DNA from: Haloarcula rubripromontorii
GTDB lineage: Archaea; Halobacteriota; Halobacteria; Halobacteriales; Haloarculaceae
Assembly (NCBI RefSeq): GCF_001280425.1
Contig: NZ_LIUF01000001.1
Location: forward strand, 248,001-312,000
DNA: 64,000 bases
Direction of reading: 5' to 3'
Shown: one piece after another, positions 1-64,000 of the stretch
Numbering within the stretch: position 1 is the stretch's first letter
Layout: each line of letters begins with the position of its first letter
Position numbers and translations under genes: made by a program
Notes under the pieces: model-generated
What the model was told of the DNA's origin: nothing
The model's input: the letters and a program-made list of their open reading frames with translations, nothing else
Database searches by the model: none

Positions 1-162
1 CATAATCGTCGCCGGGTTCGAGTTCACGAGCACGACGCGGGCACCCTCTTCTTGAAGGGCGCGACACGCCTGTGCGCCGGAGTAATCGAACTCGGCCGCC
101 TGTCCGATCTTGATCGGGCCGCTGCCGATGAGCAGGATTGTACGGTCCTCGTCCGCTGTCAT
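1..162 (-). CDS. carB: carbamoyl-phosphate synthase large subunit, N-terminal fragment
   Basis: Only the first 54 codons lie in the window; the gene continues to the left of base 1. The start ATG is at 160-162. Residues 8-30 contain [20 protein letters not shown], the very conserved opening of the first ATP-grasp half of CarB, followed by [12 protein letters not shown] and NSNPATIM. In this family the large subunit makes carbamoyl phosphate from glutamine-derived ammonia, bicarbonate and ATP, for pyrimidine and arginine synthesis in the cytoplasm. The assignment rests on the near-invariant N-terminal motif. Nothing can be said about the rest of the protein or about carA. Confidence 0.95.
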
Positions 163-318
163 TGTACGAGCGGAGTCTACACATCGTAATAAGCCCGGCG
201 AAACAATGCGAAGCTCGAAGTCTAATTTCGAATATCGTAATGCCTGCCCGTCACATAGGAGACGCTGTTAGAGAGAAGCACCAGGAGAGGATTCGGGCGG
301 TAGCGATGCTGAACCCGG

Positions 319-549
319 TCAGCTGTCGCGGTCGGGAACACGATACCGATAGGGCTGGCCCTGAATGACCTCGACCTCGCCGGACTGGGCACGACGGCCA
401 AGGACTGTCGCAACGCGGTGAGCGCTCCCGAAGGCTTCGTCGTGTTCTTCGAGCAGGTCACAGATCTCTCGGGCCGTCAGGGTGCCGTCGGTGTCGGCTT
501 CTTCGAGTACTGTCAGGATGCGCTCGAACTCCCCCTCACGCATAGCCAT
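319..549 (-). CDS. small winged-helix-like hypothetical protein
   Basis: This 76-residue protein starts at ATG 549, with a second possible start (MREGEF) two codons in. Residues 5-70 read as a compact helical domain: a helix (FERILTVLEE), a turn, then LTAREICDLLEEHDE and HRVATVLGRRAQSGEVEVI, ending in a short strand YRYRV. This spacing resembles a winged helix-turn-helix in which TAREIC is the start of the HTH. It stands alone between carB and a lipoprotein gene, all on the minus strand. A DNA-binding role is inferred from the pattern; no specific family is recognised. Confidence 0.7.
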   Translation of the reverse strand: MAMREGEFERILTVLEEADTDGTLTAREICDLLEEHDEAFGSAHRVATVLGRRAQSGEVEVIQGQPYRYRVPDRDS

Positions 550-618
550 ACACAGTTACAACACCGCAACAACCATATAACACCGTCAGACAACAGTCAG
601 ACGGCGGATTTCGGGAAA

Positions 619-1398
619 TCAGCCGACGGCGTCGCGTCGGTGGCTGTCGGACAGTACAGGGTCGTTGTCTGTCGCGTTCCCCCAGCGCTTTCGGACCCAC
701 GTCGGTCTGGAGACGGCGGTCTCGCCGATTGCAGAGTACCGGATCTCGTAACTGACCCGAGCCTTTCTGGAACGATCCCAGTACGAGACAGTGAACGACT
801 GGACGAGTCCATCCGGCCGGACAGTCGCCTGCACGCTGTAATTGTCGGCCGGTTCGAACGCCGCAGGGGGCTCCGTAGCCGTGAGTATCACGGGACAGGT
901 GTCACAGCCGTCCCTCGGCCGCTCGACGCTGACGTTCGTTGCGAGGTATGCTTCGATGAGTCGAGTGGGATCAGGGTCGAGTACCTCGCTGACCGGGGTT
1001 GGCCGCCTCGTTGCGCTCCATGCCCCCTGTGCGCGTTCGTCGTGGACATAGCGCCGATTCCGGTTATTGTACACTCGCTTGGTGTAATTTTTGTTGATGA
1101 TTTCGGTCCGGTACTGGTAGCGGTACCGGTCCTCGACGACGAAACTGACGATTTGGGTCCCCCATTCGAGCGAGAGCCGCATCCCCAGCACGTACGAGCG
1201 GTTCCGTGTCGCGCGCCGGTGGCCCGCCGCGAGTCGCCTAGCGTCGACAGCGCTCTCGGTCACAGCGGGGACGGCCCGGTCGTCCTGTGACTGCTCTGGG
1301 ACCGGGACCGGGGTCACCGTCTGTCGTTCCGCCCCGCCGAAGGCTCCACAGCCCGCGAAAAGCACGAGTACGAGCAGGACCGCGAGCCGACCTGCCAT
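619..1398 (-). CDS. predicted secreted lipoprotein of unknown function
   Basis: This 259-residue protein has a typical lipoprotein signal: a hydrophobic stretch LAVLLVLVLFAG followed by Cys at about residue 17 (lipobox FAGC). The mature protein would be anchored outside the membrane by a lipidated Cys. After a Thr/Pro/Gln-rich linker the body (residues 50-250) contains many Tyr, Arg and beta-prone stretches, and two Cys (DGCDTCPVIL) near residue 165 that could form a disulfide. No enzymatic motif is visible. Export and anchoring are well supported; the function is unknown. Confidence 0.8.
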   Translation of the reverse strand: MAGRLAVLLVLVLFAGCGAFGGAERQTVTPVPVPEQSQDDRAVPAVTESAVDARRLAAGHRRATRNRSYVLGMRLSLEWGTQIVSFVVEDRYRYQYRTEIINKNYTKRVYNNRNRRYVHDERAQGAWSATRRPTPVSEVLDPDPTRLIEAYLATNVSVERPRDGCDTCPVILTATEPPAAFEPADNYSVQATVRPDGLVQSFTVSYWDRSRKARVSYEIRYSAIGETAVSRPTWVRKRWGNATDNDPVLSDSHRRDAVG

Positions 1399-1447
1399 AC
1401 GTGGGTGTGTGAGCGCACCACACTAAGTACTCAGGTCGGAGTCTGTT

Positions 1448-1981
1448 TCAGATAGCGGTGTCCGACCGGCCGTCGAAGTCACGCTCGTCGCGGTACTGCT
1501 CGACGAACGCGTCGACGTCGAACTGGAGCATCTGCTCCTCGAACTCCGCCATCACGTCGTCGTCCTCCGCGTGGCTGATCGCGTGTTCCATCAGTTCCAC
1601 GAGCAGCTCGACGACGATTTCGTGCAGGCGACGGGAGTCGAAGTCGCTTACCCACGCCAGCGAGAACCCGACCGACCCGTCTTCGCTGGTGTCGGCGGCG
1701 ACGACCTTTTCGGGGAACTCCTCCATCACGACACCCATCAGGTGAACGGTGGTGAACTCGTCGTAGTCGTCGTTGGTCTCGATGGTTGCGTGTAGCACCT
1801 CGGTGAGAAACTCCGGCACGAACCGGGCCAGCGGGTGGGGGTCGAGGACGACAGCATGCGTGTTTCCGCAGTCACACGCGAACTCCCGCATGCCCAGATG
1901 GAGGTCATGCGTGTCGACAAGCTCGCCACAGGCCAGTTCGAGTTCGGACTCGCGCCCGCCGGGCACGCGCGGTTCAGCCAT
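1448..1981 (-). CDS. conserved haloarchaeal protein, DUF5815-like
   Basis: This is a 177-residue acidic soluble protein. Near the N-terminus are spaced cysteines (ELACGE and FACDCGN, residues 16-40) that could bind a metal. They are followed by HAVVLDPHPLARFVPEFL and a long helical C-terminal half rich in Asp and Glu (AEFEEQMLQFDVDAFVEQY). I recall this pattern as the haloarchaeal family DUF5815, from memory only. It ends 35 bases before the lipoprotein gene start region and is transcribed in the same direction. The function is unknown. Confidence 0.8.
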   Translation of the reverse strand: MAEPRVPGGRESELELACGELVDTHDLHLGMREFACDCGNTHAVVLDPHPLARFVPEFLTEVLHATIETNDDYDEFTTVHLMGVVMEEFPEKVVAADTSEDGSVGFSLAWVSDFDSRRLHEIVVELLVELMEHAISHAEDDDVMAEFEEQMLQFDVDAFVEQYRDERDFDGRSDTAI

Positions 1982-2035
1982 TACCTGAGATTGGTCGTTC
2001 GCGGGGTTAAAGGCCGCGATACGAACTACAGTGGT

Positions 2036-2809
2036 TCAGAGCCCGCTGGTGGACGCTGTTCCCTGTGTGTAGCCGGACTCCGCTGCTTGGAGGTACGCCA
2101 CGGTCGTCACAGCGATGGAGAAGACGCTGACGACACTGGAGAGGACCGTCGATACCGTCGTCAGGACCATCGGCGGTAGCGGTATCGGGAGGAGGCTGAA
2201 AACCCCGCCGAGAACGAGTCCGAGCACTAGGAGTACAATGGCCAAGACAAACGTTGCGAGGAGGTTGTCGATGACGATGCTAACGCTGTTGCTGATAGAC
2301 TCGATAATGCCGCTGTCATTCAGTGCAATTTCCTGTTGGACGAAGAAAAACAGGAGTGCAAACACCAGTCCGGGGATGACGAGCAGAATGATGCCGATAC
2401 CGACTGCAATACTGGTGAGAATGCCAGCGACGATCGCAATTGCAACGGTTTTCCCGAGCCGCCGGCCCACGTTGTCGGGAATCGGTTCCCGGTCATCGCT
2501 GGCAAAGGCACGGATCGCGACGATGTTCAGCGCCACGTTGACGACAAACAGCACGAGCGCGCCGACGGCAGCAACTGCAAGCGGGAGGTCGAGTGCCAGT
2601 GGCGTCCCACCAGCCATTGCCGCCTGATTGACCTGTGCATCGCTCGGCAATTGCCCCAGAAATACGTCTGTGAGCGCCTGCGAGAGCGACGCCCAGACGA
2701 CAGAGCTGAGCAATCCGTAGACGATGAACACGCCGGCAAACACCGCCCCGCGCTCACTGAGTAGTTCGTCGATACCGTCTTGGAAGGCACGGCCGATTTG
2801 GAGGGCCAT
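2036..2809 (-). CDS. polytopic membrane protein, MALQIG family, copy 1
   Basis: This is a 257-residue membrane protein starting at ATG 2809 (MALQIGRAFQDGIDELLSE). An upstream ATG at 2836 would add nine residues, but the shared MALQIG start with the next gene argues for 2809. About six membrane segments are visible, including VFAGVFIVYGLLSSVVW, a long paired segment AVGALVLFVVNVALNIV, a Gly/Ile-rich hairpin around IGIILLVIPGLVFALLFFFV, and two C-terminal segments ending TVAYLQ. It is a clear paralogue of the neighbouring gene. Similar haloarchaeal proteins are annotated only as DUF or hypothetical membrane proteins. Confidence 0.85.
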   Translation of the reverse strand: MALQIGRAFQDGIDELLSERGAVFAGVFIVYGLLSSVVWASLSQALTDVFLGQLPSDAQVNQAAMAGGTPLALDLPLAVAAVGALVLFVVNVALNIVAIRAFASDDREPIPDNVGRRLGKTVAIAIVAGILTSIAVGIGIILLVIPGLVFALLFFFVQQEIALNDSGIIESISNSVSIVIDNLLATFVLAIVLLVLGLVLGGVFSLLPIPLPPMVLTTVSTVLSSVVSVFSIAVTTVAYLQAAESGYTQGTASTSGL

Positions 2810-2907
2810 ACACAGTATCCTTAATCGGGGAGACATAAAGCTGAATAAATGTTTTTTAGCGAGCCACGGCCCGAAATCAGTACCCAGAGAGCATTTGGGG
2901 CCAGCTC

Positions 2908-3756
2908 TCAGAACCCGTCGTCGTCCCGGTCCGCCCGCACCTGCAGGTACGCGTCCGTAATCACTGCGAGACTGAACGCCTGCACTGGCGCGTTCAGTAC
3001 CATTGACGCGACCTGCAGCACCGACTGGGACGGCAAGTCAAACGAGCCGGGGAGGAACACCGAAATAACTGACGCCGTAGACGGGATGCCCGGGATGATA
3101 CCGAGGAGCAACAGGAGAAACAGAATCACGATTATCTGAGCGGGGGCATCCATGAACCGCGCGACGCAGTGTTTGAGTGTCGCGACGTAGCCGCCGTCGT
3201 ACAGGGCAATCGACTGCAGCAGGTAGACGAAGGCGAGACCGACGATCAGGGACAGGAGGCCGCCAAGCAGGCCAGCTAGTCCCCCAAGCAGCGGCCGCCC
3301 GCTGGCGTTCAGAGCGGTCGAACTCATCGAAGCCGCAAACGTGAGAACCGCGACGCCGCCACCGAGGACAACGGCCATAACGGCTCTATCGGACGTACTG
3401 TGTTCCATGATCTCCTGTGGCTCGGCGAAGAGCCTGATTCCCCAGAATTTGACGAGCTGGCCGACAACCAGAAACAGGAGAACCATCACAACGGCAACCG
3501 GCACTGCGATATCAAGACTGAACGGGCCGGTGAAATCTGACACCGAAAACCCCGGTGCACCTGCCCCAGCGGAGCCTCCCGGCCCAGCGGGGCCACCCAT
3601 GTCCAGCACTTCGTCGAACAGCGCTTCGGTGAACGAGGAGTTTGCGACAGTGTTCCCAAGGTTGAACAGGAGGAAAACGCCGGTAACGAGGAGTCCGTCC
3701 TCACTGAGGAGGGTATCGAAACCGCTACGCAAGGCGTCGCCGATTTGGAGGGCCAT
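2908..3756 (-). CDS. polytopic membrane protein, MALQIG family, copy 2
   Basis: This is a 282-residue membrane protein starting at ATG 3756. The start was chosen because MALQIGDALRSGFDTLLSEDG aligns with the first residues of the downstream paralogue. Five to six membrane segments follow. A Gly/Pro/Ala-rich loop (GPAGPGGSAGAGAPGF) lies after the first segment, where copy 1 has an ordinary loop. The C-terminus FSLAVITDAYLQVRAD matches FSIAVTTVAYLQAAES of copy 1, so this looks like an old tandem duplication. The spacing of about 100 bases to copy 1 allows separate promoters. The function is unknown. Confidence 0.85.
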   Translation of the reverse strand: MALQIGDALRSGFDTLLSEDGLLVTGVFLLFNLGNTVANSSFTEALFDEVLDMGGPAGPGGSAGAGAPGFSVSDFTGPFSLDIAVPVAVVMVLLFLVVGQLVKFWGIRLFAEPQEIMEHSTSDRAVMAVVLGGGVAVLTFAASMSSTALNASGRPLLGGLAGLLGGLLSLIVGLAFVYLLQSIALYDGGYVATLKHCVARFMDAPAQIIVILFLLLLLGIIPGIPSTASVISVFLPGSFDLPSQSVLQVASMVLNAPVQAFSLAVITDAYLQVRADRDDDGF

Positions 3757-3830
3757 AACTTCAGTCGCTCTCCGGGAAAATATAAAACTAGTCGAAGCGT
3801 AGGTCCCCACCGACAGCGGGATTGGGTCAC

Positions 3831-4247
3831 CTACGGCCAGTCGTCGCGCTCTTCGTCCTCGTCGGTTGTCGCGTCCGGCGTCTCCGGTTCGCCGAGGTCC
3901 CACTCGGCCGCCTCCGCGGCCTGCGTGACCGGGAGGTACTCCCAGCCCGCCGCCTCGGCGAGGTCGGCGTCCTCGTCGTCCGCACCGACGAAGACGTGCC
4001 GGTCGGTGTCGAACTGCTCTTTGACGTTTTCGAGACTCTCCTCGCGGCCGCGCGGCCCGGAGAAGAAGTCCTGTCTGATCCGGTGTTTCCGGGTGAAGTT
4101 GGTCACGACGTAGGTGGGCTGTTCGGAGATGACGCCGACGTACTCGGACCACTGGCGCGCGTCGTTGAACACGCTGTCCGGATAGGCCAGTTGCTTGAGG
4201 GCGTCGAGGTCGAACGCGAGTGTCATATCGCCGCTGCCGCCATCCAT
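3831..4247 (-). CDS. conserved haloarchaeal protein of unknown function
   Basis: This is a 138-residue acidic protein starting at ATG 4247. An alternative ATG at 4226 (MTLAFDLDALKQLA) may be the true start. The core includes SEYVGVISEQPTYVVTNFTRK, RIRQDFFSGPRGREESLE and HVFVGADDEDADLAEAAGW, an alternating strand-helix pattern like a small Rossmann-type fold. The last 20 residues are a disordered acidic tail. I recall a similar haloarchaeal family (DUF7124), unverified. It is not obviously in an operon with its neighbours. Confidence 0.75.
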   Translation of the reverse strand: MDGGSGDMTLAFDLDALKQLAYPDSVFNDARQWSEYVGVISEQPTYVVTNFTRKHRIRQDFFSGPRGREESLENVKEQFDTDRHVFVGADDEDADLAEAAGWEYLPVTQAAEAAEWDLGEPETPDATTDEDEERDDWP

Positions 4248-4299
4248 ACGCGACTCTCCGCTTTAGGGCGAAAAAAGAGCGTCGTTCTCCCGCGGGCAG

Positions 4300-4524
4300 T
4301 TACTCGCGATTCCTGTCCGCCTGCGCGAGCCTGTCGGCCTCCTCTCGCACCGCCGCCATCTCGCCAGCGGCCTTTGGGCTGCCTTGGCCGTGCCCATGAT
4401 TGACCGACGCATCGAGCAACGAGCCGGCAAAGCCGCCGCTGTCGTCGCTTGGTTCGTCTGCCTCACCTGACTGGTCGCTCCGGCGGGAAAGCCAGGTAAC
4501 GGCGCGGGAAAGAACGTCACGCAT
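4300..4524 (-). CDS. small haloarchaeal hypothetical protein
   Basis: This is a 74-residue protein beginning MRDVLSRAVTWLSRRS, a short amphipathic helix with Arg residues. A low-complexity Gly/Ser/Asp segment follows, then a helix AAGEMAAVREEADRLAQA. It has no Cys, membrane segment or catalytic motif. The strong GC third-position bias, the clean start and its place between two other minus-strand genes make it likely to be real. It could bind a membrane or a partner through the N-terminal helix; that is only a guess. Confidence 0.6.
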   Translation of the reverse strand: MRDVLSRAVTWLSRRSDQSGEADEPSDDSGGFAGSLLDASVNHGHGQGSPKAAGEMAAVREEADRLAQADRNRE

Positions 4525-4572
4525 GTGCGTCGCTACGTCAGCAGTGCGTAAAAATATCGGTGTCGGCTGGCC

Positions 4573-5823
4573 TTATTCAGCCGGCGCGGGCGTCTGCGCC
4601 TTCACTTCTTCGAGGTCCACTTCCTTCTCCAGTAGCAGTTCCTTCTTGTCGGCGACCTGCCGCTCCTCGCGGATGAGCTGTTTGAACGCCGACTGCTGTG
4701 AGAGGTCGCCGATCAGCACGCCGCCGATAAGCTGTCCGTCCTCGAAAGCAAGCCGCCGCCACTCGCTGTCGGAGTACTTCCGTTCGGCCTCGTCGTCGCC
4801 ACGGGTCGGGTGACCGAAGGAGAGGAACGGGAAGTCGAAGTGCGTGATGGAGTACGAGGAGACCCAGCGGAACTCCTTTTCCTCGGCGTCTGCGACCATG
4901 TTTGTCCCAGCGACTGACCCTTGCTCCTTGGCTGAACCCCACGCGCCGTTTTGCGCCTGGGAGTCGAGGATGGTGTCGTAGAACTGGGTGAGGTCGCCCG
5001 CTGCGTAGATGTCCTCGACGTTGGTCTGCATGTACTCGTCGACGACGACGCCGTCGTCGAGTTCGAGTCCGGTCCCGTTGAGGAACTCGGTGTTGAAATC
5101 GAGGCCGATAGCGACGCCGGCCCACTCGCCGTCGTAGTGGTTGCCGTCGGGGTCGACTGCACCGGTGACCTTGCCGTCGTCATCGACTTCGAAGTGGTCG
5201 ACGCCGGACTCGAACACCGGTTCGACGCCGTTCTCTTCGAGGGCCTCGTGGATGATCTCCGCGCCGTCCTCCGAGAGCGCGTAGCGCCACCAGCGGTTGC
5301 CACGCATCAGGTACTTGGCGTCAATTTCCTGTGCGGCACAGACCGCCGCGAGGTCGATGCCGAGCAGTCCCGCCCCGACGATGATACCCTGATCGGCCTC
5401 GTCGGCGTGCTCACGGATGCCACGTGCGTCCTGGAACGTCCAGAAGTGGTGGATACCGTCGGCGTCGCTGTTCTCGACCGGGAGCTGTGCCGGCGTCCCG
5501 CCCGTGGCCACCAGCAGTTTGTCGTACTCGTAGGTGTCGCCCTCGTGGGTATGAATCTCGTGGGCATCGGGATCGATGTCCGTGACGTGGGTGTTCAGCT
5601 GCAGGTCGATGTCGCGCTCGTCGTACCACTCCGGCTCGTGGATGGAGATCGGTGCTTCCGGCAGCTTCCCCTTGGCGAACTCCTTGATGAGGATACGGTT
5701 GTACAGTGCCTCCCCCTCGTCGGTCAGAACCGTGACCGACGCGTCCGGGTCCGCTTCCCGGATTGTCTCGGCTGCGGACGCACCCGCGATGCCGTCACCG
5801 ATGATTACGTGCGACGTGCTCAT
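4573..5823 (-). CDS. FAD-dependent NAD(P)H oxidoreductase (rubredoxin/nitrite reductase type)
   Basis: This 416-residue enzyme is of the two-dinucleotide-fold class. The FAD-binding motif IIGDGIAGASAAE lies at residues 7-20, the NAD(P)H motif IIVGAGLLGIDLAA near residue 145, and the second FAD signature IYAAGDLTQFYD near residue 270. There is no redox CxxC, so it is not a thioredoxin or lipoamide reductase. The sequence is closest in layout to rubredoxin reductases, ferredoxin reductases and the N-terminal part of NirB, which pass electrons from NAD(P)H to a small carrier. The C-terminus is a helical acidic tail. It is divergent from the DUF6149-like gene, sharing a 120-base spacer. The partner protein is unknown. 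Confidence 0.85.
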   Translation of the reverse strand: MSTSHVIIGDGIAGASAAETIREADPDASVTVLTDEGEALYNRILIKEFAKGKLPEAPISIHEPEWYDERDIDLQLNTHVTDIDPDAHEIHTHEGDTYEYDKLLVATGGTPAQLPVENSDADGIHHFWTFQDARGIREHADEADQGIIVGAGLLGIDLAAVCAAQEIDAKYLMRGNRWWRYALSEDGAEIIHEALEENGVEPVFESGVDHFEVDDDGKVTGAVDPDGNHYDGEWAGVAIGLDFNTEFLNGTGLELDDGVVVDEYMQTNVEDIYAAGDLTQFYDTILDSQAQNGAWGSAKEQGSVAGTNMVADAEEKEFRWVSSYSITHFDFPFLSFGHPTRGDDEAERKYSDSEWRRLAFEDGQLIGGVLIGDLSQQSAFKQLIREERQVADKKELLLEKEVDLEEVKAQTPAPAE

Positions 5824-5944
5824 GTACGGCCGATACGAAATCAGGCCTAATGTGGATTGCTATCTGCGTATCGGTTTCGATAGCGCGCTGAACACACCGA
5901 TAGTCGGGGATTTGAAGGCGCTTGGGCCCGTATTCGAATCTGAA

Positions 5945-6553
5945 ATGAAAATCTACCAGAACCCGCGCCACTGGGCGAGCAAGAAGGCGCTGACCACACC
6001 CGGCGTCCGGTCGGTGGCCAACTACGGGCTGGTGAAACTCCACACCAAGATCTTCCTCGGGAAGGCCGACGAGGCACACCGAGAGGAGCGGCGTGACCAC
6101 CTCGATGACTTCTTCGACGGCACGATGGACACCTACGTGGCCGCGCTCCAAGCGGATTACTCGGAAGCCGAGGCCCGGGAGATTACCCACATCCAGGCGA
6201 ACTTCGACTTCTACAACCACGGCTGGACGGAGATGATGGAGTTCCCCGCCGACGAACTCGAAGCGCACTACGAGCGGTACGCGGACTTCTTCGACGCGCA
6301 CGGCATCACCATCGACGAGCCGCTCGGGACGTTCCGACCAGCCGACGGCGTCGCCGACGCACCGTCCACGCCGGAGCGGCTGGACGAGCCGGAACACCCT
6401 CACGCCGTCGGTGGGTTCGCAGACGACGTGTACGTCGAAACAGAGGACGGCGAGATGATTGTCGGCGGCGGCCGCGAGGAACCGGACGACGTGAGCGCGA
6501 CCGACGCGCCGGTCATCGACGAGGACGACGTGGAAAGCGCGGCCGGCGACTGA
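5945..6553 (+). CDS. conserved haloarchaeal protein, DUF6149-like
   Basis: This is a 202-residue protein starting at ATG 5945 (MKIYQNPRHWASKKALTTPG). Residues 1-125 form a conserved basic-to-helical domain with KLHTKIFLGKADEAHREER and a His/Tyr/Trp-rich stretch FDFYNHGWTEMMEF. Residues 130-202 are a Pro/Asp/Glu-rich disordered tail. I recall this as the haloarchaeal family DUF6149; the function is not known. A GC-rich stretch followed by a T run (around 6555-6572) directly after the stop could act as a terminator. The longer reading frame upstream overlaps the divergent oxidoreductase gene and was rejected. Confidence 0.8.
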   Translation: MKIYQNPRHWASKKALTTPGVRSVANYGLVKLHTKIFLGKADEAHREERRDHLDDFFDGTMDTYVAALQADYSEAEAREITHIQANFDFYNHGWTEMMEFPADELEAHYERYADFFDAHGITIDEPLGTFRPADGVADAPSTPERLDEPEHPHAVGGFADDVYVETEDGEMIVGGGREEPDDVSATDAPVIDEDDVESAAGD

Positions 6554-6575
6554 GCGGAGCGGCGGGCTTTTTCGG
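6550..6575 (+). terminator. possible T-rich terminator after the DUF6149-like gene
   Basis: Immediately after the TGA stop, GAGCGGAGCGGCGGGC runs into TTTTTCGG. A GC-rich segment followed by five T residues fits the simple oligo-T terminators of archaea. The next gene is on the opposite strand and converges on this point. No strong stem is visible. Confidence 0.35.
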
Positions 6576-6645
6576 TATCAGCAGCGATCACGGGAGAGAG
6601 CCGACGACTGGCCGGTATAGAAGGGCGCTTCGGACAACAGAACGC

Positions 6646-8004
6646 TCAGCGGCGGGCTTCGGAAAGCGGTGATTCGGACCCGGTCACCACCGACTCGTCG
6701 TGAGCGATGCGGTCGGCGCACTCGAAGCCCGCGACGATGCCGCCGTTGAGCGACCGCTCCGGGTACTGGGCACGCGAAGCCATCCCAGCGTAGTAGAGGC
6801 CGTCCGCGACGGCGTCGCTCAGGTCGTACGGGATCACCATGTCGAGATATCCGCGCTCGTAGACCGGCGCAGTCCGTGGGTTTCGCCCCGTCCGAATCCA
6901 GTTGACGGTGTCGCGGTCGAACTCGGGAAAGAGCGCTTCGATGCCGTCCAGCCACGTCTCGGCGACCTCGTCGTCGCTCTGTTGCCAGATAGGCTCAGAT
7001 TCGTTCTGGATGTAGCGAGCGACGTACAGCAGATGCTCGCCGCCGTACCGTTCGGGAGAGACGAAGTTCGTGTGCTCGATGAGCGCACCGAACGGGGCGT
7101 CATCGGCGATGTTCAGCCAGTACGTATCTAGCAGGGGCTCGTCCATGCTGATGACCGAACACACCGTTCCCTGAAAGTCGATGTCGCAGGTATAGCCGGT
7201 CAGAGCTTCCAGCACGTTCGGCATCGTCGCGACGACGACGCTGTTGACATCGTGTACCGCCGTTCCGGTGCCGTCGGTGACCGTCAGCGACGAGACGGCC
7301 CCGCTGCTCGCGTCGATGTCAGTCACGCGCGTGCCAGTGAAGATATTGTCACGGCCGACGGCGTCGACCAGCGCGTCGAGCAATCGGCCGAATCCGCCGT
7401 CGAAGTAGCCCAGAATCTCACCGTTCAGGATGTCCCGCTCGCCGCGGAACTTGACCCGGCCGAGGAGCCATGCCGCGCTCACGTCGGCTTTCCGGTCGCC
7501 GAACTTCGCATCGAGCAGCGGCTCGAAGAAGTTCTCGTAGACCCCCCGCGTGGTGTGTTCGACGACGAACTCCTCGATAGGCACGTCCTCGAAGTCCTCC
7601 AGTCGCTCGTAGGTGTCAAACGAGGGGATGCCGCCGCGAACGTCGATATCGAGAACGAGCATCCCCAGCCGGAACGTGTCGTACAGCGAGAGATGGGGGT
7701 ACGAGAGGATTTCCCAGGGCTTGTCCATGGGGTGGACGACGCCGTCGACGTAGTAGGCGTTCTCCCCGATGTGCCACTCGACCGCGTCACCGAGGCCCAG
7801 TTCCGCGGCGAGTTCGACGATGGTCTCTTCGGACTTCGAAAGGTGGTGATAGAACTTCTCGATGGGGTCCCCGGCCGTCTCGTAGGTCGCTGCCAGGCCG
7901 CCGAGGTCCTCGCCCGCTTCGAACACACGGACCTCGTGGCCACGTTGCTGGAGCCGGTACGCTGCCGAGAGGCCGGCGATACCGCCACCGACGACGCCAA
8001 TCAT
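6646..8004 (-). CDS. FAD-dependent amine-oxidase-type oxidoreductase
   Basis: This 452-residue flavoprotein opens directly with the FAD-binding motif VVGGGIAGLSAAYRLQQRG (residues 4-22), followed by VFEAGEDLGGLA, the amine oxidase/protoporphyrinogen oxidase signature. A second conserved region near the C-terminus, GLYYAGMASRAQYPERSLNGG, closes the FAD site. The family includes phytoene desaturases, protoporphyrinogen oxidases and UDP-galactopyranose mutases. Here the closest recall is a haloarchaeal NAD(P)/FAD-dependent oxidoreductase often found with surface-polysaccharide genes. No such genes are next to it, so the substrate is open. The downstream neighbour is the convergent DUF6149-like gene. 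Confidence 0.85.
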   Translation of the reverse strand: MIGVVGGGIAGLSAAYRLQQRGHEVRVFEAGEDLGGLAATYETAGDPIEKFYHHLSKSEETIVELAAELGLGDAVEWHIGENAYYVDGVVHPMDKPWEILSYPHLSLYDTFRLGMLVLDIDVRGGIPSFDTYERLEDFEDVPIEEFVVEHTTRGVYENFFEPLLDAKFGDRKADVSAAWLLGRVKFRGERDILNGEILGYFDGGFGRLLDALVDAVGRDNIFTGTRVTDIDASSGAVSSLTVTDGTGTAVHDVNSVVVATMPNVLEALTGYTCDIDFQGTVCSVISMDEPLLDTYWLNIADDAPFGALIEHTNFVSPERYGGEHLLYVARYIQNESEPIWQQSDDEVAETWLDGIEALFPEFDRDTVNWIRTGRNPRTAPVYERGYLDMVIPYDLSDAVADGLYYAGMASRAQYPERSLNGGIVAGFECADRIAHDESVVTGSESPLSEARR

Positions 8005-8015
8005 GCATCGACCTA

Positions 8016-10244
8016 TCAGCGGTTGTGGGATTTAGTTTGCGCTTCGGTCGCCGCCGTCTCGGTGTCGACGGGCTGGTCGTCTGCGGCCTCACTGCCTGTC
8101 ACCGCCTGCTGGAATTCGAGGACAGCGACCGTCCCTGTCGGGTGATTGTCTTCAAACCAGAGGGTCCCGCTGTACAGCTCCATCATGACCGAGACGAAGT
8201 AGAGGCCGAAGCCGCCGGCGGTCTGGTCGGGCGAGAGCCCGCGTTCGAACACCGTCGTCTTCAGTTCGTCACTCATACCGGGGCCGTTGTCAGCGATGCG
8301 GACCTGCAGCCAGTCACTGGCCTGCTGGACCGACACAGTCACCTGTGGGATGTCGGCATCGTTGTGCTCGACCGCGTTCCGGAAGATACTCAGGAGGACC
8401 TCTTCGAGCAGTTCGTTCGCCTGCACGCTGTAGTCCTCGTCGAGTTCACAGGAGACGGTTACCGAATCGTACTCGATCCGGAGCGACTCAATCGAGCGAC
8501 GGAGCGTGGCGTTGAGGTCGACGGCGTCCAGCCGCTCGGCTTCGCTCGCTGTCACCGTGTTGTTGATATCCCGGATCGTTTCGCTCATCTCAGTGAGCTT
8601 CCCACACCAGTCGCTGATGCTGTCGAGATGTCGCTGTTTCGACCGCGGTACGGCTTCTCTGATGTGTTCCGTGCGGCCGCGGATGACGACCATCGCGTTG
8701 TGCAGCGAGTGTCTGAGGACGCCGTTGAAGAACTCGATCTGCTCGCGGCGGCGCTGGACAGAACTGCGGCTCTGGCGGAGTTCGCGCTCGCGTTCGACTT
8801 GATCGAGGGCCACCTGCGTCGTCTGTGCGAGAATCGCGGCGTACCGCCTGTCCTCTGTGGCAAGGGTGCTGTCGTGTGACGTGATCGCCATCACGCCGTG
8901 GGAGCCGAGCGGCAGCATGAGGGCGTTGTCGAGCGGGTCGAGTCCATCCTGGTCCAGTGAGACGGCCTGTATCTCACCCGTCTCGTACGTCTTCCAGAGT
9001 TTGCTTTCGGGCTCGTCCGTTGGCGAACCGTACAGCAGTTCTTCCTCGACGTTCTGTTCGATCGACTCACTGATAACGGCCGGTTCGAGAACACGATCGT
9101 TTTCGATGAACACCCCTGCTGCGTTCTTATCGAGAACGGCCGTCGCAAACTCGACGGCCATCTCAGCGACCCCCTCGGCGGTCTCCGCTTCGATGAACTG
9201 CTGTGTTGCGGCTTGCAGCGCTTCGAGTCGGTCCTGCCGGCGCTGCTGGCCCGTCACGTCTCTGAGAACGACGAGCCGACCGCGTTCTGTCCCGGACTGA
9301 TCAGTGAGGCTCGTCGTCTGTGGGTTGTAGTACGTGAACGAATCACCGAACGAGAACACCTCGCCACGCTCGATGTGCTCGACGATTCCCGGAGCAAGAT
9401 CATCGAGTGATTCTCCGTCGGGGTCCGGATGATCTAGCGCGCTGGCCGCTGCGGCGTTGTAATCGATAATTACACAGTCGTCGTTGAGAGCGATGACCGG
9501 GTCTGGAAGGTTGTCAACGAGCGTATCTCCCGACAGCGTCGTCACAGACAGCGATTCGTCCTTGAACAGCACCCACCCGACGAGCGCCGCGTTGACCGAG
9601 AACGCCATCGGCGTAAGGTCGATAGCCGGGTGCGGTGTGTAGCCGAAATCATACAACACAGCGACGAATATCGGGAGGCTCGTTCCGACAAGGATCGCCG
9701 CTGTCTGTCGCCGATAGACGTTCTGCGACCGGAACAGGAACTCAAGCAGAAGTCCGTCTCCGAGCAGTAACAGCCCGTAGCTGACGGCGAGAAGTACCGC
9801 GAACGTTGGACCGCGCTGGATGGCGACCAGTGTCGTCCCGAGCTGCGTGACAGGGACGGCTGTCACCTCGACGAAGTCGTGTGCCTGGTCCGTCAGCAGT
9901 AGTAGCACGTCCGCGTTTACCGCGAGAAACAGCGGTACGAGCGACGATGGCCGAAGCCACGACTGGCGGCCAGTGTAGACGAGCGCGAAGACGATCCAGA
10001 GCCCGATGATCTGCATAGCGGCGGTTCGGGACAGCAGATACACTGTCTTGACAGCGGCGGGGTCCGAAACCACTATCTGCCATATCGAGATAGCACACCA
10101 GCAGCCCCCAGCGCCCGCGAGCCAGCCGTACTCGCGAGCGGCAGGGACATCCTGGTTTCGAGCGGCGACGACAGCGATTGCGAAACCGACGAGCGCCCCA
10201 CCCACGTTCCCGAGGATGGCGACCGTCCCGATGCCGACATCCAT
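8016..10244 (-). CDS. membrane histidine kinase with 7TM, PAS and GAF sensor domains
   Basis: This is a 742-residue sensor kinase. The start was placed at ATG 10244 (MDVGIGTVAILGNVGG) because upstream sequence runs antisense into thrB. Residues 1-210 form about seven membrane segments, a haloarchaeal kinase N-terminal sensor. A PAS domain (about 225-320, DNLPDPVIALNDDCVIIDYN) and a GAF domain (about 335-480) follow. The phosphoacceptor region FNGVLRHSLHNAMVVIRG holds the His near residue 510. The ATPase has N box IFRNAVEHND, G box ADNGPGMSDE and GGFGLYFV. No response regulator is adjacent, so the partner is unknown. The gene stops only 11 bases beyond the oxidoreductase start at 8004, in the same direction. 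Confidence 0.88.
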   Translation of the reverse strand: MDVGIGTVAILGNVGGALVGFAIAVVAARNQDVPAAREYGWLAGAGGCWCAISIWQIVVSDPAAVKTVYLLSRTAAMQIIGLWIVFALVYTGRQSWLRPSSLVPLFLAVNADVLLLLTDQAHDFVEVTAVPVTQLGTTLVAIQRGPTFAVLLAVSYGLLLLGDGLLLEFLFRSQNVYRRQTAAILVGTSLPIFVAVLYDFGYTPHPAIDLTPMAFSVNAALVGWVLFKDESLSVTTLSGDTLVDNLPDPVIALNDDCVIIDYNAAAASALDHPDPDGESLDDLAPGIVEHIERGEVFSFGDSFTYYNPQTTSLTDQSGTERGRLVVLRDVTGQQRRQDRLEALQAATQQFIEAETAEGVAEMAVEFATAVLDKNAAGVFIENDRVLEPAVISESIEQNVEEELLYGSPTDEPESKLWKTYETGEIQAVSLDQDGLDPLDNALMLPLGSHGVMAITSHDSTLATEDRRYAAILAQTTQVALDQVERERELRQSRSSVQRRREQIEFFNGVLRHSLHNAMVVIRGRTEHIREAVPRSKQRHLDSISDWCGKLTEMSETIRDINNTVTASEAERLDAVDLNATLRRSIESLRIEYDSVTVSCELDEDYSVQANELLEEVLLSIFRNAVEHNDADIPQVTVSVQQASDWLQVRIADNGPGMSDELKTTVFERGLSPDQTAGGFGLYFVSVMMELYSGTLWFEDNHPTGTVAVLEFQQAVTGSEAADDQPVDTETAATEAQTKSHNR

Positions 10245-10367
10245 ATCGATACCTATTCCAACGTCAGCTTTCCCTGTATTATGCCTTTGGGCCGCGTTCT
10301 CAGTACTGCGAAGCGGCCACAGTGTCGGTTCGCTACCTTTTTGCCTACACTGCTGAAACTCGCAGGC

Positions 10368-11243
10368 ATGCTGACAGTCCGGGCGCCGGCTACCAGTGCA
10401 AACCTCGGGAGCGGCTTCGACGTATTCGGCGTCGCACTGGAGCGTCCGGCCGACGTCGTCCGTCTGGAGAAAGCCGACCGGGTCACCATCGAGGTGACTG
10501 GCGCTGGCAGCCAGTACATCCCAGAAGACCCCGACAAGAACACCGTCGGTGCTGTCGCTGACGCGCTCGATGCACCGGCACGCATTCAGATAGACAAGGG
10601 CGTCCGTCCCGCGTCTGGGCTTGGCTCCTCCGCGGCCAGCGCCGCCGCAGCGGCCGTCGGGCTGAACGAACTGTACGACCGCGGCTACTCCCGCGAGGAA
10701 CTGGTCCCCATCGCCGCCAAGGGCGAGGCCGTCGTTTCTGGCGACGCCCACGACGACAACGTCGCCCCCTCGATCATGGGTGGGTTCACCATCGCGACCG
10801 ACAAGGGCGTCACGCAGGTCGACGCCGACATCCCGCTCGTGGCGTGTCTCCCCGATATCGTCGTGTCCACGCGGGACGCACGCAATGTCGTCCCTGAGAC
10901 TGCCCGCGTCGACCAGATGGTAGAGACGGTCGGAAACGCCGCGTCGCTGACGACGGGGATGCACCGCGACGACCCAGAACTCGTCGGTCGAGGGATGCAC
11001 GACACTGTTGTGACACCGGCCCGCGCGAAACTCATCGACGGCTACGAACAGGTCCGCGAGGCCGCCATAGCGGCCGGCGCGACTGGCGTCACTATCTCCG
11101 GGGCCGGCCCGACTGTCATCGCCGCGTGTGCCGAGGAAGACCGCCGAAAGATTGCGAGTACGATGCTCGACGCCTTCAGCGAGCGCGGCGTCGATGCCCG
11201 CGTGTACCAGACCCGGATCGGCCGTGGCGCGGAGATCTTCTGA
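10368..11243 (+). CDS. thrB: homoserine kinase
   Basis: This is a 291-residue GHMP-superfamily kinase that phosphorylates homoserine on the way to threonine. It starts at ATG 10368 with MLTVRAPATSANLGSGFDVF, the exact N-terminal signature of ThrB. The ATP-binding motif GLGSSAASAAAAAVG is near residue 85, and the third GHMP motif ISGAGPTVIAAC near residue 245. The length is typical. It is divergent from the histidine kinase, with 123 bases between the starts. No other threonine genes are in the window. Confidence 0.95.
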   Translation: MLTVRAPATSANLGSGFDVFGVALERPADVVRLEKADRVTIEVTGAGSQYIPEDPDKNTVGAVADALDAPARIQIDKGVRPASGLGSSAASAAAAAVGLNELYDRGYSREELVPIAAKGEAVVSGDAHDDNVAPSIMGGFTIATDKGVTQVDADIPLVACLPDIVVSTRDARNVVPETARVDQMVETVGNAASLTTGMHRDDPELVGRGMHDTVVTPARAKLIDGYEQVREAAIAAGATGVTISGAGPTVIAACAEEDRRKIASTMLDAFSERGVDARVYQTRIGRGAEIF

Positions 11244-11398
11244 GCGGCGGACCGGTTCCTGCCGCATTTCGACTGTTCTCCGGCGACGAGTGACCGCATG
11301 ACGGTGACAAACTCGAACAGCCACAGCAAGCACAGTCGCTCACCGGACGGCGGCCCCCACGCAAAAAAGCGGATTGTCAGGGACCAGACCTGTCTCGG

Positions 11399-13927
11399 TC
11401 AGGTGTCGTGTCGGACGGCGAGGAGCGCCGCGGCGACAAGCGCCACGAGCGCAACGGCCGCAGTAAAACCGGGACCGGATGCGGCCGTAGTGCCGGTATC
11501 GGTACTGCCCGTTGCGGTCTGTGCCTCGGTCGGCGCTGCAACCGCGCCGTCACTGCTCTCCGTCGGTGTCGGGGCTTCCGTCGGCCGGTCAGTCGGCTCT
11601 TCGGTCGTCGCCTCGGAACTGCTGGCGCTGGCATTCGAGGATTCCGCGGCGTCGTTTTCGACGGCCGCCGTGACGATACGGCCGTCTCCGTCGACAGCGA
11701 AACTGTCGCTATCCACGTCAAGGACATCCGCAGTGAAGTTCACGCCAGCTGCGTACTCGCTCATGTCGGCCGTGGCGGTGAACGTCCCGTTCGACGCGAC
11801 GGTCGCCGCGGGACGGCGAATGAACGGATTCGCCTCGCTCTCGGAGTCGAGGCTGACTTCGACCTCCGAACCGGGCGCGATAGTCGTCGTTCCCGAGACA
11901 GACTGGTTCGCGGCGGCCTCGACAGTCACGAGCCCGTCGGTCGCGTCGAGACCGGCGTCGCGCTCTGTGATTGTGTAGTTGGCCGTCCCGCTGTCGTCCT
12001 CGTCGGTCAGCCCCGTCGCGTCCGAGACGACGAACGTCGTCGTAACCTCGTCGTCGTCCCCGCGGATCGGTGTCCCACTCTGATAGTTCGCGCTCGCGAG
12101 TTCGACGGCGACAAAATACGTGTCGTTGTCGGGATCGTCGACGACGACAACGTTGCTGTCGTTGAGTCGTAGCGGGTCCGCGTCAGCGTTCGCACCGACG
12201 TTCGTCCGGTTGACCCAGATATTGAACGCGTCCCCGTCTCCGGTGGCTTGGAGGAACGCAGCCGTGGTGTCGCCCGCGCCCTCGACATCCGACCGGTAGT
12301 CGAGCGCGCCCTCGATACCGGTGGCAGTGATCCGGTGGACCACGATGTCACCGTCCGCGACCTCGCTCGACTGCGTGAGGTTCGCCCCGACGCGGTCGTG
12401 GATTCCGATATCCTCGTCCGTGAGGTCGGCGTCCTTCGGGGCGACCCAGCTCTGGACGCGCTCCGTCGAACGTGTTTCGAGGCGGAGCGTCCCAGTTGTA
12501 TCGGGGTCATCGCTCCTGCTCGTGCCGGCGGTTGCATTCATCTCGTAGCTGGCCGCCTCAAGCGCTTCGGCCGTGAGATCGTCTCGCGCGAACGAGCCAC
12601 TCTCGCTGACGCCGCTGATCTCGTCATCGCCCGAGACGCTGAGGACATCGCTCGCCGAAATGCTCGCGTTCCCGCTGTTGGGGACGCCCGCGAGGTAGCT
12701 GTTGAACAGGACGGTGACCTCACCGTCGCCGTCGTCGTCGGTGATCTGACCCGAGACGGCGTAGTTCTCCTCGCTTTCGTCCCCGATGACCACGTAGCCG
12801 TCGTCGGTGTTCTCGAACCGGTACGTGACGCTGACCACGTCGCCCCGCTCGTCGGAGACGACGCTGTTCTCGAAGCGCACCTCGCCCTCCTGTGCCTCGG
12901 AGACGCTGATGTCATCCGAGGTGACCGTGACGCCGGTCTGGTTATCCGTGACGCTGACCGTGTACGGTCCGTCGTCGGCAGACTGGCTGCCGAAATCGAA
13001 CTCGACAGACTCTGTTCCGTCGAGGATCTCGACCGCGGTGGCAACTTCGTCGCCGTCGCTGGCGGACAGCGTCGCGGTCGCCGCCGTCCCACCGCGGACA
13101 GATGTCACGTCGGCGGTGACACTGTCCTCGTCGGTGATATTTGTGTCCGCCTCGATGGTGAGGTCGAGGTCGCTGAGACGGAAGCCTGCGGTATCGGAGC
13201 CTGCGGTGATATCGTAGCGCTGTCCCGCGTCGAGGTCGTCCGTATCAAGGACGTAGACCTGGCTGTTGTCCGCATAGCTTCCATCGAGGACGACGCTCCC
13301 GCCGTCGGCCTCGACGAGCAAGTCAGAGTCAGGATCGGCGTCGATATCTTCGATAGCGATGACCTCGCCGTGATAGACGTTCACATCGGAGTCACTGCTG
13401 GAGGCCGGTGTGATCGTCTGGGAAGTCACGTCTATGTCTGTCGCGGTGACGGCGTCGCTCCCAAAGTCGGTGAGCGTCACCGTCAGGTTCCGGTCCGGCG
13501 TCACGTCTTCCGTAAGGTCGATTGCGACGCGGCCGCCGGTCCCATCCGCCTCGATGCTATCGACCAGCGTACCGGAGACGTCGTCGCCGTCAAGATAGAC
13601 TTCGAGTTCGCCGGTCCCGTCGAGTCCGTTCGTGACGGACCTGCTCAGCGCCAGTTCAACCGTACTCGCCCCACTGGCGTCGGAGTACTCGACTGCCTGC
13701 TCGACGCTCACGTTACTGGCGGCCGCCGCCGTCCCGGAGACAGCGACAGTTCCCGCGACCACTGACATCAGCAACAGCGCCGAGAGCAACACACTGCGGA
13801 GTTTCTCGGTCGCCCCTGTTCTCGATTCCGTTGTCGTGCGATCTGTCCACATCGACGATCTCCGCCGCAGACTTCGTGCGTCGTTCGGAGAGTCACGCCG
13901 AGTCGAACTATCGGCATTGCACACCAT
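11399..13927 (-). CDS. surface glycoprotein with haloarchaeal signal and PGF-type C-terminal anchor
   Basis: This is an 842-residue exported protein. Near residues 42-72, EKLRSVLLSALLLMSVVAGT leading to GTAAAA matches the signal peptide of haloarchaeal S-layer-type glycoproteins. The long middle is beta-rich with many Asp, Thr and N-x-S/T sites. A Thr/Glu/Pro/Ser linker (about 760-815) is followed by GPGFTAAVALVALVAAALL and Arg, a PGF-CTERM-like tripartite tail, processed in this class by archaeosortase ArtA and lipid anchored. The start may be 13927 or MWTDRT at 13852. A box A (CTATAT) about 33 bases upstream of 13927 favours the first. Promoter palindromes suggest metal regulation. Confidence 0.85.
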   Translation of the reverse strand: MVCNADSSTRRDSPNDARSLRRRSSMWTDRTTTESRTGATEKLRSVLLSALLLMSVVAGTVAVSGTAAAASNVSVEQAVEYSDASGASTVELALSRSVTNGLDGTGELEVYLDGDDVSGTLVDSIEADGTGGRVAIDLTEDVTPDRNLTVTLTDFGSDAVTATDIDVTSQTITPASSSDSDVNVYHGEVIAIEDIDADPDSDLLVEADGGSVVLDGSYADNSQVYVLDTDDLDAGQRYDITAGSDTAGFRLSDLDLTIEADTNITDEDSVTADVTSVRGGTAATATLSASDGDEVATAVEILDGTESVEFDFGSQSADDGPYTVSVTDNQTGVTVTSDDISVSEAQEGEVRFENSVVSDERGDVVSVTYRFENTDDGYVVIGDESEENYAVSGQITDDDGDGEVTVLFNSYLAGVPNSGNASISASDVLSVSGDDEISGVSESGSFARDDLTAEALEAASYEMNATAGTSRSDDPDTTGTLRLETRSTERVQSWVAPKDADLTDEDIGIHDRVGANLTQSSEVADGDIVVHRITATGIEGALDYRSDVEGAGDTTAAFLQATGDGDAFNIWVNRTNVGANADADPLRLNDSNVVVVDDPDNDTYFVAVELASANYQSGTPIRGDDDEVTTTFVVSDATGLTDEDDSGTANYTITERDAGLDATDGLVTVEAAANQSVSGTTTIAPGSEVEVSLDSESEANPFIRRPAATVASNGTFTATADMSEYAAGVNFTADVLDVDSDSFAVDGDGRIVTAAVENDAAESSNASASSSEATTEEPTDRPTEAPTPTESSDGAVAAPTEAQTATGSTDTGTTAASGPGFTAAVALVALVAAALLAVRHDT

Positions 13928-13930
13928 GCG

Positions 13931-13948
13931 TTTTAGGCAAGCCTAAAA
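13931..13948. promoter_or_regulatory. DtxR/Idr-like palindrome, copy 1
   Basis: TTTTAGGC AA GCCTAAAA is a perfect inverted repeat with 8-base arms, three bases upstream of the surface glycoprotein ATG and just downstream of its box A. The half-site TTAGGC matches the known operator type of DtxR/SirR/Idr iron-dependent repressors. A bound repressor here would block transcription start. Confidence 0.75.
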
Positions 13949-13968
13949 CAACACATATAGATTGTGGA

Positions 13969-13986
13969 TTTTAGGCTAGCCAAAAA
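13969..13986. promoter_or_regulatory. DtxR/Idr-like palindrome, copy 2
   Basis: TTTTAGGC TA GCCAAAAA repeats copy 1 with one arm mismatch and the same spacing. It lies 20 bases upstream of copy 1, on the other side of the box A of the surface glycoprotein gene, so the promoter is flanked by two sites. Confidence 0.7.
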
Positions 13987-14044
13987 ATATGAGGTTCACT
14001 GAACCGCATCATGCCGGTCTGGCTGTCTGAGTGGTTTGGCGTGT

Positions 14045-14062
14045 TTTTAGGTACGCCTAAAT
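14045..14062. promoter_or_regulatory. DtxR/Idr-like palindrome, copy 3
   Basis: TTTTAGG TACG CCTAAAT has the same TTTAGG-N4-CCTAAA core as copies 1 and 2. It lies in the intergenic region between the surface glycoprotein and adk and could serve either direction. A weaker related string (TTTACGCTAGCTAAAA, 14081-14096) follows it. Confidence 0.6.
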
Positions 14063-14210
14063 CATAAAGGCGTTCCGGTATTTACGCTAGCTAAAATGTC
14101 CCGGCGGCAGTTTGGGCGTGCTAGCATCCCACCACAATAGCGGGAGACGCAGCCCACTCCGACAGGCGCGTTTGGACAACCATTTAACCGACCCCTTAGA
14201 ATCCCTGCCC

Positions 14211-14861
14211 ATGTCGAATCCGCGAATCCTGATTCTCGGGCCGCCGGGAGCCGGCAAAGGAACGCAGAGCGCCAACCTCGCCGACGAGTACGGCGTCGAA
14301 CACATCACGACCGGTGACGCGCTCCGGGCGAACAAGGACATGGACATTAGCGACATGAACACCGAGTACGACACGCCCCGCGAGTACATGGAAGCGGGCG
14401 ACCTCGTCCCCGACGCGGTGGTCAACGCTATCGTCGACGAAGCGCTCTCACAGGCCGACGGCTTCGTCCTCGACGGCTACCCGCGTAACCTCGACCAGGC
14501 CGAAGAACTGGAAGGGATGACCGACCTCGACGTGATTCTCTCGCTCGATGTCTCGCGGGAGGAACTGGTCGACCGGCTCACCGGTCGCCGCGTCTGTGAC
14601 GACTGCGGAGCGAACTACCACGTCGAGTTCAACCAGCCCGAGGAGGAGGGTGTCTGCGACGAGTGTGGCGGCGACCTCATCCAGCGCGACGACGACAACG
14701 AGGAGTCCGTCCGCAACCGACTGGACGTGTTCGACGACAACACCGCGCCAGTCATCGACCACTACGAGGACCACGACGGCTTCGTCGCGGTCGACGGCGA
14801 GCAGACGCCCGACGAGGTCTGGAGCGAGATTCAGGCCGCTGTCGACGCACAGACGGCCTGA
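14211..14861 (+). CDS. adk: adenylate kinase
   Basis: This is a 216-residue long-form adenylate kinase that interconverts ATP, AMP and ADP. It starts at ATG 14211. The P loop [10 protein letters not shown] is at residues 9-18. The NMP-binding part includes TTGDALR and DGYPRN, and the LID (about 122-160) has a Cys4 zinc knuckle (CDDCG, CDECGG). The C-terminal [11 protein letters not shown] is typical. It leads the adk - DUF106 - cmk - truB cluster found in many archaea near ribosomal and secY genes. The earlier in-frame ATG at 14112 would add an unrelated N-terminus. Confidence 0.95.
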
Positions 14862-14948
14862 GACCCGGCGCACCTACCGTTCGAGGGCGATATCGTCGAG
14901 ACAGTCAGAGTAAAACGTTGATATGCCGTCGCAACTCAAGCACACACA

Positions 14949-15839
14949 ATGGCACGTACCGCGCCGAAGGTAGAACGACTCGCCGAAGACGGCGAGGCAA
15001 TGACTGACGCGCTCTCGACGGTGCTCGCTGCGGCCGAAGAGAACGGGACCGTCACCTGGAGTGACGTGAGTGACGACCTCACGAGCGGTGAGTGGGGACG
15101 GCTCATCGAGTCCGGCCTGCTCATCGACGCCGATGGCGAGGGGTTCGTCATCGACGACCCCGAGGGCGTCCGCGAGGCGCTCGAAGAGTCCGACGCGGCA
15201 CCGAGCGATGACGACGAGGACAGCGGCTGGTCGAAGTGGGACAAGCTCGCCGGCCTCGGAACGCTCGGCCTGTTTGCCGGCTACTCGATGACTTCTGTCC
15301 GGGACGTTATCGCGGGCGGGGTCATCGATATCGTCCTCGGGCCGCTCAACGATATGCTCCCCTTTTATGTCGTCATCCTGGTGCTTGCGATTATTACCGG
15401 GACTACCTCGACGATTCTGCAGGACAACCTCATGGACATGTCGGGGATGGGTGACCATCAAGAGAAGATGGAGGACCTGAAAGAGCGCCGCAAGGCTGCG
15501 AAGGAACGCGACGACCAGGAAGCTCTAGACCGGCTCGAAGAGGAGCAGATGGAGCTGATGACCGACCAGATGGGGATGTTCAAACAGCAGTTCCGCCCGA
15601 TGGTGTGGATCATGCTGGTCAACATCCCGCTGTTCCTCTGGCTCTACTGGATCGTCTTCGGAGCCGGCGTCGAGGCGAGCCCGGTGATTACGCTCCCCAT
15701 CTTCGGGGAGGTCGAGGCGTGGCGCAACGGCATCGCCGGCCCGGTCCAGGCGTGGATTGTCTGGTACTTCCTGTGCTCGCTCTCGTTCACCCAGATCATC
15801 CGGAAGGCGCTCAACGTCGAGACGACGCCGACCGGGTAG
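14949..15839 (+). CDS. DUF106 (EMC3/TMCO1-like) membrane protein
   Basis: This is a 296-residue integral membrane protein. An N-terminal acidic cytosolic domain (1-95) resembles a winged helix (GTVTWSDVSDDLTSGEWGRL). One or two membrane segments follow, with FYVVILVLAIITGTTSTIL near 140, then a long charged coiled coil (GDHQEKMEDLKERRKAAK to MELMTDQMGMFKQQF, about 165-220). Two final segments carry WIMLVNIPLFLWLYWIVFG and WIVWYFLCSLSFTQIIRKAL. This is the archaeal DUF106 layout, distantly related to the YidC/Oxa1/EMC3 insertase superfamily. Its place between adk and cmk is conserved. An insertase role is inferred from the superfamily. Confidence 0.9.
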   Translation: MARTAPKVERLAEDGEAMTDALSTVLAAAEENGTVTWSDVSDDLTSGEWGRLIESGLLIDADGEGFVIDDPEGVREALEESDAAPSDDDEDSGWSKWDKLAGLGTLGLFAGYSMTSVRDVIAGGVIDIVLGPLNDMLPFYVVILVLAIITGTTSTILQDNLMDMSGMGDHQEKMEDLKERRKAAKERDDQEALDRLEEEQMELMTDQMGMFKQQFRPMVWIMLVNIPLFLWLYWIVFGAGVEASPVITLPIFGEVEAWRNGIAGPVQAWIVWYFLCSLSFTQIIRKALNVETTPTG

Positions 15840-15884
15840 GCACGAAGAGACAGCCCTTTCTATCGGGGCCACCCGAACACCTCT

Positions 15885-16463
15885 ATGTTGATTACCGTCT
15901 CCGGGCCGGCCGGCAGCGGCAAGAGTACACTTGCCAAGAGTCTGGCCGACGCACTGAATTACGAGCACGTCAGCGGCGGCGACATCTTCCGCTCGCTGGC
16001 CGAAGAGCGCGGGATGACACCGCTCGAACTGAACAAAGCCGCCGAGGAGGACGACCAGATCGACCGCGACCTCGACCGGCGGCTCAGGGACATCGCCGCC
16101 GAGCGCGACGACCTCGTGCTGGAGTCCCGTCTCGCCGGCTGGATGGCGGGCGAGTACGCCGACATGAAACTGTGGCTGACTGCGCCGCTGGACGTGCGCG
16201 CGGACCGCATCGCGACGCGGGAGAACAAGCCCTTCGAGCAGGCCAAGACCGAGACGAAAGAGCGCGGCGAGAGCGAGGCCCAGCGCTACAGCGACTACTA
16301 CGACATCGACTTCGACGACCTCTCTATCTACGACCTGTCGGTCAACACCGCCCGCTGGGACCCACAGGGCGTCCTGAGCGTGACCCTCCATGCCGTCGAG
16401 TCGTACAGCCCCGATGGCGACGAAGGGAAGGCACCGGTCGAGAACATCCGGTACGAGTTCTGA
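15885..16463 (+). CDS. cmk: cytidylate kinase, archaeal type
   Basis: This is a 192-residue kinase that phosphorylates CMP (and dCMP) with ATP. The P loop [18 protein letters not shown] is at residues 5-22. [15 protein letters not shown] is the archaeal substrate-binding segment and [14 protein letters not shown] the central strand region. It ends four bases before the truB start. The length matches archaeal Cmk, which lacks the large insert of bacterial forms. It is part of the adk - DUF106 - cmk - truB run. Confidence 0.93.
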
Positions 16464-16467
16464 GCCG

Positions 16468-17358
16468 ATGACGCTCCGTGACCCGCCCGGCGACCGCGAC
16501 CTCGACTCGCTTCGGTCCTTCGGCGTCGTCAATCTCGACAAGCCGCCGGGGCCGTCGGCCCACCAGGTCGCGGCCTGGATTCGCGACGCCACCGGCCAGG
16601 ACCGGGTCGCCCACGGCGGAACGCTCGACCCGAAAGTGACGGGCTGTCTGCCCGTGTTGCTCGGCGACGCCGCCCGGATGGCGCAGGTGTTCGACGACGC
16701 CGTCAAGGAGTACGTCACTGTGCTGGAACTCCACGACCAGGTCCCGGCAGACATCACGGACATCGTCGCCGAGTTCGAGACTGACATCTACCAGAAGCCA
16801 CCTCGGAAGAGTGCGGTGAAGCGCCAGCTGCGCTCTCGCCGGATTCACGCACTGGATATCCTCGAACAGGGTGAGCGCCGACTGCTCCTGCGAGTCCGGT
16901 GTGCTTCGGGCACGTACATCCGGAAACTGTGTCACGACATCGGGCTGGCGGCGGGGACCGGGGCACACATGGGCGACCTCCGACGGACGGCGACGGGGAC
17001 CTTCGACGACGCGTCGCTATCGACAATGCACGACCTCGTGGACGCGATAGCCTTCGCTGAGGACGGTGACGAAGCACAACTGCGCGAGATTATCCAGCCC
17101 GCAGAACGCGCGCTGGTCCACCTGCCGCGGGTCACGATTGCGCCCAGCGCCGCCCGCGAAGTCGCCGAGGGCGCGCCAGTGTACGCGCCGGGCGTCATCG
17201 AAGTCGGACCAGCCGAGGTGGGCGACGCGGCGCCCGAAATCGGGACTCAGGTCGTCTCCGTTACTCCCGACGGCGCTGCAGTCTGTCTCGGAACACTCGT
17301 CGGCGACCCAGACGCAGATGACGGCCTCGTTGTCGAAATCGACCGCGTGCTGGTATAA
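16468..17358 (+). CDS. truB: tRNA/rRNA pseudouridine synthase Cbf5 (TruB family)
   Basis: This 296-residue protein starts at ATG 16468, right after cmk. VNLDKPPGPSAHQVAAW and HGGTLDPKVTGCLPVLLG form the TruB/Cbf5 catalytic site, with the nucleophilic Asp near residue 54. KPPRKSAVKRQLR and CASGTYIRKLCHDIG are further family motifs. A C-terminal PUA domain begins near residue 220 (VTIAPSAAREVAEGAPVYAPG). In archaea Cbf5 acts in H/ACA guide RNPs to make pseudouridine in rRNA and can also modify tRNA U55. The length and the PUA domain fit archaeal Cbf5. Confidence 0.93.
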   Translation: MTLRDPPGDRDLDSLRSFGVVNLDKPPGPSAHQVAAWIRDATGQDRVAHGGTLDPKVTGCLPVLLGDAARMAQVFDDAVKEYVTVLELHDQVPADITDIVAEFETDIYQKPPRKSAVKRQLRSRRIHALDILEQGERRLLLRVRCASGTYIRKLCHDIGLAAGTGAHMGDLRRTATGTFDDASLSTMHDLVDAIAFAEDGDEAQLREIIQPAERALVHLPRVTIAPSAAREVAEGAPVYAPGVIEVGPAEVGDAAPEIGTQVVSVTPDGAAVCLGTLVGDPDADDGLVVEIDRVLV

Positions 17359-17447
17359 GTCGGCGTGCCGGTGCCGGCGTCGGTCGTGCTGAGCGGGTAT
17401 GCGTACGTCGCGGGAAAAACTAAGACCGTCTCCCACGTAGTACTAGC

Positions 17448-18068
17448 ATGGACCGATGGGTCGACCCCGACGAGGCCGACCCGGCGCAGTGGCGTGGAAG
17501 AGGGCCGTACGACGACCTGCGCCGGGGCGCTGAGACGGTCTCGGTACTCGAACGCGCCCTCCGAACGTCGTTACCATATCAGCACGAGGTCGACATTCAC
17601 CACGACGACGACGTCGCCGAACAGTTCCAGTCCAGTGAGTACGAACACGCACGTGTCATCTACAACAGCGGCGTAGACGCCAACCGGCGGATCAAGCTCC
17701 TTACCCGCGGGGTGCTGTGGGGTGGCGGTGAGACACACCAGCGGTTCCAGGCACAGTACCGCCGACCGCCGCCGCCGGCTGAGTCCGTTCCGTTCGGGGA
17801 GTACACCGTCTGGAGCCGGTACCAGTACGGGACCATCGAACGGACCGACGACGGGCTGACGTTCACCGAGAGCGATGAAACCCCGGACGAATCGCTCCGA
17901 GAACTCGACTGGGGGGCTCTGTTCGACCCGGTTCAGGAACGGCTCGCAGAACTGGAGCTGGTCCGGAATCCCACCTTCGGCAAGTACCGTCTCGAGGAAC
18001 TCGACGAGTGGGAGGCCTACCGAACGCGGTTCCAGTACGACCCCGGCGCGTTCGCCGTCGGCCCCTGA
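17448..18068 (+). CDS. haloarchaeal hypothetical protein
   Basis: This is a 206-residue acidic soluble protein with many Trp, Tyr and Arg. Recognisable stretches are LERALRTSLPYQHEVDIHHDDD, RVIYNSGVDANRRIKLLTRG and FGEYTVWSRYQYGTIERT. It has no Cys, signal peptide or membrane segment. It lies 90 bases after truB and may share its transcript. Codon use and third-position GC are like the neighbours. The family and function are not recognised. Confidence 0.75.
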   Translation: MDRWVDPDEADPAQWRGRGPYDDLRRGAETVSVLERALRTSLPYQHEVDIHHDDDVAEQFQSSEYEHARVIYNSGVDANRRIKLLTRGVLWGGGETHQRFQAQYRRPPPPAESVPFGEYTVWSRYQYGTIERTDDGLTFTESDETPDESLRELDWGALFDPVQERLAELELVRNPTFGKYRLEELDEWEAYRTRFQYDPGAFAVGP

Positions 18069-18113
18069 TTAGTGGCTGTATAATAAACGGGGGAGAAGGC
18101 GTTGCATACGGTC

Positions 18114-18305
18114 ATGACGCACCTACTGACCACGGTCCCGCTCCAGGCCGGCGGCGGGTTCCTCGAACTGGCGTTGCTGTTCCTCGTCCTCGCTGTCGTC
18201 GCCGGACTGGCTGGGCTGGGCGGTATCGCGGGACTCAGCATGCGAATCGCAAAAATACTCGTGGTCGTATTCCTCGTCCTGATGGTCGTTAGCTTCCTGC
18301 TGTGA
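18114..18305 (+). CDS. small two-helix membrane protein (DUF1328-like)
   Basis: This is a 63-residue hydrophobic protein. The ATG at 18114 ([15 protein letters not shown]) was preferred over a TTG four codons upstream. Two membrane helices are visible, [22 protein letters not shown] and [19 protein letters not shown], joined by LSMR. This is the size and layout of the DUF1328 family of small inner-membrane proteins, whose function is unknown. It ends 75 bases before grpE. Confidence 0.8.
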
Positions 18306-18379
18306 TGCCGTGTCGGTGGCCAGTGTTACCGCCAGACCGTTTCTGAATCCTTTTATCCACGTGACGACTTCTATCGGGT

Positions 18380-19057
18380 ATGACTGAGCAGGACGCAGCC
18401 GACGACGCGGCCGCGACCGAGGAGTCGACCGCGAGCGAGGCGCAAGCGGACGACGCGGACATCGAGGACGCGCCGGAAGGCGTCGATGCGGACGAAGTCG
18501 ACCTCGGCGAGTTTGATATCGACGACGAATTGGTCGACCGGGTCGCCGAATCGGATCCTGAAGACATCGCCCGGGAACTCTCCGCGCTACGGACGCGCGT
18601 GGACAGCCTCGAATCGCAGGTCGAACAGCAGGACGGCGACATCGAGGAGCTAGAGGAGAAGCTCAAACGCAAGCAAGCGGAGTTCCAGAACTACAAGAAG
18701 CGGATGGACAAGCGCCGCGAGCAGGAACAGAAGCGTGCCACCGAAGACCTCGTAACGCGTCTGCTCGACGTTCGAGACAATCTGGAGCGGGCACTCGACC
18801 AGGACGAGGACACGGACATCAGGGGCGGCGTCGAGTCCACGCTCCGCCAGCTCGACGACGTACTCGACGCAGAGAACGTCGAGGTTATCGACCCCGAGCC
18901 CGGCGAGGACGTGGACCCGACACAGCAGCAGGTGCTGGCCCGCGTCGACAGCGACCAGCCCGAGGGGACCATTGCAGACGTCCACCGGCCCGGCTACGAG
19001 ATGGCCGACAAGGTGTTGCGCGAGGCGCAGGTCACGGTCAGCGAGAGCGAGGAGTAG
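18380..19057 (+). CDS. grpE: nucleotide exchange factor GrpE
   Basis: This is a 225-residue co-chaperone that releases ADP from DnaK. The first 55 residues are an acidic disordered extension rich in Ala, Asp and Glu. A long coiled coil (about 65-115, LESQVEQQDGDIEELEEKL, KRKQAEFQNYKKRMDKRREQ) is followed by RLLDVRDNLERAL and the C-terminal beta domain with GTIADVHRPGYEMADKVLREAQV, the GrpE signature. It stands directly upstream of dnaK in the common archaeal order grpE - dnaK - dnaJ, although dnaJ is separated here by two unrelated genes. Confidence 0.95.
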   Translation: MTEQDAADDAAATEESTASEAQADDADIEDAPEGVDADEVDLGEFDIDDELVDRVAESDPEDIARELSALRTRVDSLESQVEQQDGDIEELEEKLKRKQAEFQNYKKRMDKRREQEQKRATEDLVTRLLDVRDNLERALDQDEDTDIRGGVESTLRQLDDVLDAENVEVIDPEPGEDVDPTQQQVLARVDSDQPEGTIADVHRPGYEMADKVLREAQVTVSESEE

Positions 19058-19129
19058 CGGGCGATATCGACGGTATAGCGGTCGTATAGCGGTACATTAA
19101 ATAATCACCGGTCAGAGAAGACTATCGAG

Positions 19130-19196
19130 TATAAAACCGCCCGGAGGAGGTCCCTTTGTCCGTTTTTCCAATCAGTACATCTAGCAACTTTTAACC
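19130..19196 (+). promoter_or_regulatory. dnaK: dnaK promoter region with two box A candidates
   Basis: The 165-base spacer upstream of dnaK holds TATAAAA (19130-19136) and ACTTTTAACC (19187-19196). The second lies 27-36 bases before the ATG at 19223, which would give a very short leader. The first would give a leader of about 65 bases. Two box A elements suggest dual promoters, plausible for a heat-shock gene. Confidence 0.5.
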
Positions 19197-19222
19197 GGCC
19201 CAATCCGCTATGAGCGGGTAAG

Positions 19223-21124
19223 ATGGCGAGCAACAAGATTCTGGGTATCGACCTTGGGACCACGAACAGCGCGTTCGCGGTCATGGAAGGTGGCGACCCC
19301 GAAATCATTGTCAACGGCGAAGGCGAGCGGACAACACCGTCCGTCGTCGCGTTCGACGACGGCGAGCGACTCGTCGGGAAGCCGGCGAAGAACCAGGCGG
19401 TAAAGAACCCCGACGAGACGATCCAGTCGATCAAGCGCCACATGGGCGAAGACGACTACACGGTCGAACTGGACGGCGAGGAGTACACGCCGGAGCAGGT
19501 CTCGGCGATGATTCTCCAGAAGATCAAACACGACGCCGAGGAGTACCTCGGCGACGAGATCGAGAAGGCGGTTATTACCGTCCCGGCCTATTTCAACGAC
19601 CGACAGCGCCAGGCGACCAAGGACGCCGGCGAAATCGCTGGCTTCGAGGTCGAGCGCATCGTCAACGAGCCGACCGCGGCCGCGATGGCCTACGGTCTCG
19701 ATGACGAGTCCGACCAGACCGTTCTCGTGTACGATCTCGGTGGCGGCACCTTCGATGTCTCTGTCCTCGACCTCGGTGGCGGCGTCTACGAGGTCGTCGC
19801 CACGAACGGGGACAACGACCTCGGTGGCGACGACTGGGACCACGCCATCATCGACTATCTGGCCGACGAGTTCGAGGCCGAACACGGCATCGACCTCCGC
19901 GACGACCGGCAGGCGCTCCAGCGGCTGACCGAGGCCGCCGAAGAGGCCAAGATCGAACTCTCCTCGCGCAAGGAGACCCGCATCAACCTCCCGTTCATCG
20001 CGACCACAGACGACGGCCCGCTGGACCTCGAACAGAAGATCACGCGTGCGAAGTTCGAGTCCCTGACCGAGGATCTCATCGAGCGCACCGTCGGCCCGAC
20101 GGAGCAAGCGCTTGCCGACGCGGACTACACCAAAAGCGACATCGACGAGGTCATCCTCGTCGGTGGCTCGACGCGGATGCCACAGGTGCAGGACCAGGTC
20201 GAGGAGATGACCGGGCAGGAACCGAAGAAGAACGTCAACCCCGACGAGGCCGTCGCACTGGGCGCGGCCATTCAGGCCGGCGTCCTCTCCGGCGACGTGG
20301 ACGACATCGTCCTGCTCGACGTGACGCCGCTGTCGCTGGGTGTCGAGGTCAAGGGCGGCCTCTTCGAGCGGCTCATCGACAAGAACACCACCATCCCGAC
20401 CGAGGAATCGAAGATCTTCACGACCGCACAGGACAACCAGACGCAAGTCCAGATCCGTGTCTTCCAAGGCGAGCGTGAAATCGCCGAAGAGAACGAACTG
20501 CTCGGCGCGTTCGCGCTCTCGGGCATCCCGCCGGCCCCCGCCGGCACCCCCCAGATTGAAGTGTCGTTCAACATCGACGAGAACGGCATCGTCAACGTCG
20601 AAGCCGAGGACAAGGGCTCGGGCAACAAGGAGGACATCACCATCGAAGGCGGTGCCGGTCTCTCCGACGAGCAGATCGAGGAGATGCAACAGGAGGCCGA
20701 ACAGCACGCCGAAGAGGACGAACAGCGCCGCGAGCGTATCGAAGCCCGCAACGAGGCCGAGGCGTCCGTCCGCCGCGCCGAGACGCTCCTCGACGAAAAC
20801 GAGGAGGAGATAGACGACGACCTCCGGGCCGACATCGAGGCCAAAATCGAGGACGTCGAGGAGGTCCTCGAAGACGAGGACGCCACGAAAGAGGACTACG
20901 AGGAAGTCACCGAGACCCTGAGCGAGGAACTGCAGGAGATCGGCAAGCAAATGTATCAGGATCAGGCCCAGCAGGCCGCAGGCGGCGCCGCGGGCGCTGG
21001 TCCGGGTGGCGCGGCCGGCCCCGGCGGTGCTGCCGGACCGGGCGGCGCAGCAGGCGGCGCGGCCGGACAGGGTGAGGAGTACGTCGACGCCGACTTCGAA
21101 GACGTCGACGACGAAGACGAATAA
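19223..21124 (+). CDS. dnaK: molecular chaperone DnaK (Hsp70)
   Basis: This is a 633-residue Hsp70. The ATPase domain (1-about 365) starts [21 protein letters not shown]. It lacks the N-terminal insert of Gram-negative DnaK, as is usual in archaea and Gram-positives. Signatures include [17 protein letters not shown] and [14 protein letters not shown]. The substrate-binding domain follows [14 protein letters not shown], and the helical lid is rich in Glu. The C-terminus is a Gly/Ala/Pro repeat (GPGGAAG units) ending in acidic [15 protein letters not shown]. It acts with the GrpE and DnaJ encoded nearby in protein folding. Confidence 0.97.
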
Positions 21125-21536
21125 CGCAGATCACATCGCTTTCGTCAGTATAACGGAGTGGAAGCTGACCGACTGGCAGGCCATCACCGAACTGTGACCG
21201 GCTGGCACAGTCACGCCAGTTCGGTCTAGTACTGTGAGGTGGTCGAAGCAAAGTGCAGTGGCGAAAGTGACCGTTCGTCGCCTGTCTGTACGTGGTTGAA
21301 CTGCCGAGCAGGAGTCGTCTAACCGGAGCGTTCTCCTCAGAAGTTACTGTACTGTGAGCCAGTCCAGCTGCGACAGGATGTCACGTTCGGAGCGGCTCTG
21401 TATCGATGCAGCTCCAGCCCCGACAAGAGGGTCGATGTTCGGGTCAAGCAAACTTAGTTGCCCTCTCCAATATATACGAAAACTGACTTGTAAATTAATC
21501 GTAGAATTAATATGTTTGACTAACACAGTTCTAGTA
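21125..21536. other. intergenic region with stem-loop and short direct repeat
   Basis: There is no convincing gene in this 412-base stretch. An inverted repeat with 9-base perfect arms (ACCGAACTG at 21186-21194, CAGTTCGGT at 21217-21225) has a second pairing inside it (GTGAC/GTCAC), giving a strong stem of about 40 bases some 60 bases after dnaK. GTACTGTGAG occurs twice, at 21229-21238 and 21349-21358. The last 80 bases are AT-rich and probably hold the promoter of the HalOD1 gene. Confidence 0.5.
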
Positions 21537-21845
21537 ATGAGTGGGTCCGACAGCCAGCCCGGCCGGCCATCTGACGACCCGGACACGCTCCATATGGAGT
21601 TCGACTGGAACGCGGTCTCACCGTCAGTAGCAGTCGTACAAACGGTCGCAATCGCGGCTGACCGGGAGGCCACAGAGCTGTCGCCGCTCATCGAAACGCT
21701 CGATCCGGACGCGCTCGATCAACTATTTGTTCAGTCGTCAGGGCCAGACAGTACCGTCTCGCTTTCGTTTCGGTTGGGCAAGTACGCAGTAACCGTGACC
21801 GGAACCGGGGACGTGTATGTCCGAGCCGAGTCTGTCAGTTTGTGA
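21537..21845 (+). CDS. HalOD1 output-domain protein
   Basis: This is a 102-residue protein starting at ATG 21537. Residues 20-100 fit the HalOD1 output domain: a first strand HMEFDWNAVSPSVAVVQTVA, a helix, then LSPLIETLDPDALDQLF and a two-strand end VSLSFRLGKYAVTVTGTGDVYV. These domains are common in haloarchaea, alone or fused to receiver domains, and are thought to relay signals. The exact partner is unknown. The AT-rich upstream region (AATATATACG, 21470s; AATTAAT repeats) suggests its own promoter. Confidence 0.85.
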   Translation: MSGSDSQPGRPSDDPDTLHMEFDWNAVSPSVAVVQTVAIAADREATELSPLIETLDPDALDQLFVQSSGPDSTVSLSFRLGKYAVTVTGTGDVYVRAESVSL

Positions 21846-21929
21846 CTGCGCGCGCGGAAGGAACACCACCGTCGAAGCCCAAGAACGCTTCTCGGAACCG
21901 CTCTGGCGGCGCTCCCTGTGAGGAAACAG

Positions 21930-22448
21930 TCAGCCGGTCTCATTCCCGAGCGTTACTGTATCGAGCGTCGTCGTCCGCTCGTCGGGCGCACCGAGCGGCC
22001 GGCCGGTCCATCGGACAGCGACGGTGTCGCCGCTATCGAGATAGAAGCCGACCGAGATGTCGCCATCAAGGTAGTTCCCGTCACCGTCCGAGTCCACGCG
22101 CGGGTCGTCAACAACGACCGTGTCGCCGGAGCCGACGGGCAATTGGTCCGCCTCAGCCCACGTCAGCGTAGTCGAGCGGTTCCGGTCGGTGTCGGTGACG
22201 ACGAGCGCCACCGCGTGCGTGCTGGTGTCCGTGAGACGGTCTCCGTCGGTGTGGGTGAGCGTGACTGTCCCCGCCTCGGCATCGAACTGGCCGTCGATGG
22301 TGACCGACGGCGACGCCGTCCGCAGGTCAGCGCCGGGGCCGACGACGAGTGCGACCAGTCCGACGACGGCCAGCGCCGCGAGCCCCCAGACTGCGACTCG
22401 CTCGACCGTGACGAGACCCCGGTGACCACGCGACGACTCAGGACTCAT
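21930..22448 (-). CDS. type IV pilin-like / DUF1628-type secreted protein
   Basis: This is a 172-residue protein with one N-terminal membrane segment (VAVWGLAALAVVGLVALVVGPG, about 18-40) preceded by Arg and Gly residues. The outer domain contains GTVTLTHTDGDRLTDTSTHAVAL, close to the conserved thread of haloarchaeal pilin-like proteins (V-x-I/L-T-H-x-G-G-D), and a Ca-like acidic loop VDSDGDGNYLDGD. The N-terminal segment could be a class III signal or simply an anchor. It is divergent from dnaJ. Assignment to pilins is by this motif only. Confidence 0.75.
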   Translation of the reverse strand: MSPESSRGHRGLVTVERVAVWGLAALAVVGLVALVVGPGADLRTASPSVTIDGQFDAEAGTVTLTHTDGDRLTDTSTHAVALVVTDTDRNRSTTLTWAEADQLPVGSGDTVVVDDPRVDSDGDGNYLDGDISVGFYLDSGDTVAVRWTGRPLGAPDERTTTLDTVTLGNETG

Positions 22449-22559
22449 TGCCCGAATCCTCCCCCGGCACGAAAATAAGCGCCCCGGTACGGGCCGAACA
22501 CGACTAATCGGTAACCCGTTCTTTTGAAGTAGCTCAATCGTCTAAGCCTTGTACAACGA

Positions 22560-23714
22560 ATGAGTCAGGATTTCTACGAGATACTGGGTGTCTCTCGGGA
22601 CGCCTCCGAAGACGAGATCAAGGAGGCCTATCGAGAGAAAGCCCGGGAATACCACCCGGACGTGAGCGACGATCCCGACGCCGAAGAGAAGTTCAAGCAG
22701 GCCAAGAAGGCCAAGGAGGTCCTCACCGACGAGGAGAAGCGCCAGATGTACGACCAGATGGGCCACGAGCGCTTCGAGCAGGCCGAGAAGCGCGGCGGCG
22801 CTGGCGGTGGCGGCGGCCGCGGCGGGATGGGCGGGGACCCGTTCGGTGGCGGCGCTGGCGGTTTCGATATGCAGGATATCTTCGACCAGTTCTTCGGAGG
22901 CGGCGGCCGCGGCGGGCGCGGTGGCAGCCGACGGCGACAGGGACAGGACCTCCAGACGAGACTAGAGATCGACCTCGAAGAGGCCTACAACGGCGCAACG
23001 AAGCAGCTGAACGTCACTCGGCCGGAAGCCTGCGACGACTGTGACGGGGCCGGTCATCCACCGGGAGCCGACTCACAGACCTGTCCGGAGTGTAACGGCC
23101 AGGGCCAGACGACACAGGTCCAGCAGACGCCGATGGGACGGGTTCAGCAGACGACGACCTGCCGCCGGTGTGAGGGCGAAGGGACACTGTACGACGAAAC
23201 GTGTTCGACCTGCCGGGGCAACGGCGTCGTCCAGAACGACGCGAGCCTCGAAGTCGAGATCCCGTCCGGTATCGCCGACGGACAGACGCTCCGGATGGAG
23301 CGTGAGGGCGCGCCCGGGGAACACGGCGGCCCGAACGGAGACCTGCTCATCGAGGTGAGCGTCCGCGACCACCCGGACTTCGAGCGCGACGGTGACGACC
23401 TGCAACACCAACAGGCCATCTCGTTCCCGCAGGCCGTCTTCGGCGACAACATCACCGTCCCGACGCTGGACGGCGAGGTCGAGGTCGACGTGCCAAGCGG
23501 TACCCAGAGCGGTGAGGTGTTCCGTCTAGAGGGCAAGGGTATGCCCCGACTCCGCCGCCGCGGCCGGGGAGACCTCTACGTGCAGGTGCAAGTCGTCACA
23601 CCCGACAGCCTGAATGCCGAACAGAAAGAGGCCCTCGAACAGTTCGCGGAGGCCGGCGGCGAAGAGGTCGACGTCGAGGAAGGTTTCTTCGAAAAGCTGA
23701 AGAACTCGCTGTAG
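22560..23714 (+). CDS. dnaJ: chaperone DnaJ (Hsp40)
   Basis: This is a 384-residue full-length DnaJ. The J domain (1-70) has the HPD tripeptide at residues 32-34. A Gly-rich G/F region (about 77-125) follows. The zinc domain has four CxxCxGxG repeats (CDDCDGAG, CPECNGQG, CRRCEGEG, CSTCRGNG), then the C-terminal peptide-binding region. It delivers substrates to DnaK and stimulates its ATPase. The stop at 23714 abuts the stop of the convergent MazG-like gene with no spacer. Confidence 0.96.
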   Translation: MSQDFYEILGVSRDASEDEIKEAYREKAREYHPDVSDDPDAEEKFKQAKKAKEVLTDEEKRQMYDQMGHERFEQAEKRGGAGGGGGRGGMGGDPFGGGAGGFDMQDIFDQFFGGGGRGGRGGSRRRQGQDLQTRLEIDLEEAYNGATKQLNVTRPEACDDCDGAGHPPGADSQTCPECNGQGQTTQVQQTPMGRVQQTTTCRRCEGEGTLYDETCSTCRGNGVVQNDASLEVEIPSGIADGQTLRMEREGAPGEHGGPNGDLLIEVSVRDHPDFERDGDDLQHQQAISFPQAVFGDNITVPTLDGEVEVDVPSGTQSGEVFRLEGKGMPRLRRRGRGDLYVQVQVVTPDSLNAEQKEALEQFAEAGGEEVDVEEGFFEKLKNSL

Positions 23715-24020
23715 TCAGCCGTCACTCTCCGACGTCTCGCTTGCTCCGGATTGGCCCTCGTATTTCGTAAGCGCCGACGAAAGCGCGGCATCGGCGTCGA
23801 TATCGAGTTGCACGCACAGCGCGAGGAGTGCAAATAGAGCGTCGCCGAGTTCCTCCTCCCGTACCGACAGTGCGGCCGAATCAGTACCGTAGCCGGTCGT
23901 CTCGTTGACTGTGGCCGCAATATCCCCGAGTTCAGTCACTACATCGAGCAGTCGGTAGGCGGGCGGCGTGTCGATGTCGCTCTGGCTGAGTACGTCAGCG
24001 ATCTGTTGTTGTCGTTTCAT
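23715..24020 (-). CDS. MazG-like nucleotide pyrophosphohydrolase
   Basis: This is a 101-residue all-alpha protein. ELGDIAATVNE near residue 30 and REEELGDALFALLALCVQLDID near residue 53 match the MazG fold, in which EExxE and ExxD residues bind magnesium for hydrolysis of (d)NTPs to monophosphates. The length is that of single-domain MazG-like proteins. It is convergent with dnaJ, stop to stop. The true substrate cannot be told from sequence. Confidence 0.85.
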   Translation of the reverse strand: MKRQQQIADVLSQSDIDTPPAYRLLDVVTELGDIAATVNETTGYGTDSAALSVREEELGDALFALLALCVQLDIDADAALSSALTKYEGQSGASETSESDG

Positions 24021-24098
24021 TTACGGGCAGTGGAGGAGCCCACTCACATCCGCTTTGTGGCCGCGCTGTTTTTCATCGGTGGGACCGAACGACGACGT

Positions 24099-24848
24099 AT
24101 GCAGGTACTCGGTGACCTTGTCGCGCAGGCCCGCGACCGCGACGGCGTCCTCTTTCGTTCGCCGGAGCGGGCGACGCCGTACAGCTACTCCGATTTCGCC
24201 ACGAACGCCTGGAAAGGTGGGAACCTGCTGCGGCACTACGGCGTCCGACACGGGACGCGGGTCGCCGTCGTTGTCGGTCCCAAAGAGCCAACCGACAACG
24301 ATCGACCGGGTTACCTCCGGGACGCCCCGGACGCACTGCTTGCCTTCCTCGCAGCGGCGCTCGACGGCGCAATCGTCGATATGGACCCGCCGAACGCGGT
24401 CGACGCGACGGCGCTCGTCGCGCCGGCAGCGTGGCTCGACCGCTACGCGCAGGGACCGGGAACCAAGGGACTGGCCTACGGCGGTCCGGTCGATGACCCG
24501 ACAATCGCCCAGTTTGAGCGAGAACTGTGGAGCGAGAACCCGCTTCAGCCACCGGGTGAGGTCGCGCCTGACGACGCTGTCCTGGCAGCTGACAAGACGT
24601 ACACGCACGGCGAACTCATGGCCGAAAGCGGCCGCGTCGTCGCCGACTACGACATCGACGCAGAGACGACCGTCGCGCTTCGGGCACCGATGACAACTGC
24701 AGGCGCGGTCGTCGCCGGACTGCTCGCACCGATGCGGACCGGTGCGACAGTTGTGTTCGGCGGCGACGAGGCTGCGGATGTCGCTGTTGCTGACGGGGAC
24801 GTGCCAGAGGAAATCGTTGTTCGACCGGGCGACGCAACACCGTCGTAG
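24099..24848 (+). CDS. short acyl-CoA-synthetase-like haloarchaeal protein
   Basis: This is a 249-residue protein starting at ATG 24099 (MQVLGDLVAQARDRDG). FRSPERATPYSYSDFATNAWK followed by NLLRHYGVRHGTRVAVVVG looks like the first strands of an adenylate-forming (AMP-binding) domain. A similar pattern recurs near residue 170 (KTYTHGELMAESGRVVADY, TTVALRAPM, MRTGATVVFGG). The ATP-binding P-loop signature and the C-terminal lid of true acyl-CoA synthetases are missing and the length is under half. It is therefore probably not a functional synthetase. It may bind a nucleotide or act as a subunit. Confidence 0.75.
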   Translation: MQVLGDLVAQARDRDGVLFRSPERATPYSYSDFATNAWKGGNLLRHYGVRHGTRVAVVVGPKEPTDNDRPGYLRDAPDALLAFLAAALDGAIVDMDPPNAVDATALVAPAAWLDRYAQGPGTKGLAYGGPVDDPTIAQFERELWSENPLQPPGEVAPDDAVLAADKTYTHGELMAESGRVVADYDIDAETTVALRAPMTTAGAVVAGLLAPMRTGATVVFGGDEAADVAVADGDVPEEIVVRPGDATPS

Positions 24849-24996
24849 CGACCCGGCAGCCGTTCGGCATTGATGTGCTCAGCGGGTACGCGGCACTCGC
24901 CGTGTTGATGTGAGGAAGAAGCGGACCCGCTGGTCAGTCCGTTGAAGGCACTGTTGCTTTCTTAAAGAATTTATTCGTCCGGCTACAATCGGACGT

Positions 24997-25182
24997 ATGG
25001 ATTTTGACTTCGTGTCAGCAGTTGCCCCACTCGTCGTGATTGTCGCCGTCGCGGCGGTCGCGCTCACGAGGGTGATGACGTCCTCGACAGTGTTCATGAT
25101 GGTGCTGCCCTCGATGATCGTCTTCTCCGTCGTTGCGTTCTTCTTCGGAATGAAACACGGCGAGTTCCGCGCCAGTCCGTAA
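24997..25182 (+). CDS. small membrane protein
   Basis: This is a 61-residue protein with two membrane helices (AVAPLVVIVAVAAVALTRVM and VFMMVLPSMIVFSVVAFFFG) and a short basic tail KHGEFRASP. ATTTATTC about 25-30 bases upstream is a plausible box A. Similar small two-helix proteins are widespread in haloarchaea with no known function. Neighbouring genes give no clue. Confidence 0.75.
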   Translation: MDFDFVSAVAPLVVIVAVAAVALTRVMTSSTVFMMVLPSMIVFSVVAFFFGMKHGEFRASP

Positions 25183-25395
25183 CCACTCTCAGGCCGCGAG
25201 GTCACGGACCAACGACCCTGAGTTACTCCGATTTCAATGTCACTCGGTTACCGGCAGGGCTGCGTCTTGGCTGATATAGGTCTGTCTGAAGACTCACTGT
25301 CAGACGACAAAATCCCACGACGTTCGGGAAGTACCTCGTCGAACTCAAGACCGGGCTGTCGCCGGAGCCGAGGTCGTCTACACGGGGCTTTGCCG
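25183..25395. other. intergenic region with possible decayed coding remnant
   Basis: No intact gene is present. Around 25320-25390, one frame reads FGKYLVELKTGLSPE and continues in a shifted frame as AEVVYTGLCRY, with codon-like composition. This looks like the end of a former gene with a one-base shift. The family was not recognised. Confidence 0.3.
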
Positions 25396-26145
25396 TTACT
25401 CAGTCGGGCGGACGAAGTCCGCAAGCGTCACCAACACGCCGAGTACCCACCCTAGCGGGATGGAGATACCGAGCCAGATGATGACGTAGGCGATGCCTTC
25501 CCGGTCGAAATTCTCGATGAAGAACTCCGCGACGCCGACGGCGGCCAGCACCTCGTAGAGGAACCACCGAGACAGCGAGTCGCTTGCGGGAATGACGACC
25601 GAGGCGACAGTCGTCGAGTACAGCGCGGCGACGACCGGCGGCAGGAAGATAGCTGTCATAGCGAACGGATACGCCAGTGCGACCGTCGTCCCGCGGCCGC
25701 CGACCCGCCGGAACGTGACAGCCAGTGCGGCCGACAGTGTCGCAACGCCGCCGGCGACAGCAACGGCGGTGAACCCACCCGACACGAGGTTGATGCTCCC
25801 CGGTTCGAGTCGCGCGAGCGCCGCCAGACCGCCCCAGGCGAGGACGGAAAGGAGAACGACGCCAACAACACCCAGACGGGTCGCCGTGCCGTCGATGCGG
25901 CGGGTCTGGTAGCGAAGGACGACGCCACACAGTACTAGCGGATACACCAGCGCGATGACTGGGACCCCGAGCGCAGACCAGAGGTGATAGAGAGCCAGCC
26001 CGATCGAGGAGTCCGGTGTCCACGTCCCGAGGACGGTGTCGTTAGCGTTTCGCTGGCGTGGATACACGAGTTCCATCCACGTTTCGTGTAATCTATTGAG
26101 GTCGATACGGATCCCGCCGACGACCCCGTGGCTTCCGGTAGACAT
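25396..26145 (-). CDS. polytopic membrane protein, haloarchaeal
   Basis: This is a 249-residue protein with about six membrane segments: LGVPVIALVYPLVLCGVVL, LGVVGVVLLSVLAWGGLAAL, FTAVAVAGGVATLSAALAV, FAMTAIFLPPVVAALY, and a final pair ending WLGISIPLGWVLGVLVTLADF. The first 60 residues before the first segment are polar and could face outside. It has no transport signature, Cys pair or ATPase partner. It is divergent from the halocyanin gene with about 120 bases between starts. The function is unknown. Confidence 0.75.
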   Translation of the reverse strand: MSTGSHGVVGGIRIDLNRLHETWMELVYPRQRNANDTVLGTWTPDSSIGLALYHLWSALGVPVIALVYPLVLCGVVLRYQTRRIDGTATRLGVVGVVLLSVLAWGGLAALARLEPGSINLVSGGFTAVAVAGGVATLSAALAVTFRRVGGRGTTVALAYPFAMTAIFLPPVVAALYSTTVASVVIPASDSLSRWFLYEVLAAVGVAEFFIENFDREGIAYVIIWLGISIPLGWVLGVLVTLADFVRPTE

Positions 26146-26263
26146 ACCGGTGGTTTCGTTCTACCGGCGTTAAATGTTTCACGGCACCTGTGACTGTTGT
26201 GTGATTGCGCTGCGCCGATTCGAAACCGACATATTCAGGACGGGGAGTCCCAAACGGTCAGGT

Positions 26264-26935
26264 ATGACAGACGGTAGAGCGGACGTGTCCCGTCGGGGCT
26301 TCCTGCGGACGGCGGCAGGGGCCACGGCTGCGTCGGCCGCAGCAGGCACCGCGACCGCACAGGAAAGCACCGAAGGCGGCGACGGCGGTGGCGGCGGCGG
26401 ACCGCCAGATTTCGGCGGGTTCCTCGACCAGGTCGGGAACTTCGACGGTTCGGTCGCCGACGCGACCGGACAGGACACGGCGACAGTGGAAGTTGGCGTG
26501 CAGGCCAACGGCGGTGCCTTCGGCTTCGGTCCGCCCGCGATTCACGTCGACAATGGTGCAACGGTCCAGTTCGAATGGACGGGCAACGGTGGCGGCCACA
26601 ACGTCGTCTCGGACGGCGAGGGGCCGCTTGACTCCGGGAGCGCCGTCTCCAGTGCCGGCGTCAACTACGAACACACCTTCGAGGAGGACGGCATCTATCC
26701 CTACGTCTGCGTGCCACACGAAGGGCTTGGGATGAAAGGGGCTGTTGTCGTCGGGACGGACTACCCAACGAAGTCCTCTGGTGGCAGCGGCGGTAGTAGT
26801 GGAAGCTCCGGCCCGCCGGAAGTGCCAAACAGCGCGAAAACGCTCGGTGTCGCAACCTCGTTCGTGATGGTCGCGACGCTCGGGCTCGCGTATTTCTTCA
26901 TCCGATACGGCGGCGACTACGAGACGCCCGAGTAA
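26264..26935 (+). CDS. halocyanin-type blue copper protein, Tat exported
   Basis: This is a 223-residue protein starting at ATG 26264. SRRGFLRTAAGATAASAAAG is a twin-arginine signal. After a Gly linker, the cupredoxin domain (about 75-170) has the copper ligands in order: His in GGGHNVV (near 111), Cys in YVCVPHEGLGM (near 149), the following His and Met. A Gly/Ser linker then leads to one C-terminal membrane helix (VATSFVMVATLGLAYFFIRY). Halocyanins carry electrons on the outer membrane face. Here the protein is held by the C-terminal helix, since no lipobox Cys is seen after the signal. Confidence 0.92.
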   Translation: MTDGRADVSRRGFLRTAAGATAASAAAGTATAQESTEGGDGGGGGGPPDFGGFLDQVGNFDGSVADATGQDTATVEVGVQANGGAFGFGPPAIHVDNGATVQFEWTGNGGGHNVVSDGEGPLDSGSAVSSAGVNYEHTFEEDGIYPYVCVPHEGLGMKGAVVVGTDYPTKSSGGSGGSSGSSGPPEVPNSAKTLGVATSFVMVATLGLAYFFIRYGGDYETPE

Positions 26936-26950
26936 CGCTCCGCCACCGGG

Positions 26951-27481
26951 TTACACCGAATCCGGGCCGGCGTGAATCTCCAGGTCGACATCCCGTTCCT
27001 GCCCTTCGAGGTCCTCGACGACGCGTTCGACGATTTTGGTCGCTTCCTTGCGGATGAGCGGCTTGACTTTCTCGATAACCCAGTCCATCGAAACGAGTCG
27101 GGGGAGGTCGATGGCACTGCTCGATGCCGACCCGGGGTCGAACGCGACGTGAAACCGCACCCGTGACGCCGTCTCCACGTCCGCCGGGACGCCGTCCGGG
27201 TCCGGCTCGACCGCCCAGTACCCCTCGGCGTCGATGTCTTTGACGATCCGCCAGTCGATGCGCGTCGGGGGCGAAACGTCAGTTACCTCCGAGCGCGCAG
27301 TGTAAGAGAGCTTCCACCACGAAAACACGAGGTCGTAGTTCGTCCCCGGCGAACCGTCGCCGTCCTGGACGACGCGGTCGAGGTACTCGGAGTACCGCGC
27401 GTAGCCCGGGAAGTCCAGCAGAAACTCGTAGACGTCTTCGGGTGGGACATACACGACTGTGCTGACCTCGACTTCGTCCAC
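26951..27481 (-). CDS. SRPBCC (START/polyketide-cyclase-like) protein
   Basis: This is about 176 residues from a GTG at 27481 (VDEVEVSTVVYVPPEDVYEF). An ATG at 27559 would add 26 residues that look unlike the family. The pattern VSTVVYVPPEDVYEFLLDFPGYARYSEYLDRV is the typical first strand and helix of SRPBCC domains, followed by YDLVFSWWKLSYTARSEVTDV and the long C-terminal helix VIEKVKPLIRKEATKIVERVV. Such proteins bind hydrophobic ligands such as lipids, quinones or aromatic intermediates. The ligand is unknown. It converges on the halocyanin gene. Confidence 0.82.
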   Translation of the reverse strand: MDEVEVSTVVYVPPEDVYEFLLDFPGYARYSEYLDRVVQDGDGSPGTNYDLVFSWWKLSYTARSEVTDVSPPTRIDWRIVKDIDAEGYWAVEPDPDGVPADVETASRVRFHVAFDPGSASSSAIDLPRLVSMDWVIEKVKPLIRKEATKIVERVVEDLEGQERDVDLEIHAGPDSV

Positions 27482-27584
27482 GTCTGTGACACCGGATGTA
27501 CTGACCGTAAACTTTCGGGCATGGAGCCAGGTCCGTGGCCGCGATTTTTGCCGTAACATTTCTACAGAGCATAATTACGAACAG

Positions 27585-27613
27585 AAAATATTATTATCCT
27601 GTATTGGATACAG
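27585..27613 (+). promoter_or_regulatory. box A and palindrome upstream of winged-helix gene
   Basis: An AT-rich box A (AAAATATTATTA, 27585-27596) is followed directly by CTGTAT TGG ATACAG (27599-27613), a perfect inverted repeat ending ten bases before the ATG at 27624. Its position over the expected transcription start fits an operator for autoregulation by the encoded protein. Confidence 0.5.
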
Positions 27614-27623
27614 TGGTAGTACC

Positions 27624-27899
27624 ATGAGTGCATCCGACATCCAGTCCGCTGATACCGACAGCGAATATGAGAGTGGTGGATGGGAAGCCGTCCGCGATCT
27701 CCCGCCGAGCGCGAAACTCGTCGCGAAAGTCTTGGAATACAACGAAACCCTGACTCAGGGCCAGCTCGCCGAGGAGACGCTACTGCCGCCACGGACGGTT
27801 CGGTACGCCCTCTCCCGTCTCGAAGAGATCGGCGTCATCGAGTCCCGGTTTTCCTTCGCCGACGCTCGCAAACGGATCTACACGCTTCAGGTCGAGTAG
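27624..27899 (+). CDS. winged-helix (MarR-like) transcriptional regulator
   Basis: This is a 91-residue protein starting at ATG 27624. After an acidic 25-residue lead, PPSAKLVAKVLEYNETLTQGQLAEETLLPPRTVRYALSRLEEIG forms a helix-turn-helix in which PPRTVRYALSRL is the recognition helix, followed by a wing VIESRFSFADARKRIYTL. The size and layout match one-domain MarR/HTH regulators of haloarchaea. It lies 100 bases upstream of cetZ in the same direction. It may regulate itself through the palindrome at 27599-27613; whether it controls cetZ is not known. Confidence 0.85.
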   Translation: MSASDIQSADTDSEYESGGWEAVRDLPPSAKLVAKVLEYNETLTQGQLAEETLLPPRTVRYALSRLEEIGVIESRFSFADARKRIYTLQVE

Positions 27900-27999
27900 G
27901 CGCACCCTGTATTCCGGGTCAAGAGCTGTTTTACCCTCCTTATCGCCCGTTCACGGCGTGAGGACAACGTTGATTAGTCAGCCTCACAAGACATCTGGT

Positions 28000-29073
28000 A
28001 TGAAAGTCGTCCTGATTGGTGTCGGGCAGGCTGGTGGGAAAGTGACCCAGTCGCTTGCCCAGTTCGATTACGACATGGGGTTCAATGCTGTTCGAGGAGC
28101 CCTCGCCGTTAATACGGCACGAGCAGACCTCCAGAACCTCGATATAGACACAGCCCTCATTGGACAGGACCGCGTGAAAGGTCACGGCGTCGGCGGTGAC
28201 AACGAACTCGGCGCCCAGATTATGCAGGAGAACGCCACTGAAGTGCTCGACGAACTCGACGGTCGCATCACGACCGAGGCCGAGGCCATCGTCGTCGTCG
28301 CCGGCCTCGGCGGTGGCACCGGTTCCGGTGGCGCACCGATGCTCGCCCGCGAACTCAAGCGTATCTACGAGAAGCCGGTGTACGTCCTCGGCATCCTCCC
28401 CGGCCGGGACGAGGGCGGCCTCTACCAGGCCAACGCCGGTCGGTCGCTCAAGACCGCTGCCCGCGAGGCGGACTCCCTCCTGCTCGTCGACAACGACGCC
28501 TGGCGGGGCAGCGGCGACAGCGTCGCCGCCGGCTTCGAACGCGTCAACGACGCCATCTCACAGCGCGTCGGCCTGCTGTTCGCCTCCGGCGAGGCAGTCG
28601 AAGGGGTCGGCGAAAGTGTCGTCGACTCCTCTGAAATCATCAACACGCTCAGGGGCGGCGGCATCGCCTCTATCGGGTACGCAAGCGCCGAGGCGAGCGA
28701 AGACGCCGGCGAGAACGTCAATACCATCACCAGCGTGACCCGGAATGCTCTCCTGACGAGCATGAGCCTGCCCAACGCGGTCAAGGCCGACTCGGCCCTC
28801 CTCGTCGTCGCGGGTGACCCCGAACGGCTCTCGCGGAAGGGTATCGAACGAGCGCGCCGCTGGGTGGAAGACGAGACCGGGAGTATGGAGGTCCGGGGCG
28901 GGGACTTCCCACTCGGCTCGGATAAAGTTGCGTCGCTCATCGTTCTTTCGGGCGTCGAACGGTCCAAACGGGTCAACGAGTTCATGGATCGCGCCAAAGA
29001 AGCAGCGAACTCACAGGGCGCAACGACCGACCCGGACGAGTTCACGAACGACGAGCTGGACGGCCTGTTCTGA
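28000..29073 (+). CDS. cetZ: CetZ, tubulin/FtsZ-superfamily cytoskeletal GTPase
   Basis: This is a 357-residue protein starting at ATG 28000 (MKVVLIGVGQAGGKVTQSL). The GTP-binding signature GLGGGTGSGGAP is near residue 105. NTARADLQNLD, GQDRVKGHGVGGDNELGA and VVDSSEIINTLRGGG are characteristic of the haloarchaeal CetZ group rather than FtsZ1 or FtsZ2. CetZ proteins polymerise with GTP and control cell shape and motility development. The C-terminal tail is acidic (TNDELDGLF) and may bind partners. Which CetZ paralogue this is cannot be decided without a tree. Confidence 0.92.
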   Translation: MKVVLIGVGQAGGKVTQSLAQFDYDMGFNAVRGALAVNTARADLQNLDIDTALIGQDRVKGHGVGGDNELGAQIMQENATEVLDELDGRITTEAEAIVVVAGLGGGTGSGGAPMLARELKRIYEKPVYVLGILPGRDEGGLYQANAGRSLKTAAREADSLLLVDNDAWRGSGDSVAAGFERVNDAISQRVGLLFASGEAVEGVGESVVDSSEIINTLRGGGIASIGYASAEASEDAGENVNTITSVTRNALLTSMSLPNAVKADSALLVVAGDPERLSRKGIERARRWVEDETGSMEVRGGDFPLGSDKVASLIVLSGVERSKRVNEFMDRAKEAANSQGATTDPDEFTNDELDGLF

Positions 29074-29113
29074 CTGCTCCGGGTCTCAGAATCACTCGAC
29101 CGCAGCAAGAGCC

Positions 29114-30457
29114 TCAGGCGAGGCTGCTACCGTCGAACTGGGCGCGGTCGAAGTCGTGATCGAGGAGGTCGAGAATAGTCGGCGCGATGTCGTAGAGGTC
29201 GGCGTCGTCGATGCGAACGTCCGGGTCGTCGACCAGCAGCGTCGCGTTGTCGAAGCTGTGCATGCCGTTTCGTGGCCCGACGCCGAACACGTCCTCGGAG
29301 CCCTTGAACCCGGCTTTCAGGTCGAAGCCGTGGTTCGGGACGACGGTGAGGTCCGGCGCGATGTCGTCGTGGTCGCCGCGGAAGGCGTCCTCTTTGGTGA
29401 CCACGCGGTCAGCGACCTTCTTGCCGTCCGGGCCTTCGAGTTCTTCGAGACGCTGTTTGAGGTCGGCGCGGACGGACTCGTACATGTCCCGCGGGACGCC
29501 GCCGTTCGGTTCGCGGTCTTCCAGGTTGATGTAGAAGCGGCCGGGGATGAGCGAGTAGGCCTTCGTGTCCTCGCTGATATCGCCGAGTTCGGAGTGGTCG
29601 TCGTCCTCGTAGTCGAGCCACCCCTCCTGCTGGAGCCACTCGTTGAAGTGGACCTCGTAGTCAAGCGAGGTGAATCCGTGGTCAGAGGCGACGACCATCG
29701 TCACGTCGTCGGGGAGTCGGTCACGCAGGTCGCCGAGGTAGGCGTCGACCTGTTTGTAGAACTCGAAGAAGGCCTCCTGGTTCTCGCCGTCGCGCTCGTA
29801 GTCTTTGAACAGGAAGTGGTTGACCCGGTCCGTGGTCATGAACACGCCGAAAAACAGGTCCCAGTCGTCCTGCTCGACGTAGTGTTTGAACGTCTCGTAG
29901 CGCTTGTCCAGCGTCTTGTGGGCGTCTTCGACGAAGTCGCTCTTGTCGTCGTCGTGGCCGAGTTTGGCGTTGACGTCGATGCGGTAGTCGTTGTCCTGGA
30001 GGTGGTCCCGGAGTTCGTCCGGGTAGGCGGCCTTGTCGACGCCGGGCGAGAGGAAGCCCGACACCATCCGCTGGACGTTCCGCTGCGGTGGGAAGGTTAC
30101 CGGGACGTTCAGCACCGTCGCGTCTCGGCCGTCGTCGGTGACGCGGTCCCAGAGCCGCGTCGCCTGCACGTCACGCCCCATCGGGACGTAGGTGTCGTAT
30201 GAGCCAACCTCCCGGTCCTGGAAACCGTACACGCCGGTCTGTCCGGGGTTGACGCCGGTCGTCAACGCTGGCCAGCAGGCGCTAGACTCGGGCGGGACGA
30301 TGCTGTCGATGGGGCCGGCGCTTCCGTCCGACGCCATCTCCGTAAGGTTCGGAAACACGTCAGGGTGTTCGTCGATGAGGCTGAACGGTACGCCGTCGAT
30401 GCCGAAGAAGGCAACACGCGGTGCGTCGTCGCCTTTCAACCGGTCGAATAATCCCAT
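29114..30457 (-). CDS. alkaline phosphatase superfamily phosphodiesterase
   Basis: This is a 447-residue enzyme of the type I phosphodiesterase/nucleotide pyrophosphatase class. VAFFGIDGVPFSLIDEH (about 15-32) gives the first metal Asp, and IVPPESSACWPALTTGVNPG holds the Ser/Thr nucleophile region. VMTTDRVNHF-like FMTTDRVNHFLFKDY and VASDHGFTSL give further metal ligands, and GMHSFDNATLL is a late motif. It is soluble with no signal, so it probably acts in the cytoplasm on a phosphodiester or sulfate ester. In haloarchaea similar genes often lie near surface glycan genes, but none is nearby here. It converges on cetZ with 40 bases between stops. Confidence 0.88.
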   Translation of the reverse strand: MGLFDRLKGDDAPRVAFFGIDGVPFSLIDEHPDVFPNLTEMASDGSAGPIDSIVPPESSACWPALTTGVNPGQTGVYGFQDREVGSYDTYVPMGRDVQATRLWDRVTDDGRDATVLNVPVTFPPQRNVQRMVSGFLSPGVDKAAYPDELRDHLQDNDYRIDVNAKLGHDDDKSDFVEDAHKTLDKRYETFKHYVEQDDWDLFFGVFMTTDRVNHFLFKDYERDGENQEAFFEFYKQVDAYLGDLRDRLPDDVTMVVASDHGFTSLDYEVHFNEWLQQEGWLDYEDDDHSELGDISEDTKAYSLIPGRFYINLEDREPNGGVPRDMYESVRADLKQRLEELEGPDGKKVADRVVTKEDAFRGDHDDIAPDLTVVPNHGFDLKAGFKGSEDVFGVGPRNGMHSFDNATLLVDDPDVRIDDADLYDIAPTILDLLDHDFDRAQFDGSSLA

Positions 30458-30800
30458 ACGACCCGTTAGTCAGGTCAGGAACAAGAAACTTCTTTTCGGA
30501 GCCGCGTCACCGAAAGCGGCAAAATCATCGCCACAGCAAAGTGGTCAGGGCGACTGGTCCGCGTTCTCTGGAACCACAGTTAGATGTGCGATTCCAGGTG
30601 TCGACCGTCGCTCGACTCGCGGAACGACAGTCGTGTGGTCCAGCGCCGTGTCGGTGTCGTCAGTAGCCATACACGTACCTATACTGTGCACACGGGCAAA
30701 AAATTACCCATGCTCATACATAATCGGAGATGCCTGCCGGTATTACCCCTGGAAATACACTGCCAGTGGAACGAAACCGCGAAAGGTAGTCCCGGAGACG
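30458..30800. other. gap holding one possible microprotein gene and AT-rich promoter sequence
   Basis: The 343 bases between the phosphodiesterase and pyrophosphatase genes hold a 41-codon frame at 30545-30670 (listed separately). About 60 bases of AT-rich sequence at 30690-30750 may include its promoter. Nothing else is visible. Confidence 0.5.
30545..30670 (-). CDS. possible 41-residue acidic microprotein
   Basis: The frame starts at ATG 30670 and ends at TGA 30545-30547. It reads MATDDTDTALDHTTVVPRVE and ends TVVPENADQSP. It is acidic, with haloarchaeal amino-acid use and no Cys. An A/T-rich stretch (TAATTTTTTGCC on the coding strand) lies about 35 bases upstream and could be a box A. Haloarchaea make many proteins of this size. 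Support is composition and context only. Confidence 0.35.
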   Translation of the reverse strand: MATDDTDTALDHTTVVPRVERRSTPGIAHLTVVPENADQSP

Positions 30801-31337
30801 TCAGTTGAACTCTTCGTCGTACAGTTCCTGCGCGTGGATAATAGCGTCCTTTGCGGCTTCTTTGTCCTCCCAGCCCAGGGTTTCAACTTCCTTACCTTCT
30901 TCGAGGTTCTTGTAGGTCGCGAAGAACTCGTCGATCTCGTCGAGAGTCTGCTGTGGGATATCGTCGAGGTCTTCAATGTGGTCGTAGCGCGGGTCCTCTG
31001 TCGGGACTGCGATGACCTTGTCATCCTGCTCGCCGTCGTCGTCCATCTTCATCATGGCAACGGGGCGGGCCTCGATGACACAGCCGGGGAACGTCTGGTC
31101 TTCGACAAGCACGAGCACGTCGAACGGATCCTCGTCGTCGTAGTACGACTGCGGGATGAACCCGTAATCAGACGGGTAGTGAACGTTCGAGTGAAGGACG
31201 CGGTCGAGGACGACACCGGGGATGTCCTTCTCGTATTCGTACTTGTTACGCTCGCCTTTCAGGCACTCAACGACGGCGTAGATTTCTTCGGGTGGGTTCG
31301 GTCCAGTTTCGAGGTCTTCCCAGAGGTTCGTCATCAC
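30801..31337 (-). CDS. ppa: inorganic pyrophosphatase, family I
   Basis: This is a 177-178 residue enzyme that hydrolyses pyrophosphate to drive biosynthesis. The second Met (31334, MTNLWEDLETGPNPPEEIYA) is the likelier start. PSDYGFIPQSYYDDEDPFDVLVL is the family signature with metal-binding Asp residues (D-x-D-P-x-D). ARPVAMMKMDDDGEQDDKVIAVP supplies the second Asp set. The length is typical of hexameric family I enzymes. Confidence 0.95.
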   Translation of the reverse strand: MMTNLWEDLETGPNPPEEIYAVVECLKGERNKYEYEKDIPGVVLDRVLHSNVHYPSDYGFIPQSYYDDEDPFDVLVLVEDQTFPGCVIEARPVAMMKMDDDGEQDDKVIAVPTEDPRYDHIEDLDDIPQQTLDEIDEFFATYKNLEEGKEVETLGWEDKEAAKDAIIHAQELYDEEFN

Positions 31338-31631
31338 CCGCGACTGCGCGACGCCGTCAAAAAATCCTTTCGTAATAGCCGTAGCTGTTCGGTATTATGC
31401 GCTATATAACCCAATAATATCTAACTACAGATATATTCTTAGATTACACTTACCGCCTGTAAACGACAATCTGAAAGCAAATTAATCGGAAAAGCTATTC
31501 TGTCGAGAGTGCATAATATAAGTTACACAACACTATGGTACCTGCTAGTTGTATGGTGGTTAATGCCCCACAGCAGGCGTTGTGCGCCGGAGTTAACAAG
31601 TGTTAAATAGCTTGCTGACATTTACCCAACT
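31338..31631. other. AT-rich intergenic region between ppa and padR-like gene
   Basis: These 294 bases are much richer in A and T than the surroundings and contain several box A-like strings (GCTATATAACC, CATAATATAAG). They probably hold the divergent promoters of ppa and the regulator gene. No open frame of note is present. Confidence 0.5.
31593..31606. promoter_or_regulatory. TTAACA-AG-TGTTAA operator over the padR-like promoter
   Basis: A perfect 6+2+6 inverted repeat lies 26-39 bases upstream of the regulator ATG at 31632. Its right arm overlaps TTAAATA, the best box A for a leaderless transcript. This placement fits repression of the gene by its own product. Confidence 0.6.
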
Positions 31632-31991
31632 ATGTCAGAGGCACAAACAGTTACTGACAGTCCGGGCATCGCAAAAGAGCTTACTGCTTTTCAGCAGAAT
31701 ATCCTGGTAATACTCGCTGAAGAGCCGCGGTATGGTCTCGCTATCAAGCGCGAACTCGAAGAATACTACGACGACGAAGTCAACCACGGTCGCCTGTACC
31801 CGAACCTCGACGACCTCGTCGAGATGGGTCTCGTCGAAAAGAGCGAACTCGACAAGCGAACGAACCAGTACTCCCTGACAGAGTCAGGCAAGGACGCAGT
31901 CCTCGACCAGCTCGGATGGGTGTTCGGAAAGTTCATCTCCGATGACGGTCGAGCCGACGAACTCCGTGATCTGATCGCGGCACAGCAGTAG
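31632..31991 (+). CDS. PadR-family transcriptional regulator
   Basis: This is a 119-residue protein. LTAFQQNILVILAEEPRYGLAIKRELEEYYDD is the PadR opening, with the YGLAI turn before the recognition helix. NHGRLYPNLDDLVEMGLVEKSELD with NQYSLTESGKDAVLDQL is the wing and following helix. The C-terminal helix probably dimerises. It resembles the haloarchaeal PadR/PhiH1-repressor-like group. The upstream palindrome at 31593-31606 suggests autorepression. Other targets cannot be read from this window. Confidence 0.88.
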   Translation: MSEAQTVTDSPGIAKELTAFQQNILVILAEEPRYGLAIKRELEEYYDDEVNHGRLYPNLDDLVEMGLVEKSELDKRTNQYSLTESGKDAVLDQLGWVFGKFISDDGRADELRDLIAAQQ

Positions 31992-32075
31992 ACTCGCACC
32001 TGGGCACCTGCGAACTACTGTTAATCAACTCTTAACGCAGAACAGATACTGATTACCGGCGGGCGTACCGACCAG

Positions 32076-32630
32076 TTACGCATCGGGAACGCGGCCACCG
32101 GCTTCTTCCACAGTGAGACGGATCGACTGCTCGAGCACCGACTGTTGTTCCGCAGTTGGCCACGCATTTCGTCGGACGTACTCGTCCCGAAACTCCTGGA
32201 TTTCGTCCGGCGTTGCCTCGGAGATCGGTTTCGCGTAGTGGTTGCCCATGAAGTCTGCGAGTAGCTCCGCGTTCGCGCCGTGTGTCTCACCGTGTGCGTC
32301 GGTCACAGCTTCTACGACGGCCCGGTTTGCAGCGTCGATCTCCGCCCACTCGTCCGGGTCGCCGGGACCTGAAAGCCGTATTTCGACGCCGCGGTCGATG
32401 TCGTCGACCCGCTCCGGACGGATGACGCCGTCCTCGACCCATTCAACGGGATGGCAGACGAGCACGTCACCCGTCTCGTCGTTCCTGATACGGGCAGTGT
32501 AGTCGTACCCGGCGAGGATGTCGTCGCGTTCGGTCCTGTAGGCGTCGGCCTCGGCATCGTCGACCGCCTCGCGAGCGAGTCTGGTCAGCCGTTCGGCCTG
32601 TTCAGCCACGTCTGTCGGCAGGTCAGTCAT
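32076..32630 (-). CDS. conserved haloarchaeal protein coupled to rnhA (DUF7108-like)
   Basis: This is a 184-residue protein starting at ATG 32630 (MTDLPTDVAEQAERLTRLAR). Its first codons overlap the rnhA stop by eight bases (ATGACTGA), so translation is probably coupled. Conserved-looking stretches are DYTARIRNDETGDVLVCHPVEW, HGETHGANAELLADFMGNHYAKPI and FRDEYVRRNAWPTAEQQ. I recall it as haloarchaeal DUF7108, unverified. It lacks nuclease motifs. The tight coupling suggests a role with RNase HI in RNA-DNA hybrid metabolism, but that is inference. Confidence 0.82.
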   Translation of the reverse strand: MTDLPTDVAEQAERLTRLAREAVDDAEADAYRTERDDILAGYDYTARIRNDETGDVLVCHPVEWVEDGVIRPERVDDIDRGVEIRLSGPGDPDEWAEIDAANRAVVEAVTDAHGETHGANAELLADFMGNHYAKPISEATPDEIQEFRDEYVRRNAWPTAEQQSVLEQSIRLTVEEAGGRVPDA

Positions 32631-33219
32631 CGTCAAGTGCGTCATTCGCTAGTTCGTCCGCCCGGTCGTTTATTTCCCGTGGAACGTGCTCTATCTGCCA
32701 GTCGTCAAAGTCGGTCAGCAGTTCACGCACGCGAACACGGTTTTCGCGCAGTTCTGGGTCGTTCGTATCCCACTCACCACGGACCTGTTTGACGATAAGC
32801 TCAGAATCGCCTCGGATGTGGACATCGTCGAACCCGTACTCACGTGCGACTTCGACCGCGCGGATGAGCGCTTTGTATTCCGCTTGGTTATTGGTCGCTG
32901 TTCCGATCGTCTCCCCACCCTCCGTGACGATCCCGCTGTCGTCGACCAGCACGTAGCCGACCGAGGCCGGGCCCGGATTACCACGCGATGCACCATCAAA
33001 GTACGCATGGACGCGCCCGCCATCATTGCCGCGCAGCAGGGCCTCAAGTTGTGCGGTCCCCTCACCTTGCACGACGACTTTGCCGTCATAGGCGACCGCC
33101 GTCGCGCCGGCGTATTCGACGCGCCAGCGCTCGTGGTCGGTGTTTCCCTGTTGGATGTCGAGTCCCGCATCCGACAGTCGCTCGCGGGCCGTCGTCTCGT
33201 CACATTCGATAACCGGCAT
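32623..33219 (-). CDS. rnhA: ribonuclease HI
   Basis: This is a 198-residue enzyme that cuts RNA in RNA-DNA hybrids. An N-terminal domain of about 65 residues precedes the RNase H fold. The catalytic carboxylates are visible: Asp in HAYFDGASRGNPGPAS, Glu in NNQAEYKALIRA, Asp in IRGDSELIVKQV and the last Asp in INDRADELANDAL. This is the archaeal HI type known from Halobacterium, which lacks the basic protrusion of the E. coli enzyme. It leads a two-gene coupled operon. Confidence 0.93.
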   Translation of the reverse strand: MPVIECDETTARERLSDAGLDIQQGNTDHERWRVEYAGATAVAYDGKVVVQGEGTAQLEALLRGNDGGRVHAYFDGASRGNPGPASVGYVLVDDSGIVTEGGETIGTATNNQAEYKALIRAVEVAREYGFDDVHIRGDSELIVKQVRGEWDTNDPELRENRVRVRELLTDFDDWQIEHVPREINDRADELANDALDDD

Positions 33220-33266
33220 TGTCCGAGGGTGGCTGACCCGTCGATATAGACGTTGTGATCGGTCTC

Positions 33267-33662
33267 TCAGTTCCCGGCTTTGCTTCTGATACGTTCGGCA
33301 CCGGTCTGTCGGCCCTCTTCACCGCCCAAGAACCGACCCAAGACACCGACCAGCCCGCCGACGGTGACAACGGCTCCGGCAGCAAACATTATCGACAGGA
33401 TGGGGTCGACAGGCTCGATGAGAATGGGTGAGAGAAACAGGACGATGCCGGACAGAATGGCTATCGCCGCTGCGGTTGGGCTCACCTGTTTCCCCGACGA
33501 AACGCGGTACGTGGAATGGGCGAGCGTGAGAGCCGCGAGTTCCCCGACAAGGAGGTTGACCAGTGCCTGCTGGTACGCGACCGGAATAAGCGCCGAGACG
33601 AATACGACACCCATGCTGACCAGCGTTGCGCCGAGCAGGACCCACTTCGTTGTATTTACCAT
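33267..33662 (-). CDS. small polytopic membrane protein
   Basis: This is a 131-residue protein with four predicted membrane helices (WVLLGATLVSMGVVFVSALI, ALVNLLVGELAALTLAH, AAAIAILSGIVLFLSPILI, ILSIMFAAGAVVTVGGLVGVL) and a basic C-terminal tail (GAERIRSKAGN). No family is recognised. It is divergent from nreA with about 100 bases between starts. Confidence 0.78.
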   Translation of the reverse strand: MVNTTKWVLLGATLVSMGVVFVSALIPVAYQQALVNLLVGELAALTLAHSTYRVSSGKQVSPTAAAIAILSGIVLFLSPILIEPVDPILSIMFAAGAVVTVGGLVGVLGRFLGGEEGRQTGAERIRSKAGN

Positions 33663-33762
33663 GATTTATATCACCTGTTGTTACTCAACCCAACCCTGTA
33701 AGAGTTGCTCTCCCACGGACCGCCGGAAAGGTTCTTATCGGGGAGGGCCGAAGGCGTGACAG

Positions 33763-35049
33763 ATGCAACTCGACGAGTTCATCGAGGGGTTCGAAGAAGA
33801 CGAAGCCGCACAGCGGCGGCGGCTCGCGGCGGAGAAGTCCTACGCTATCACGGACCACCTCGAAGACGTCGAGCAACAGTTCGAGGCCGCAGTGCAGGGC
33901 GATTCGCTGTTTGGGTCGACGGCCCCGGAGATATTCGTCGGACGCTCCGGATACCCCAACGTTTCCACGGGCCTGCTCTCCCCGGTCGACACCGACGCCG
34001 CCGCTGCCGGGTTCGCGACCAGCGGCGACTGGTATCAGGAGGGACTGGGCATCGAGGACGTGCTCCAGCGCCGGACCGGGATGGTCAACTCCACACAGAC
34101 GGCGTCGGTGGATTCGGTTAGCTCCGGTAGCGGGCGTGGTGGCGGCGTCCACGACGTCTGGAACGGCTTCGTCGGCGTCCAGCGAGAGGTCGCCATCGCA
34201 GACCATCCCGTCGACGTGGAGGTCGGACTCGACGGCACGCCAGAACTGGACGTGGAGTTCGACGACGTGGGCACGCCGACGGGGCCGCGAGCACACGCGA
34301 CGGGGGCCGACCTGGCCGAGAACCCCCACGTCCCCCGGCCCGTCGAGAAGACGCTGTCCGACGACGACTGGCGCGCCGAGGGCGCGATGGCGTACCTGTA
34401 CCGCCGGGGGTTCGACGTGTACGACATCAACACCATCCTCTCGGCGGGCGCGCTCGGGCAGGCCAGCGAACGGTCGCTGGTGCCGACGCGATGGTCGATT
34501 ACGGCGGTCGACGACACGGTCGGCCAGTACGTCCGCGGGACGCTCCGCAACGCCAACACTATCGACAAGCCGGAGCTGTGGTACAACGAGTACATGGGGA
34601 ACCGCTACTGGGTCGTGCTTGCGCCCGGCCGCTGGGAGTTCGAACTCGTCGAAATGAAAGCGCCCCAGAGCGTCTGGAACCCACGGCCCGAAACTGGCTA
34701 CTACATGTCGAGTGCCCACGAGGGCTACGAGGGGCGGACCGCCTACGTCGAGGAGACCGCCGGAGCGTACTACGCGGCACGGCTCGGCGTCCTCGAACAC
34801 CTCCAGGAACGTGACCGACAGGCGAAGTGCCTGGTGTTGCGGGAGATAACCGACGACTACTGGGCACCGGTCGGCGTCTGGCAGGTGCGCGAGGGCGTCC
34901 GCAATGCCTTCGACGGGGACCCCGGGACCGCCCAGTCCTTCCGGGAGACGCTGACGGCTATCGCTGAGCAACTCCCCGTCAGTCTCGGGCAGTTACGGCG
35001 AAAATCCGAACTCGTCGCCGGGCTTCAGTCGCAGTTAAGCGATTTCTGA
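33763..35049 (+). CDS. nreA: DNA repair protein NreA
   Basis: This is a 428-residue protein of the archaeal Nre family, involved in DNA repair with PCNA. FGSTAPEIFVGRSGYPNVSTG near residue 50 is the family hallmark. It is followed by PVDTDAAAAGFATSGDWYQ, VQREVAIADHPVDVEV and the conserved YNEYMGNRYWVVLAPGRWEFEL. The last seven residues QSQLSDF match the PIP-box pattern Q-x-x-L-x-x-F expected for PCNA binding. No N-terminal Cys zinc motif is present, which fits NreA rather than zinc-bearing Nre variants. Confidence 0.92.
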   Translation: MQLDEFIEGFEEDEAAQRRRLAAEKSYAITDHLEDVEQQFEAAVQGDSLFGSTAPEIFVGRSGYPNVSTGLLSPVDTDAAAAGFATSGDWYQEGLGIEDVLQRRTGMVNSTQTASVDSVSSGSGRGGGVHDVWNGFVGVQREVAIADHPVDVEVGLDGTPELDVEFDDVGTPTGPRAHATGADLAENPHVPRPVEKTLSDDDWRAEGAMAYLYRRGFDVYDINTILSAGALGQASERSLVPTRWSITAVDDTVGQYVRGTLRNANTIDKPELWYNEYMGNRYWVVLAPGRWEFELVEMKAPQSVWNPRPETGYYMSSAHEGYEGRTAYVEETAGAYYAARLGVLEHLQERDRQAKCLVLREITDDYWAPVGVWQVREGVRNAFDGDPGTAQSFRETLTAIAEQLPVSLGQLRRKSELVAGLQSQLSDF

Positions 35050-35134
35050 CGGGGACTCGGGTCTGTCAGCGCGGCCACTCGATTCCCGCTCTCAGTATTC
35101 GGTCCTCGATAGCCCGTTGTGTCAGCGGCAGGAC

Positions 35135-35296
35135 TCAGAGACTCCCGGTGTCGCGTGGGGAGACCTCAACGAACGCCGGGGTGTCAACCGCTCCAGCACA
35201 CACTGGGCAGCCAACAACCAACAGGCGCTCCCGAACGCCGCCGTCGACCGTTGCACACGCATCACAGTTCGGGCACGTGAAGCGGTACTCCGGCAT
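35135..35296 (-). CDS. small zinc-ribbon protein
   Basis: This is a 53-residue protein starting at ATG 35296 (MPEYRFTCPNCDACATVDGG). An upstream start at 35341 would add 15 residues and is less likely. Two CxxC knuckles (CPNC and CPVC) 26 residues apart, separated by an Arg/Leu-rich helix RERLLVVG, form a zinc ribbon. Haloarchaea encode many such proteins (I recall DUF7560, unverified). It converges on nreA. Confidence 0.75.
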   Translation of the reverse strand: MPEYRFTCPNCDACATVDGGVRERLLVVGCPVCAGAVDTPAFVEVSPRDTGSL

Positions 35297-35459
35297 GTAT
35301 TCAGCCACGGACTGGGATAGCTGAAGGAACTGCCCCCTCAATGTGGAGGGACTATACGTACACAGGGCGGACTACTCGGGGGTCGGCTCGCAAACCGCTG
35401 GTGCCAAACGGTGACGCGGCTCGGATATATAGCCCACAATAGCGGTCTTAGGAAGGGTT

Positions 35460-35915
35460 ATGTCGGTGGCTCGGAACGGTTACCCGATGACTGAGACGCC
35501 CCTGAAGCTCGGGTTCGTTTGCGTCCAGAACGCTGGCCGCAGCCAGATGTCCGCAGCGTTCGCCGAGCGAGAACGTACCCGTCGCGGCCTCGAAGAGAGA
35601 GTCGAAATCCTGACCGGCGGCACAGACCCTGCGGACGAAGTGCATCCGGAGGTCATCGAGGCAATGGCCGACCTCGACATCGACCTATCTGACCGGGTCC
35701 CGCAAGCGGTTTCGAACGACGAACTCAACAGTTGCACCGTCGTTGCGACAATGGGGTGTTCGACGCTCGATCTCGACGCTGACGTCGCAGTTCGCGATTG
35801 GGCGCTAGAGGACCCACACGGGCAGTCAATCGAGCAGGTTCGAGAAATCCGAGATGAAATCGAGGGGCGTGTTGCTGACCTGTTCGACGAATTCACCGAC
35901 GAACGCACCGATTGA
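35460..35915 (+). CDS. low-molecular-weight phosphatase / arsenate reductase family
   Basis: This protein is 151 residues from ATG 35460, or 142 from ATG 35487 (MTETPLKLGFVC). A box A (GGATATATAG, 35423-35432) about 30 bases upstream of 35460 favours the longer, leaderless form. The P loop CVQNAGRSQ (C-x5-R-S) is followed by AFAERERTRRG. VPQAVSNDELNSCTVVATMGC and DWALEDPHGQSIEQVREIRDEIE supply the general-acid Asp region (ALEDP). This fold covers tyrosine phosphatases and ArsC arsenate reductases. MGCS near residue 96 offers a further Cys, so reductase function is plausible. Confidence 0.88.
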   Translation: MSVARNGYPMTETPLKLGFVCVQNAGRSQMSAAFAERERTRRGLEERVEILTGGTDPADEVHPEVIEAMADLDIDLSDRVPQAVSNDELNSCTVVATMGCSTLDLDADVAVRDWALEDPHGQSIEQVREIRDEIEGRVADLFDEFTDERTD

Positions 35916-36052
35916 AGCGATGTACACACCGAACACACTTCGCTCTGTCCGCTCGCGTGTGCGGTGGATTTCGATGGTCCGTATAACCGACACCTGATGG
36001 AGATGCCGAACTTCGGGTGGCCCGACGCAGCGGCTCAGTCCGTGGCCGCTGA

Positions 36053-36910
36053 CTACCACTCGACGTACGTGAGATACTCGACCTGTTCGTAGGCCAGAAG
36101 CCACGTCCCGTAGCTATCTGAAACCTCGATCCCATCGTGTTCCCGGATGCGGTCAGTGACCGCCCGGAAGGCCTCGTCGTCCTGAAAGTACCCGCCGTCG
36201 ATGGCTTCCTCGACGACTTCTCGCTCGGCTTCAGAAAGGCCAGTGAGCCTGAACAGGTATCTGTCTCTGAGCTGGTCAGCGAACGAGTCAACACCCGACG
36301 CAACTTCCGCCGCCTCGTACCGGTATTCGGTCTCTGTCGTCGTTCGCGTGCTAACCATCACCCGGTATCGGTCGCCGTCATGGACGATAATATCGTACTG
36401 TTGTTCTGGAACGAACACCGAACTGTCGCCCACTTCCTCGGCGGTACCATACCCGACACCCACGTCGTATCCGTCCCCGCTGGGCGGGTTGTCGTCTGAA
36501 ATAATCGGGTCAAGACGCTGTCGGTCCACCTCCGGTAGCTCCTCGTAATCGACCGTGCCGATGTCAGCCGTCGAATCGCCTGGGTCGAAATCGAGTCGTA
36601 CCTCGTACACGGTCGCTTCGTTGCTTTCGAGCGGCGTCTCAGAAACCTCGTAGAAAGCATCGTCAATCCGGACAGTATCGGTCCGGTCGAACAGTTCGTG
36701 TCGGCCCCGGCGCGTTGCAGAGCCGTTTTCGATGGCCGCCGAGACGACCGTATATTCCGCTGATTCGGGATTGGGCGACATCGAAACTTCATCAGCGATG
36801 TCGGCCGCCGTCGCGTCGTCCATGTCCAGTACAACAGCGGGGTGACCGCAGCCGGCGACAGCGACCGAGAGGAGGGCTGTTCCACTTGCGAGGAACTGGC
36901 GTCGTCGCAT
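36053..36910 (-). CDS. Tat-exported lipoprotein of unknown function
   Basis: This is a 285-residue protein starting at ATG 36910, chosen because MRRRQFLASGTALLSVAVAGC is a Tat lipoprotein signal with the lipobox AGC at residue 21. An upstream frame to 37102 runs into the tRNA-like repeat and was rejected. The body begins with DDATAADIADEVSMSPNP. It includes a long acidic beta-rich region and a C-terminal helical domain with LTGLSEAEREVVEEAIDGGYFQ, a pattern seen in several haloarchaeal lipoproteins. It is the last chromosomal gene before the integrated elements. Confidence 0.8.
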   Translation of the reverse strand: MRRRQFLASGTALLSVAVAGCGHPAVVLDMDDATAADIADEVSMSPNPESAEYTVVSAAIENGSATRRGRHELFDRTDTVRIDDAFYEVSETPLESNEATVYEVRLDFDPGDSTADIGTVDYEELPEVDRQRLDPIISDDNPPSGDGYDVGVGYGTAEEVGDSSVFVPEQQYDIIVHDGDRYRVMVSTRTTTETEYRYEAAEVASGVDSFADQLRDRYLFRLTGLSEAEREVVEEAIDGGYFQDDEAFRAVTDRIREHDGIEVSDSYGTWLLAYEQVEYLTYVEW

Positions 36911-37043
36911 ATAGCCACTGACAAACAACCAGAAGGAAAGCTTTCTGTGTCGTTTACCCTGACTGCTGAGCGAGTGATCGTCGGTATGCCGGCGGATTGC
37001 CGCCAGCCAGAACTGTGCGGGCGATAGTTCGAGACGAGAACAG

Positions 37044-37056
37044 TGGGCCAACGCGG
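37044..37056. repeat. att-like copy 1: tRNA-Ile 3' end, 13 bases
   Basis: TGGGCCAACGCGG is identical to the last 13 bases (minus strand) of the tRNA-Ile gene at 52032-52044. It lies 49 bases from the integrase stop and marks the junction of chromosome (left) and element A (right). Identity stops at 37057. Confidence 0.75.
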
Positions 37057-37104
37057 TCTGAGCAATCGGGCCTTGCGGTCGGGTTCGGTAGTCGGTAATC
37101 ATCG

Positions 37105-38139
37105 TTAGATTTCCTCCGGCAGGTGGTCGCGGCGTCGACGCATCCGCTGGCGCTTCGACGCTTTGTCGTAGTGCTTTTCGAGAATCTTCTCGCTCACGTC
37201 ACCGCGGTCACTGACGACCTCGCGCGGCGTCCCAGCATCGCGGTGGGCCGTGATCGAACCGGTCCGAACTGCGTGTGGTGACACCGATGACGGGCAACCG
37301 CTCGCGCGGTCGTGCGTGTTGAACTCACAGGTTTCCGGGTCGTAATCGTGCGGGCAGGGTTCACCGATGACGCAGGGACGAGTCAGCCGGTACACCCAGT
37401 TCTGGAACGTCGTTACTGACGGTCGACCGAACTCGGTAGTCACCAACGGAGATCGCCCGTGGTCGTCGGTCACGTCGTGGCGGTTCGGGCTGTCGATGTA
37501 GTCCTCGATCACCGCCGCGACGTGCGCCGAAAGCGATACGTCACGCTCACCACCGTCACCGTTCTTCAGCGGTGTGCCTGTATCCGGTCGATGCCGGAAA
37601 CAGAGCGCACGCTCGTCGGCGTCGAAGTCTTCCTGGTCGAGCGCACGGACGCCACCACGTCGGGCCGAGGTCCGCCACATCAGCAGCAGCGTGACGTGTT
37701 CTGCCGAAGCGTATCGGTACTCTCTCAGGTAGTCCAGAATCGCGTTTGCGCGTCCGGAATCGAGTTGCGTATCGTCCGAGCCGTCACCGTTCACGTTCGG
37801 GAGCCGTATCCGCTCTGGCAGGGATTCAGGCACGGCGTCGATGTCGACGAGGTGATCGAGGAACCGGCGGACGGTCGACACCTGTCCCTGCATGGTCACG
37901 TCGTTGCAGGTGTCGTCGTCGCCGTTGTCCTCTCGCTTGTAGACGCGGTACGCATGGACCGTTCGGAGGTCCACGTCGTTCATGTTCTGGATGCCCTCGT
38001 CTTGCAGCCAGTCGATGAACGACCGGAGCCGCGACTCGTGGCTTCGCATCGTCGTGTCGCGGAGGTCGTAGCGCCGCGCGTCGAGGTAGTACGTCAGCGC
38101 CGCCTCGGGCGTGATCGGGTCGAGGTCGTCGTCGCTCAT
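37105..38139 (-). CDS. tyrosine recombinase (integrase) of element A
   Basis: This is a 344-residue integrase. The N-terminal SAM-like core-binding domain (10-120) starts ALTYYLDARRYDLRDTTMRSHE. The catalytic domain has an Arg in LMWRTSARRGGVRAL, the H-x-x-R box in SPHAVRTGSITAHR and the nucleophile Tyr in ILEKHYD (near residue 324). A Cys-rich insert PCVIGEPCPHDYDPETCE with SGCPS precedes box II. It is clearly homologous to the integrase of element B. Its ATG overlaps the stop of the upstream Cys-rich gene (ATGA), so it is the third gene of an operon. Confidence 0.9.
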   Translation of the reverse strand: MSDDDLDPITPEAALTYYLDARRYDLRDTTMRSHESRLRSFIDWLQDEGIQNMNDVDLRTVHAYRVYKREDNGDDDTCNDVTMQGQVSTVRRFLDHLVDIDAVPESLPERIRLPNVNGDGSDDTQLDSGRANAILDYLREYRYASAEHVTLLLMWRTSARRGGVRALDQEDFDADERALCFRHRPDTGTPLKNGDGGERDVSLSAHVAAVIEDYIDSPNRHDVTDDHGRSPLVTTEFGRPSVTTFQNWVYRLTRPCVIGEPCPHDYDPETCEFNTHDRASGCPSSVSPHAVRTGSITAHRDAGTPREVVSDRGDVSEKILEKHYDKASKRQRMRRRRDHLPEEI

Positions 38140-38270
38140 TGTTCACCTCGCTCGAAGGTGAACGCGAGCGACAGCGGCTCACCGTGGTTTCCGCACGCCG
38201 GACAGACGCGAACCGGCTCGAACGTCACGTTCGAGCAGGCTTCGCAGACGTACAGTCGGTCGTCGCTCAT
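38136..38270 (-). CDS. 44-residue zinc-finger protein in the integrase operon
   Basis: The frame starts at ATG 38270 and overlaps both neighbours by four bases (ATGA at each end). The protein reads MSDDRLYVCEACSNVTFEPV and RVCPACGNHGEPLSLAF: two CxxC pairs 11 residues apart make a zinc knuckle. Its position directly before the integrase suggests a role in excision or regulation (a recombination directionality factor or a DNA-binding helper). That role is inferred from context. Confidence 0.75.
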   Translation of the reverse strand: MSDDRLYVCEACSNVTFEPVRVCPACGNHGEPLSLAFTFERGEQ

Positions 38271-38698
38271 AGCGCACCGTCCTCAACGAGAGTGCGGGCC
38301 GCCTGATTCGCGGTGAGGGCCGTCGGACCACCATCGGACGGGTAGCCGTAGGGACTGCGTCCCATGGCTTCCAGAATCGCATTGACACTGGGAACGTCGT
38401 CACCGGATACGCTTCGCTGTGCATCGATAGCAGCTGCAACAGCCTGAGAAGCGAGACGAAACTCGGCGCTGTCACCGGGCCGCTGCAGTTCTGTGACGCC
38501 CATCATCCGGTCGCAGTTCGGACAGGGCGTCTTTCGCTGCCGGGTAGCAGCGTCAGCACGGTTGTTACACTCCTTCGAGTGTCCGCAATCCGGACAGTGG
38601 ACGCGGTAGACCGTGTACGAGCTACCAGCGGTCTTTTCACTCCGTGCGTCGTTTCTTGCCGTGCGGGACTCCACTCCCGCGCTGGTTTCGGTTTCCAT
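38267..38698 (-). CDS. Cys-rich DNA-binding-like protein, first gene of integrase operon
   Basis: This is a 143-residue protein starting at ATG 38698 (METETSAGVESRTARND). The centre has YTVYRVHCPDCGHSKECNN and KTPCPNCDRMMGV, a Cys4-type zinc ribbon with an extra Cys. The C-terminal part (DDVPSVNAILEAMGRSPYGY, LTANQAARTLVEDGAL) resembles a helical DNA-binding unit. The stop overlaps the next start by ATGA. The product may be an excisionase or transcription factor for the element; the family was not recognised. Confidence 0.7.
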   Translation of the reverse strand: METETSAGVESRTARNDARSEKTAGSSYTVYRVHCPDCGHSKECNNRADAATRQRKTPCPNCDRMMGVTELQRPGDSAEFRLASQAVAAAIDAQRSVSGDDVPSVNAILEAMGRSPYGYPSDGGPTALTANQAARTLVEDGAL

Positions 38699-38885
38699 CG
38701 TTTCACCGGAGCCACCTCGGGGCCGTGTTCCAGCACGGCCCTTCGTTACTTCCCGGCCAGAGTCATCAACGACCAACTGGGCGGCTCCATCTTAGCCATC
38801 TTCTGGTTACCACTTAATTGTTTTCACTAATTCGTGAACACGTATTCGGTGCTACCACTACTTGCGGTCTATTTCGTGTACATCT

Positions 38886-38892
38886 TTTATAT
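38886..38892 (+). promoter_or_regulatory. box A of element A regulator
   Basis: TTTATAT lies 21-27 bases before the ATG at 38913, as expected for a leaderless transcript of the winged-helix gene. The interval 38699-38912 holds the divergent promoters of the integrase operon and the regulator, with a CGTG-AA-CACG repeat near 38833-38842. Confidence 0.5.
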
Positions 38893-38912
38893 GAGGCCTA
38901 TGAAGCCGTACT

Positions 38913-39359
38913 ATGGACGAGAACGGCGACGATTGGGACTGGCTTACCGACATGGACTTCGAGATCTTGGAAGTCATGCGCTTCGAGCTGATACTCTCGC
39001 CGTCGATCATCGCGGAGAACATCGGTCGGTCACGGGAGGGTGTTTCTAACCGTCTCAACTCTATGCAAGCAGGCGGACTGATTGAAAAACTTGATCGAGG
39101 AAAGTACCGTATCACGGACGATGGACTGAGGGTGTGGAAACAGGCTGACGGCTCACAGTACGAAAAACGTCGACTCGAAGTCACGGAACGGAAGCAAATC
39201 CACCGTGAACTCGGTGTGTCGTTGGAGGAATACCACGAAGAAGTTCAAAAGGAATACGAGAAGATCCAGCAGAGCAACCAGAACAGCGATATGGACGATG
39301 ATCTTCTCGAACTTGCTTTTGAGCGCGCAAGAGAACGGTTACAGGAAGAACACGAATAA
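38913..39359 (+). CDS. PhiH1-repressor-like winged-helix regulator of element A
   Basis: This is a 148-residue protein. DMDFEILEVMRFELILSPSIIAENIGRSREGVSNRLNSMQAGGLIEKLDRG is a complete winged helix-turn-helix, with GRSREGVSNRLNSM as the recognition part and KYRITDDG as the wing. A coiled coil follows (QIHRELGVSLEEYHEEVQKEY). This is the layout of the repressors of haloarchaeal viruses and plasmids. It is divergent from the integrase operon and probably controls it and itself. Confidence 0.85.
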   Translation: MDENGDDWDWLTDMDFEILEVMRFELILSPSIIAENIGRSREGVSNRLNSMQAGGLIEKLDRGKYRITDDGLRVWKQADGSQYEKRRLEVTERKQIHRELGVSLEEYHEEVQKEYEKIQQSNQNSDMDDDLLELAFERARERLQEEHE

Positions 39360-39499
39360 TTCGCTCTCTCATCAGGGACTCGTTTGACGGTCGTTGCTCA
39401 GCTCCGAATTTTTGGATATACTCTGTTCGTTGTTAAATATTAGTAGTGATGTCGGGTAGATACTTATACAGAGACAAAATATTATATATTAATTCAATC

Positions 39500-40186
39500 A
39501 TGCCATCAGGATACACATTAATTCCTGTGCTTCAAACACCAAGTGTTGATCCAGGTGGAACAGCCGTCATAGATCTATATATATCAGGGACAGGAGAAGT
39601 AGAAAATAGTAAATTGGTGATGATTTGGGGGAACAGGGAACTAAGCGCTGAACACCCCGGTAGTCTCAAAATCGGTTATGATGTCTCCGAAACTGAAGAT
39701 GGTGGCGCAGAAGTTAATTTCGTGGAGGAAGGCGAATTACCGGATGGGAATGAACATGATATCGACGAGATCGGCGCCGTTGTAAAACTTCCTTCATGGA
39801 TGTTCACTACAGTTCCTCAAAACTTTACAGAAAGTCATGACGTATTTGACAACAATATTATGTCTGAAGGTCCAGAAAGTTATGAACAAGTACTAACAGA
39901 AGTCGGTGCACATTACCCACCATTCAGATTAGAAATGAATATCAGTGGTGATGCGAAGCCTGGTGATTATACGATTACGTCAGTTCTGGCGTATAATAGC
40001 GGTGTTATGAATCAGCCATATTATGACCGTCGTGAATCTGAGCTGCATGTCAATAACCGTCGAGAGAGGTGGGAGCCGGTCCCGACACTCATTGCGATTG
40101 GTGGCGGAACGGCAGCCGTTCTAAGTTTGATTTCACAGACGGGGTTTTTTAATTGGCTCTACTGTTTTCTAGTATCAATTTTTTGA
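39500..40186 (+). CDS. AT-rich cargo protein of element A with C-terminal membrane segments
   Basis: This is a 228-residue protein from ATG 39500 (MPSGYTLIPVLQTPSVDPGG). An ATG at 39446 would add 18 basic residues. The first 190 residues look beta-sandwich-like (VDPGGTAVIDLYISG, NSKLVMIWGNREL, AKPGDYTITSVLAYNSG), without a signal peptide. Two close hydrophobic segments end the protein (LIAIGGGTAAVLSLIS, FFNWLYCFLVSIF). The gene is far more AT-rich than its element and ends overlapping the rep stop by 12 bases, convergently. This suggests recent acquisition. No family was recognised; an exclusion or defence role is possible but unproven. Confidence 0.7.
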   Translation: MPSGYTLIPVLQTPSVDPGGTAVIDLYISGTGEVENSKLVMIWGNRELSAEHPGSLKIGYDVSETEDGGAEVNFVEEGELPDGNEHDIDEIGAVVKLPSWMFTTVPQNFTESHDVFDNNIMSEGPESYEQVLTEVGAHYPPFRLEMNISGDAKPGDYTITSVLAYNSGVMNQPYYDRRESELHVNNRRERWEPVPTLIAIGGGTAAVLSLISQTGFFNWLYCFLVSIF

Positions 40187-42031
40187 TTTTGAATGCCATG
40201 CATAAATTATCGGAGGATCTTTTTCGCGGTTAACAACAGGTAAGCTATCAGAATAAGTTACATAATCTTCAGCAGTTTCGATATTATACGCAGTATTGGC
40301 TAATTCGCTACTGGGGAGGTCCCAGTACGTATACGCACCGATGTAGTCCACAATACACCTGAACGTAGCCTCTTCAGGCAGCGTTGAACGCACCTGCGGC
40401 TGTTCCACATCGGAAATCGCCCGCTCTACGGCAGCGTCGAGATCGTCGAGGTCGTCCCACTGCCGACGCGCCAGGTTGTCGCGTATCTCGCTCTCACTCG
40501 CTGCTTGTACTGAGTCGAGCGAACACCAGCGGACGGCTTCGCGCACGTCCGGGTCTTGCAGGTGGTCGTTCGGGTCAATTCCTTCCGTAATTGGCTTCGA
40601 GCAGGACCAGAAGCGCCGGTTTGTCGCCCAGTACAACGCGAGCTTCCACGTCGCTGCTTTGTCCGCGTACGTCTCTCGTTCGTCGCCGCCCTGCTCGAAG
40701 GACTCCGTAGCGTCGAGCAGTGAACCGAACGTCGCGCTCAGGTACTTCCCGAGATACGCGCCAGCTGTCGACTCCTTTTCGTGACCGTCGTCGCCGAACT
40801 CGATCAACTCGTGCGACCGGGTCCGTTCGCGCACCCAGTCTTCTCCGTGATCGTGGTCGCCGAACCGATACCAGTCGACGAAGCCCTCGTCGCTCTGGAA
40901 CTCCGGTTCCAGGTCATCAAGGTCGTCGCGGTACGTCAGTGGGTATACGTCGACGATCTCTCCTTGCCCGTAGTCGGCCCATTTCGCGGCTACTTCGGAC
41001 TTGTCACACAGCCACGGCAGTCCGTCTTTCTCGCGTGTCGGCACGTCGAAAAACAGCACGTGCAGGTGCGGGTATCCTTTCTCGGTAAACTCCAGCGCCT
41101 TGATGTAGTCTGGTCGGTCACGCGGTCGCCCGGTCACCTCGCTATCGAGATTGGGACGCCAGCCGGGAACGGCCGGGTCGCGGGTATCGGCTTTCGTCGA
41201 TGGGTCCGAATCGAAATACGACAACAGCCGGTTGAGGTTCTCGTTTATCGAATCTATCCCGTCGAGCAGCGAGTCTTGGCGCTTCGGGTCTGTCGTCAGC
41301 GTCACCAGCACGGCGTTCTCAGCATTCTCGTAGCCGTATTCCAGCGCATCATTGAATCGGGCAAACTGCTTGGAGACACGACCTTGATCGTTGAACCGGG
41401 TTTTGTAGTCCTTCGTCATCCGCTGTGTGGACTCACCGCCACGGCGATCTACGAAGTGGACATCAAACAGCAGCTTGTAATCCTTGATGCGGTTCAGGTA
41501 GGATGTAAAACCGTCCTTCAGTAACTCGCGCAAGTCATCGTCTACAGAATCGACACGAGAGAGGTAATTACGCAGAAACTCGCGGTCGTACGTTACACCC
41601 TCTGTCTGGGTTGTTTGAGTAATGCCTTCTGTAATCAAGTCAAGAAGCCGCAGTGTCGGGGTCACGAAAAGAACGCCTGACGACCGGGATTTCCGCACGT
41701 ACGGGTCGTCATCGGCTACGAGGTCGTCGATGAAGCGGTATGCAAACTGGTAATCCGGGTCCGAACCGTCGACGCGCTCGCACGTCTCCGGCGAGACTCC
41801 TTTCACAGCGTACGAAACAACATGAGACAGCGGCGTACCTTCCGGATGCGCCGCAATGAACTTCGCAATGCGTACGCGGTCTTCATCACGTTCGGTCAGT
41901 GTTCCGTGGAGCAACTGGCCGTGACCGAGGAGGTCGCGCTCTTCCAAGAGGTCTGCTAAGACGGGAGTGTTACATCTATCAGCGAGGTCGAGGCCGCCCA
42001 GGTGTCCCGGCGGCTCCACGCGGCTCGTCAT
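40175..42031 (-). CDS. HUH-type rolling-circle replication protein of element A
   Basis: This is a 618-residue protein from ATG 42031 (MTSRVEPPGHLGGLDLADRC). The frame stays open upstream to 42292, where RFCLCGVPR precedes the Met, so the real start may be earlier. Near residue 322, GYPHLHVLFFDVP gives the two-His metal site of HUH endonucleases. Near residue 425, AGAYLGKYLSATFG gives the Tyr/Lys motif of the catalytic helix. The large flanks resemble Rep proteins of pHK2-type plasmids and pleolipoviruses. It would nick the element origin and start rolling-circle replication of the excised form. Confidence 0.85.
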   Translation of the reverse strand: MTSRVEPPGHLGGLDLADRCNTPVLADLLEERDLLGHGQLLHGTLTERDEDRVRIAKFIAAHPEGTPLSHVVSYAVKGVSPETCERVDGSDPDYQFAYRFIDDLVADDDPYVRKSRSSGVLFVTPTLRLLDLITEGITQTTQTEGVTYDREFLRNYLSRVDSVDDDLRELLKDGFTSYLNRIKDYKLLFDVHFVDRRGGESTQRMTKDYKTRFNDQGRVSKQFARFNDALEYGYENAENAVLVTLTTDPKRQDSLLDGIDSINENLNRLLSYFDSDPSTKADTRDPAVPGWRPNLDSEVTGRPRDRPDYIKALEFTEKGYPHLHVLFFDVPTREKDGLPWLCDKSEVAAKWADYGQGEIVDVYPLTYRDDLDDLEPEFQSDEGFVDWYRFGDHDHGEDWVRERTRSHELIEFGDDGHEKESTAGAYLGKYLSATFGSLLDATESFEQGGDERETYADKAATWKLALYWATNRRFWSCSKPITEGIDPNDHLQDPDVREAVRWCSLDSVQAASESEIRDNLARRQWDDLDDLDAAVERAISDVEQPQVRSTLPEEATFRCIVDYIGAYTYWDLPSSELANTAYNIETAEDYVTYSDSLPVVNREKDPPIIYAWHSKSKN

Positions 42032-42453
42032 GCGTGGGACCCCGCACAGGCAGAAACGGCATTGGTCGGACAGGTGAACGCGGTAACGATTCCCCTCACC
42101 CGCCGGGTTCGGGGGAAACGCTCGGGCTTCCGGGTCGACCCGCAAGGGGCCGCTGCCGGCTGGTCGAGCAGGTGCGGGCCGCGATTGGCGCTCGCGGCCC
42201 GGTCCGGGCTGCTCGCTCCGCTGCGCTGCCGGGCGTACCAGCTCTCCCGCGCCCTCGCTTTCGGTGGACTGTGGAGGCTGGCAGACACGCACGGCTGCGA
42301 GGTCGAGTCAACCCCCGCAAGGGGGGTTTCCTCTCCCGGAACGCGAACCTGTGGGGTCGGGCCGCCAACACACTGGGTTGGTCGGACGGTGGGTCGGCTA
42401 CCTACGGCGGGTACTCCCCTGTCCTCTCCTCGGCACATCGTTGGACAGAGGAG
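42032..42453. other. GC-rich stretch upstream of rep, start or small gene unresolved
   Basis: These 420 bases are very GC-rich and open in two minus-strand frames: the rep frame back to 42292, and a separate frame 42028-42438 that would overlap rep by ATGA, like the other operon in this element. Neither gives a recognisable protein. The rep frame has the better third-position GC near its end. The region may also hold the replication origin. Confidence 0.4.
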
Positions 42454-42810
42454 TTACCGGCCACGCGCGGGATCGTCGGCACTGTGCCGGTCGAGCGTCG
42501 GAACCGCGTAGCAGTGGCGACACTCCCGCGCTCGTGCGTAGTCCGAGTCGATCTTGTTGATGCAGTTGTCTTGGCAGATGCAGCACCGGTACGCGGTGTA
42601 CTCGGACCAGTCGATAGAACCGGGAATCTCCGGCTTGTGTTCCTGCGGCAGGTTCTCACGACCGGAGCCACGTTTCGACGGACTCGGAACCGGTGGCGAT
42701 GTCTCTCGGAACTCTGAGTCGGTCACCGGAACCACCTCGTGAGAACAGCCTGAGCCGCAGTAAACGCCAGACGGCGGCAGGGTCCGCAAGGTTCGCTTGC
42801 GAGTTGACAA
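42454..42810 (-). CDS. possible Cys-rich small protein upstream of rep
   Basis: This frame of up to 118 residues opens with TTG (42810); a GTG at 42726 would give 90 residues. Cys residues occur in groups: YCGSGCSHE, YRCCICQDNCINK and CRHCYAVP, so the C-terminal part could be a zinc domain. It lies on the same strand as rep and may be the first gene of its operon. The uncertain start and the basic, Pro-rich middle lower confidence. Confidence 0.45.
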   Translation of the reverse strand: MSTRKRTLRTLPPSGVYCGSGCSHEVVPVTDSEFRETSPPVPSPSKRGSGRENLPQEHKPEIPGSIDWSEYTAYRCCICQDNCINKIDSDYARARECRHCYAVPTLDRHSADDPARGR

Positions 42811-42909
42811 ATACTTCCTTCAACGGCACTTTTCAATTCCGCCGAAATCGACGAATTACGGCGCTGTAGCTCCGGTTCTGGTAAAGCCAAGAACGGGGAG
42901 AACTCAGTA

Positions 42910-42938
42910 TGGGCCAACGCGGATTTGAACCGCGAACC
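42910..42938. repeat. att-like copy 2: tRNA-Ile 3' end, 29 bases
   Basis: The 29 bases beginning TGGGCCAACGCGGATTTGAA are identical to 52032-52060 in the tRNA-Ile gene and include its whole T arm and acceptor 3' strand. It is a partial tRNA, not a functional one. It separates element A from element B. Confidence 0.9.
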
Positions 42939-43018
42939 AGACCCGCAGACAGCGACAGCATCCACAGCAAAAATTACCGCTACCACTCACTATCATCGAA
43001 CTGCGCGGGAGTGTTCCA

Positions 43019-44029
43019 ATGTCTGAAATCGATGGGATACTTCCCGACGATGCATTGAAAATGTATCTGGATGAACGCCGCAGAGAAGTGAGCGAAGCAA
43101 CCCTCGACTCTCACAAATACCGTCTCAACCACTTCGTCCAATGGATGAAAGAAACACCCGACATCGAAGAAACAGACGACCTTACTGGACGCAAACTCCA
43201 CGAGTTCAAAATGTGGAGACGGAAAGGCGGTGAACTGAACAATGTCAGTATGCATACGCAACTGTCGACACTGCGTGTGTTCATCCAATTCCTCGAACGG
43301 ATTGATGCGGTCCACTCTAACCTGCATGAGTCCATCGACATCCCATCCCTCAACGGTGATGACCAACGGTCCTCATTAGTGGCAAAAGAACGTGCAGACG
43401 CCATTGAGTCCTACTTAGAACGGTACGAATACGCAGCGATGAACCACGTCATATTCCGAATACTGTGGCGCACGGGAATGCGTATTGGAACAATGGTATC
43501 CCTTGATGTGAGTGACTACAATCGAACAGAACGGAAGTTGCACGTCCGACACCGTGAAGAGACGCCGTTGAAGAAGCAAGAGGACGGTGAGCGTATCATT
43601 GCCCTTAACGCTCATACGTGTGCTATACTCGATGATTGGATAGACGACGTACGACCTAATGTAACGGACGAGCATGGTCGTGAGCCGCTTGTTTGTACTG
43701 AAACAGCCCGTGCTTCCACGTCGACGTTACGACGGCACGTGTACCGACTCACACAGCCCTGCTTGCATAGTGAGTGTCCACACGACACTAATCCCGACGA
43801 CTGTGAGACATCGGGCTATACGAACAAGCCAAGTGGGTGTCCATCGATTCGACCACCCCATGATATTCGTCGTGGCGCGATTACTCACTTCCTCTCACAG
43901 AACGATATTCCTGTAGAAGCTATCCGTGATAGGAGTGATGTGAGTGAAGGTGTGTTGGAAGACCACTACGATGTTCGCTCAGAAGACGAGAAGGCAGAGC
44001 AACGGAGAGAACACTTCTCAGATGAATGA
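43019..44029 (+). CDS. tyrosine recombinase (integrase) of element B
   Basis: This is a 336-residue integrase 80 bases inside the left att. The core-binding domain starts ALKMYLDERRREVSEATLDSHK. Catalytic residues are Arg in RILWRTGMRIGTMVSL, H-x-x-R in PPHDIRRGAITHF and Tyr in VLEDHYD (near residue 317). The Cys-rich insert CLHSECPHDTNPDDCE with SGCPS matches that of the element A integrase. The two proteins align over their full length, so two related elements used the same tRNA gene. It would cut and join at the tRNA-Ile 3' end. Confidence 0.92.
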   Translation: MSEIDGILPDDALKMYLDERRREVSEATLDSHKYRLNHFVQWMKETPDIEETDDLTGRKLHEFKMWRRKGGELNNVSMHTQLSTLRVFIQFLERIDAVHSNLHESIDIPSLNGDDQRSSLVAKERADAIESYLERYEYAAMNHVIFRILWRTGMRIGTMVSLDVSDYNRTERKLHVRHREETPLKKQEDGERIIALNAHTCAILDDWIDDVRPNVTDEHGREPLVCTETARASTSTLRRHVYRLTQPCLHSECPHDTNPDDCETSGYTNKPSGCPSIRPPHDIRRGAITHFLSQNDIPVEAIRDRSDVSEGVLEDHYDVRSEDEKAEQRREHFSDE

Positions 44030-44493
44030 TTGATTGACTGTCACATAGCATCTATTCAATATTTTTGGACCGTACAAAGAACGACTTAGCCACAGGTAGG
44101 TGGATAGTGGGGCGGCTTGCTAACATCAAAAGCACAGCGGTTGCTAAGTTTGGAACTGCAGAAGTGGTGAAAAAAGGGGACAACTACATATGTTAATAGT
44201 ATGTTGCTGTCCGCTTTCTGAGAACATGATGGATGGAACGGTCCACGGGTTTTTCGACAGTGGTCCAATCACGTGATTGCTGGCTGATTCAGCCGCCCTT
44301 TCGCGACACCTGTGTCCCAGTGTAGAAGGATTATACGTCTTCCCGACTACCAGTGATTACACTCGGTGACCTACGACAAAAAAGGATGAACCGTCGTAGT
44401 ATCGGACTGTTGTAGTTCACTCCTGATACTGCGGTCAGGTTTCATCCTTGACCATCGTCGTAGCGAAAAACCAATACCGAGGTCTTGACAGCC
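44030..44493. other. non-coding region with palindrome and stem-loops, candidate origin of element B
   Basis: No gene is supported in these 464 bases. CAATCACGTGATTG (44266-44279) is a perfect 14-base palindrome. CTACGAC (44371-44377) pairs with GTCGTAG (44393-44399), and GTCGTAG occurs again at 44457-44463. AAGGATGAA (44382-44390) pairs with TTCATCCTT (44441-44449). Nested inverted repeats in AT-rich DNA just upstream of a replicative primase fit a replication origin or an operator set. Confidence 0.5.
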
Positions 44494-47478
44494 ATGAGCA
44501 TACACAAACAGCACCAGCCACAGCGACAGCGCCAAAGTGATAATCAAGACCTGCACCGACGATGTGTGAGATTTGCAGTCAGTGCCCACAAGTTTCTGTA
44601 CCCGTCAGAGGATGTGGGCATCCACTATATCAGTGGTGAGGAAATCGTTAATCAGGCAGTTGCCAACGGATATGAGCAATCTCATTTCGAGACGTATCTT
44701 ACCAAAGTCGACGTAGATGCAGTCAACAAGGAAATTGGACCGACCAAGGATATTGGTGTCCAAGCCACTGTGCAGAACACTACACGTGAAGAACGAGCTG
44801 CAGAACTTCGTCGGTTTGGTATTGCGTTTGAGCGTGATATCAAGCTTGTTCCAACAAAAGAGAAGAAACCACTGTACGCTACGAAGGGTACTTCCATAGA
44901 CGAGGTTATCGAGGATGAAGATTTCTACGATATAGACGATGCTGCGAGGTTGTTGTGTGATGGAACATTCGACGGATTCTATCTCGTGTGTGGACGTGAG
45001 GAGTTCAATACTGAGGGTATCGTACTGCTTGATTATGATAACGTTTCACGATACGGTGGTGACGATCTTGACGACACACTCCGTATCCGTTCAGGTTCAG
45101 GAGAAGGATTCCACGACTACTTCATAGGCGAATTTCAGCGAGGAGCACGCGGTCTGGATACTGACTTTCATGTTCAGAATCAAGGTGGTGTGGTCCCTGG
45201 TTCGGACCACTCATCGGGGGGTATCTACACTGTTGAGCAGTCTCGTCCCATTGCACGTCTAAAACGCTCACAGTTACCCGAAGAACTTCGTCCAGCCACG
45301 GGCGATACCAGTGACCAAGACGTAAGTCCATCCAAGTCTTCTGACGAAAATCTTCCTGCATCAGTCATAGAAAACGGTCAGTTTACGAATGAGGTTGGTA
45401 TCTCGCTATCAACCATTCGTGAACGAGATTCTGATGTTGATGACCTCCTTTCGAATCTTGAGCCTACTTCCGTTACTGTGGGTACACCACAAGGTGCATC
45501 CAGTCCAACCCCGTCAGAATATGATGCGAAACTCGCTGGTAAACTGAAATTCCATCGGTTCACCGACACAGATACAGAGAGGATCATCGAAGAGTACCGC
45601 AGGCCTTCAGAACGCGGTCATGGCAGCAAGTACGTTTCACGAACGGTCAGGGAATGCCCAGTATCTGATATCGCGGATTACAGTGATTGGTTCGTCCACG
45701 ATTTACCTCCAAAGGCAACTCACAGCGATGGTGGAAAGAACGAACAAATAGATGAGTTCCGTAACCGTGTAACCAATCGATTAGTTGAGGCGTATGATTC
45801 AGAGGAAGACGTGCTCATTGAAGCACTACCCAGCCTGGGCAAATCATACGGAACAGTCATGGCTGCTGCACAATCCGAGGAACCAATCACGGTGTTGACA
45901 GCGCGACACGAGCTGTATGACCAATTCCGTGAGTGGTGCGACGAGTTTGACCTCACTGTTGAGCGCATCCCCTCATTCACCCATGACTGTCCGACATATG
46001 ATGGAGAGCACGGTGACGAGTGGCAGGACAAGGTGAACAGCGCGTACCAATCGGGAGTGAGCGCATCGAGGATACATAAGAGTGATCTACAATTGTTTGA
46101 TCAACGGCTACCTTGTCAAGCAGGCGATGAGCCGTGTCAGTTCAAACGGAAGTGGGATGACCTCAATGATGACGCTGACGTTCTTGTCGGCCACTATCGG
46201 CACGCCTACGCTCCAAAGAGTGTCAGTGACCGAACCGTCGTGATAGATGAATATGACTTGGAGGCATGGACGACTGAATTCACTGCCGACAGCGTGCACT
46301 CAATCGTCTCAGCATATCTTGATGGCAATAGTATTCCTGAGAGAGAGCTGTTCAATGCCGAAACGTTGGATGACCTTATGGAAATTCGTGGCGACTACAC
46401 GGGTCTACTGCCATCAAATGTCGGCAGTAAGGACGACTTCAACCAAGTTGTCGAATCAAATGGGCACACCGACGGCGATCTCATCGTAGAGACGATACTG
46501 ACTGCAGAGCGGATGGGTAATGGGTTTGAACGTGCACATCTTGGGACGGTTGATGGAAATGATCTTGTCGGAGTACGTAATCGGGAAAATGGTTCTGTGA
46601 CGTTGTTGAAACGGCCCGAGCTTGACGAAACAAATGGTATCATCTGTCTTGATGGTACGCCTATTCCCGAACTATGGGAGCTTGCACTTGGTCGGGAGAT
46701 AGATCATTGGCAGGCACTTTCGAAAACTGAGCGAACGACACTGTTGGATCAGCACGGCTACAATATTATTCAGCTCAATGACTCATACAAGCCATACAGT
46801 TCGGGTCAGTGGGTCACTCCACCACACGACCGTACACTGATGGAACTAATATCGGCATATGAAGATCAACAAGTCTCGGTCATTTCATCCGATAGTGCTT
46901 TGCATATTTATGAGGAAAGCGAGATGCTTGAAAACATCTCTAATACAGAGCACTTTGGCAATTTCGTAGGGTCAAATGAGTTCGAAGATGTGGCTGTTGG
47001 CTCGATTTTCGGTTCACCATCGAGATCCGATGGGTATGTGAAACGTATTGGGGCGTTAGCTAATGAAACTGTGACTGCTAACCGTGAGGACACTGATGGA
47101 CGAAACAAATCCGTCGACTACGGCGAGTTTGGTAACAAGGTCGTGAAACAATATCGGGAGATGGGTGTGTTCCAAGCCATCATGCGGTTTGGTCGCAACG
47201 ACGGTGTTGAGCCAAACGTCTACGTGAACACGTCATCAATCCCTGATTGGGTTCCAACAATTCGGCCCAAAGTTGCTGACCTATCGAGTTCTGCCATCAA
47301 GGTGTACGCAACGTTGGTTAACGCCGATGGCGGGCTGACCGCAACTGAAATCTGCGAGCAAACAGATATGTCTGAGAGACAGGAGCGACGGAGTCGTAGG
47401 ACTCTCATCAACAACGAGCTTGTCCAATCTGAGTCTCATCCCGAAGATGGTAGGAAGACTATCTACTACGTCAATTAA
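44494..47478 (+). CDS. primase-polymerase / helicase fusion protein of element B
   Basis: This is a 994-residue protein from ATG 44494. Residues 120-250 look like a bifunctional primase/polymerase domain: GIVLLDYDNV with Asp180 and Asp182, SGSGEGFHDYFI and GGVVPGSDHSSGGIYTV, matching the D-x-D, S-G-x-G-x-H-like and VVPGS motifs of the prim-pol family. Residues 440-600 carry a P loop EALPSLGKSYGTV and Walker B VVIDEYD, as in superfamily helicases with an S-L-G-K-S variant. The C-terminus (about 930-994) is a winged helix (LTATEICEQTDMSERQERRSR). It probably primes and unwinds DNA at the element origin. Codon use is AT-shifted against the host. Confidence 0.85.
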   Translation: MSIHKQHQPQRQRQSDNQDLHRRCVRFAVSAHKFLYPSEDVGIHYISGEEIVNQAVANGYEQSHFETYLTKVDVDAVNKEIGPTKDIGVQATVQNTTREERAAELRRFGIAFERDIKLVPTKEKKPLYATKGTSIDEVIEDEDFYDIDDAARLLCDGTFDGFYLVCGREEFNTEGIVLLDYDNVSRYGGDDLDDTLRIRSGSGEGFHDYFIGEFQRGARGLDTDFHVQNQGGVVPGSDHSSGGIYTVEQSRPIARLKRSQLPEELRPATGDTSDQDVSPSKSSDENLPASVIENGQFTNEVGISLSTIRERDSDVDDLLSNLEPTSVTVGTPQGASSPTPSEYDAKLAGKLKFHRFTDTDTERIIEEYRRPSERGHGSKYVSRTVRECPVSDIADYSDWFVHDLPPKATHSDGGKNEQIDEFRNRVTNRLVEAYDSEEDVLIEALPSLGKSYGTVMAAAQSEEPITVLTARHELYDQFREWCDEFDLTVERIPSFTHDCPTYDGEHGDEWQDKVNSAYQSGVSASRIHKSDLQLFDQRLPCQAGDEPCQFKRKWDDLNDDADVLVGHYRHAYAPKSVSDRTVVIDEYDLEAWTTEFTADSVHSIVSAYLDGNSIPERELFNAETLDDLMEIRGDYTGLLPSNVGSKDDFNQVVESNGHTDGDLIVETILTAERMGNGFERAHLGTVDGNDLVGVRNRENGSVTLLKRPELDETNGIICLDGTPIPELWELALGREIDHWQALSKTERTTLLDQHGYNIIQLNDSYKPYSSGQWVTPPHDRTLMELISAYEDQQVSVISSDSALHIYEESEMLENISNTEHFGNFVGSNEFEDVAVGSIFGSPSRSDGYVKRIGALANETVTANREDTDGRNKSVDYGEFGNKVVKQYREMGVFQAIMRFGRNDGVEPNVYVNTSSIPDWVPTIRPKVADLSSSAIKVYATLVNADGGLTATEICEQTDMSERQERRSRRTLINNELVQSESHPEDGRKTIYYVN

Positions 47479-47652
47479 TCCTAGTCGTGACTTGCTTATT
47501 CTCGACCCCATTAATTTCGTCTAATCAAAATTTCGAATAGATTGATATCAAATTCACATGACAAAATAATGACAGTAATCAAATATTTCTCATGGCCATC
47601 GAATATCTGTTGAATACCTGTAGATACACTGAGAGTGTGATGGGGTAATAGC

Positions 47653-49017
47653 CTACCAGTTTATTTCATATTCTATGTTATGTATGGTCATTGGGATTGT
47701 ATCTGCAAATTCGCTGATTTCAGTGATCAGGAATCTAACGGTATCATACTCTTTGGGTGATGATCGAGGATGGTGATCACGCATTCGGGCAGGAATTAGT
47801 TGATAGTCACAGATCCCGCCTGTGGTGCTTAGTTCCATTAGTTGAGTGAGTTCCTCGTCTCGGTTATGGAATGGGTTTCGACAGACCGCACCTGAGATCC
47901 ACTCTTCGTCCCCGATTTCGTGGTGTGATTCAACAAGATCAATTGTGTCTGCAGGAATATTGGATGGTTCGGGATACCCGACTTTTTCAATGTCAATAGA
48001 TTTCGCATTGTCGAAATATACTCCACTCTTTTCAGTGAATTCGTCTATAGGTTGCGTATTAATCGGTATTCCATCGAGTAACAATTCTATTGATAATCTT
48101 CGGCACTTTTCAGAATTTGTGTATCTCTCAACGTGCATTATCACGGTCGTATTAGGATACACATAGCTCAGTTCCCCCACGAAAATCGCTTGTTCAGTCT
48201 TGTAGGCCTGAAATTCTACATCAGGTGGGATAGTTGAATAACGGTAGTCTTGATTACTCACTGCACTGAGAAAGTTTTCATACCCTTTACCAAACCAAGC
48301 TCCACCCTGCTGATGAATCGTGAAGTGATTAGAATCTGTATCGATCTCGAATTCTTCAAAGAATGTAGATAATATATCAATAGCTGAGTTCAACTTTATG
48401 CCAGTAAGTCGAACCGACGTTTGATACGGGTCTGTAGGCCAGTAAACCTTCGAGAAAGTACATGCCTCAGCTATATGCCCGTCATCGATGTTAGTGAAAT
48501 ATACCGAAGGTTGATTTGGAAAGTCAACATCGATAGAATCTTTTGATTCAGTATTTTCAGCAGTATTTATATTACTTGATTCTTCAGGCTGTGTGTTATT
48601 TAGTCTTTCAGCGATTTCTCGCCCATGTAGATAAGTTGTTGTTGAGCCTTGTCTTGTAGGGTATACTGGGATTTGATCTTGCTCATAACTGTGTAGACCA
48701 TTGCTCTCATCAACAGAGAACGAAATAATCCGCTTTCCCTCATACTCATGCTCAGTCATATCGAACGATATTCGAGGTTCCACGAGTTGCGCTATTACTT
48801 GGTTGATTGACTCTTCTACCTGGGATGGATTCTCTACATTTTGTACATCAACAATTTCTCCATCATCCTCGGTGATTCCAAGTACCAGAATCCCACCACC
48901 TGAATTCGTTAGAGCAACCAACTCTTCTGCGAGATCGCTACTCTCGGCTCTTGCATCTTTGTATTCAAGAGCCTCGTTTTCATTTGCACTATTTTTTACA
49001 TATTTCAAGGGGTCCAT
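47653..49017 (-). CDS. Schlafen/AlbA_2-domain protein, possible defence effector
   Basis: This is a 454-residue protein. The N-terminal 120 residues match the AlbA_2 (Schlafen-type) domain: ENEALEYKDARAES, ELVALTNSGGGILVLGITEDDGEIV and a following strand-helix pair. In prokaryotes these domains bind nucleic acid or NTPs and occur in regulators, and Schlafen proteins in eukaryotes cleave tRNA. The remaining 300 residues are an unrecognised module, rich in Tyr and Asn, without membrane segments. The gene is strongly AT-rich. It is divergent from a small membrane protein, sharing a 75-base promoter region. A defence role is inference. Confidence 0.82.
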   Translation of the reverse strand: MDPLKYVKNSANENEALEYKDARAESSDLAEELVALTNSGGGILVLGITEDDGEIVDVQNVENPSQVEESINQVIAQLVEPRISFDMTEHEYEGKRIISFSVDESNGLHSYEQDQIPVYPTRQGSTTTYLHGREIAERLNNTQPEESSNINTAENTESKDSIDVDFPNQPSVYFTNIDDGHIAEACTFSKVYWPTDPYQTSVRLTGIKLNSAIDILSTFFEEFEIDTDSNHFTIHQQGGAWFGKGYENFLSAVSNQDYRYSTIPPDVEFQAYKTEQAIFVGELSYVYPNTTVIMHVERYTNSEKCRRLSIELLLDGIPINTQPIDEFTEKSGVYFDNAKSIDIEKVGYPEPSNIPADTIDLVESHHEIGDEEWISGAVCRNPFHNRDEELTQLMELSTTGGICDYQLIPARMRDHHPRSSPKEYDTVRFLITEISEFADTIPMTIHNIEYEINW

Positions 49018-49091
49018 AGTGTATCTAATCTTTTCAGAAGCAGGTTCAAATATTGAGGGGACAATTATGAGATGAAGACACCTACGACCTT

Positions 49092-49325
49092 GTGAGGGAG
49101 TTTATCGAAGGTGAGTCAATCGAAAGTTCGGCAAGTAACCAACCATCTTCAGATAAGACTGATGAACAAACATCGGGTTCGCAGATAGTCGATATTCAGG
49201 ACAGTGACGGAGTTGATCAAGAAACGTCGACCTCAGAAGCAGTTGTTGCAGTCATTCAAGGACTCCTTGCACTTGCTGTCGTCATCGGTGTACTATATTT
49301 GATTGTCATGACCCTTCTTTTCTGA
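49092..49325 (+). CDS. small C-tail-anchored membrane protein
   Basis: This is a 77-residue protein with a GTG start at 49092. A frame extending upstream (DEDTYDLV) lacks a start codon because of a TGA at 49068-49070. The first 48 residues are polar and acidic (Ser, Asp, Gln, Thr-rich), followed by one C-terminal helix AVVAVIQGLLALAVVIGVLYLIVMTLLF. A cytoplasmic tail with a C-terminal anchor suggests a membrane sensor or anchor for a partner. It is divergent from the Schlafen-type gene, which might be that partner. Confidence 0.6.
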   Translation: MREFIEGESIESSASNQPSSDKTDEQTSGSQIVDIQDSDGVDQETSTSEAVVAVIQGLLALAVVIGVLYLIVMTLLF

Positions 49326-49687
49326 GTTTGTTCAACAAATCGTGTAGCTCAAAACTCCCACTCAAACGGTACATCATATCGAACAAGCACGGTTTCAAGC
49401 ACTTATTCGAGGGAACACTATCTGGACAAAGAGCGGGTCCGTGATCCCCTCCACCATGCTATCATACTGGGATTACCATACTATCTTTCGTTGGGGGTTG
49501 AATACTACGCGTGCGCGCACATCGCGTAACACATCGCTATCGGTTAGATCATCAGTCCTCGGTTTGTTACGACAATTATCGAGTCCGGGAACCCACAAAT
49601 TGATCAACTTATACGTTCAACAGTAACTCAACACACACCGCATTCATTACAAATATGATAAATAAGCTATCGTTCCGTGCTTTGGAA
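49326..49687. other. AT-rich gap without supported gene
   Basis: This 362-base stretch has mixed composition, an alternating GCGTGCGCGCAC string near 49508-49519 and a short 61-codon frame with no convincing start. It may hold the 3' ends of the flanking transcripts; nothing else could be supported. Confidence 0.4.
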
Positions 49688-50242
49688 CTAAGTTGGTTGA
49701 TTTCCTACTACGGTAGAGCAACAGGTTATCTGGTCTATGAGCTGAAGAAGGAATCCGCTGATTAGAAGCATTAATCCTAGTTTGTACATCCATTTTCTCT
49801 CAACCTTTTTATACCTGTTTCTCACATGACGTATTTTGAGGCTTTGGCTGTCGTAATCGTCATCGTCGTCGCGCTCTGACGGTGAAGGAGTGGTCATATT
49901 GGCGCTACCGTTGGGTTGCTCCGTAATCCAATATTCCATTTGTTCTGCGTCCCAGTATATTCTGTCACTCGCGAAAACCACGGTATCGTTGCTGGTTATT
50001 TTCTCGTCATAAAAATTATTAATGAACCATCTCATTGGATAGAACTTCCAGCCCTTCACTTGGGTCTCTCCTCCTTCTCGACTCTCAATCTTTTTTAGAC
50101 CGTAATTCACGCCAGTATACATTGGATCAAGCGACCTGATCAATTTTTCCAGCGGACGGTATTCAGGTCCCAGTATCAGGATTGCACCAAAAATATCTAG
50201 CAATAGCCCCAGTATTGTCAGGAGTCCCATTGCAAGAATCAT
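49688..50242 (-). CDS. two-helix membrane protein of element B
   Basis: This is a 184-residue protein from ATG 50242 (MILAMGLLTILGLLLDIFGA). The upstream ATG at 50365 would add 41 residues unlike a membrane protein. The first helix (about 3-24) is followed by a cytoplasmic loop of about 120 residues with basic and aromatic residues (KKIESREGGETQVKGWKFYP, WFINNFYDEKI), an acidic stretch SERDDDDDYD and a second helix WMYKLGLMLLISGFLLQLI near 155. It resembles no transporter or receptor. It lies between two AT-rich gaps on the strand of the Schlafen-type gene. Confidence 0.7.
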   Translation of the reverse strand: MILAMGLLTILGLLLDIFGAILILGPEYRPLEKLIRSLDPMYTGVNYGLKKIESREGGETQVKGWKFYPMRWFINNFYDEKITSNDTVVFASDRIYWDAEQMEYWITEQPNGSANMTTPSPSERDDDDDYDSQSLKIRHVRNRYKKVERKWMYKLGLMLLISGFLLQLIDQITCCSTVVGNQPT

Positions 50243-50771
50243 TTGAATGGTGACAGGTAAAGTAGTGGCCTTGGAGCATGACGAGTGAATTAGTGGAAAG
50301 TTGTATGGTTGTAATCTGACTGGGAGCATCGACGTTTTACTACACTGATCTTTCCCACCGTTCACGTGCTCACTGTCCTGTCGTAACTTGATTCACCCCA
50401 AACAGCATCCCAATGCTGAATTGGTTCGTGTCGTGTGGGTTACTCGACTCGGTGGGCGTAGCGGTTAGCGCCCACCGTGAGAGTACCCACCGACCGAACC
50501 ACCCACTACTCCCGTCGCACCAGGTCACTGCATCCACGACAGCGTCACGAATTGATACACAGTCAGTGGTGCAACGGCCAGCCCGTCGATGGTGAGAGAA
50601 CAGTGGATGGACCTAAGCACATGCTCACAGACACATCTCCTTAGTTGTGAGCATGATACCACAACTGCCATCATATCGTCAAAATACAATCGATAAGAGT
50701 TTGAATTAACCGATCTTATCAGATGCTGTGTAGTTCTAGGTCAAAAATCACCGATACAGCTTACAACCTTG
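50243..50771. other. intergenic region with two strong inverted repeats
   Basis: No gene is supported. CGGTGGGCG (50450-50458) and CGCCCACCG (50469-50477) form a nine-base stem with a ten-base loop. CATGCTCACA (50620-50629) and TGTGAGCATG (50646-50655) form a perfect ten-base stem with a 16-base loop. These could be regulatory RNAs, terminators or parts of an origin. Confidence 0.5.
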
Positions 50772-51299
50772 TTAGAAGTCCGTGGACAGGTCTATTGATT
50801 TGTACCGACTGTCAATGTTTGAAAGCCGTCCGTCCATCGCATACAGTCCACCGACTGAAGTACGCCAAACCTCAGTCTCCTTGATTCCGAATTTCGGTGA
50901 AACCCTGACACCGATTTGGCGACTAAGTGCAGGAAACATCTCATTCATGAAGTGCTTGAACCACTGGAATTCATAGTGGTCCATCATACCAGTACTCATC
51001 CATTCTACCGACGTTGCAGCTGCATCGTTGTCTTTGGCATCGTGGCACTGCCGACACAGTGTGTGAAGATTCGAAATGCGCTCAGAGCCACCTACGCCTC
51101 GTGGAACGATGTGATCAATATCAAGTGACTGTGCCAGCACCTGTGGCTTTCCACAGTTGGTACATTGGTAGTTATCGCGCTTCAGAACAACATCTCGCAA
51201 CTCACTGAATTCCGTTAGATTGGATTGATTGTTGTTCTCTGATTCAGTGTCATTGTTATCTTGGTTCGAGTCGTCGTGTTTGTGGTGTTCTGAGGACAT
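50772..51299 (-). CDS. HNH endonuclease
   Basis: This is a 175-residue protein. The first 30 residues are an Asn/Asp/His-rich disordered tail. The nuclease domain starts at LRDVVLKRDNYQCTNCGKPQV; the HNH core is DIDHIVPRGVGGSERISNLHTLCRQCHDAK, with the zinc Cys pairs CTNC and CRQC and the catalytic His in IDHI. Residues 90-175 are an extra helical C-terminal part. Similar HNH proteins act in homing, restriction or DNA packaging. Here it sits alone on the element near the right end, so a defence or mobility role is possible. Confidence 0.85.
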   Translation of the reverse strand: MSSEHHKHDDSNQDNNDTESENNNQSNLTEFSELRDVVLKRDNYQCTNCGKPQVLAQSLDIDHIVPRGVGGSERISNLHTLCRQCHDAKDNDAAATSVEWMSTGMMDHYEFQWFKHFMNEMFPALSRQIGVRVSPKFGIKETEVWRTSVGGLYAMDGRLSNIDSRYKSIDLSTDF

Positions 51300-52031
51300 G
51301 GATGTCTCTCATCGTGCCACCCATTGTTCATACCGAAGATATCACATCACCACACGTTGTAGTGATGGTCGCCTTCGGTGGCCGCACCTTGGTGGCCGAA
51401 GGTGCTTACAATCGTGCGCCATCGTGCCTGGCAGCTCTGTGGCGCACTTTCAGTTCCGACGAGCGATAGCGATGCTTCTCACTATGGTACAACTCTATCA
51501 GGTCACCAAGTGGGTGCATCCCACTTTCTCGCCGCGACAAACTAATCATGAGGTGCATGCGTTAAAAAGTCCCTCACTCATGGCGCGTGCGCGCGCAGTT
51601 TCAGAAAGGAAAAGGGACTATTTATTGCTCCAACATCCTTTCCTCAGGGAAATCAAGCATGGTTACAGCCACTTGGTGAGCATGAATAGTGCGTACAAGA
51701 TGCCCTCTCGTAAGAGGTCAGACGAACTTACTTAGACCAATGATTGATCGGAGCGTACACGCTACAAACCTCCTCATCAGTTTTATATTCATATGCGTGT
51801 CAGATATCGCGGAATATTTTATAGTTCGTCATTACTAATATTTATGATTGTGAGTTGTAGCTGTGCTGTCGGCTGAAGCGGTAAGGGTTAATCGGACAGT
51901 GGAGAGTTGCCCAATAAATGACGTACGGGAGACGGTTCGTACGTTCGTGCATTAACTGAAGATGTTGATGGACGGTAGTTTTATATACACCCCTCTCCCG
52001 TGTGGTCAATGGAATGCAAACAGAAAGACAG
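51300..52031. other. long hairpin-rich non-coding stretch next to right att
   Basis: No frame here has convincing codon use. Several stems occur in a row: CCTTCGG/CCGAAGG (about 51372-51402), GTGCGCCA/TGGCGCAC (51414-51421 and 51440-51447) and AAGTGGG/CCCACTT (51508-51514 and 51520-51526). An AT-rich part follows (51780-51850). The region could hold a non-coding RNA, an origin or a decayed gene. The part next to 52032 would be the integrase arm-site region. Confidence 0.4.
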
Positions 52032-52060
52032 TGGGCCAACGCGGATTTGAACCGCGAACC
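52032..52060. repeat. att-like copy 3: within the intact tRNA-Ile
   Basis: The 29-base direct repeat shared with 42910-42938 covers the T arm and the 3' acceptor strand of tRNA-Ile. It marks the right end of element B. Confidence 0.9.
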
Positions 52061-52105
52061 TCCCGGTTATCAGCCGAGCGCTCAACCTGATTGAGCTATT
52101 GGCCC
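52032..52105 (-). tRNA. tRNA-Ile (anticodon GAU)
   Basis: The 74-base gene folds into a full cloverleaf. The acceptor stem is GGGCCAA/TTGGCCC with discriminator A, the D stem GCTC/GAGC, the anticodon stem CTCGG/CCGGG around loop CTGATAA with anticodon GAT, and the T stem CGCGG/CCGCG with loop TTCAAAT. CCA is not encoded. Its 3' 29 bases are repeated at 42910-42938, which makes it the integration target of both elements. It stays intact because element B restores its 3' end. Confidence 0.97.
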
Positions 52106-52186
52106 AACGCATTCAGTTGTACCCGAGGGGTATTGAAAAGGGTAACGTTTCGCGGCCGGTTGGGGATGTGAAACCGCGTCAGGGCT

Positions 52187-52735
52187 TCAGTTTTCGTCGC
52201 TGTCGTCGAAGTCAACGTCAGTAGCTTCCTCTGGATCGAAGGATGTGCCGGGACCAGACCCAGAGCCCGGACTGGGGCCGCCATCTGGGCCGGTCGGACC
52301 GGGGCCGTTCTCGTCGTTTGGGAAGCCGCCGACGTACACCTGGCCGCTGGCGAAGCCGCCGGTCTTCGCGTCGACGTACGGCTGGACGACCCAGCGGCGC
52401 GTGGCGGCGCGGACGGGGTAGCGGGTGAACGGCACCGCGAGCAGAAGACCGACGAAGTCCGTCACCAGCCCGGGGGTGAGGAAGAACGCGCCGGCGGCGA
52501 TGAGAAGGCCGCCGTCGATGAGTTCGTCGGTCGGGAGTTCACCGACTGCGAGCCGCTGTTGGATTTTCCGAAGCGTCGCGCGGCCTTCAGCGCGGACCAG
52601 CAGCATGCCGATCAGCGCCGTCAGGACGACGAGCGCGACCGTCACGAGCGGGCCGAGGAACGGTATCGCGACCGTCACCAGCAACACGATGTCGAACAGC
52701 GGGATGAGCAGCAACAGCCCGATGACCCGGAGCAT
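52187..52735 (-). CDS. fxsA: FxsA family membrane protein
   Basis: This is a 182-residue protein. Four hydrophobic segments include GLLLLIPLFDIVLLVTVAIPF and VALVVLTALIGMLLVRAEG, then TLRKIQQRLAVGELPTDELIDGGLLIAAGAFFLTPGLVTDFVGLLL, which is the FxsA hallmark. The C-terminus is a Gly/Pro/Asp-rich disordered tail. In E. coli FxsA affects exclusion of phage T7 by F plasmid PifA through a membrane effect. The haloarchaeal role is unknown. It lies just upstream of the tRNA-Ile gene on the same strand and was probably there before integration. Confidence 0.9.
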   Translation of the reverse strand: MLRVIGLLLLIPLFDIVLLVTVAIPFLGPLVTVALVVLTALIGMLLVRAEGRATLRKIQQRLAVGELPTDELIDGGLLIAAGAFFLTPGLVTDFVGLLLAVPFTRYPVRAATRRWVVQPYVDAKTGGFASGQVYVGGFPNDENGPGPTGPDGGPSPGSGSGPGTSFDPEEATDVDFDDSDEN

Positions 52736-52799
52736 ACCACCGCTTGCAGGTCCGCCCCCAAACCCCTTTCGAGAGCGGGGCCAGCTACCGGGCGGTCGA

Positions 52800-54176
52800 T
52801 CACCGCTCCCGCAGTCGGACCTCGATAGGCTCTGTGGGACTCAGCGTAATCTGCATCGCCAGCGACAGCGGCGGTTCGGTGACCGCGTCGACGGCGTACT
52901 GTTGAGCGATGGTTGCCAGGGCGAGTTTGGCCTCCATCCGGGCGAAGCGCATCCCGATGCAGTGGCGCGGGCCGCCGCCGAAGGGGTAGTAGGCGTAGTC
53001 CGGGAGCGACGATTCGAGGTCGTCGTCCCACCGTTCAGGGCGGAACGCATCGGGCGCGTCGTACCACCGTTCGTCGCGGTGGACGAGCCACTGCGGGAGG
53101 GTGAGCTGTGCGTCCGTCGAGAGTTCATATCTGCCAAGGGTCACCGGCTCCGTCGGCTGACGAAACACGGTAAACGCGGGCGGGTACAGCCGGAGCACTT
53201 CGTTCAGTACGGCGTCGAGATACGGCAGGTCGAACAGGTCTTCGGGCGTCGGCTGGCTGTCTCCCAGTGTCGCGTCAAGTTCCTCGTGCAGGCGTTGCTG
53301 GCGCTTCGGATGATTCGCCAGCAAGAACCAGGCGTAGGTGAGCGTCAGCGCCGTCGTGTCGTGGCCGGCGACGAGAAAGGTAAGGAGCTGGTGGCCCAGT
53401 CGCTCGCGGTCCATTGTCTCGTCATCGAGCGAGAGCAGCAGGGAGAGGACGTCGTCACGTGCCTTGCGGGCGTGCTCGTCTTCGCGCTGACGGGCGGCGA
53501 TAACGTCGTCGAGCGTGGACTGAAACTCGGCCAGCGAGTTGTTGACAGCGCGGTTCGTCGCCGTCGGGACCCACAGCGGGAGGTACGCTGACAGCGACCG
53601 CGGGTCCAGCCGCTTGCGAAGGGCGTCAAGCAGCGGCTCCAGCGCGTCTGCGGTAGTCTCGATGTCAACGTCCAGCAGCGTCTTGCCGAGAATGTTCAGC
53701 GTCAGCTCCTGCATGTGCGGGCGCACGTCGATGCGCTGGTCGTCGCCCCAGTCCGCCGCGGTCCGGTCGGCGAACGCGGTCATCGTGTCGCCGTAGGCGG
53801 CGATGCGTTCGCGGTAGAACGCCGGCTGGAGCGCCGTCCGCTGACGCTGCCACTCCTCGCCCTCCAGCAGGAACAGCCCCTCACCGATGAATTGGCCGAG
53901 GGTGTCCTGAAGGAGTTGCCCCTTCTCGTAGGCGTCGGCGTCGGTCACCAGCACTTGCTCGACGAGGTCGGGATGGCAGACGAAACAGCCCGTCGTCCCG
54001 GCAACGCTGTACCCCACCACGTCGGCCTCGTGGGCACCGGCGCGGTCGTAAAACCCGAGCGGGTCACGCAACATGGCGGCGGTGTTGTCGAGGAACGGGA
54101 CGCGACCGAGGCGGGGCGGCCGGTCGCCCGGCGTGACCGGCTCCGGAGGGTCGGGACTGGCCTGCGGGGTATCCAT
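52800..54176 (-). CDS. cytochrome P450
   Basis: This is a 458-residue monooxygenase from ATG 54176 (MDTPQASPDPPEPV). The upstream frame is antisense to the next gene. Motifs are the I-helix FLVAGHDTTALTL (near 266), the K-helix E-x-x-R in NEVLRLYPP (near 323), FRPERW and the haem loop FGGGPRHCIGMRFA with the thiolate Cys near residue 402. It is soluble, with no N-terminal anchor, and resembles the CYP group of haloarchaea that hydroxylate lipids or terpenoids. The substrate and redox partner are not in this window. It is divergent from the DUF255-type gene. Confidence 0.93.
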   Translation of the reverse strand: MDTPQASPDPPEPVTPGDRPPRLGRVPFLDNTAAMLRDPLGFYDRAGAHEADVVGYSVAGTTGCFVCHPDLVEQVLVTDADAYEKGQLLQDTLGQFIGEGLFLLEGEEWQRQRTALQPAFYRERIAAYGDTMTAFADRTAADWGDDQRIDVRPHMQELTLNILGKTLLDVDIETTADALEPLLDALRKRLDPRSLSAYLPLWVPTATNRAVNNSLAEFQSTLDDVIAARQREDEHARKARDDVLSLLLSLDDETMDRERLGHQLLTFLVAGHDTTALTLTYAWFLLANHPKRQQRLHEELDATLGDSQPTPEDLFDLPYLDAVLNEVLRLYPPAFTVFRQPTEPVTLGRYELSTDAQLTLPQWLVHRDERWYDAPDAFRPERWDDDLESSLPDYAYYPFGGGPRHCIGMRFARMEAKLALATIAQQYAVDAVTEPPLSLAMQITLSPTEPIEVRLRER

Positions 54177-54255
54177 CGCCGATACTTGGGTCGCCCCGCC
54201 AATCGGTCTTTCGCCGAGTGAGAGGGCCTTTGTACGCTCACCGCCCAGGGCAGGT

Positions 54256-55869
54256 ATGGACGAATACGCACGCGACACGAAGGTCGAGTGGCGCGAGTGG
54301 GGCACAGCCCCGTTCGAGGACGCCACCGAGTCGGGGAAGCCGGTGCTGCTGGCGCTGACGGTCCCGTGGAGCGCCGAGTGCCGGGCGATGGACCGTGGCA
54401 CGTTCGGCGAGCCCCGCATCGCGGCCAACATCAACGACGGGTTCATTCCGGTCCGTGTCGACGCCGACCGCAATCCCCGTGTCCGGGAGCGGTACACGAT
54501 GGGTGGATTCCCGTCAACGGTGTTTCTCACTCCTGAAGGAGAGGTTATCACCGGCGCGACGTTCCTCGGACCGGACGGGTTCCGCGGGATTCTGGACTCT
54601 GTTCGAGAGTCCTGGGACGCCCAGGGCGCGGCGGCGGGCTCGGTCCCCAGACAGCTCCAGGACGAGTCGCCGCCGGCCGGCGAGCTCCGGCCGCGCATCG
54701 AGGAGCACATGATAGAGCAACTGCTCGGCGCGTTCGACGAGGAGTTCGGCGGCTGGGGAACCGACGTGAAGTTCCCGCTCCCGCGGACCGCCGAGTTCGC
54801 CCTCGTTCGGGCGCGGGACCAGGCCACCCGGACGCTCGAAGCCATCCGCACGCACCTGCTGGACACCTACGACGGGGGCTTCTTCCGGTACTCGACGGAG
54901 CGCAACTGGGGGAACCCGCGGCGGGAGAAACTGCTGGACGAGAACGCCGCGCTGGTCCGGGCGTTCGCGCACGGCTACCGGTACACCGGGACCGAGGCCT
55001 ACCGCGACGCCGCCCAGCGGACCGTCGACTACCTCACGACGACGCTGTGGGCCGGCGACGCCTTCGCCGCGAGTCAGGCCGGCTCGGACGAGTACTACCG
55101 GCTGGAGCCGAGCGAGCGCGAGGGGACGGTGTCCCCGAACGTCGACGACACGGTGTTCGCCGACCGCAACGGCCTCGCCATCGACGCCCTGCTGTGGATG
55201 GCGGCCTACACCGACGACGAGCGCGCCCGGCAGTACGCGACTCGCGCGCGGGACGCGGTCTGTGAGTCGCTCGTCGACGGCGGCGAGGTGGCCCACTACG
55301 ACGGCGCGGACAGTGACACCGGTCTGCTGCTGGACCAGGCCCAGCTCCTCCAGGGGCTGACGACGAGCTGGCAGGTCCTCGGTGAGCCGGGGCCGGCCGA
55401 AGCTGTCGCGGACTGGACAATCGAAAACCGCCAGCAGGACGGGGGTGCGTTCCGTGACGGGCCTGCAAGCGGGCCAGGACTCTGTGACCGCTCGCTTCAT
55501 CCGCTCGACGCGACGGTGGAGCTGGCCGACGCACTGGTCGACCTCGCGGCACTCACCGGCGAAGACAGATACCGCAATACGGCGCTTTCAGCGGTCGAGT
55601 CCTTCGCCGGCGCGGCAGAACGGATGGGCGTCGAGGTCGCCGGTTACGCCGGTGTCGCGGCGCGTCTCCAGCAACCCCAGACACTCACGGTCGGCACCGA
55701 GGCAGGGACCGATCTCCATCGCGCGGCACTGCGGCTGGCCGACCACGAAACTACTGTCGTCCCGGAGCCGAACGGCGACGGTACGGCACGACTCCTCGAC
55801 GGGGATGCTATCGTCGCCGAGGGGGCAACGCCGGCCGAACTCGAAGCCTCGCTCACTGGCGAGCGCTGA
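54256..55869 (+). CDS. DUF255/thioredoxin-like protein with six-hairpin domain (YyaL/SPATA20 type)
   Basis: This is a 537-residue protein from ATG 54256. The N-terminal 140 residues form a thioredoxin-like DUF255 domain, but the usual active site is changed: VPWSAECRAMDRGTFGEP has one Cys (near residue 41) in place of the WC-x-x-C/M motif. GFIPVRVDADRNPRVRERY and GGFPSTVFLTPEG are conserved. The rest is an alpha/alpha barrel (DENAALVRAFAHGYRYTG, DGGFFRYSTERNW) like the N-acylglucosamine epimerase-type domain of the family. The function is unknown across the family. The altered active site here suggests a non-redox role. Confidence 0.88.
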   Translation: MDEYARDTKVEWREWGTAPFEDATESGKPVLLALTVPWSAECRAMDRGTFGEPRIAANINDGFIPVRVDADRNPRVRERYTMGGFPSTVFLTPEGEVITGATFLGPDGFRGILDSVRESWDAQGAAAGSVPRQLQDESPPAGELRPRIEEHMIEQLLGAFDEEFGGWGTDVKFPLPRTAEFALVRARDQATRTLEAIRTHLLDTYDGGFFRYSTERNWGNPRREKLLDENAALVRAFAHGYRYTGTEAYRDAAQRTVDYLTTTLWAGDAFAASQAGSDEYYRLEPSEREGTVSPNVDDTVFADRNGLAIDALLWMAAYTDDERARQYATRARDAVCESLVDGGEVAHYDGADSDTGLLLDQAQLLQGLTTSWQVLGEPGPAEAVADWTIENRQQDGGAFRDGPASGPGLCDRSLHPLDATVELADALVDLAALTGEDRYRNTALSAVESFAGAAERMGVEVAGYAGVAARLQQPQTLTVGTEAGTDLHRAALRLADHETTVVPEPNGDGTARLLDGDAIVAEGATPAELEASLTGER

Positions 55870-55945
55870 CACGAACAACGGCAGCAAACGTTGACAAACG
55901 GTAAACCCCCGATAAGTTTTTGCACACGTATCTTGATGTATGGGT

Positions 55946-56752
55946 ATGTCCAGTCTCAGAGATCTCGGACTCTCCGAATATGAAGCCAGAGCATACCGAT
56001 CACTGCTTGAAACGGGACCGACAACGGCCAAGGAGTTATCGCGGGCCAGCGACGTTCCAATGGGCCGCATCTACGACGTCCTAAACAGCCTCGAAACGTA
56101 CAATCTCGTCCGCAGCCAGACCGCCAGCCGACCCAAAAAATACGTCGCCGTCGAACCGGACACGGCTCTCGACCGACTGCTCGAGGACAAGAAGCGCGAA
56201 CTCCAGGAGAAGGTCGGCCAGTACGAGGAAATCGTCGACGACCTCTCGACACAACTGGAGTCGGCAGAGCCCGTCGAGGAGCCGTTCTGGACAGCCGCCG
56301 TCGGCCCCGACAATTCGCTTGACCTATTACTTGAGCGGCTGGCCGCCGCCGACGACGAGATTATCATGGTCGGCTCGGCGCCCGCCCGGCAGGTCGACAT
56401 TCTCTCCGGGACCGAGCGAATCGTGGATGAACTCGAAGCGGCGTTGGAACGAGGCGTCGAAGTATCCCTGCTCGTTCGGCCGGACCTGTTCGAGAGCCTT
56501 CCTGAAGAAGCCAACCGCGAGTACTACGAGCGCCTCTTCCACTACGACAACTACAGCGCTCGCGCCAGTCCCAACATCAGAACCACGTTCGAGCTACTCG
56601 ATGGGGTCGAGGTCTGTATCGAGGTCCCACACCCGCTGGGCCGCGAGGAAACCTTCGGCGTCATCGACATGAAAGACTCCGATTTCACTGCCGATATCAG
56701 CCAGGCGTTCGAAGAACACTGGGCCGAGGCAAAGCCGGTCGGCCCGCCGTAA
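55946..56752 (+). CDS. TrmB-family transcriptional regulator
   Basis: This is a 268-residue protein from ATG 55946 (MSSLRDLGLSEYEARAYRSL); an ATG two codons upstream is possible. The N-terminal winged helix (1-75) with GPTTAKELSRASDVPMGRIYDVLNSLE is the TrmB HTH. A coiled coil (80-105) follows, then an effector domain with phospholipase D-like fold (DDEIIMVGSAPARQV, ALERGVEVSLLVRPD) that in this family senses sugars or metabolites. The ligand and target are not evident. It converges on mptA. Confidence 0.9.
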   Translation: MSSLRDLGLSEYEARAYRSLLETGPTTAKELSRASDVPMGRIYDVLNSLETYNLVRSQTASRPKKYVAVEPDTALDRLLEDKKRELQEKVGQYEEIVDDLSTQLESAEPVEEPFWTAAVGPDNSLDLLLERLAAADDEIIMVGSAPARQVDILSGTERIVDELEAALERGVEVSLLVRPDLFESLPEEANREYYERLFHYDNYSARASPNIRTTFELLDGVEVCIEVPHPLGREETFGVIDMKDSDFTADISQAFEEHWAEAKPVGPP

Positions 56753-56839
56753 CTGGGTCATCGGAGAGTTAGAAACAGAGTCACAGACAGCGACCACAGT
56801 CTCTCGGGTCGCGACGCTTGCGGCTTCACCACTCGCAAT

Positions 56840-56858
56840 CGAGACGCGTTGCGTCTCG
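56840..56858. terminator. hairpin between convergent genes
   Basis: CGAGACGC-GTT-GCGTCTCG is a perfect eight-base stem with a three-base loop, between the stops of the TrmB-like gene (56752) and mptA (56905). It could be a bidirectional terminator or transcript-end structure. It is not followed by a T run. Confidence 0.4.
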
Positions 56859-56904
56859 CGCTCTCCACTCGATGTTTCGAGAACTTCGCCGCGCTCAGCC
56901 CTCG

Positions 56905-57831
56905 CTACTCGCTGACTTCCTGCCGCAGGTCGCCCAGCTGTGCCACACGCTCGGCGTGAGCGTTGTGCTGGTGGATGGACTCGTCGTTCGACTGTTTCAT
57001 CGTCACGACGGCATCGTCCGGCAGGTCCGGGAACGTGTCGACGACACCCTCGGCGAGGGCGCGAACGCAGTCCTCGACGAACTTGGCGTCCTTGTGGGCC
57101 TCGTAGGTCATGTGATCCTCGTCGGGCCGCTTCGCGAGGTTGTAGATGCGGGCGCTCATCGAATCCCGGGCGACTTCGATAAGTTCGTTCAGATCGACCT
57201 CAGGCGCGCCGTCGCTCTGGACGGTGAGCGTGGCGTGGCCGCGCTGTGAGTGACCGGCCTGTGGATTGGTTTCGAGGAACTCCTCGATGACATCGTCTTC
57301 GACGTTGAGTTGCTGGAGCGTCTCACGGGCGCGGGAGGCTGACATCCCCTGTGAGCACGGACAGACAGTCATCCCGGTGACACGGGCACCGATTTCCTCG
57401 CTCGTCCCGTCTTCGGTCGCTGTCGCCGAGGCAATGATATCGGCCGTCGACTGGGTAGCCATCCCCGACTCCGGCGTCTTCTCGTGTGTGACGTACTCGG
57501 CTTCCATCCGAACCTCGGCTTTCGTTGTATAATCGTGCTTCTCAAGCAGGAGTTCAGCGGCGTCACCACAGACGTCCTCGACCCGGTAGGCCTCCTCCGA
57601 GACGGCGGTCTCCAGCGTTTCGTCGATGACCTCCATATTGCGGGACATGTCGGCACCCTTTCGCCAAGACGGCAGATCAACGAACACTTCGAACTCCGCC
57701 ATGAGTACGATGGGGTCGCGGTCACGACGCCCCAGTTTAACGAGCTTCTCGACGCCCGTCACACCGACGCGATTGAGACCGACCGTTACGTCCGGACTCG
57801 ACGCCTGCACGTCCGGGAGTTGTTGACTCAT
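56905..57831 (-). CDS. mptA: GTP cyclohydrolase MptA (type IV)
   Basis: This is a 308-residue enzyme of the archaeal FolE2/MptA class that converts GTP to the cyclic phosphate of 7,8-dihydroneopterin, first step of methanopterin or folate-type pterins. [15 protein letters not shown] (Cys near residues 155 and 157) holds the metal Cys. [15 protein letters not shown] and [21 protein letters not shown] contain conserved His and Asp. [13 protein letters not shown] is also characteristic. The length is typical. Confidence 0.93.
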
Positions 57832-57918
57832 TGCCCTCTCTATGGAAGAGAATCGGTTAGTGCTTTCGAAAGGGTGGGCGGGTCGCCGTGAGTCCCGAAG
57901 CGACCACTCCGAACCGGA

Positions 57919-58518
57919 TCAAAACTGTGTGCTGTCCGGCATTGACTCGTCCGTCTCAAAGTTCCGGAACAGCAACTCGAAATCAGTGGCATCGAACGAA
58001 TCCGTGAGTTCGTCAAGTTCCGCACGGACTTCGGTAAGCTCGGTTCTCAGTGCAGTGAATTCCTCGCTCTCATCGAGGACAGCCTGTGGTTTCGACGATT
58101 CCAGTGCAGCGTATTTCGCCGTGAGCGAGTAGCACTCACGCAGGCGTTCCTCGTAATCGGCGTGCCGAAGCAACTGCTCGATTGTCTGGAAGAGGTCCTC
58201 CTTCGACACCGGTTTGAGGACGTAATCATCGAAGGGCATCTCGATGATATCAAAATCGGGGTCTACTGCGGTCACCATCGCCACGCGTGTGTCGTAGCGT
58301 TTCTCACGGATCGCCGACAGTACCTCGTCGCCGGAGCGGTCTGGCATTCGCCGGTCTAACAGGACAACATCGACTGTGGAATCCAGCTTCGAGAGGGCAT
58401 CCTCACCGCTGTATGCCGTCTCGACTGTGTACAGGTCCCGTAACTGGTCCGTGTACACATCGGCCACCGCTGGCTCGTCGTCGACAACGAGGATTGTCGC
58501 TCGCCGGCCCTTTGTCAT
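57919..58518 (-). CDS. HalX-domain response regulator
   Basis: This is a 199-residue protein. The receiver domain (1-about 120) has Asp pair VVDDEP, phosphorylation Asp in VVLLDRRMPDRSG, Thr in AMVTAV and the Lys of LKPVSKEDL. The C-terminal HalX domain (about 128-185) has the family pattern ECYSLTAKYAALESSKPQAVL and LRTELTEVRAELDELTDSF. HalX is a haloarchaeal output module of unknown action. The histidine kinase at 8016-10244 is a possible but unsupported partner. Confidence 0.92.
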   Translation of the reverse strand: MTKGRRATILVVDDEPAVADVYTDQLRDLYTVETAYSGEDALSKLDSTVDVVLLDRRMPDRSGDEVLSAIREKRYDTRVAMVTAVDPDFDIIEMPFDDYVLKPVSKEDLFQTIEQLLRHADYEERLRECYSLTAKYAALESSKPQAVLDESEEFTALRTELTEVRAELDELTDSFDATDFELLFRNFETDESMPDSTQF

Positions 58519-58591
58519 TAGCTAGCATGTTTACAACAGAATTGCAAAAGGATTCCGGCCATGTTTCCCGAGACGACCTGACTGAAAATGG

Positions 58592-59629
58592 TTACTGCCC
58601 GACGATGTCGTCGTATCGCGCCCCAGTCTGTTTGAGTGTCTCCGTCGAGTACAGTCGGTCGTGGTCGTACGGCAGGTGTTCGGTCGCGAGTTCGTCTATC
58701 TTCTGGTCGACAATGCCCGCTTCGCGCCCGTGAATCATGGTAAAGAGATTGTACTGCCAGTCCTGCTCCGGGCGGCGTGGCCGATGGTAGCAGAGCGTGA
58801 CGTAGGGGAGTTCGCCGACTGCCTGTCCGCGCTCGTCAAGAGCGTCGTCCGGCACGTCCCAAACGACCATGCAGTTGTTGTCGAAGCCGGTGACGATGTG
58901 ATTCACCACACAGCCGATACGCTTGATACAGCCGGTTCGCTTGAGCCGTTTGATCGCCGAGAGTACGTCCGACACGTCGGCATCGAGAGCGTCCGCCACG
59001 TTGCGGTAGGGTGTTGCGACAAGCGGGAAACCAGTCTGGATTTCGAGCAATAACTGCCGGTCCAGTTCTGAGAGGTCAGCGGCGGCATCTTCGCTTATGC
59101 GGGTCGCAGTGGCATCGGTCGTCTCTAGACTCTCCCGGGCGAACCGGTCCCCGTTGACAACCGGGAACTCAAGATCGATGTAGTAGTCGGTCAACATCGG
59201 CAAGACGAGTACCGAACAACCGGTTCGCTCCTCGATCTCGGCGAGAATCTCGTCGCGCCGCTGTCGAGAGCCTGCAGTGACAACGAACCACATATTCCAC
59301 TCGTGGTCGCGAGCGTAGTTGTGGTTCACCTGCCGGTACCCGTTGATTATCTCTGCGACCTCGTCGAACCGCTCTTCCGGAGCACTGACAGCCGCCAGCG
59401 TGGAAGAGCCGATGACCGGCGGATTGAGGACAGGGCCGAACCGACGGAAGATACCGTCGTCACGGAGCGTTTTGACCCGTTCGAGTGCTTCCCCCGCCGA
59501 GACTCCTAACGCGTCACCGACAGCCTCGAAGGGACGTTCCTGAATCGGGAAATCACTCTGGAACTCGTCGATGAGCGCAGCGTCTACCTCGTCGATCTGC
59601 TCGCGCCACTCACCCGACTTGAGACTCAT
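58592..59629 (-). CDS. ahbAB: siroheme decarboxylase, AhbA-AhbB fusion
   Basis: This is a 345-residue protein made of two related AsnC/Lrp-like halves. The first half (1-175) has DGIFRRFGPVLNPPVIGSSTL and NHNYARDHEWNMWFVV. The second (186-345) has TGCIKRIGCVVNHIVTGF, YVTLCYHRPRRPEQDWQYNLF and MIHGREA. These are the AhbA and AhbB signatures, with the His and Arg residues that bind siroheme in the decarboxylase. In this class the enzyme removes carboxylates from siroheme to make didecarboxysiroheme, the start of the alternative haem pathway. Elsewhere AhbA and AhbB are usually separate subunits; here they are fused. Confidence 0.9.
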   Translation of the reverse strand: MSLKSGEWREQIDEVDAALIDEFQSDFPIQERPFEAVGDALGVSAGEALERVKTLRDDGIFRRFGPVLNPPVIGSSTLAAVSAPEERFDEVAEIINGYRQVNHNYARDHEWNMWFVVTAGSRQRRDEILAEIEERTGCSVLVLPMLTDYYIDLEFPVVNGDRFARESLETTDATATRISEDAAADLSELDRQLLLEIQTGFPLVATPYRNVADALDADVSDVLSAIKRLKRTGCIKRIGCVVNHIVTGFDNNCMVVWDVPDDALDERGQAVGELPYVTLCYHRPRRPEQDWQYNLFTMIHGREAGIVDQKIDELATEHLPYDHDRLYSTETLKQTGARYDDIVGQ

Positions 59630-59738
59630 TGTATTTGATTAGGAGTGTAGTCGTGTATCCCTTTCGGGAAGGCGGTCGGTTCCCACAAATTGAGAACGAA
59701 ACGCAGGGGCTTTTGAACTCTGGCCCGAACACGTTTCC

Positions 59739-60824
59739 ATGGCGCAAGCGACCCGGGAGTACGGCGAATGGCCGCTCAAACGACTCATGACGGAAGTCGT
59801 CGGCTCCGGTCACAAATCGGCCGACGATATGTCCCGCACGCAGGCCCGGGAGGCGTTCCAGCGCATCCTCGGCGGCGAACCCGACCACACGACGCTCGGT
59901 GCGTTCTGGCTCGCCAACCGCTGGAAACGCAACACCCCCGAGGAACTGGGTGCGTACGTCGACGTGATGTCCGAGGAGTCGGTCGAGACAGCCACGCCGG
60001 ACGCTGATCCGGTCGACTGCGGAGCCAACTACGACGGCAAGGGCCGGTCGGCGATTCTCGGCGTCGGTGCGGGCGTCGTCGCCGCCGCCGCCGGCACACC
60101 CGTTGTCGTCCACTCCGGCGACCGCGTCCCGACGCAGAAGCAGGACGCCTACAAGCACGTCTTGGACGAACTCGGCGTCCGAACCGAAATCGAGCCGAGC
60201 GAGAGCGCCGACATGGTCGACGAGGTCGGCTTCGGCTTCTACTACCAGCCCGCGTTCAACCCCGGTATCGACGCCCTGTTCGACCGCCGCGACCAGATGG
60301 GCGTCCGGACCTTCGTCAACACCGTCGAGACCCTGGCGAACCCAGCCGACGCCAGCGTCCACCTCGGCAGTTTCTACCACCTAGCCTTCGCGAAGAAGAT
60401 GGTCCGCACGCTCAAGGAGTCCGAGACCACGTCCGTCGAGCGCGCCCTGTTCTTCCAGGGGATGGAAGGCTACGACGACGTCCGCCCCGGCGAGACCATC
60501 GTCGCCGAATGGCCCGTCACCGGCGACGAATCCGACGACGAAGACATCGCCGACTTCGAAATCCGCACCGGCGAGTACGGCATGGACATCGAGAGCGAGG
60601 ACCTGCAGGTCGAGGACGTGGCCGGGGAATCAGCGGCGATAACTGAGGCCGTGCTGGCCGGCGAGCGCGAGGACGGCTTCGCCGACGCTGTCGCGCTCAA
60701 CGCCGCCCTCCGCATCTACGCCCGCGAAGACGCCGACAGCATTCAGGACGGGCTTGAGCAGGCCCGCGGCGCGATTGCCGACGGCAGTGCAGCGGACACA
60801 CTCGACGACCTCCGGGCCTTCTAA
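59739..60824 (+). CDS. anthranilate phosphoribosyltransferase-like protein (TrpD2 type)
   Basis: This is a 361-residue protein. KRLMTEVVGSGHKSADDMSRTQAREAFQRIL is the N-terminal helical part of the TrpD/Pdp family. GAFWLANRWKRNTPEELGAYV, NYDGKGRSAILGVGAGVVAAAAG and HSGDRVPTQKQDAYKHVLDELGV follow, then the family sequence GFGFYYQPAFNPGIDAL. The catalytic Gly-rich motif is altered relative to true TrpD, so this is probably the TrpD2-like branch rather than the tryptophan enzyme. No other trp genes are nearby. Confidence 0.85.
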   Translation: MAQATREYGEWPLKRLMTEVVGSGHKSADDMSRTQAREAFQRILGGEPDHTTLGAFWLANRWKRNTPEELGAYVDVMSEESVETATPDADPVDCGANYDGKGRSAILGVGAGVVAAAAGTPVVVHSGDRVPTQKQDAYKHVLDELGVRTEIEPSESADMVDEVGFGFYYQPAFNPGIDALFDRRDQMGVRTFVNTVETLANPADASVHLGSFYHLAFAKKMVRTLKESETTSVERALFFQGMEGYDDVRPGETIVAEWPVTGDESDDEDIADFEIRTGEYGMDIESEDLQVEDVAGESAAITEAVLAGEREDGFADAVALNAALRIYAREDADSIQDGLEQARGAIADGSAADTLDDLRAF

Positions 60825-60875
60825 TCCGGCGACGACGAGCAGAGCGGAACCCACTTCTACCGAGCAGGCGAAGAG

Positions 60876-61814
60876 ATGTCGATGGGACAACACGCTAGCG
60901 CTCGTGACAGCACTGCGTGGACGGTACCCGCATCGGAGACGCCCGGAGTCCACGAGCTGGCCGACACCAACGGTGTCAGGCTCCACACCGTGACCGCTGG
61001 CCCACCGGACGGCGACCTCGTCGTCCTGTTGCACGGTTTTCCGGAGTTCTGGTACGCCTGGAAACACCAGATACCGGCGCTCGCAGACGCCGGCTACCGT
61101 GTGGTCGCGCCGGACCTCCGGGGCTACAACCACTCGGACAAGCCCGACGGCGTCGCCGCCTACCACATCGACGAACTGGTCGCCGACGTGGCGGGCCTCG
61201 TCTCGGAACTCGGCCGCGAGCAGGCCCACATCGTCGGTCACGACTGGGGCGGCGTCGTCGCCTGGCAGGCCGCCATTGACCGGCCGGAGGTAGTCGACCA
61301 ACTCGCCGTCCTGAATGCGCCCCACCCGTCGGCATACGAGCGCGAACTCCGCTGCTCGGCCGACCAGTTACTTCGGTCCTGGTACGTGCTGTTCTTTCAG
61401 CTTCCCGTCCTTCCCGAGGCTAGCCTCCGCTGGAACGATTTCACCATGCTGGAGCGTATCCTGACTGACGGGCCATCCCGACCCGACGCCTTCACCGAGA
61501 CCGACGTGCGTCGGTACAAGCGGGCACTCGGGCAGCCGGGCGCACGCACAGCAGCAGTTAACTACTACCGGGCGCTCGCCCGTCGGAACGCAAAGCTGAC
61601 GCTCACTGCGGGCGGCGTCGGGGACCGTCCAGTGACAGCGTCAACGCTCCTTATCTGGGGCGTCCAGGACGACGCGCTCTCGCTTGCGCTGACGCAGGAC
61701 CTCGACGAGTGGGTCCCGGACTGTCGAGTCGAGCGGCTCCCGGCGGCAAGCCACTGGGTTCAGTTCGATGCCCCCGAGCGGGTATCGGACCTACTGCTGT
61801 CACACTTACCGTAG
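60876..61814 (+). CDS. alpha/beta hydrolase, epoxide-hydrolase-like
   Basis: This is a 312-residue enzyme. HGFPEFWYAWKHQIPALADAG is the oxyanion-hole region and VGHDWGGVVAWQ the nucleophile elbow with Asp as nucleophile, typical of soluble epoxide hydrolases and haloalkane dehalogenases. A cap domain with two Tyr (about 190-240) is plausible, as is the final His in AASHWVQFDAPE. The substrate is unknown. It follows the TrpD-like gene after 50 bases. Confidence 0.88.
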   Translation: MSMGQHASARDSTAWTVPASETPGVHELADTNGVRLHTVTAGPPDGDLVVLLHGFPEFWYAWKHQIPALADAGYRVVAPDLRGYNHSDKPDGVAAYHIDELVADVAGLVSELGREQAHIVGHDWGGVVAWQAAIDRPEVVDQLAVLNAPHPSAYERELRCSADQLLRSWYVLFFQLPVLPEASLRWNDFTMLERILTDGPSRPDAFTETDVRRYKRALGQPGARTAAVNYYRALARRNAKLTLTAGGVGDRPVTASTLLIWGVQDDALSLALTQDLDEWVPDCRVERLPAASHWVQFDAPERVSDLLLSHLP

Positions 61815-61981
61815 CCGCAGAATAGCGAACAGCCGACACTCTCCGGCGCGTGGCGGCGTGTCGGACACCCGCTGGACGCCACGCGGTCACTCGTCAGGAC
61901 ATGGTGGGGGTGGCCCCGTTCCGATACTTGAACCCTCGGTCAGTGGGCAGGCTTTTCTGCCGGGCTTCCTTCCGACCGAGT

Positions 61982-62530
61982 ATGAGCGACCTGACTGCGA
62001 CCCTCCACACGACAGAGGGCGACATCGAAGTCGAACTGTACGACGAGCGCGTGCCGACCACCGTCGAGAACTTCGTCGGCCTGGCCGAAGGGGCCAACGA
62101 CTACGACGGGACCGAGATCGCTCCGGGAACCGGCGCGTGGGAAGACCCCGAATCCGGCGAGAAGCGGATCGATCCGCTGTACACCGACATCGACATCCAC
62201 CGCATCATCGAGGACTTCATGATCCAGATGGGGGACCCGACCGGCACCGGCCGCGGCGGCCCCGGCTACTCCTTCGACGACGAGTTCCACGACGACCTCA
62301 CCCACGATGGACCGGGCGTTCTCAGCATGGCCAACAGCGGCCCGAACACCAACGGTTCGCAGTTCTTCATCACACTCGACGCCCAGCCGCACCTCGACGG
62401 CAAACACGCCGTCTTCGGGAAGGTCATCGACGGGATGGAGGTCGTCGAGTCCATCGGCAGCGTCGACACCGACCGCAACGACGCGCCGACCGAGGAGATG
62501 CTGCTCGAATCGGTCGACATCCACCGATAA
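61982..62530 (+). CDS. peptidyl-prolyl isomerase, cyclophilin type
   Basis: This is a 182-residue protein from ATG 61982 ([20 protein letters not shown]). [42 protein letters not shown] and [20 protein letters not shown] are the cyclophilin active-site blocks; [17 protein letters not shown] follows. Compared with the canonical fold it has an insert ([19 protein letters not shown]) between strands 3 and 4, common in haloarchaeal cyclophilins. It catalyses cis-trans isomerisation at proline in the cytoplasm. Confidence 0.93.
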
Positions 62531-62551
62531 GCGCGCCGGCAGCGAGACGAC

Positions 62552-64000
62552 TTAGTTCCAGTCGGGGCTGGACCCCTGTTTCCGGCCCGACCGCGATAGC
62601 CGCTTTCTGAGGTACCGCGTGACTGGGAACAGCCGCTCGCTCAGCCGGCCGGAGACACCGGTCTGGCTGGCGTAGACGAGGACCGGCACGTCCCGGTCAG
62701 CGGCCAGCGCGATGACCTCGTCGGGCGTGCTGCCGAACAGGGCCTGCCTGAGCCAGCGGTCCCGCGACGCACCGATGACCAGCACGCCGCCGTTCTCCGC
62801 CGCGGTCTCGACGAGGCCGTCCGCGACGGTGCCGGCCCGGACGTTGTGGACCTGGGTCGTCTCGACGCCTTCGAGTGCATCGAGCGTCGTCCCCGACGCC
62901 TCGTTTGCTCCCTCGTCGTCGGTGCTGACGTTGATGAGGTGGAGGTCGCTCCCCAGTTGCCCGAGCGCGTTCACGAGCGGGAGTACGGCCTGATGGTGGG
63001 GGCCGCCGCCCGCGCCGATGTTGATGACGTCGAGGTCGTCCGCGGCCGCGGTCTTGTCGGCGAAGAACACGTCGCAGGGCGCTTCGCGCTCGACGGTCTC
63101 GGTCACGTCCTGATGGCGTTCGGGATACCCCATGAGGATGAGGTCGGCGTCGTCGTCACGCGCCGTCTGAAGGATGTCGAAGGCCACGTCGCGGCAGGTG
63201 TGCCCCTCGATGAGGAGGTCGACGCCGTAGTCGTCTCCCAGTTCCGACCGGATGCGTTCGGTGCGTGCCTTCGCGGTGTCCTGCACGGATTCCCAGGGCG
63301 TCTGGTCGGGCACCTGCGTCACGTTGAGGACGTGGACGACGGGGTCCTCGTCGGACACCTTCGCGAGCGCCGCCGCGAGTTCGACGTAGCGAGCGGCCCG
63401 GCCCGGGCGGGCGATGGGCACGAGGACGCGGAAGCCGCCAGTCTCGGCGGTCGCCTCAGCCCCCGCGGCACTCGCCGCTGGAGTCTCCGGGACCACCTCG
63501 CGAAGCAGGTCCTCGGTCTCCGGCGCGCCGCCCCAGGCGAGGTACACGACGACCATTGCGCCCGTCAGTACGAGCCCGGTCACGACACCTTTCGGCGGGA
63601 GGTTGTAGATGAGTCCGAGGTTCGCCAGCACACCGATGACGGGGACCACCGGGACGCCGGGGACGCGAAAGCCCCGCGTGATATCCGGGAACCGCCGGCG
63701 GGAGTAAATGAGCGCGACGTTGACGACGGCAAGCGGCAACAGGAGGTTCAGCGTCGCGAAGCCGGTCAGGGCGTTCAGCCCCAGGTGGAGGCCGAGGCCG
63801 GCGAGCAGTCCGCCCTCGGCGGGGAACAGCGCAATGAAGAACACGATGAGCGCGACGATAGTCGCTGTCGCGGTCGCCACGCTCCAAGAGGGCGTCCCGT
63901 AGTCGGGGTGGATGCGGGAGAACCGCCGGGGGGCCTGCCCGCGGGTGCCCATCAAGGAGCCGATGCTGCTGGCGGCGAGTATCGACGCGTTCGAGGCCGA
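62552..64000 (-). CDS. amino-acid permease-UspA fusion, C-terminal part
   Basis: The gene continues beyond the right end; the window holds about 482 C-terminal residues. The first are SNASILAASSIGSLMGTRGQAP, an APC-type transporter signature, followed by at least four further membrane helices (TIVALIVFFIALFPA, LLLPLAVVNVALIYS, FRVPGVPVVPVIGVLANLGLIYNL, VTGLVLTGAMVVVYLAW). The C-terminal 290 residues carry two UspA-like domains (FRVLVPIARPG, GADLILMGYPER-like DADLILMGYPER, and GGVLVIGASRDRWLRQALFGS). Such fusions in haloarchaea are thought to sense nucleotide or cell state and regulate uptake. The ATP-binding motif is best kept in the second domain. Confidence 0.9.
   Translation of the reverse strand, partial: SASNASILAASSIGSLMGTRGQAPRRFSRIHPDYGTPSWSVATATATIVALIVFFIALFPAEGGLLAGLGLHLGLNALTGFATLNLLLPLAVVNVALIYSRRRFPDITRGFRVPGVPVVPVIGVLANLGLIYNLPPKGVVTGLVLTGAMVVVYLAWGGAPETEDLLREVVPETPAASAAGAEATAETGGFRVLVPIARPGRAARYVELAAALAKVSDEDPVVHVLNVTQVPDQTPWESVQDTAKARTERIRSELGDDYGVDLLIEGHTCRDVAFDILQTARDDDADLILMGYPERHQDVTETVEREAPCDVFFADKTAAADDLDVINIGAGGGPHHQAVLPLVNALGQLGSDLHLINVSTDDEGANEASGTTLDALEGVETTQVHNVRAGTVADGLVETAAENGGVLVIGASRDRWLRQALFGSTPDEVIALAADRDVPVLVYASQTGVSGRLSERLFPVTRYLRKRLSRSGRKQGSSPDWN

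Follow-up and report, generated by a model that had tools for sequence, protein, structure and literature searches.

Paired DtxR-type operators at the promoter of an S-layer glycoprotein paralogue in Haloarcula rubripromontorii suggest a cell coat that responds to iron

The window analysed here, a 64-kb stretch (64,000 nucleotides) of the Haloarcula rubripromontorii genome, contains a gene for a large surface protein, for which we coin the name slg3, and, divergent from it, the adenylate kinase gene adk. Between the two genes lie 283 bp that hold four DtxR-like operators. The features on which the argument turns are the following.

11399-13927, minus strand: slg3, S-layer glycoprotein paralogue, 842 aa
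13931-13948: operator 1, TTTTAGGCAAGCCTAAAA, a palindrome; overlaps the predicted transcription start, with the start codon 4 nt away
13954-13960, minus strand: TATA box (box A) of the slg3 promoter P1, between operators 1 and 2, about 30 bp from the ATG
13970-13985: operator 2, TTTAGGCTAGCCAAAA (minus strand TTTTGGCTAGCCTAAA), one mismatch; lies over the BRE side of P1
14046-14061: operator 3, TTTAGGTACGCCTAAA, no mismatches
14063-14068, minus strand: candidate TATA box (TTTATG) of a distal promoter P2, between operators 3 and 4
14081-14096: operator 4, weak, TTTACGCTAGCTAAAA, three mismatches; 35 bp from operator 3
14183-14187: TATA box of adk (TTTAA)
14211-14861, plus strand: adk (adenylate kinase), with its own leaderless promoter; an unlikely operator target
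Elsewhere in the source genome, L091:7049-7856 (G000:C2): DtxR-family operon, two small ORFs before a 140-aa gene (7049-7471), with ATGA-type overlaps

The slg3 product consists, in order, of an N-terminal extension, a signal peptide of the halobacterial surface type, DUF7827, a BGTF surface domain, a short Thr/Ser stalk and PGF-CTERM. Signal peptide, DUF7827, BGTF and PGF-CTERM, together with homology over most of the length, are features of the Haloarcula S-layer glycoprotein superfamily, and over residues 37-754 the protein is about 50% identical to the products of the tandem S-layer genes of the source genome. Its match to NF041335 scores 315 bits, far below the equivalog cut-off of 1100 bits, so that, judged from its sequence, slg3 is a paralogue that falls outside the canonical S-layer proteins which this model describes. 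In a phylogenetic tree, the five slg3 orthologues included formed a single clade (support 100/100), which branches off next to the S-layer genes of genome G004. Read in this way, slg3 is a third, shortened S-layer glycoprotein paralogue in the genome.

The shortening affects the part of the protein nearest the membrane. In regular S-layer proteins, DUF7282 precedes the stalk; it is absent from slg3, with no Pfam match in the window protein or in the orthologues of G004 and G017, no counterpart in the alignment for G005 and G027, and none seen in the C-terminal sequence of G023. The slg3 tail is 90-103 residues long with a net charge of -8 to -12, as against 180-188 residues and -29 to -45 in regular S-layer proteins, and the segment 264-341 has 0-1 glycosylation sequons where the regular proteins have 5-6. 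At the other end, the extension places about 38 residues before the usual start of the signal peptide (13850-13927 in the window). It is found in orthologues, in two of which its first ATG is the sole in-frame ATG before the signal peptide; its length differences are in-frame ones of 9 nt, and its first 26 codons have no third-position bias (6/4/6). An AlphaFold model of the window protein with one relative has a mean pLDDT of 33.

An initial annotation of this DNA had claimed three strong DtxR-like operators and a weak fourth at the promoter of the surface gene, and counts far above chance bear this out. With up to two mismatches, the operator matches four times in the whole window, where 0.33 matches are expected, and three of these four are upstream of slg3. 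The intergenic region has three sites with at most one mismatch, compared to 0.0024 per dinucleotide shuffle (5000 shuffles, with a maximum of one site). A scoring matrix trained on genome sites outside the window, with the window's own sites left out, gave the four operators scores of 28.2, 25.6, 23.4 and 12.7, which rank first to fourth in the 64 kb; the next best position scores 6.8, leaving a gap of 6 bits below the fourth operator. Operator 4 is probably a real site, or a decayed real one, because its distance from operator 3 is the standard pair spacing of the regulon described below. Its variants in relatives range from a stronger site in Har. salina (TTTAGGCGAGCCAAAA) to decayed ones in two others.

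The same operators recur across the genome. Exact TTTAGG-N4-CCTAAA sites number 15 in the 4.0-Mb source genome (G000) versus none for the reversed pattern, and sites with at most one mismatch number 33 versus one. At up to two mismatches, the count (52) is no higher than that of the reversed control (66), and our use was therefore limited to sites with no or one mismatch, or to weaker ones at the standard pair spacing. Exact sites are present in all 32 Haloarcula genomes, with 3-18 in each, and the reversed control found one match across all of them. Most operator sites lie at genes for siderophore synthesis and for siderophore or iron transport, where the gene calls come from a codon-usage script and some starts may be wrong. 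For synthesis, the neighbours are an IucA/IucC synthetase with an FhuF domain and a class III aminotransferase; for uptake, they include at least six genes for Peripla_BP_2 siderophore-binding proteins, an iron-type ABC solute-binding protein with its ABC operon, and an ABC transporter gene with membrane and ATPase domains. NifU and a ZIP transporter are also among them, the latter with a one-mismatch site. A search of the genome for the motif near siderophore genes, which the initial annotation had proposed, thus finds the same operators at genes for IucA/IucC, siderophore-binding proteins and iron ABC transporters, and at a dtxR operon. In this operon, the first of three ORFs (68 and 60 aa, then the 140-aa DtxR-family gene) has a leaderless start with an operator pair at it, and this position implies that the operon would be autoregulated.

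Close operator pairs follow a common plan: 10 of 12 are spaced 35, 36 or 38 bp and enclose an A/T-rich box. Along the sense of transcription, the upstream operator reaches as far as the BRE region; a gap of 19-22 nt with the TATA box follows, and the downstream operator covers the predicted start. In several cases an ATG comes 4-8 nt further on, which makes these genes leaderless. Operators 1 and 2 of slg3 match this layout, with the order TTTTGGCTAGCCTAAA-ATCCACAATCTATATGTGTTGT-TTTAGGCTTGCCTAAA-ACGC-ATG, and the earlier statement that two operators flank the box A of the surface gene agrees with the position of the TATA box on the minus strand. Since this box is about 30 bp from the ATG, the P1 transcript, whose start is itself placed from the TATA box, is predicted to be leaderless or nearly so. 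The TTTATG between operators 3 and 4 is placed as are the TATA boxes of other regulon pairs, and its ATAAA is conserved in the four slg3 orthologues linked to adk. This suggests that operators 3 and 4 form a second pair at an upstream tandem promoter of slg3, P2, the transcript of which would have a leader of some 110 nt.

Orthologues of slg3 occur in six of the 32 Haloarcula genomes, with 60-87% identity and in at least two genomic locations. An operator pair is present at all six; the spacer diverges, but operator 2, the upstream one, has the same sequence throughout. In G017 and G023, slg3 lies elsewhere in the genome (in G023, on a 3.4-kb contig), with the pair and the TATA box retained and with a GTG as start codon at an unchanged distance; in G017, it is near a siderophore-binding-protein gene that has an operator of its own. 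It appears that slg3 and its operators have moved between replicons. Since only six of the 32 genomes carry it, slg3 is dispensable. No operator was found upstream of the other S-layer-type genes whose loci were examined, the two main S-layer genes of the source genome included. The G017 slg3 locus (L110:7037-17384) and a locus of the source genome without slg3 (L098:3150-9958) have common neighbours, namely a 414-aa MGMFERD gene, a siderophore-binding protein gene and a 356-aa gene.

Regulation of slg3 by DtxR-type operators is well supported by the sequence, in keeping with the initial annotation's view of a metal-regulated surface gene: the operators are those of iron-uptake genes and of a dtxR operon, and they have been kept with slg3 in six species. 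Operators 3 and 4 are located upstream of adk, in the interval that separates it from slg3, and might control adk, in which case the intergenic region would be divergently regulated. We give this next to no credence and have rejected it, for the TATA box that these two operators enclose is a minus-strand one, placed as in the other pairs of the regulon, and adk keeps its own TATA box in nearly all of 30 Haloarcula adk loci, with or without slg3. In four of these loci, which make up one clade and not four independent events, slg3 is upstream and the operators are present; the 26 others have neither slg3 nor operator sites. (A tRNA gene suspected by eye upstream of adk in genomes without slg3 was found by neither ARAGORN nor Rfam.) As to the metal, the half-site had been attributed to an iron- or manganese-dependent repressor; the DtxR-type half-site stands, and iron is much better supported than manganese as the metal. 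Iron is the likely signal because the operators are mostly at iron-acquisition genes. The iron and manganese motifs of the DtxR family resemble each other, at least three clear members of the DtxR family in the source genome exceed the Pfam cut-off, the ZIP transporter has its one-mismatch site, and operators alone do not tell which of several DtxR-family proteins binds them or which metal it senses; all this leaves room for a regulator of the SirR/TroR/MntR type that would have slg3 made on manganese starvation. The concentration of sites at siderophore and iron genes makes such a regulator unlikely, as does the lack of any site with at most one mismatch in 13 kb around the longest DtxR-family gene (C13, locus L105).

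The protein itself bears on two further explanations. The initial annotation had supposed a metal- or haem-binding surface protein, and slg3 could capture metal or haem like an iron-regulated surface receptor; it belongs to the iron regulon, and in G017 it adjoins the siderophore-binding-protein gene. However, the supposition does not hold up against the protein, and we consider it improbable: compared to S-layer proteins, slg3 has gained no domain and lost one, its sole Cys is residue 3 of the N-terminal extension, its His number 4-7 against 3-6 in ordinary S-layer paralogues, and Tyr and Met are no higher. No haem or metal domain was found with Pfam or NCBIfam, and a PDB sequence search with slg3 gave no match. 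The role was rejected on these two counts, domain and ligand-residue enrichment. A less specific explanation would be that slg3 is a decaying, little-used S-layer duplicate with an old promoter, as its rarity in the genus, the lost domain and the weak, variable fourth operator might indicate. Decay is very improbable, since the reading frames are open in all six orthologues, codons 42-340 have a third-position bias (24/12/69 differences), and operator 2 has been preserved next to a diverging spacer.

The reading we prefer, to which we assign a probability of about 0.72, is that slg3 encodes an S-layer isoform repressed by an iron-loaded DtxR/Idr protein and made on iron starvation; the cell would probably change its coat as its iron is depleted. 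With ample iron, an iron-loaded DtxR-family repressor, presumably of the Idr type, would occupy the operators that flank the TATA box and so block TBP and TFB from the upstream side and the polymerase at the start site; the second pair would probably do the same at the distal tandem promoter. Under iron limitation, the repressor would leave, by analogy with what is known of DtxR repressors, and slg3 would be made, exported, glycosylated, anchored via its PGF-CTERM tail, and would join or partly replace the normal S-layer. We infer that the resulting lattice would differ in spacing, glycan cover or permeability, because slg3 lacks DUF7282, its stalk is shorter and much less acidic, and its third segment is nearly free of sequons. 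The altered lattice could plausibly make it easier for ferric siderophores to reach the binding proteins beneath it.

The structure of the Haloferax S-layer is relevant here: the lattice is described as relatively impermeable, with a pore of about 13 Å, the lining of which has negative residues and bound cations, and its inter-hexamer contacts lie in the C-terminal domains D4-D6 (PMC8640222). Because of this location of the contacts, a subunit whose C-terminal part differs could plausibly alter them, by analogy; the domain loss could also stop slg3 from entering the lattice. That slg3 replaces or dilutes the normal subunit on iron starvation and gives a coat that is thinner and more permeable, with less acidity and less glycosylation, through which ferric siderophores would get to the membrane, so that the S-layer would be a part of iron uptake, is a speculative extension that we regard as doubtful.

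Among known systems, the nearest are the haloarchaeal DtxR-family regulators: Idr1 and Idr2 of Halobacterium, and Idr, SirR and TroR of Haloferax volcanii (PMC11349517). The present regulon resembles theirs in having DtxR-family genes, one of them in an operator-bearing operon, and in its siderophore synthesis and transport targets; it differs in having an S-layer glycoprotein paralogue as a target. No such haloarchaeal DtxR target was found in the accessible literature, though it may have been reported elsewhere. The bacterial DtxR/IdeR consensus is TTAGGTTAG(G/C)CTAACCTAA (PMC1382209). Shared with it are the TTAGG/CCTAA half-sites, the dyad symmetry and repression by promoter overlap; here, however, the operator is TTTAGG-N4-CCTAAA, shorter between the half-sites, and is paired around an archaeal TATA box.

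Tandem S-layer genes in Haloarcula are exemplified by csg1 and csg2 of Har. hispanica (PMC8640222). Like such tandem glycoproteins, slg3 is of the same family, is about half identical to its own genome's pair and has the PGF-CTERM anchor; in contrast, it is an unlinked third copy without DUF7282, with the shorter, less acidic stalk, few sequons in 264-341, the N-terminal extension and DtxR-type operators. With csg of Haloferax volcanii it has in common, by family and not by model, that both are haloarchaeal S-layer glycoproteins with a PGF-linked anchor; csg, though, is the single main S-layer gene, and the available part of the same paper mentions no iron regulation for it (PMC8640222).

An iron-controlled S-layer isoform would offer a direct genetic handle on how ferric siderophores and similar nutrients cross a tight archaeal S-layer, with one gene and one inducing condition. 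The operators also show clearly how a DtxR-type repressor would be arranged on a leaderless promoter of an archaeon: the TATA box is enclosed by a pair of operators spaced 35-38 bp.

Some members of the regulon touch on other functions. A GT2 glycosyltransferase gene and an RGP-like (PF03214) gene beside the iron ABC transporter carry upstream operators (L095:3432-4179; L094:12624-13819, G000:C3), and surface glycans may also change with iron. Genes for a DUF5059-plastocyanin and for an HhH-GPD base-excision-repair protein, both with operator pairs in front of them (L092:5560-9333, G000:C2), are unusual members of such a regulon; the plastocyanin would be consistent with copper electron carriers taking the place of iron ones. 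Another pair separates a FAD-dependent oxidoreductase gene from an RPE65-type carotenoid oxygenase gene (L097:8137-10821, G000:C4). Finally, an exact operator abuts the ATG of a PAS-histidine kinase gene that is divergent from a pyridine-nucleotide-disulphide oxidoreductase gene (L101:6713, G000:C5).
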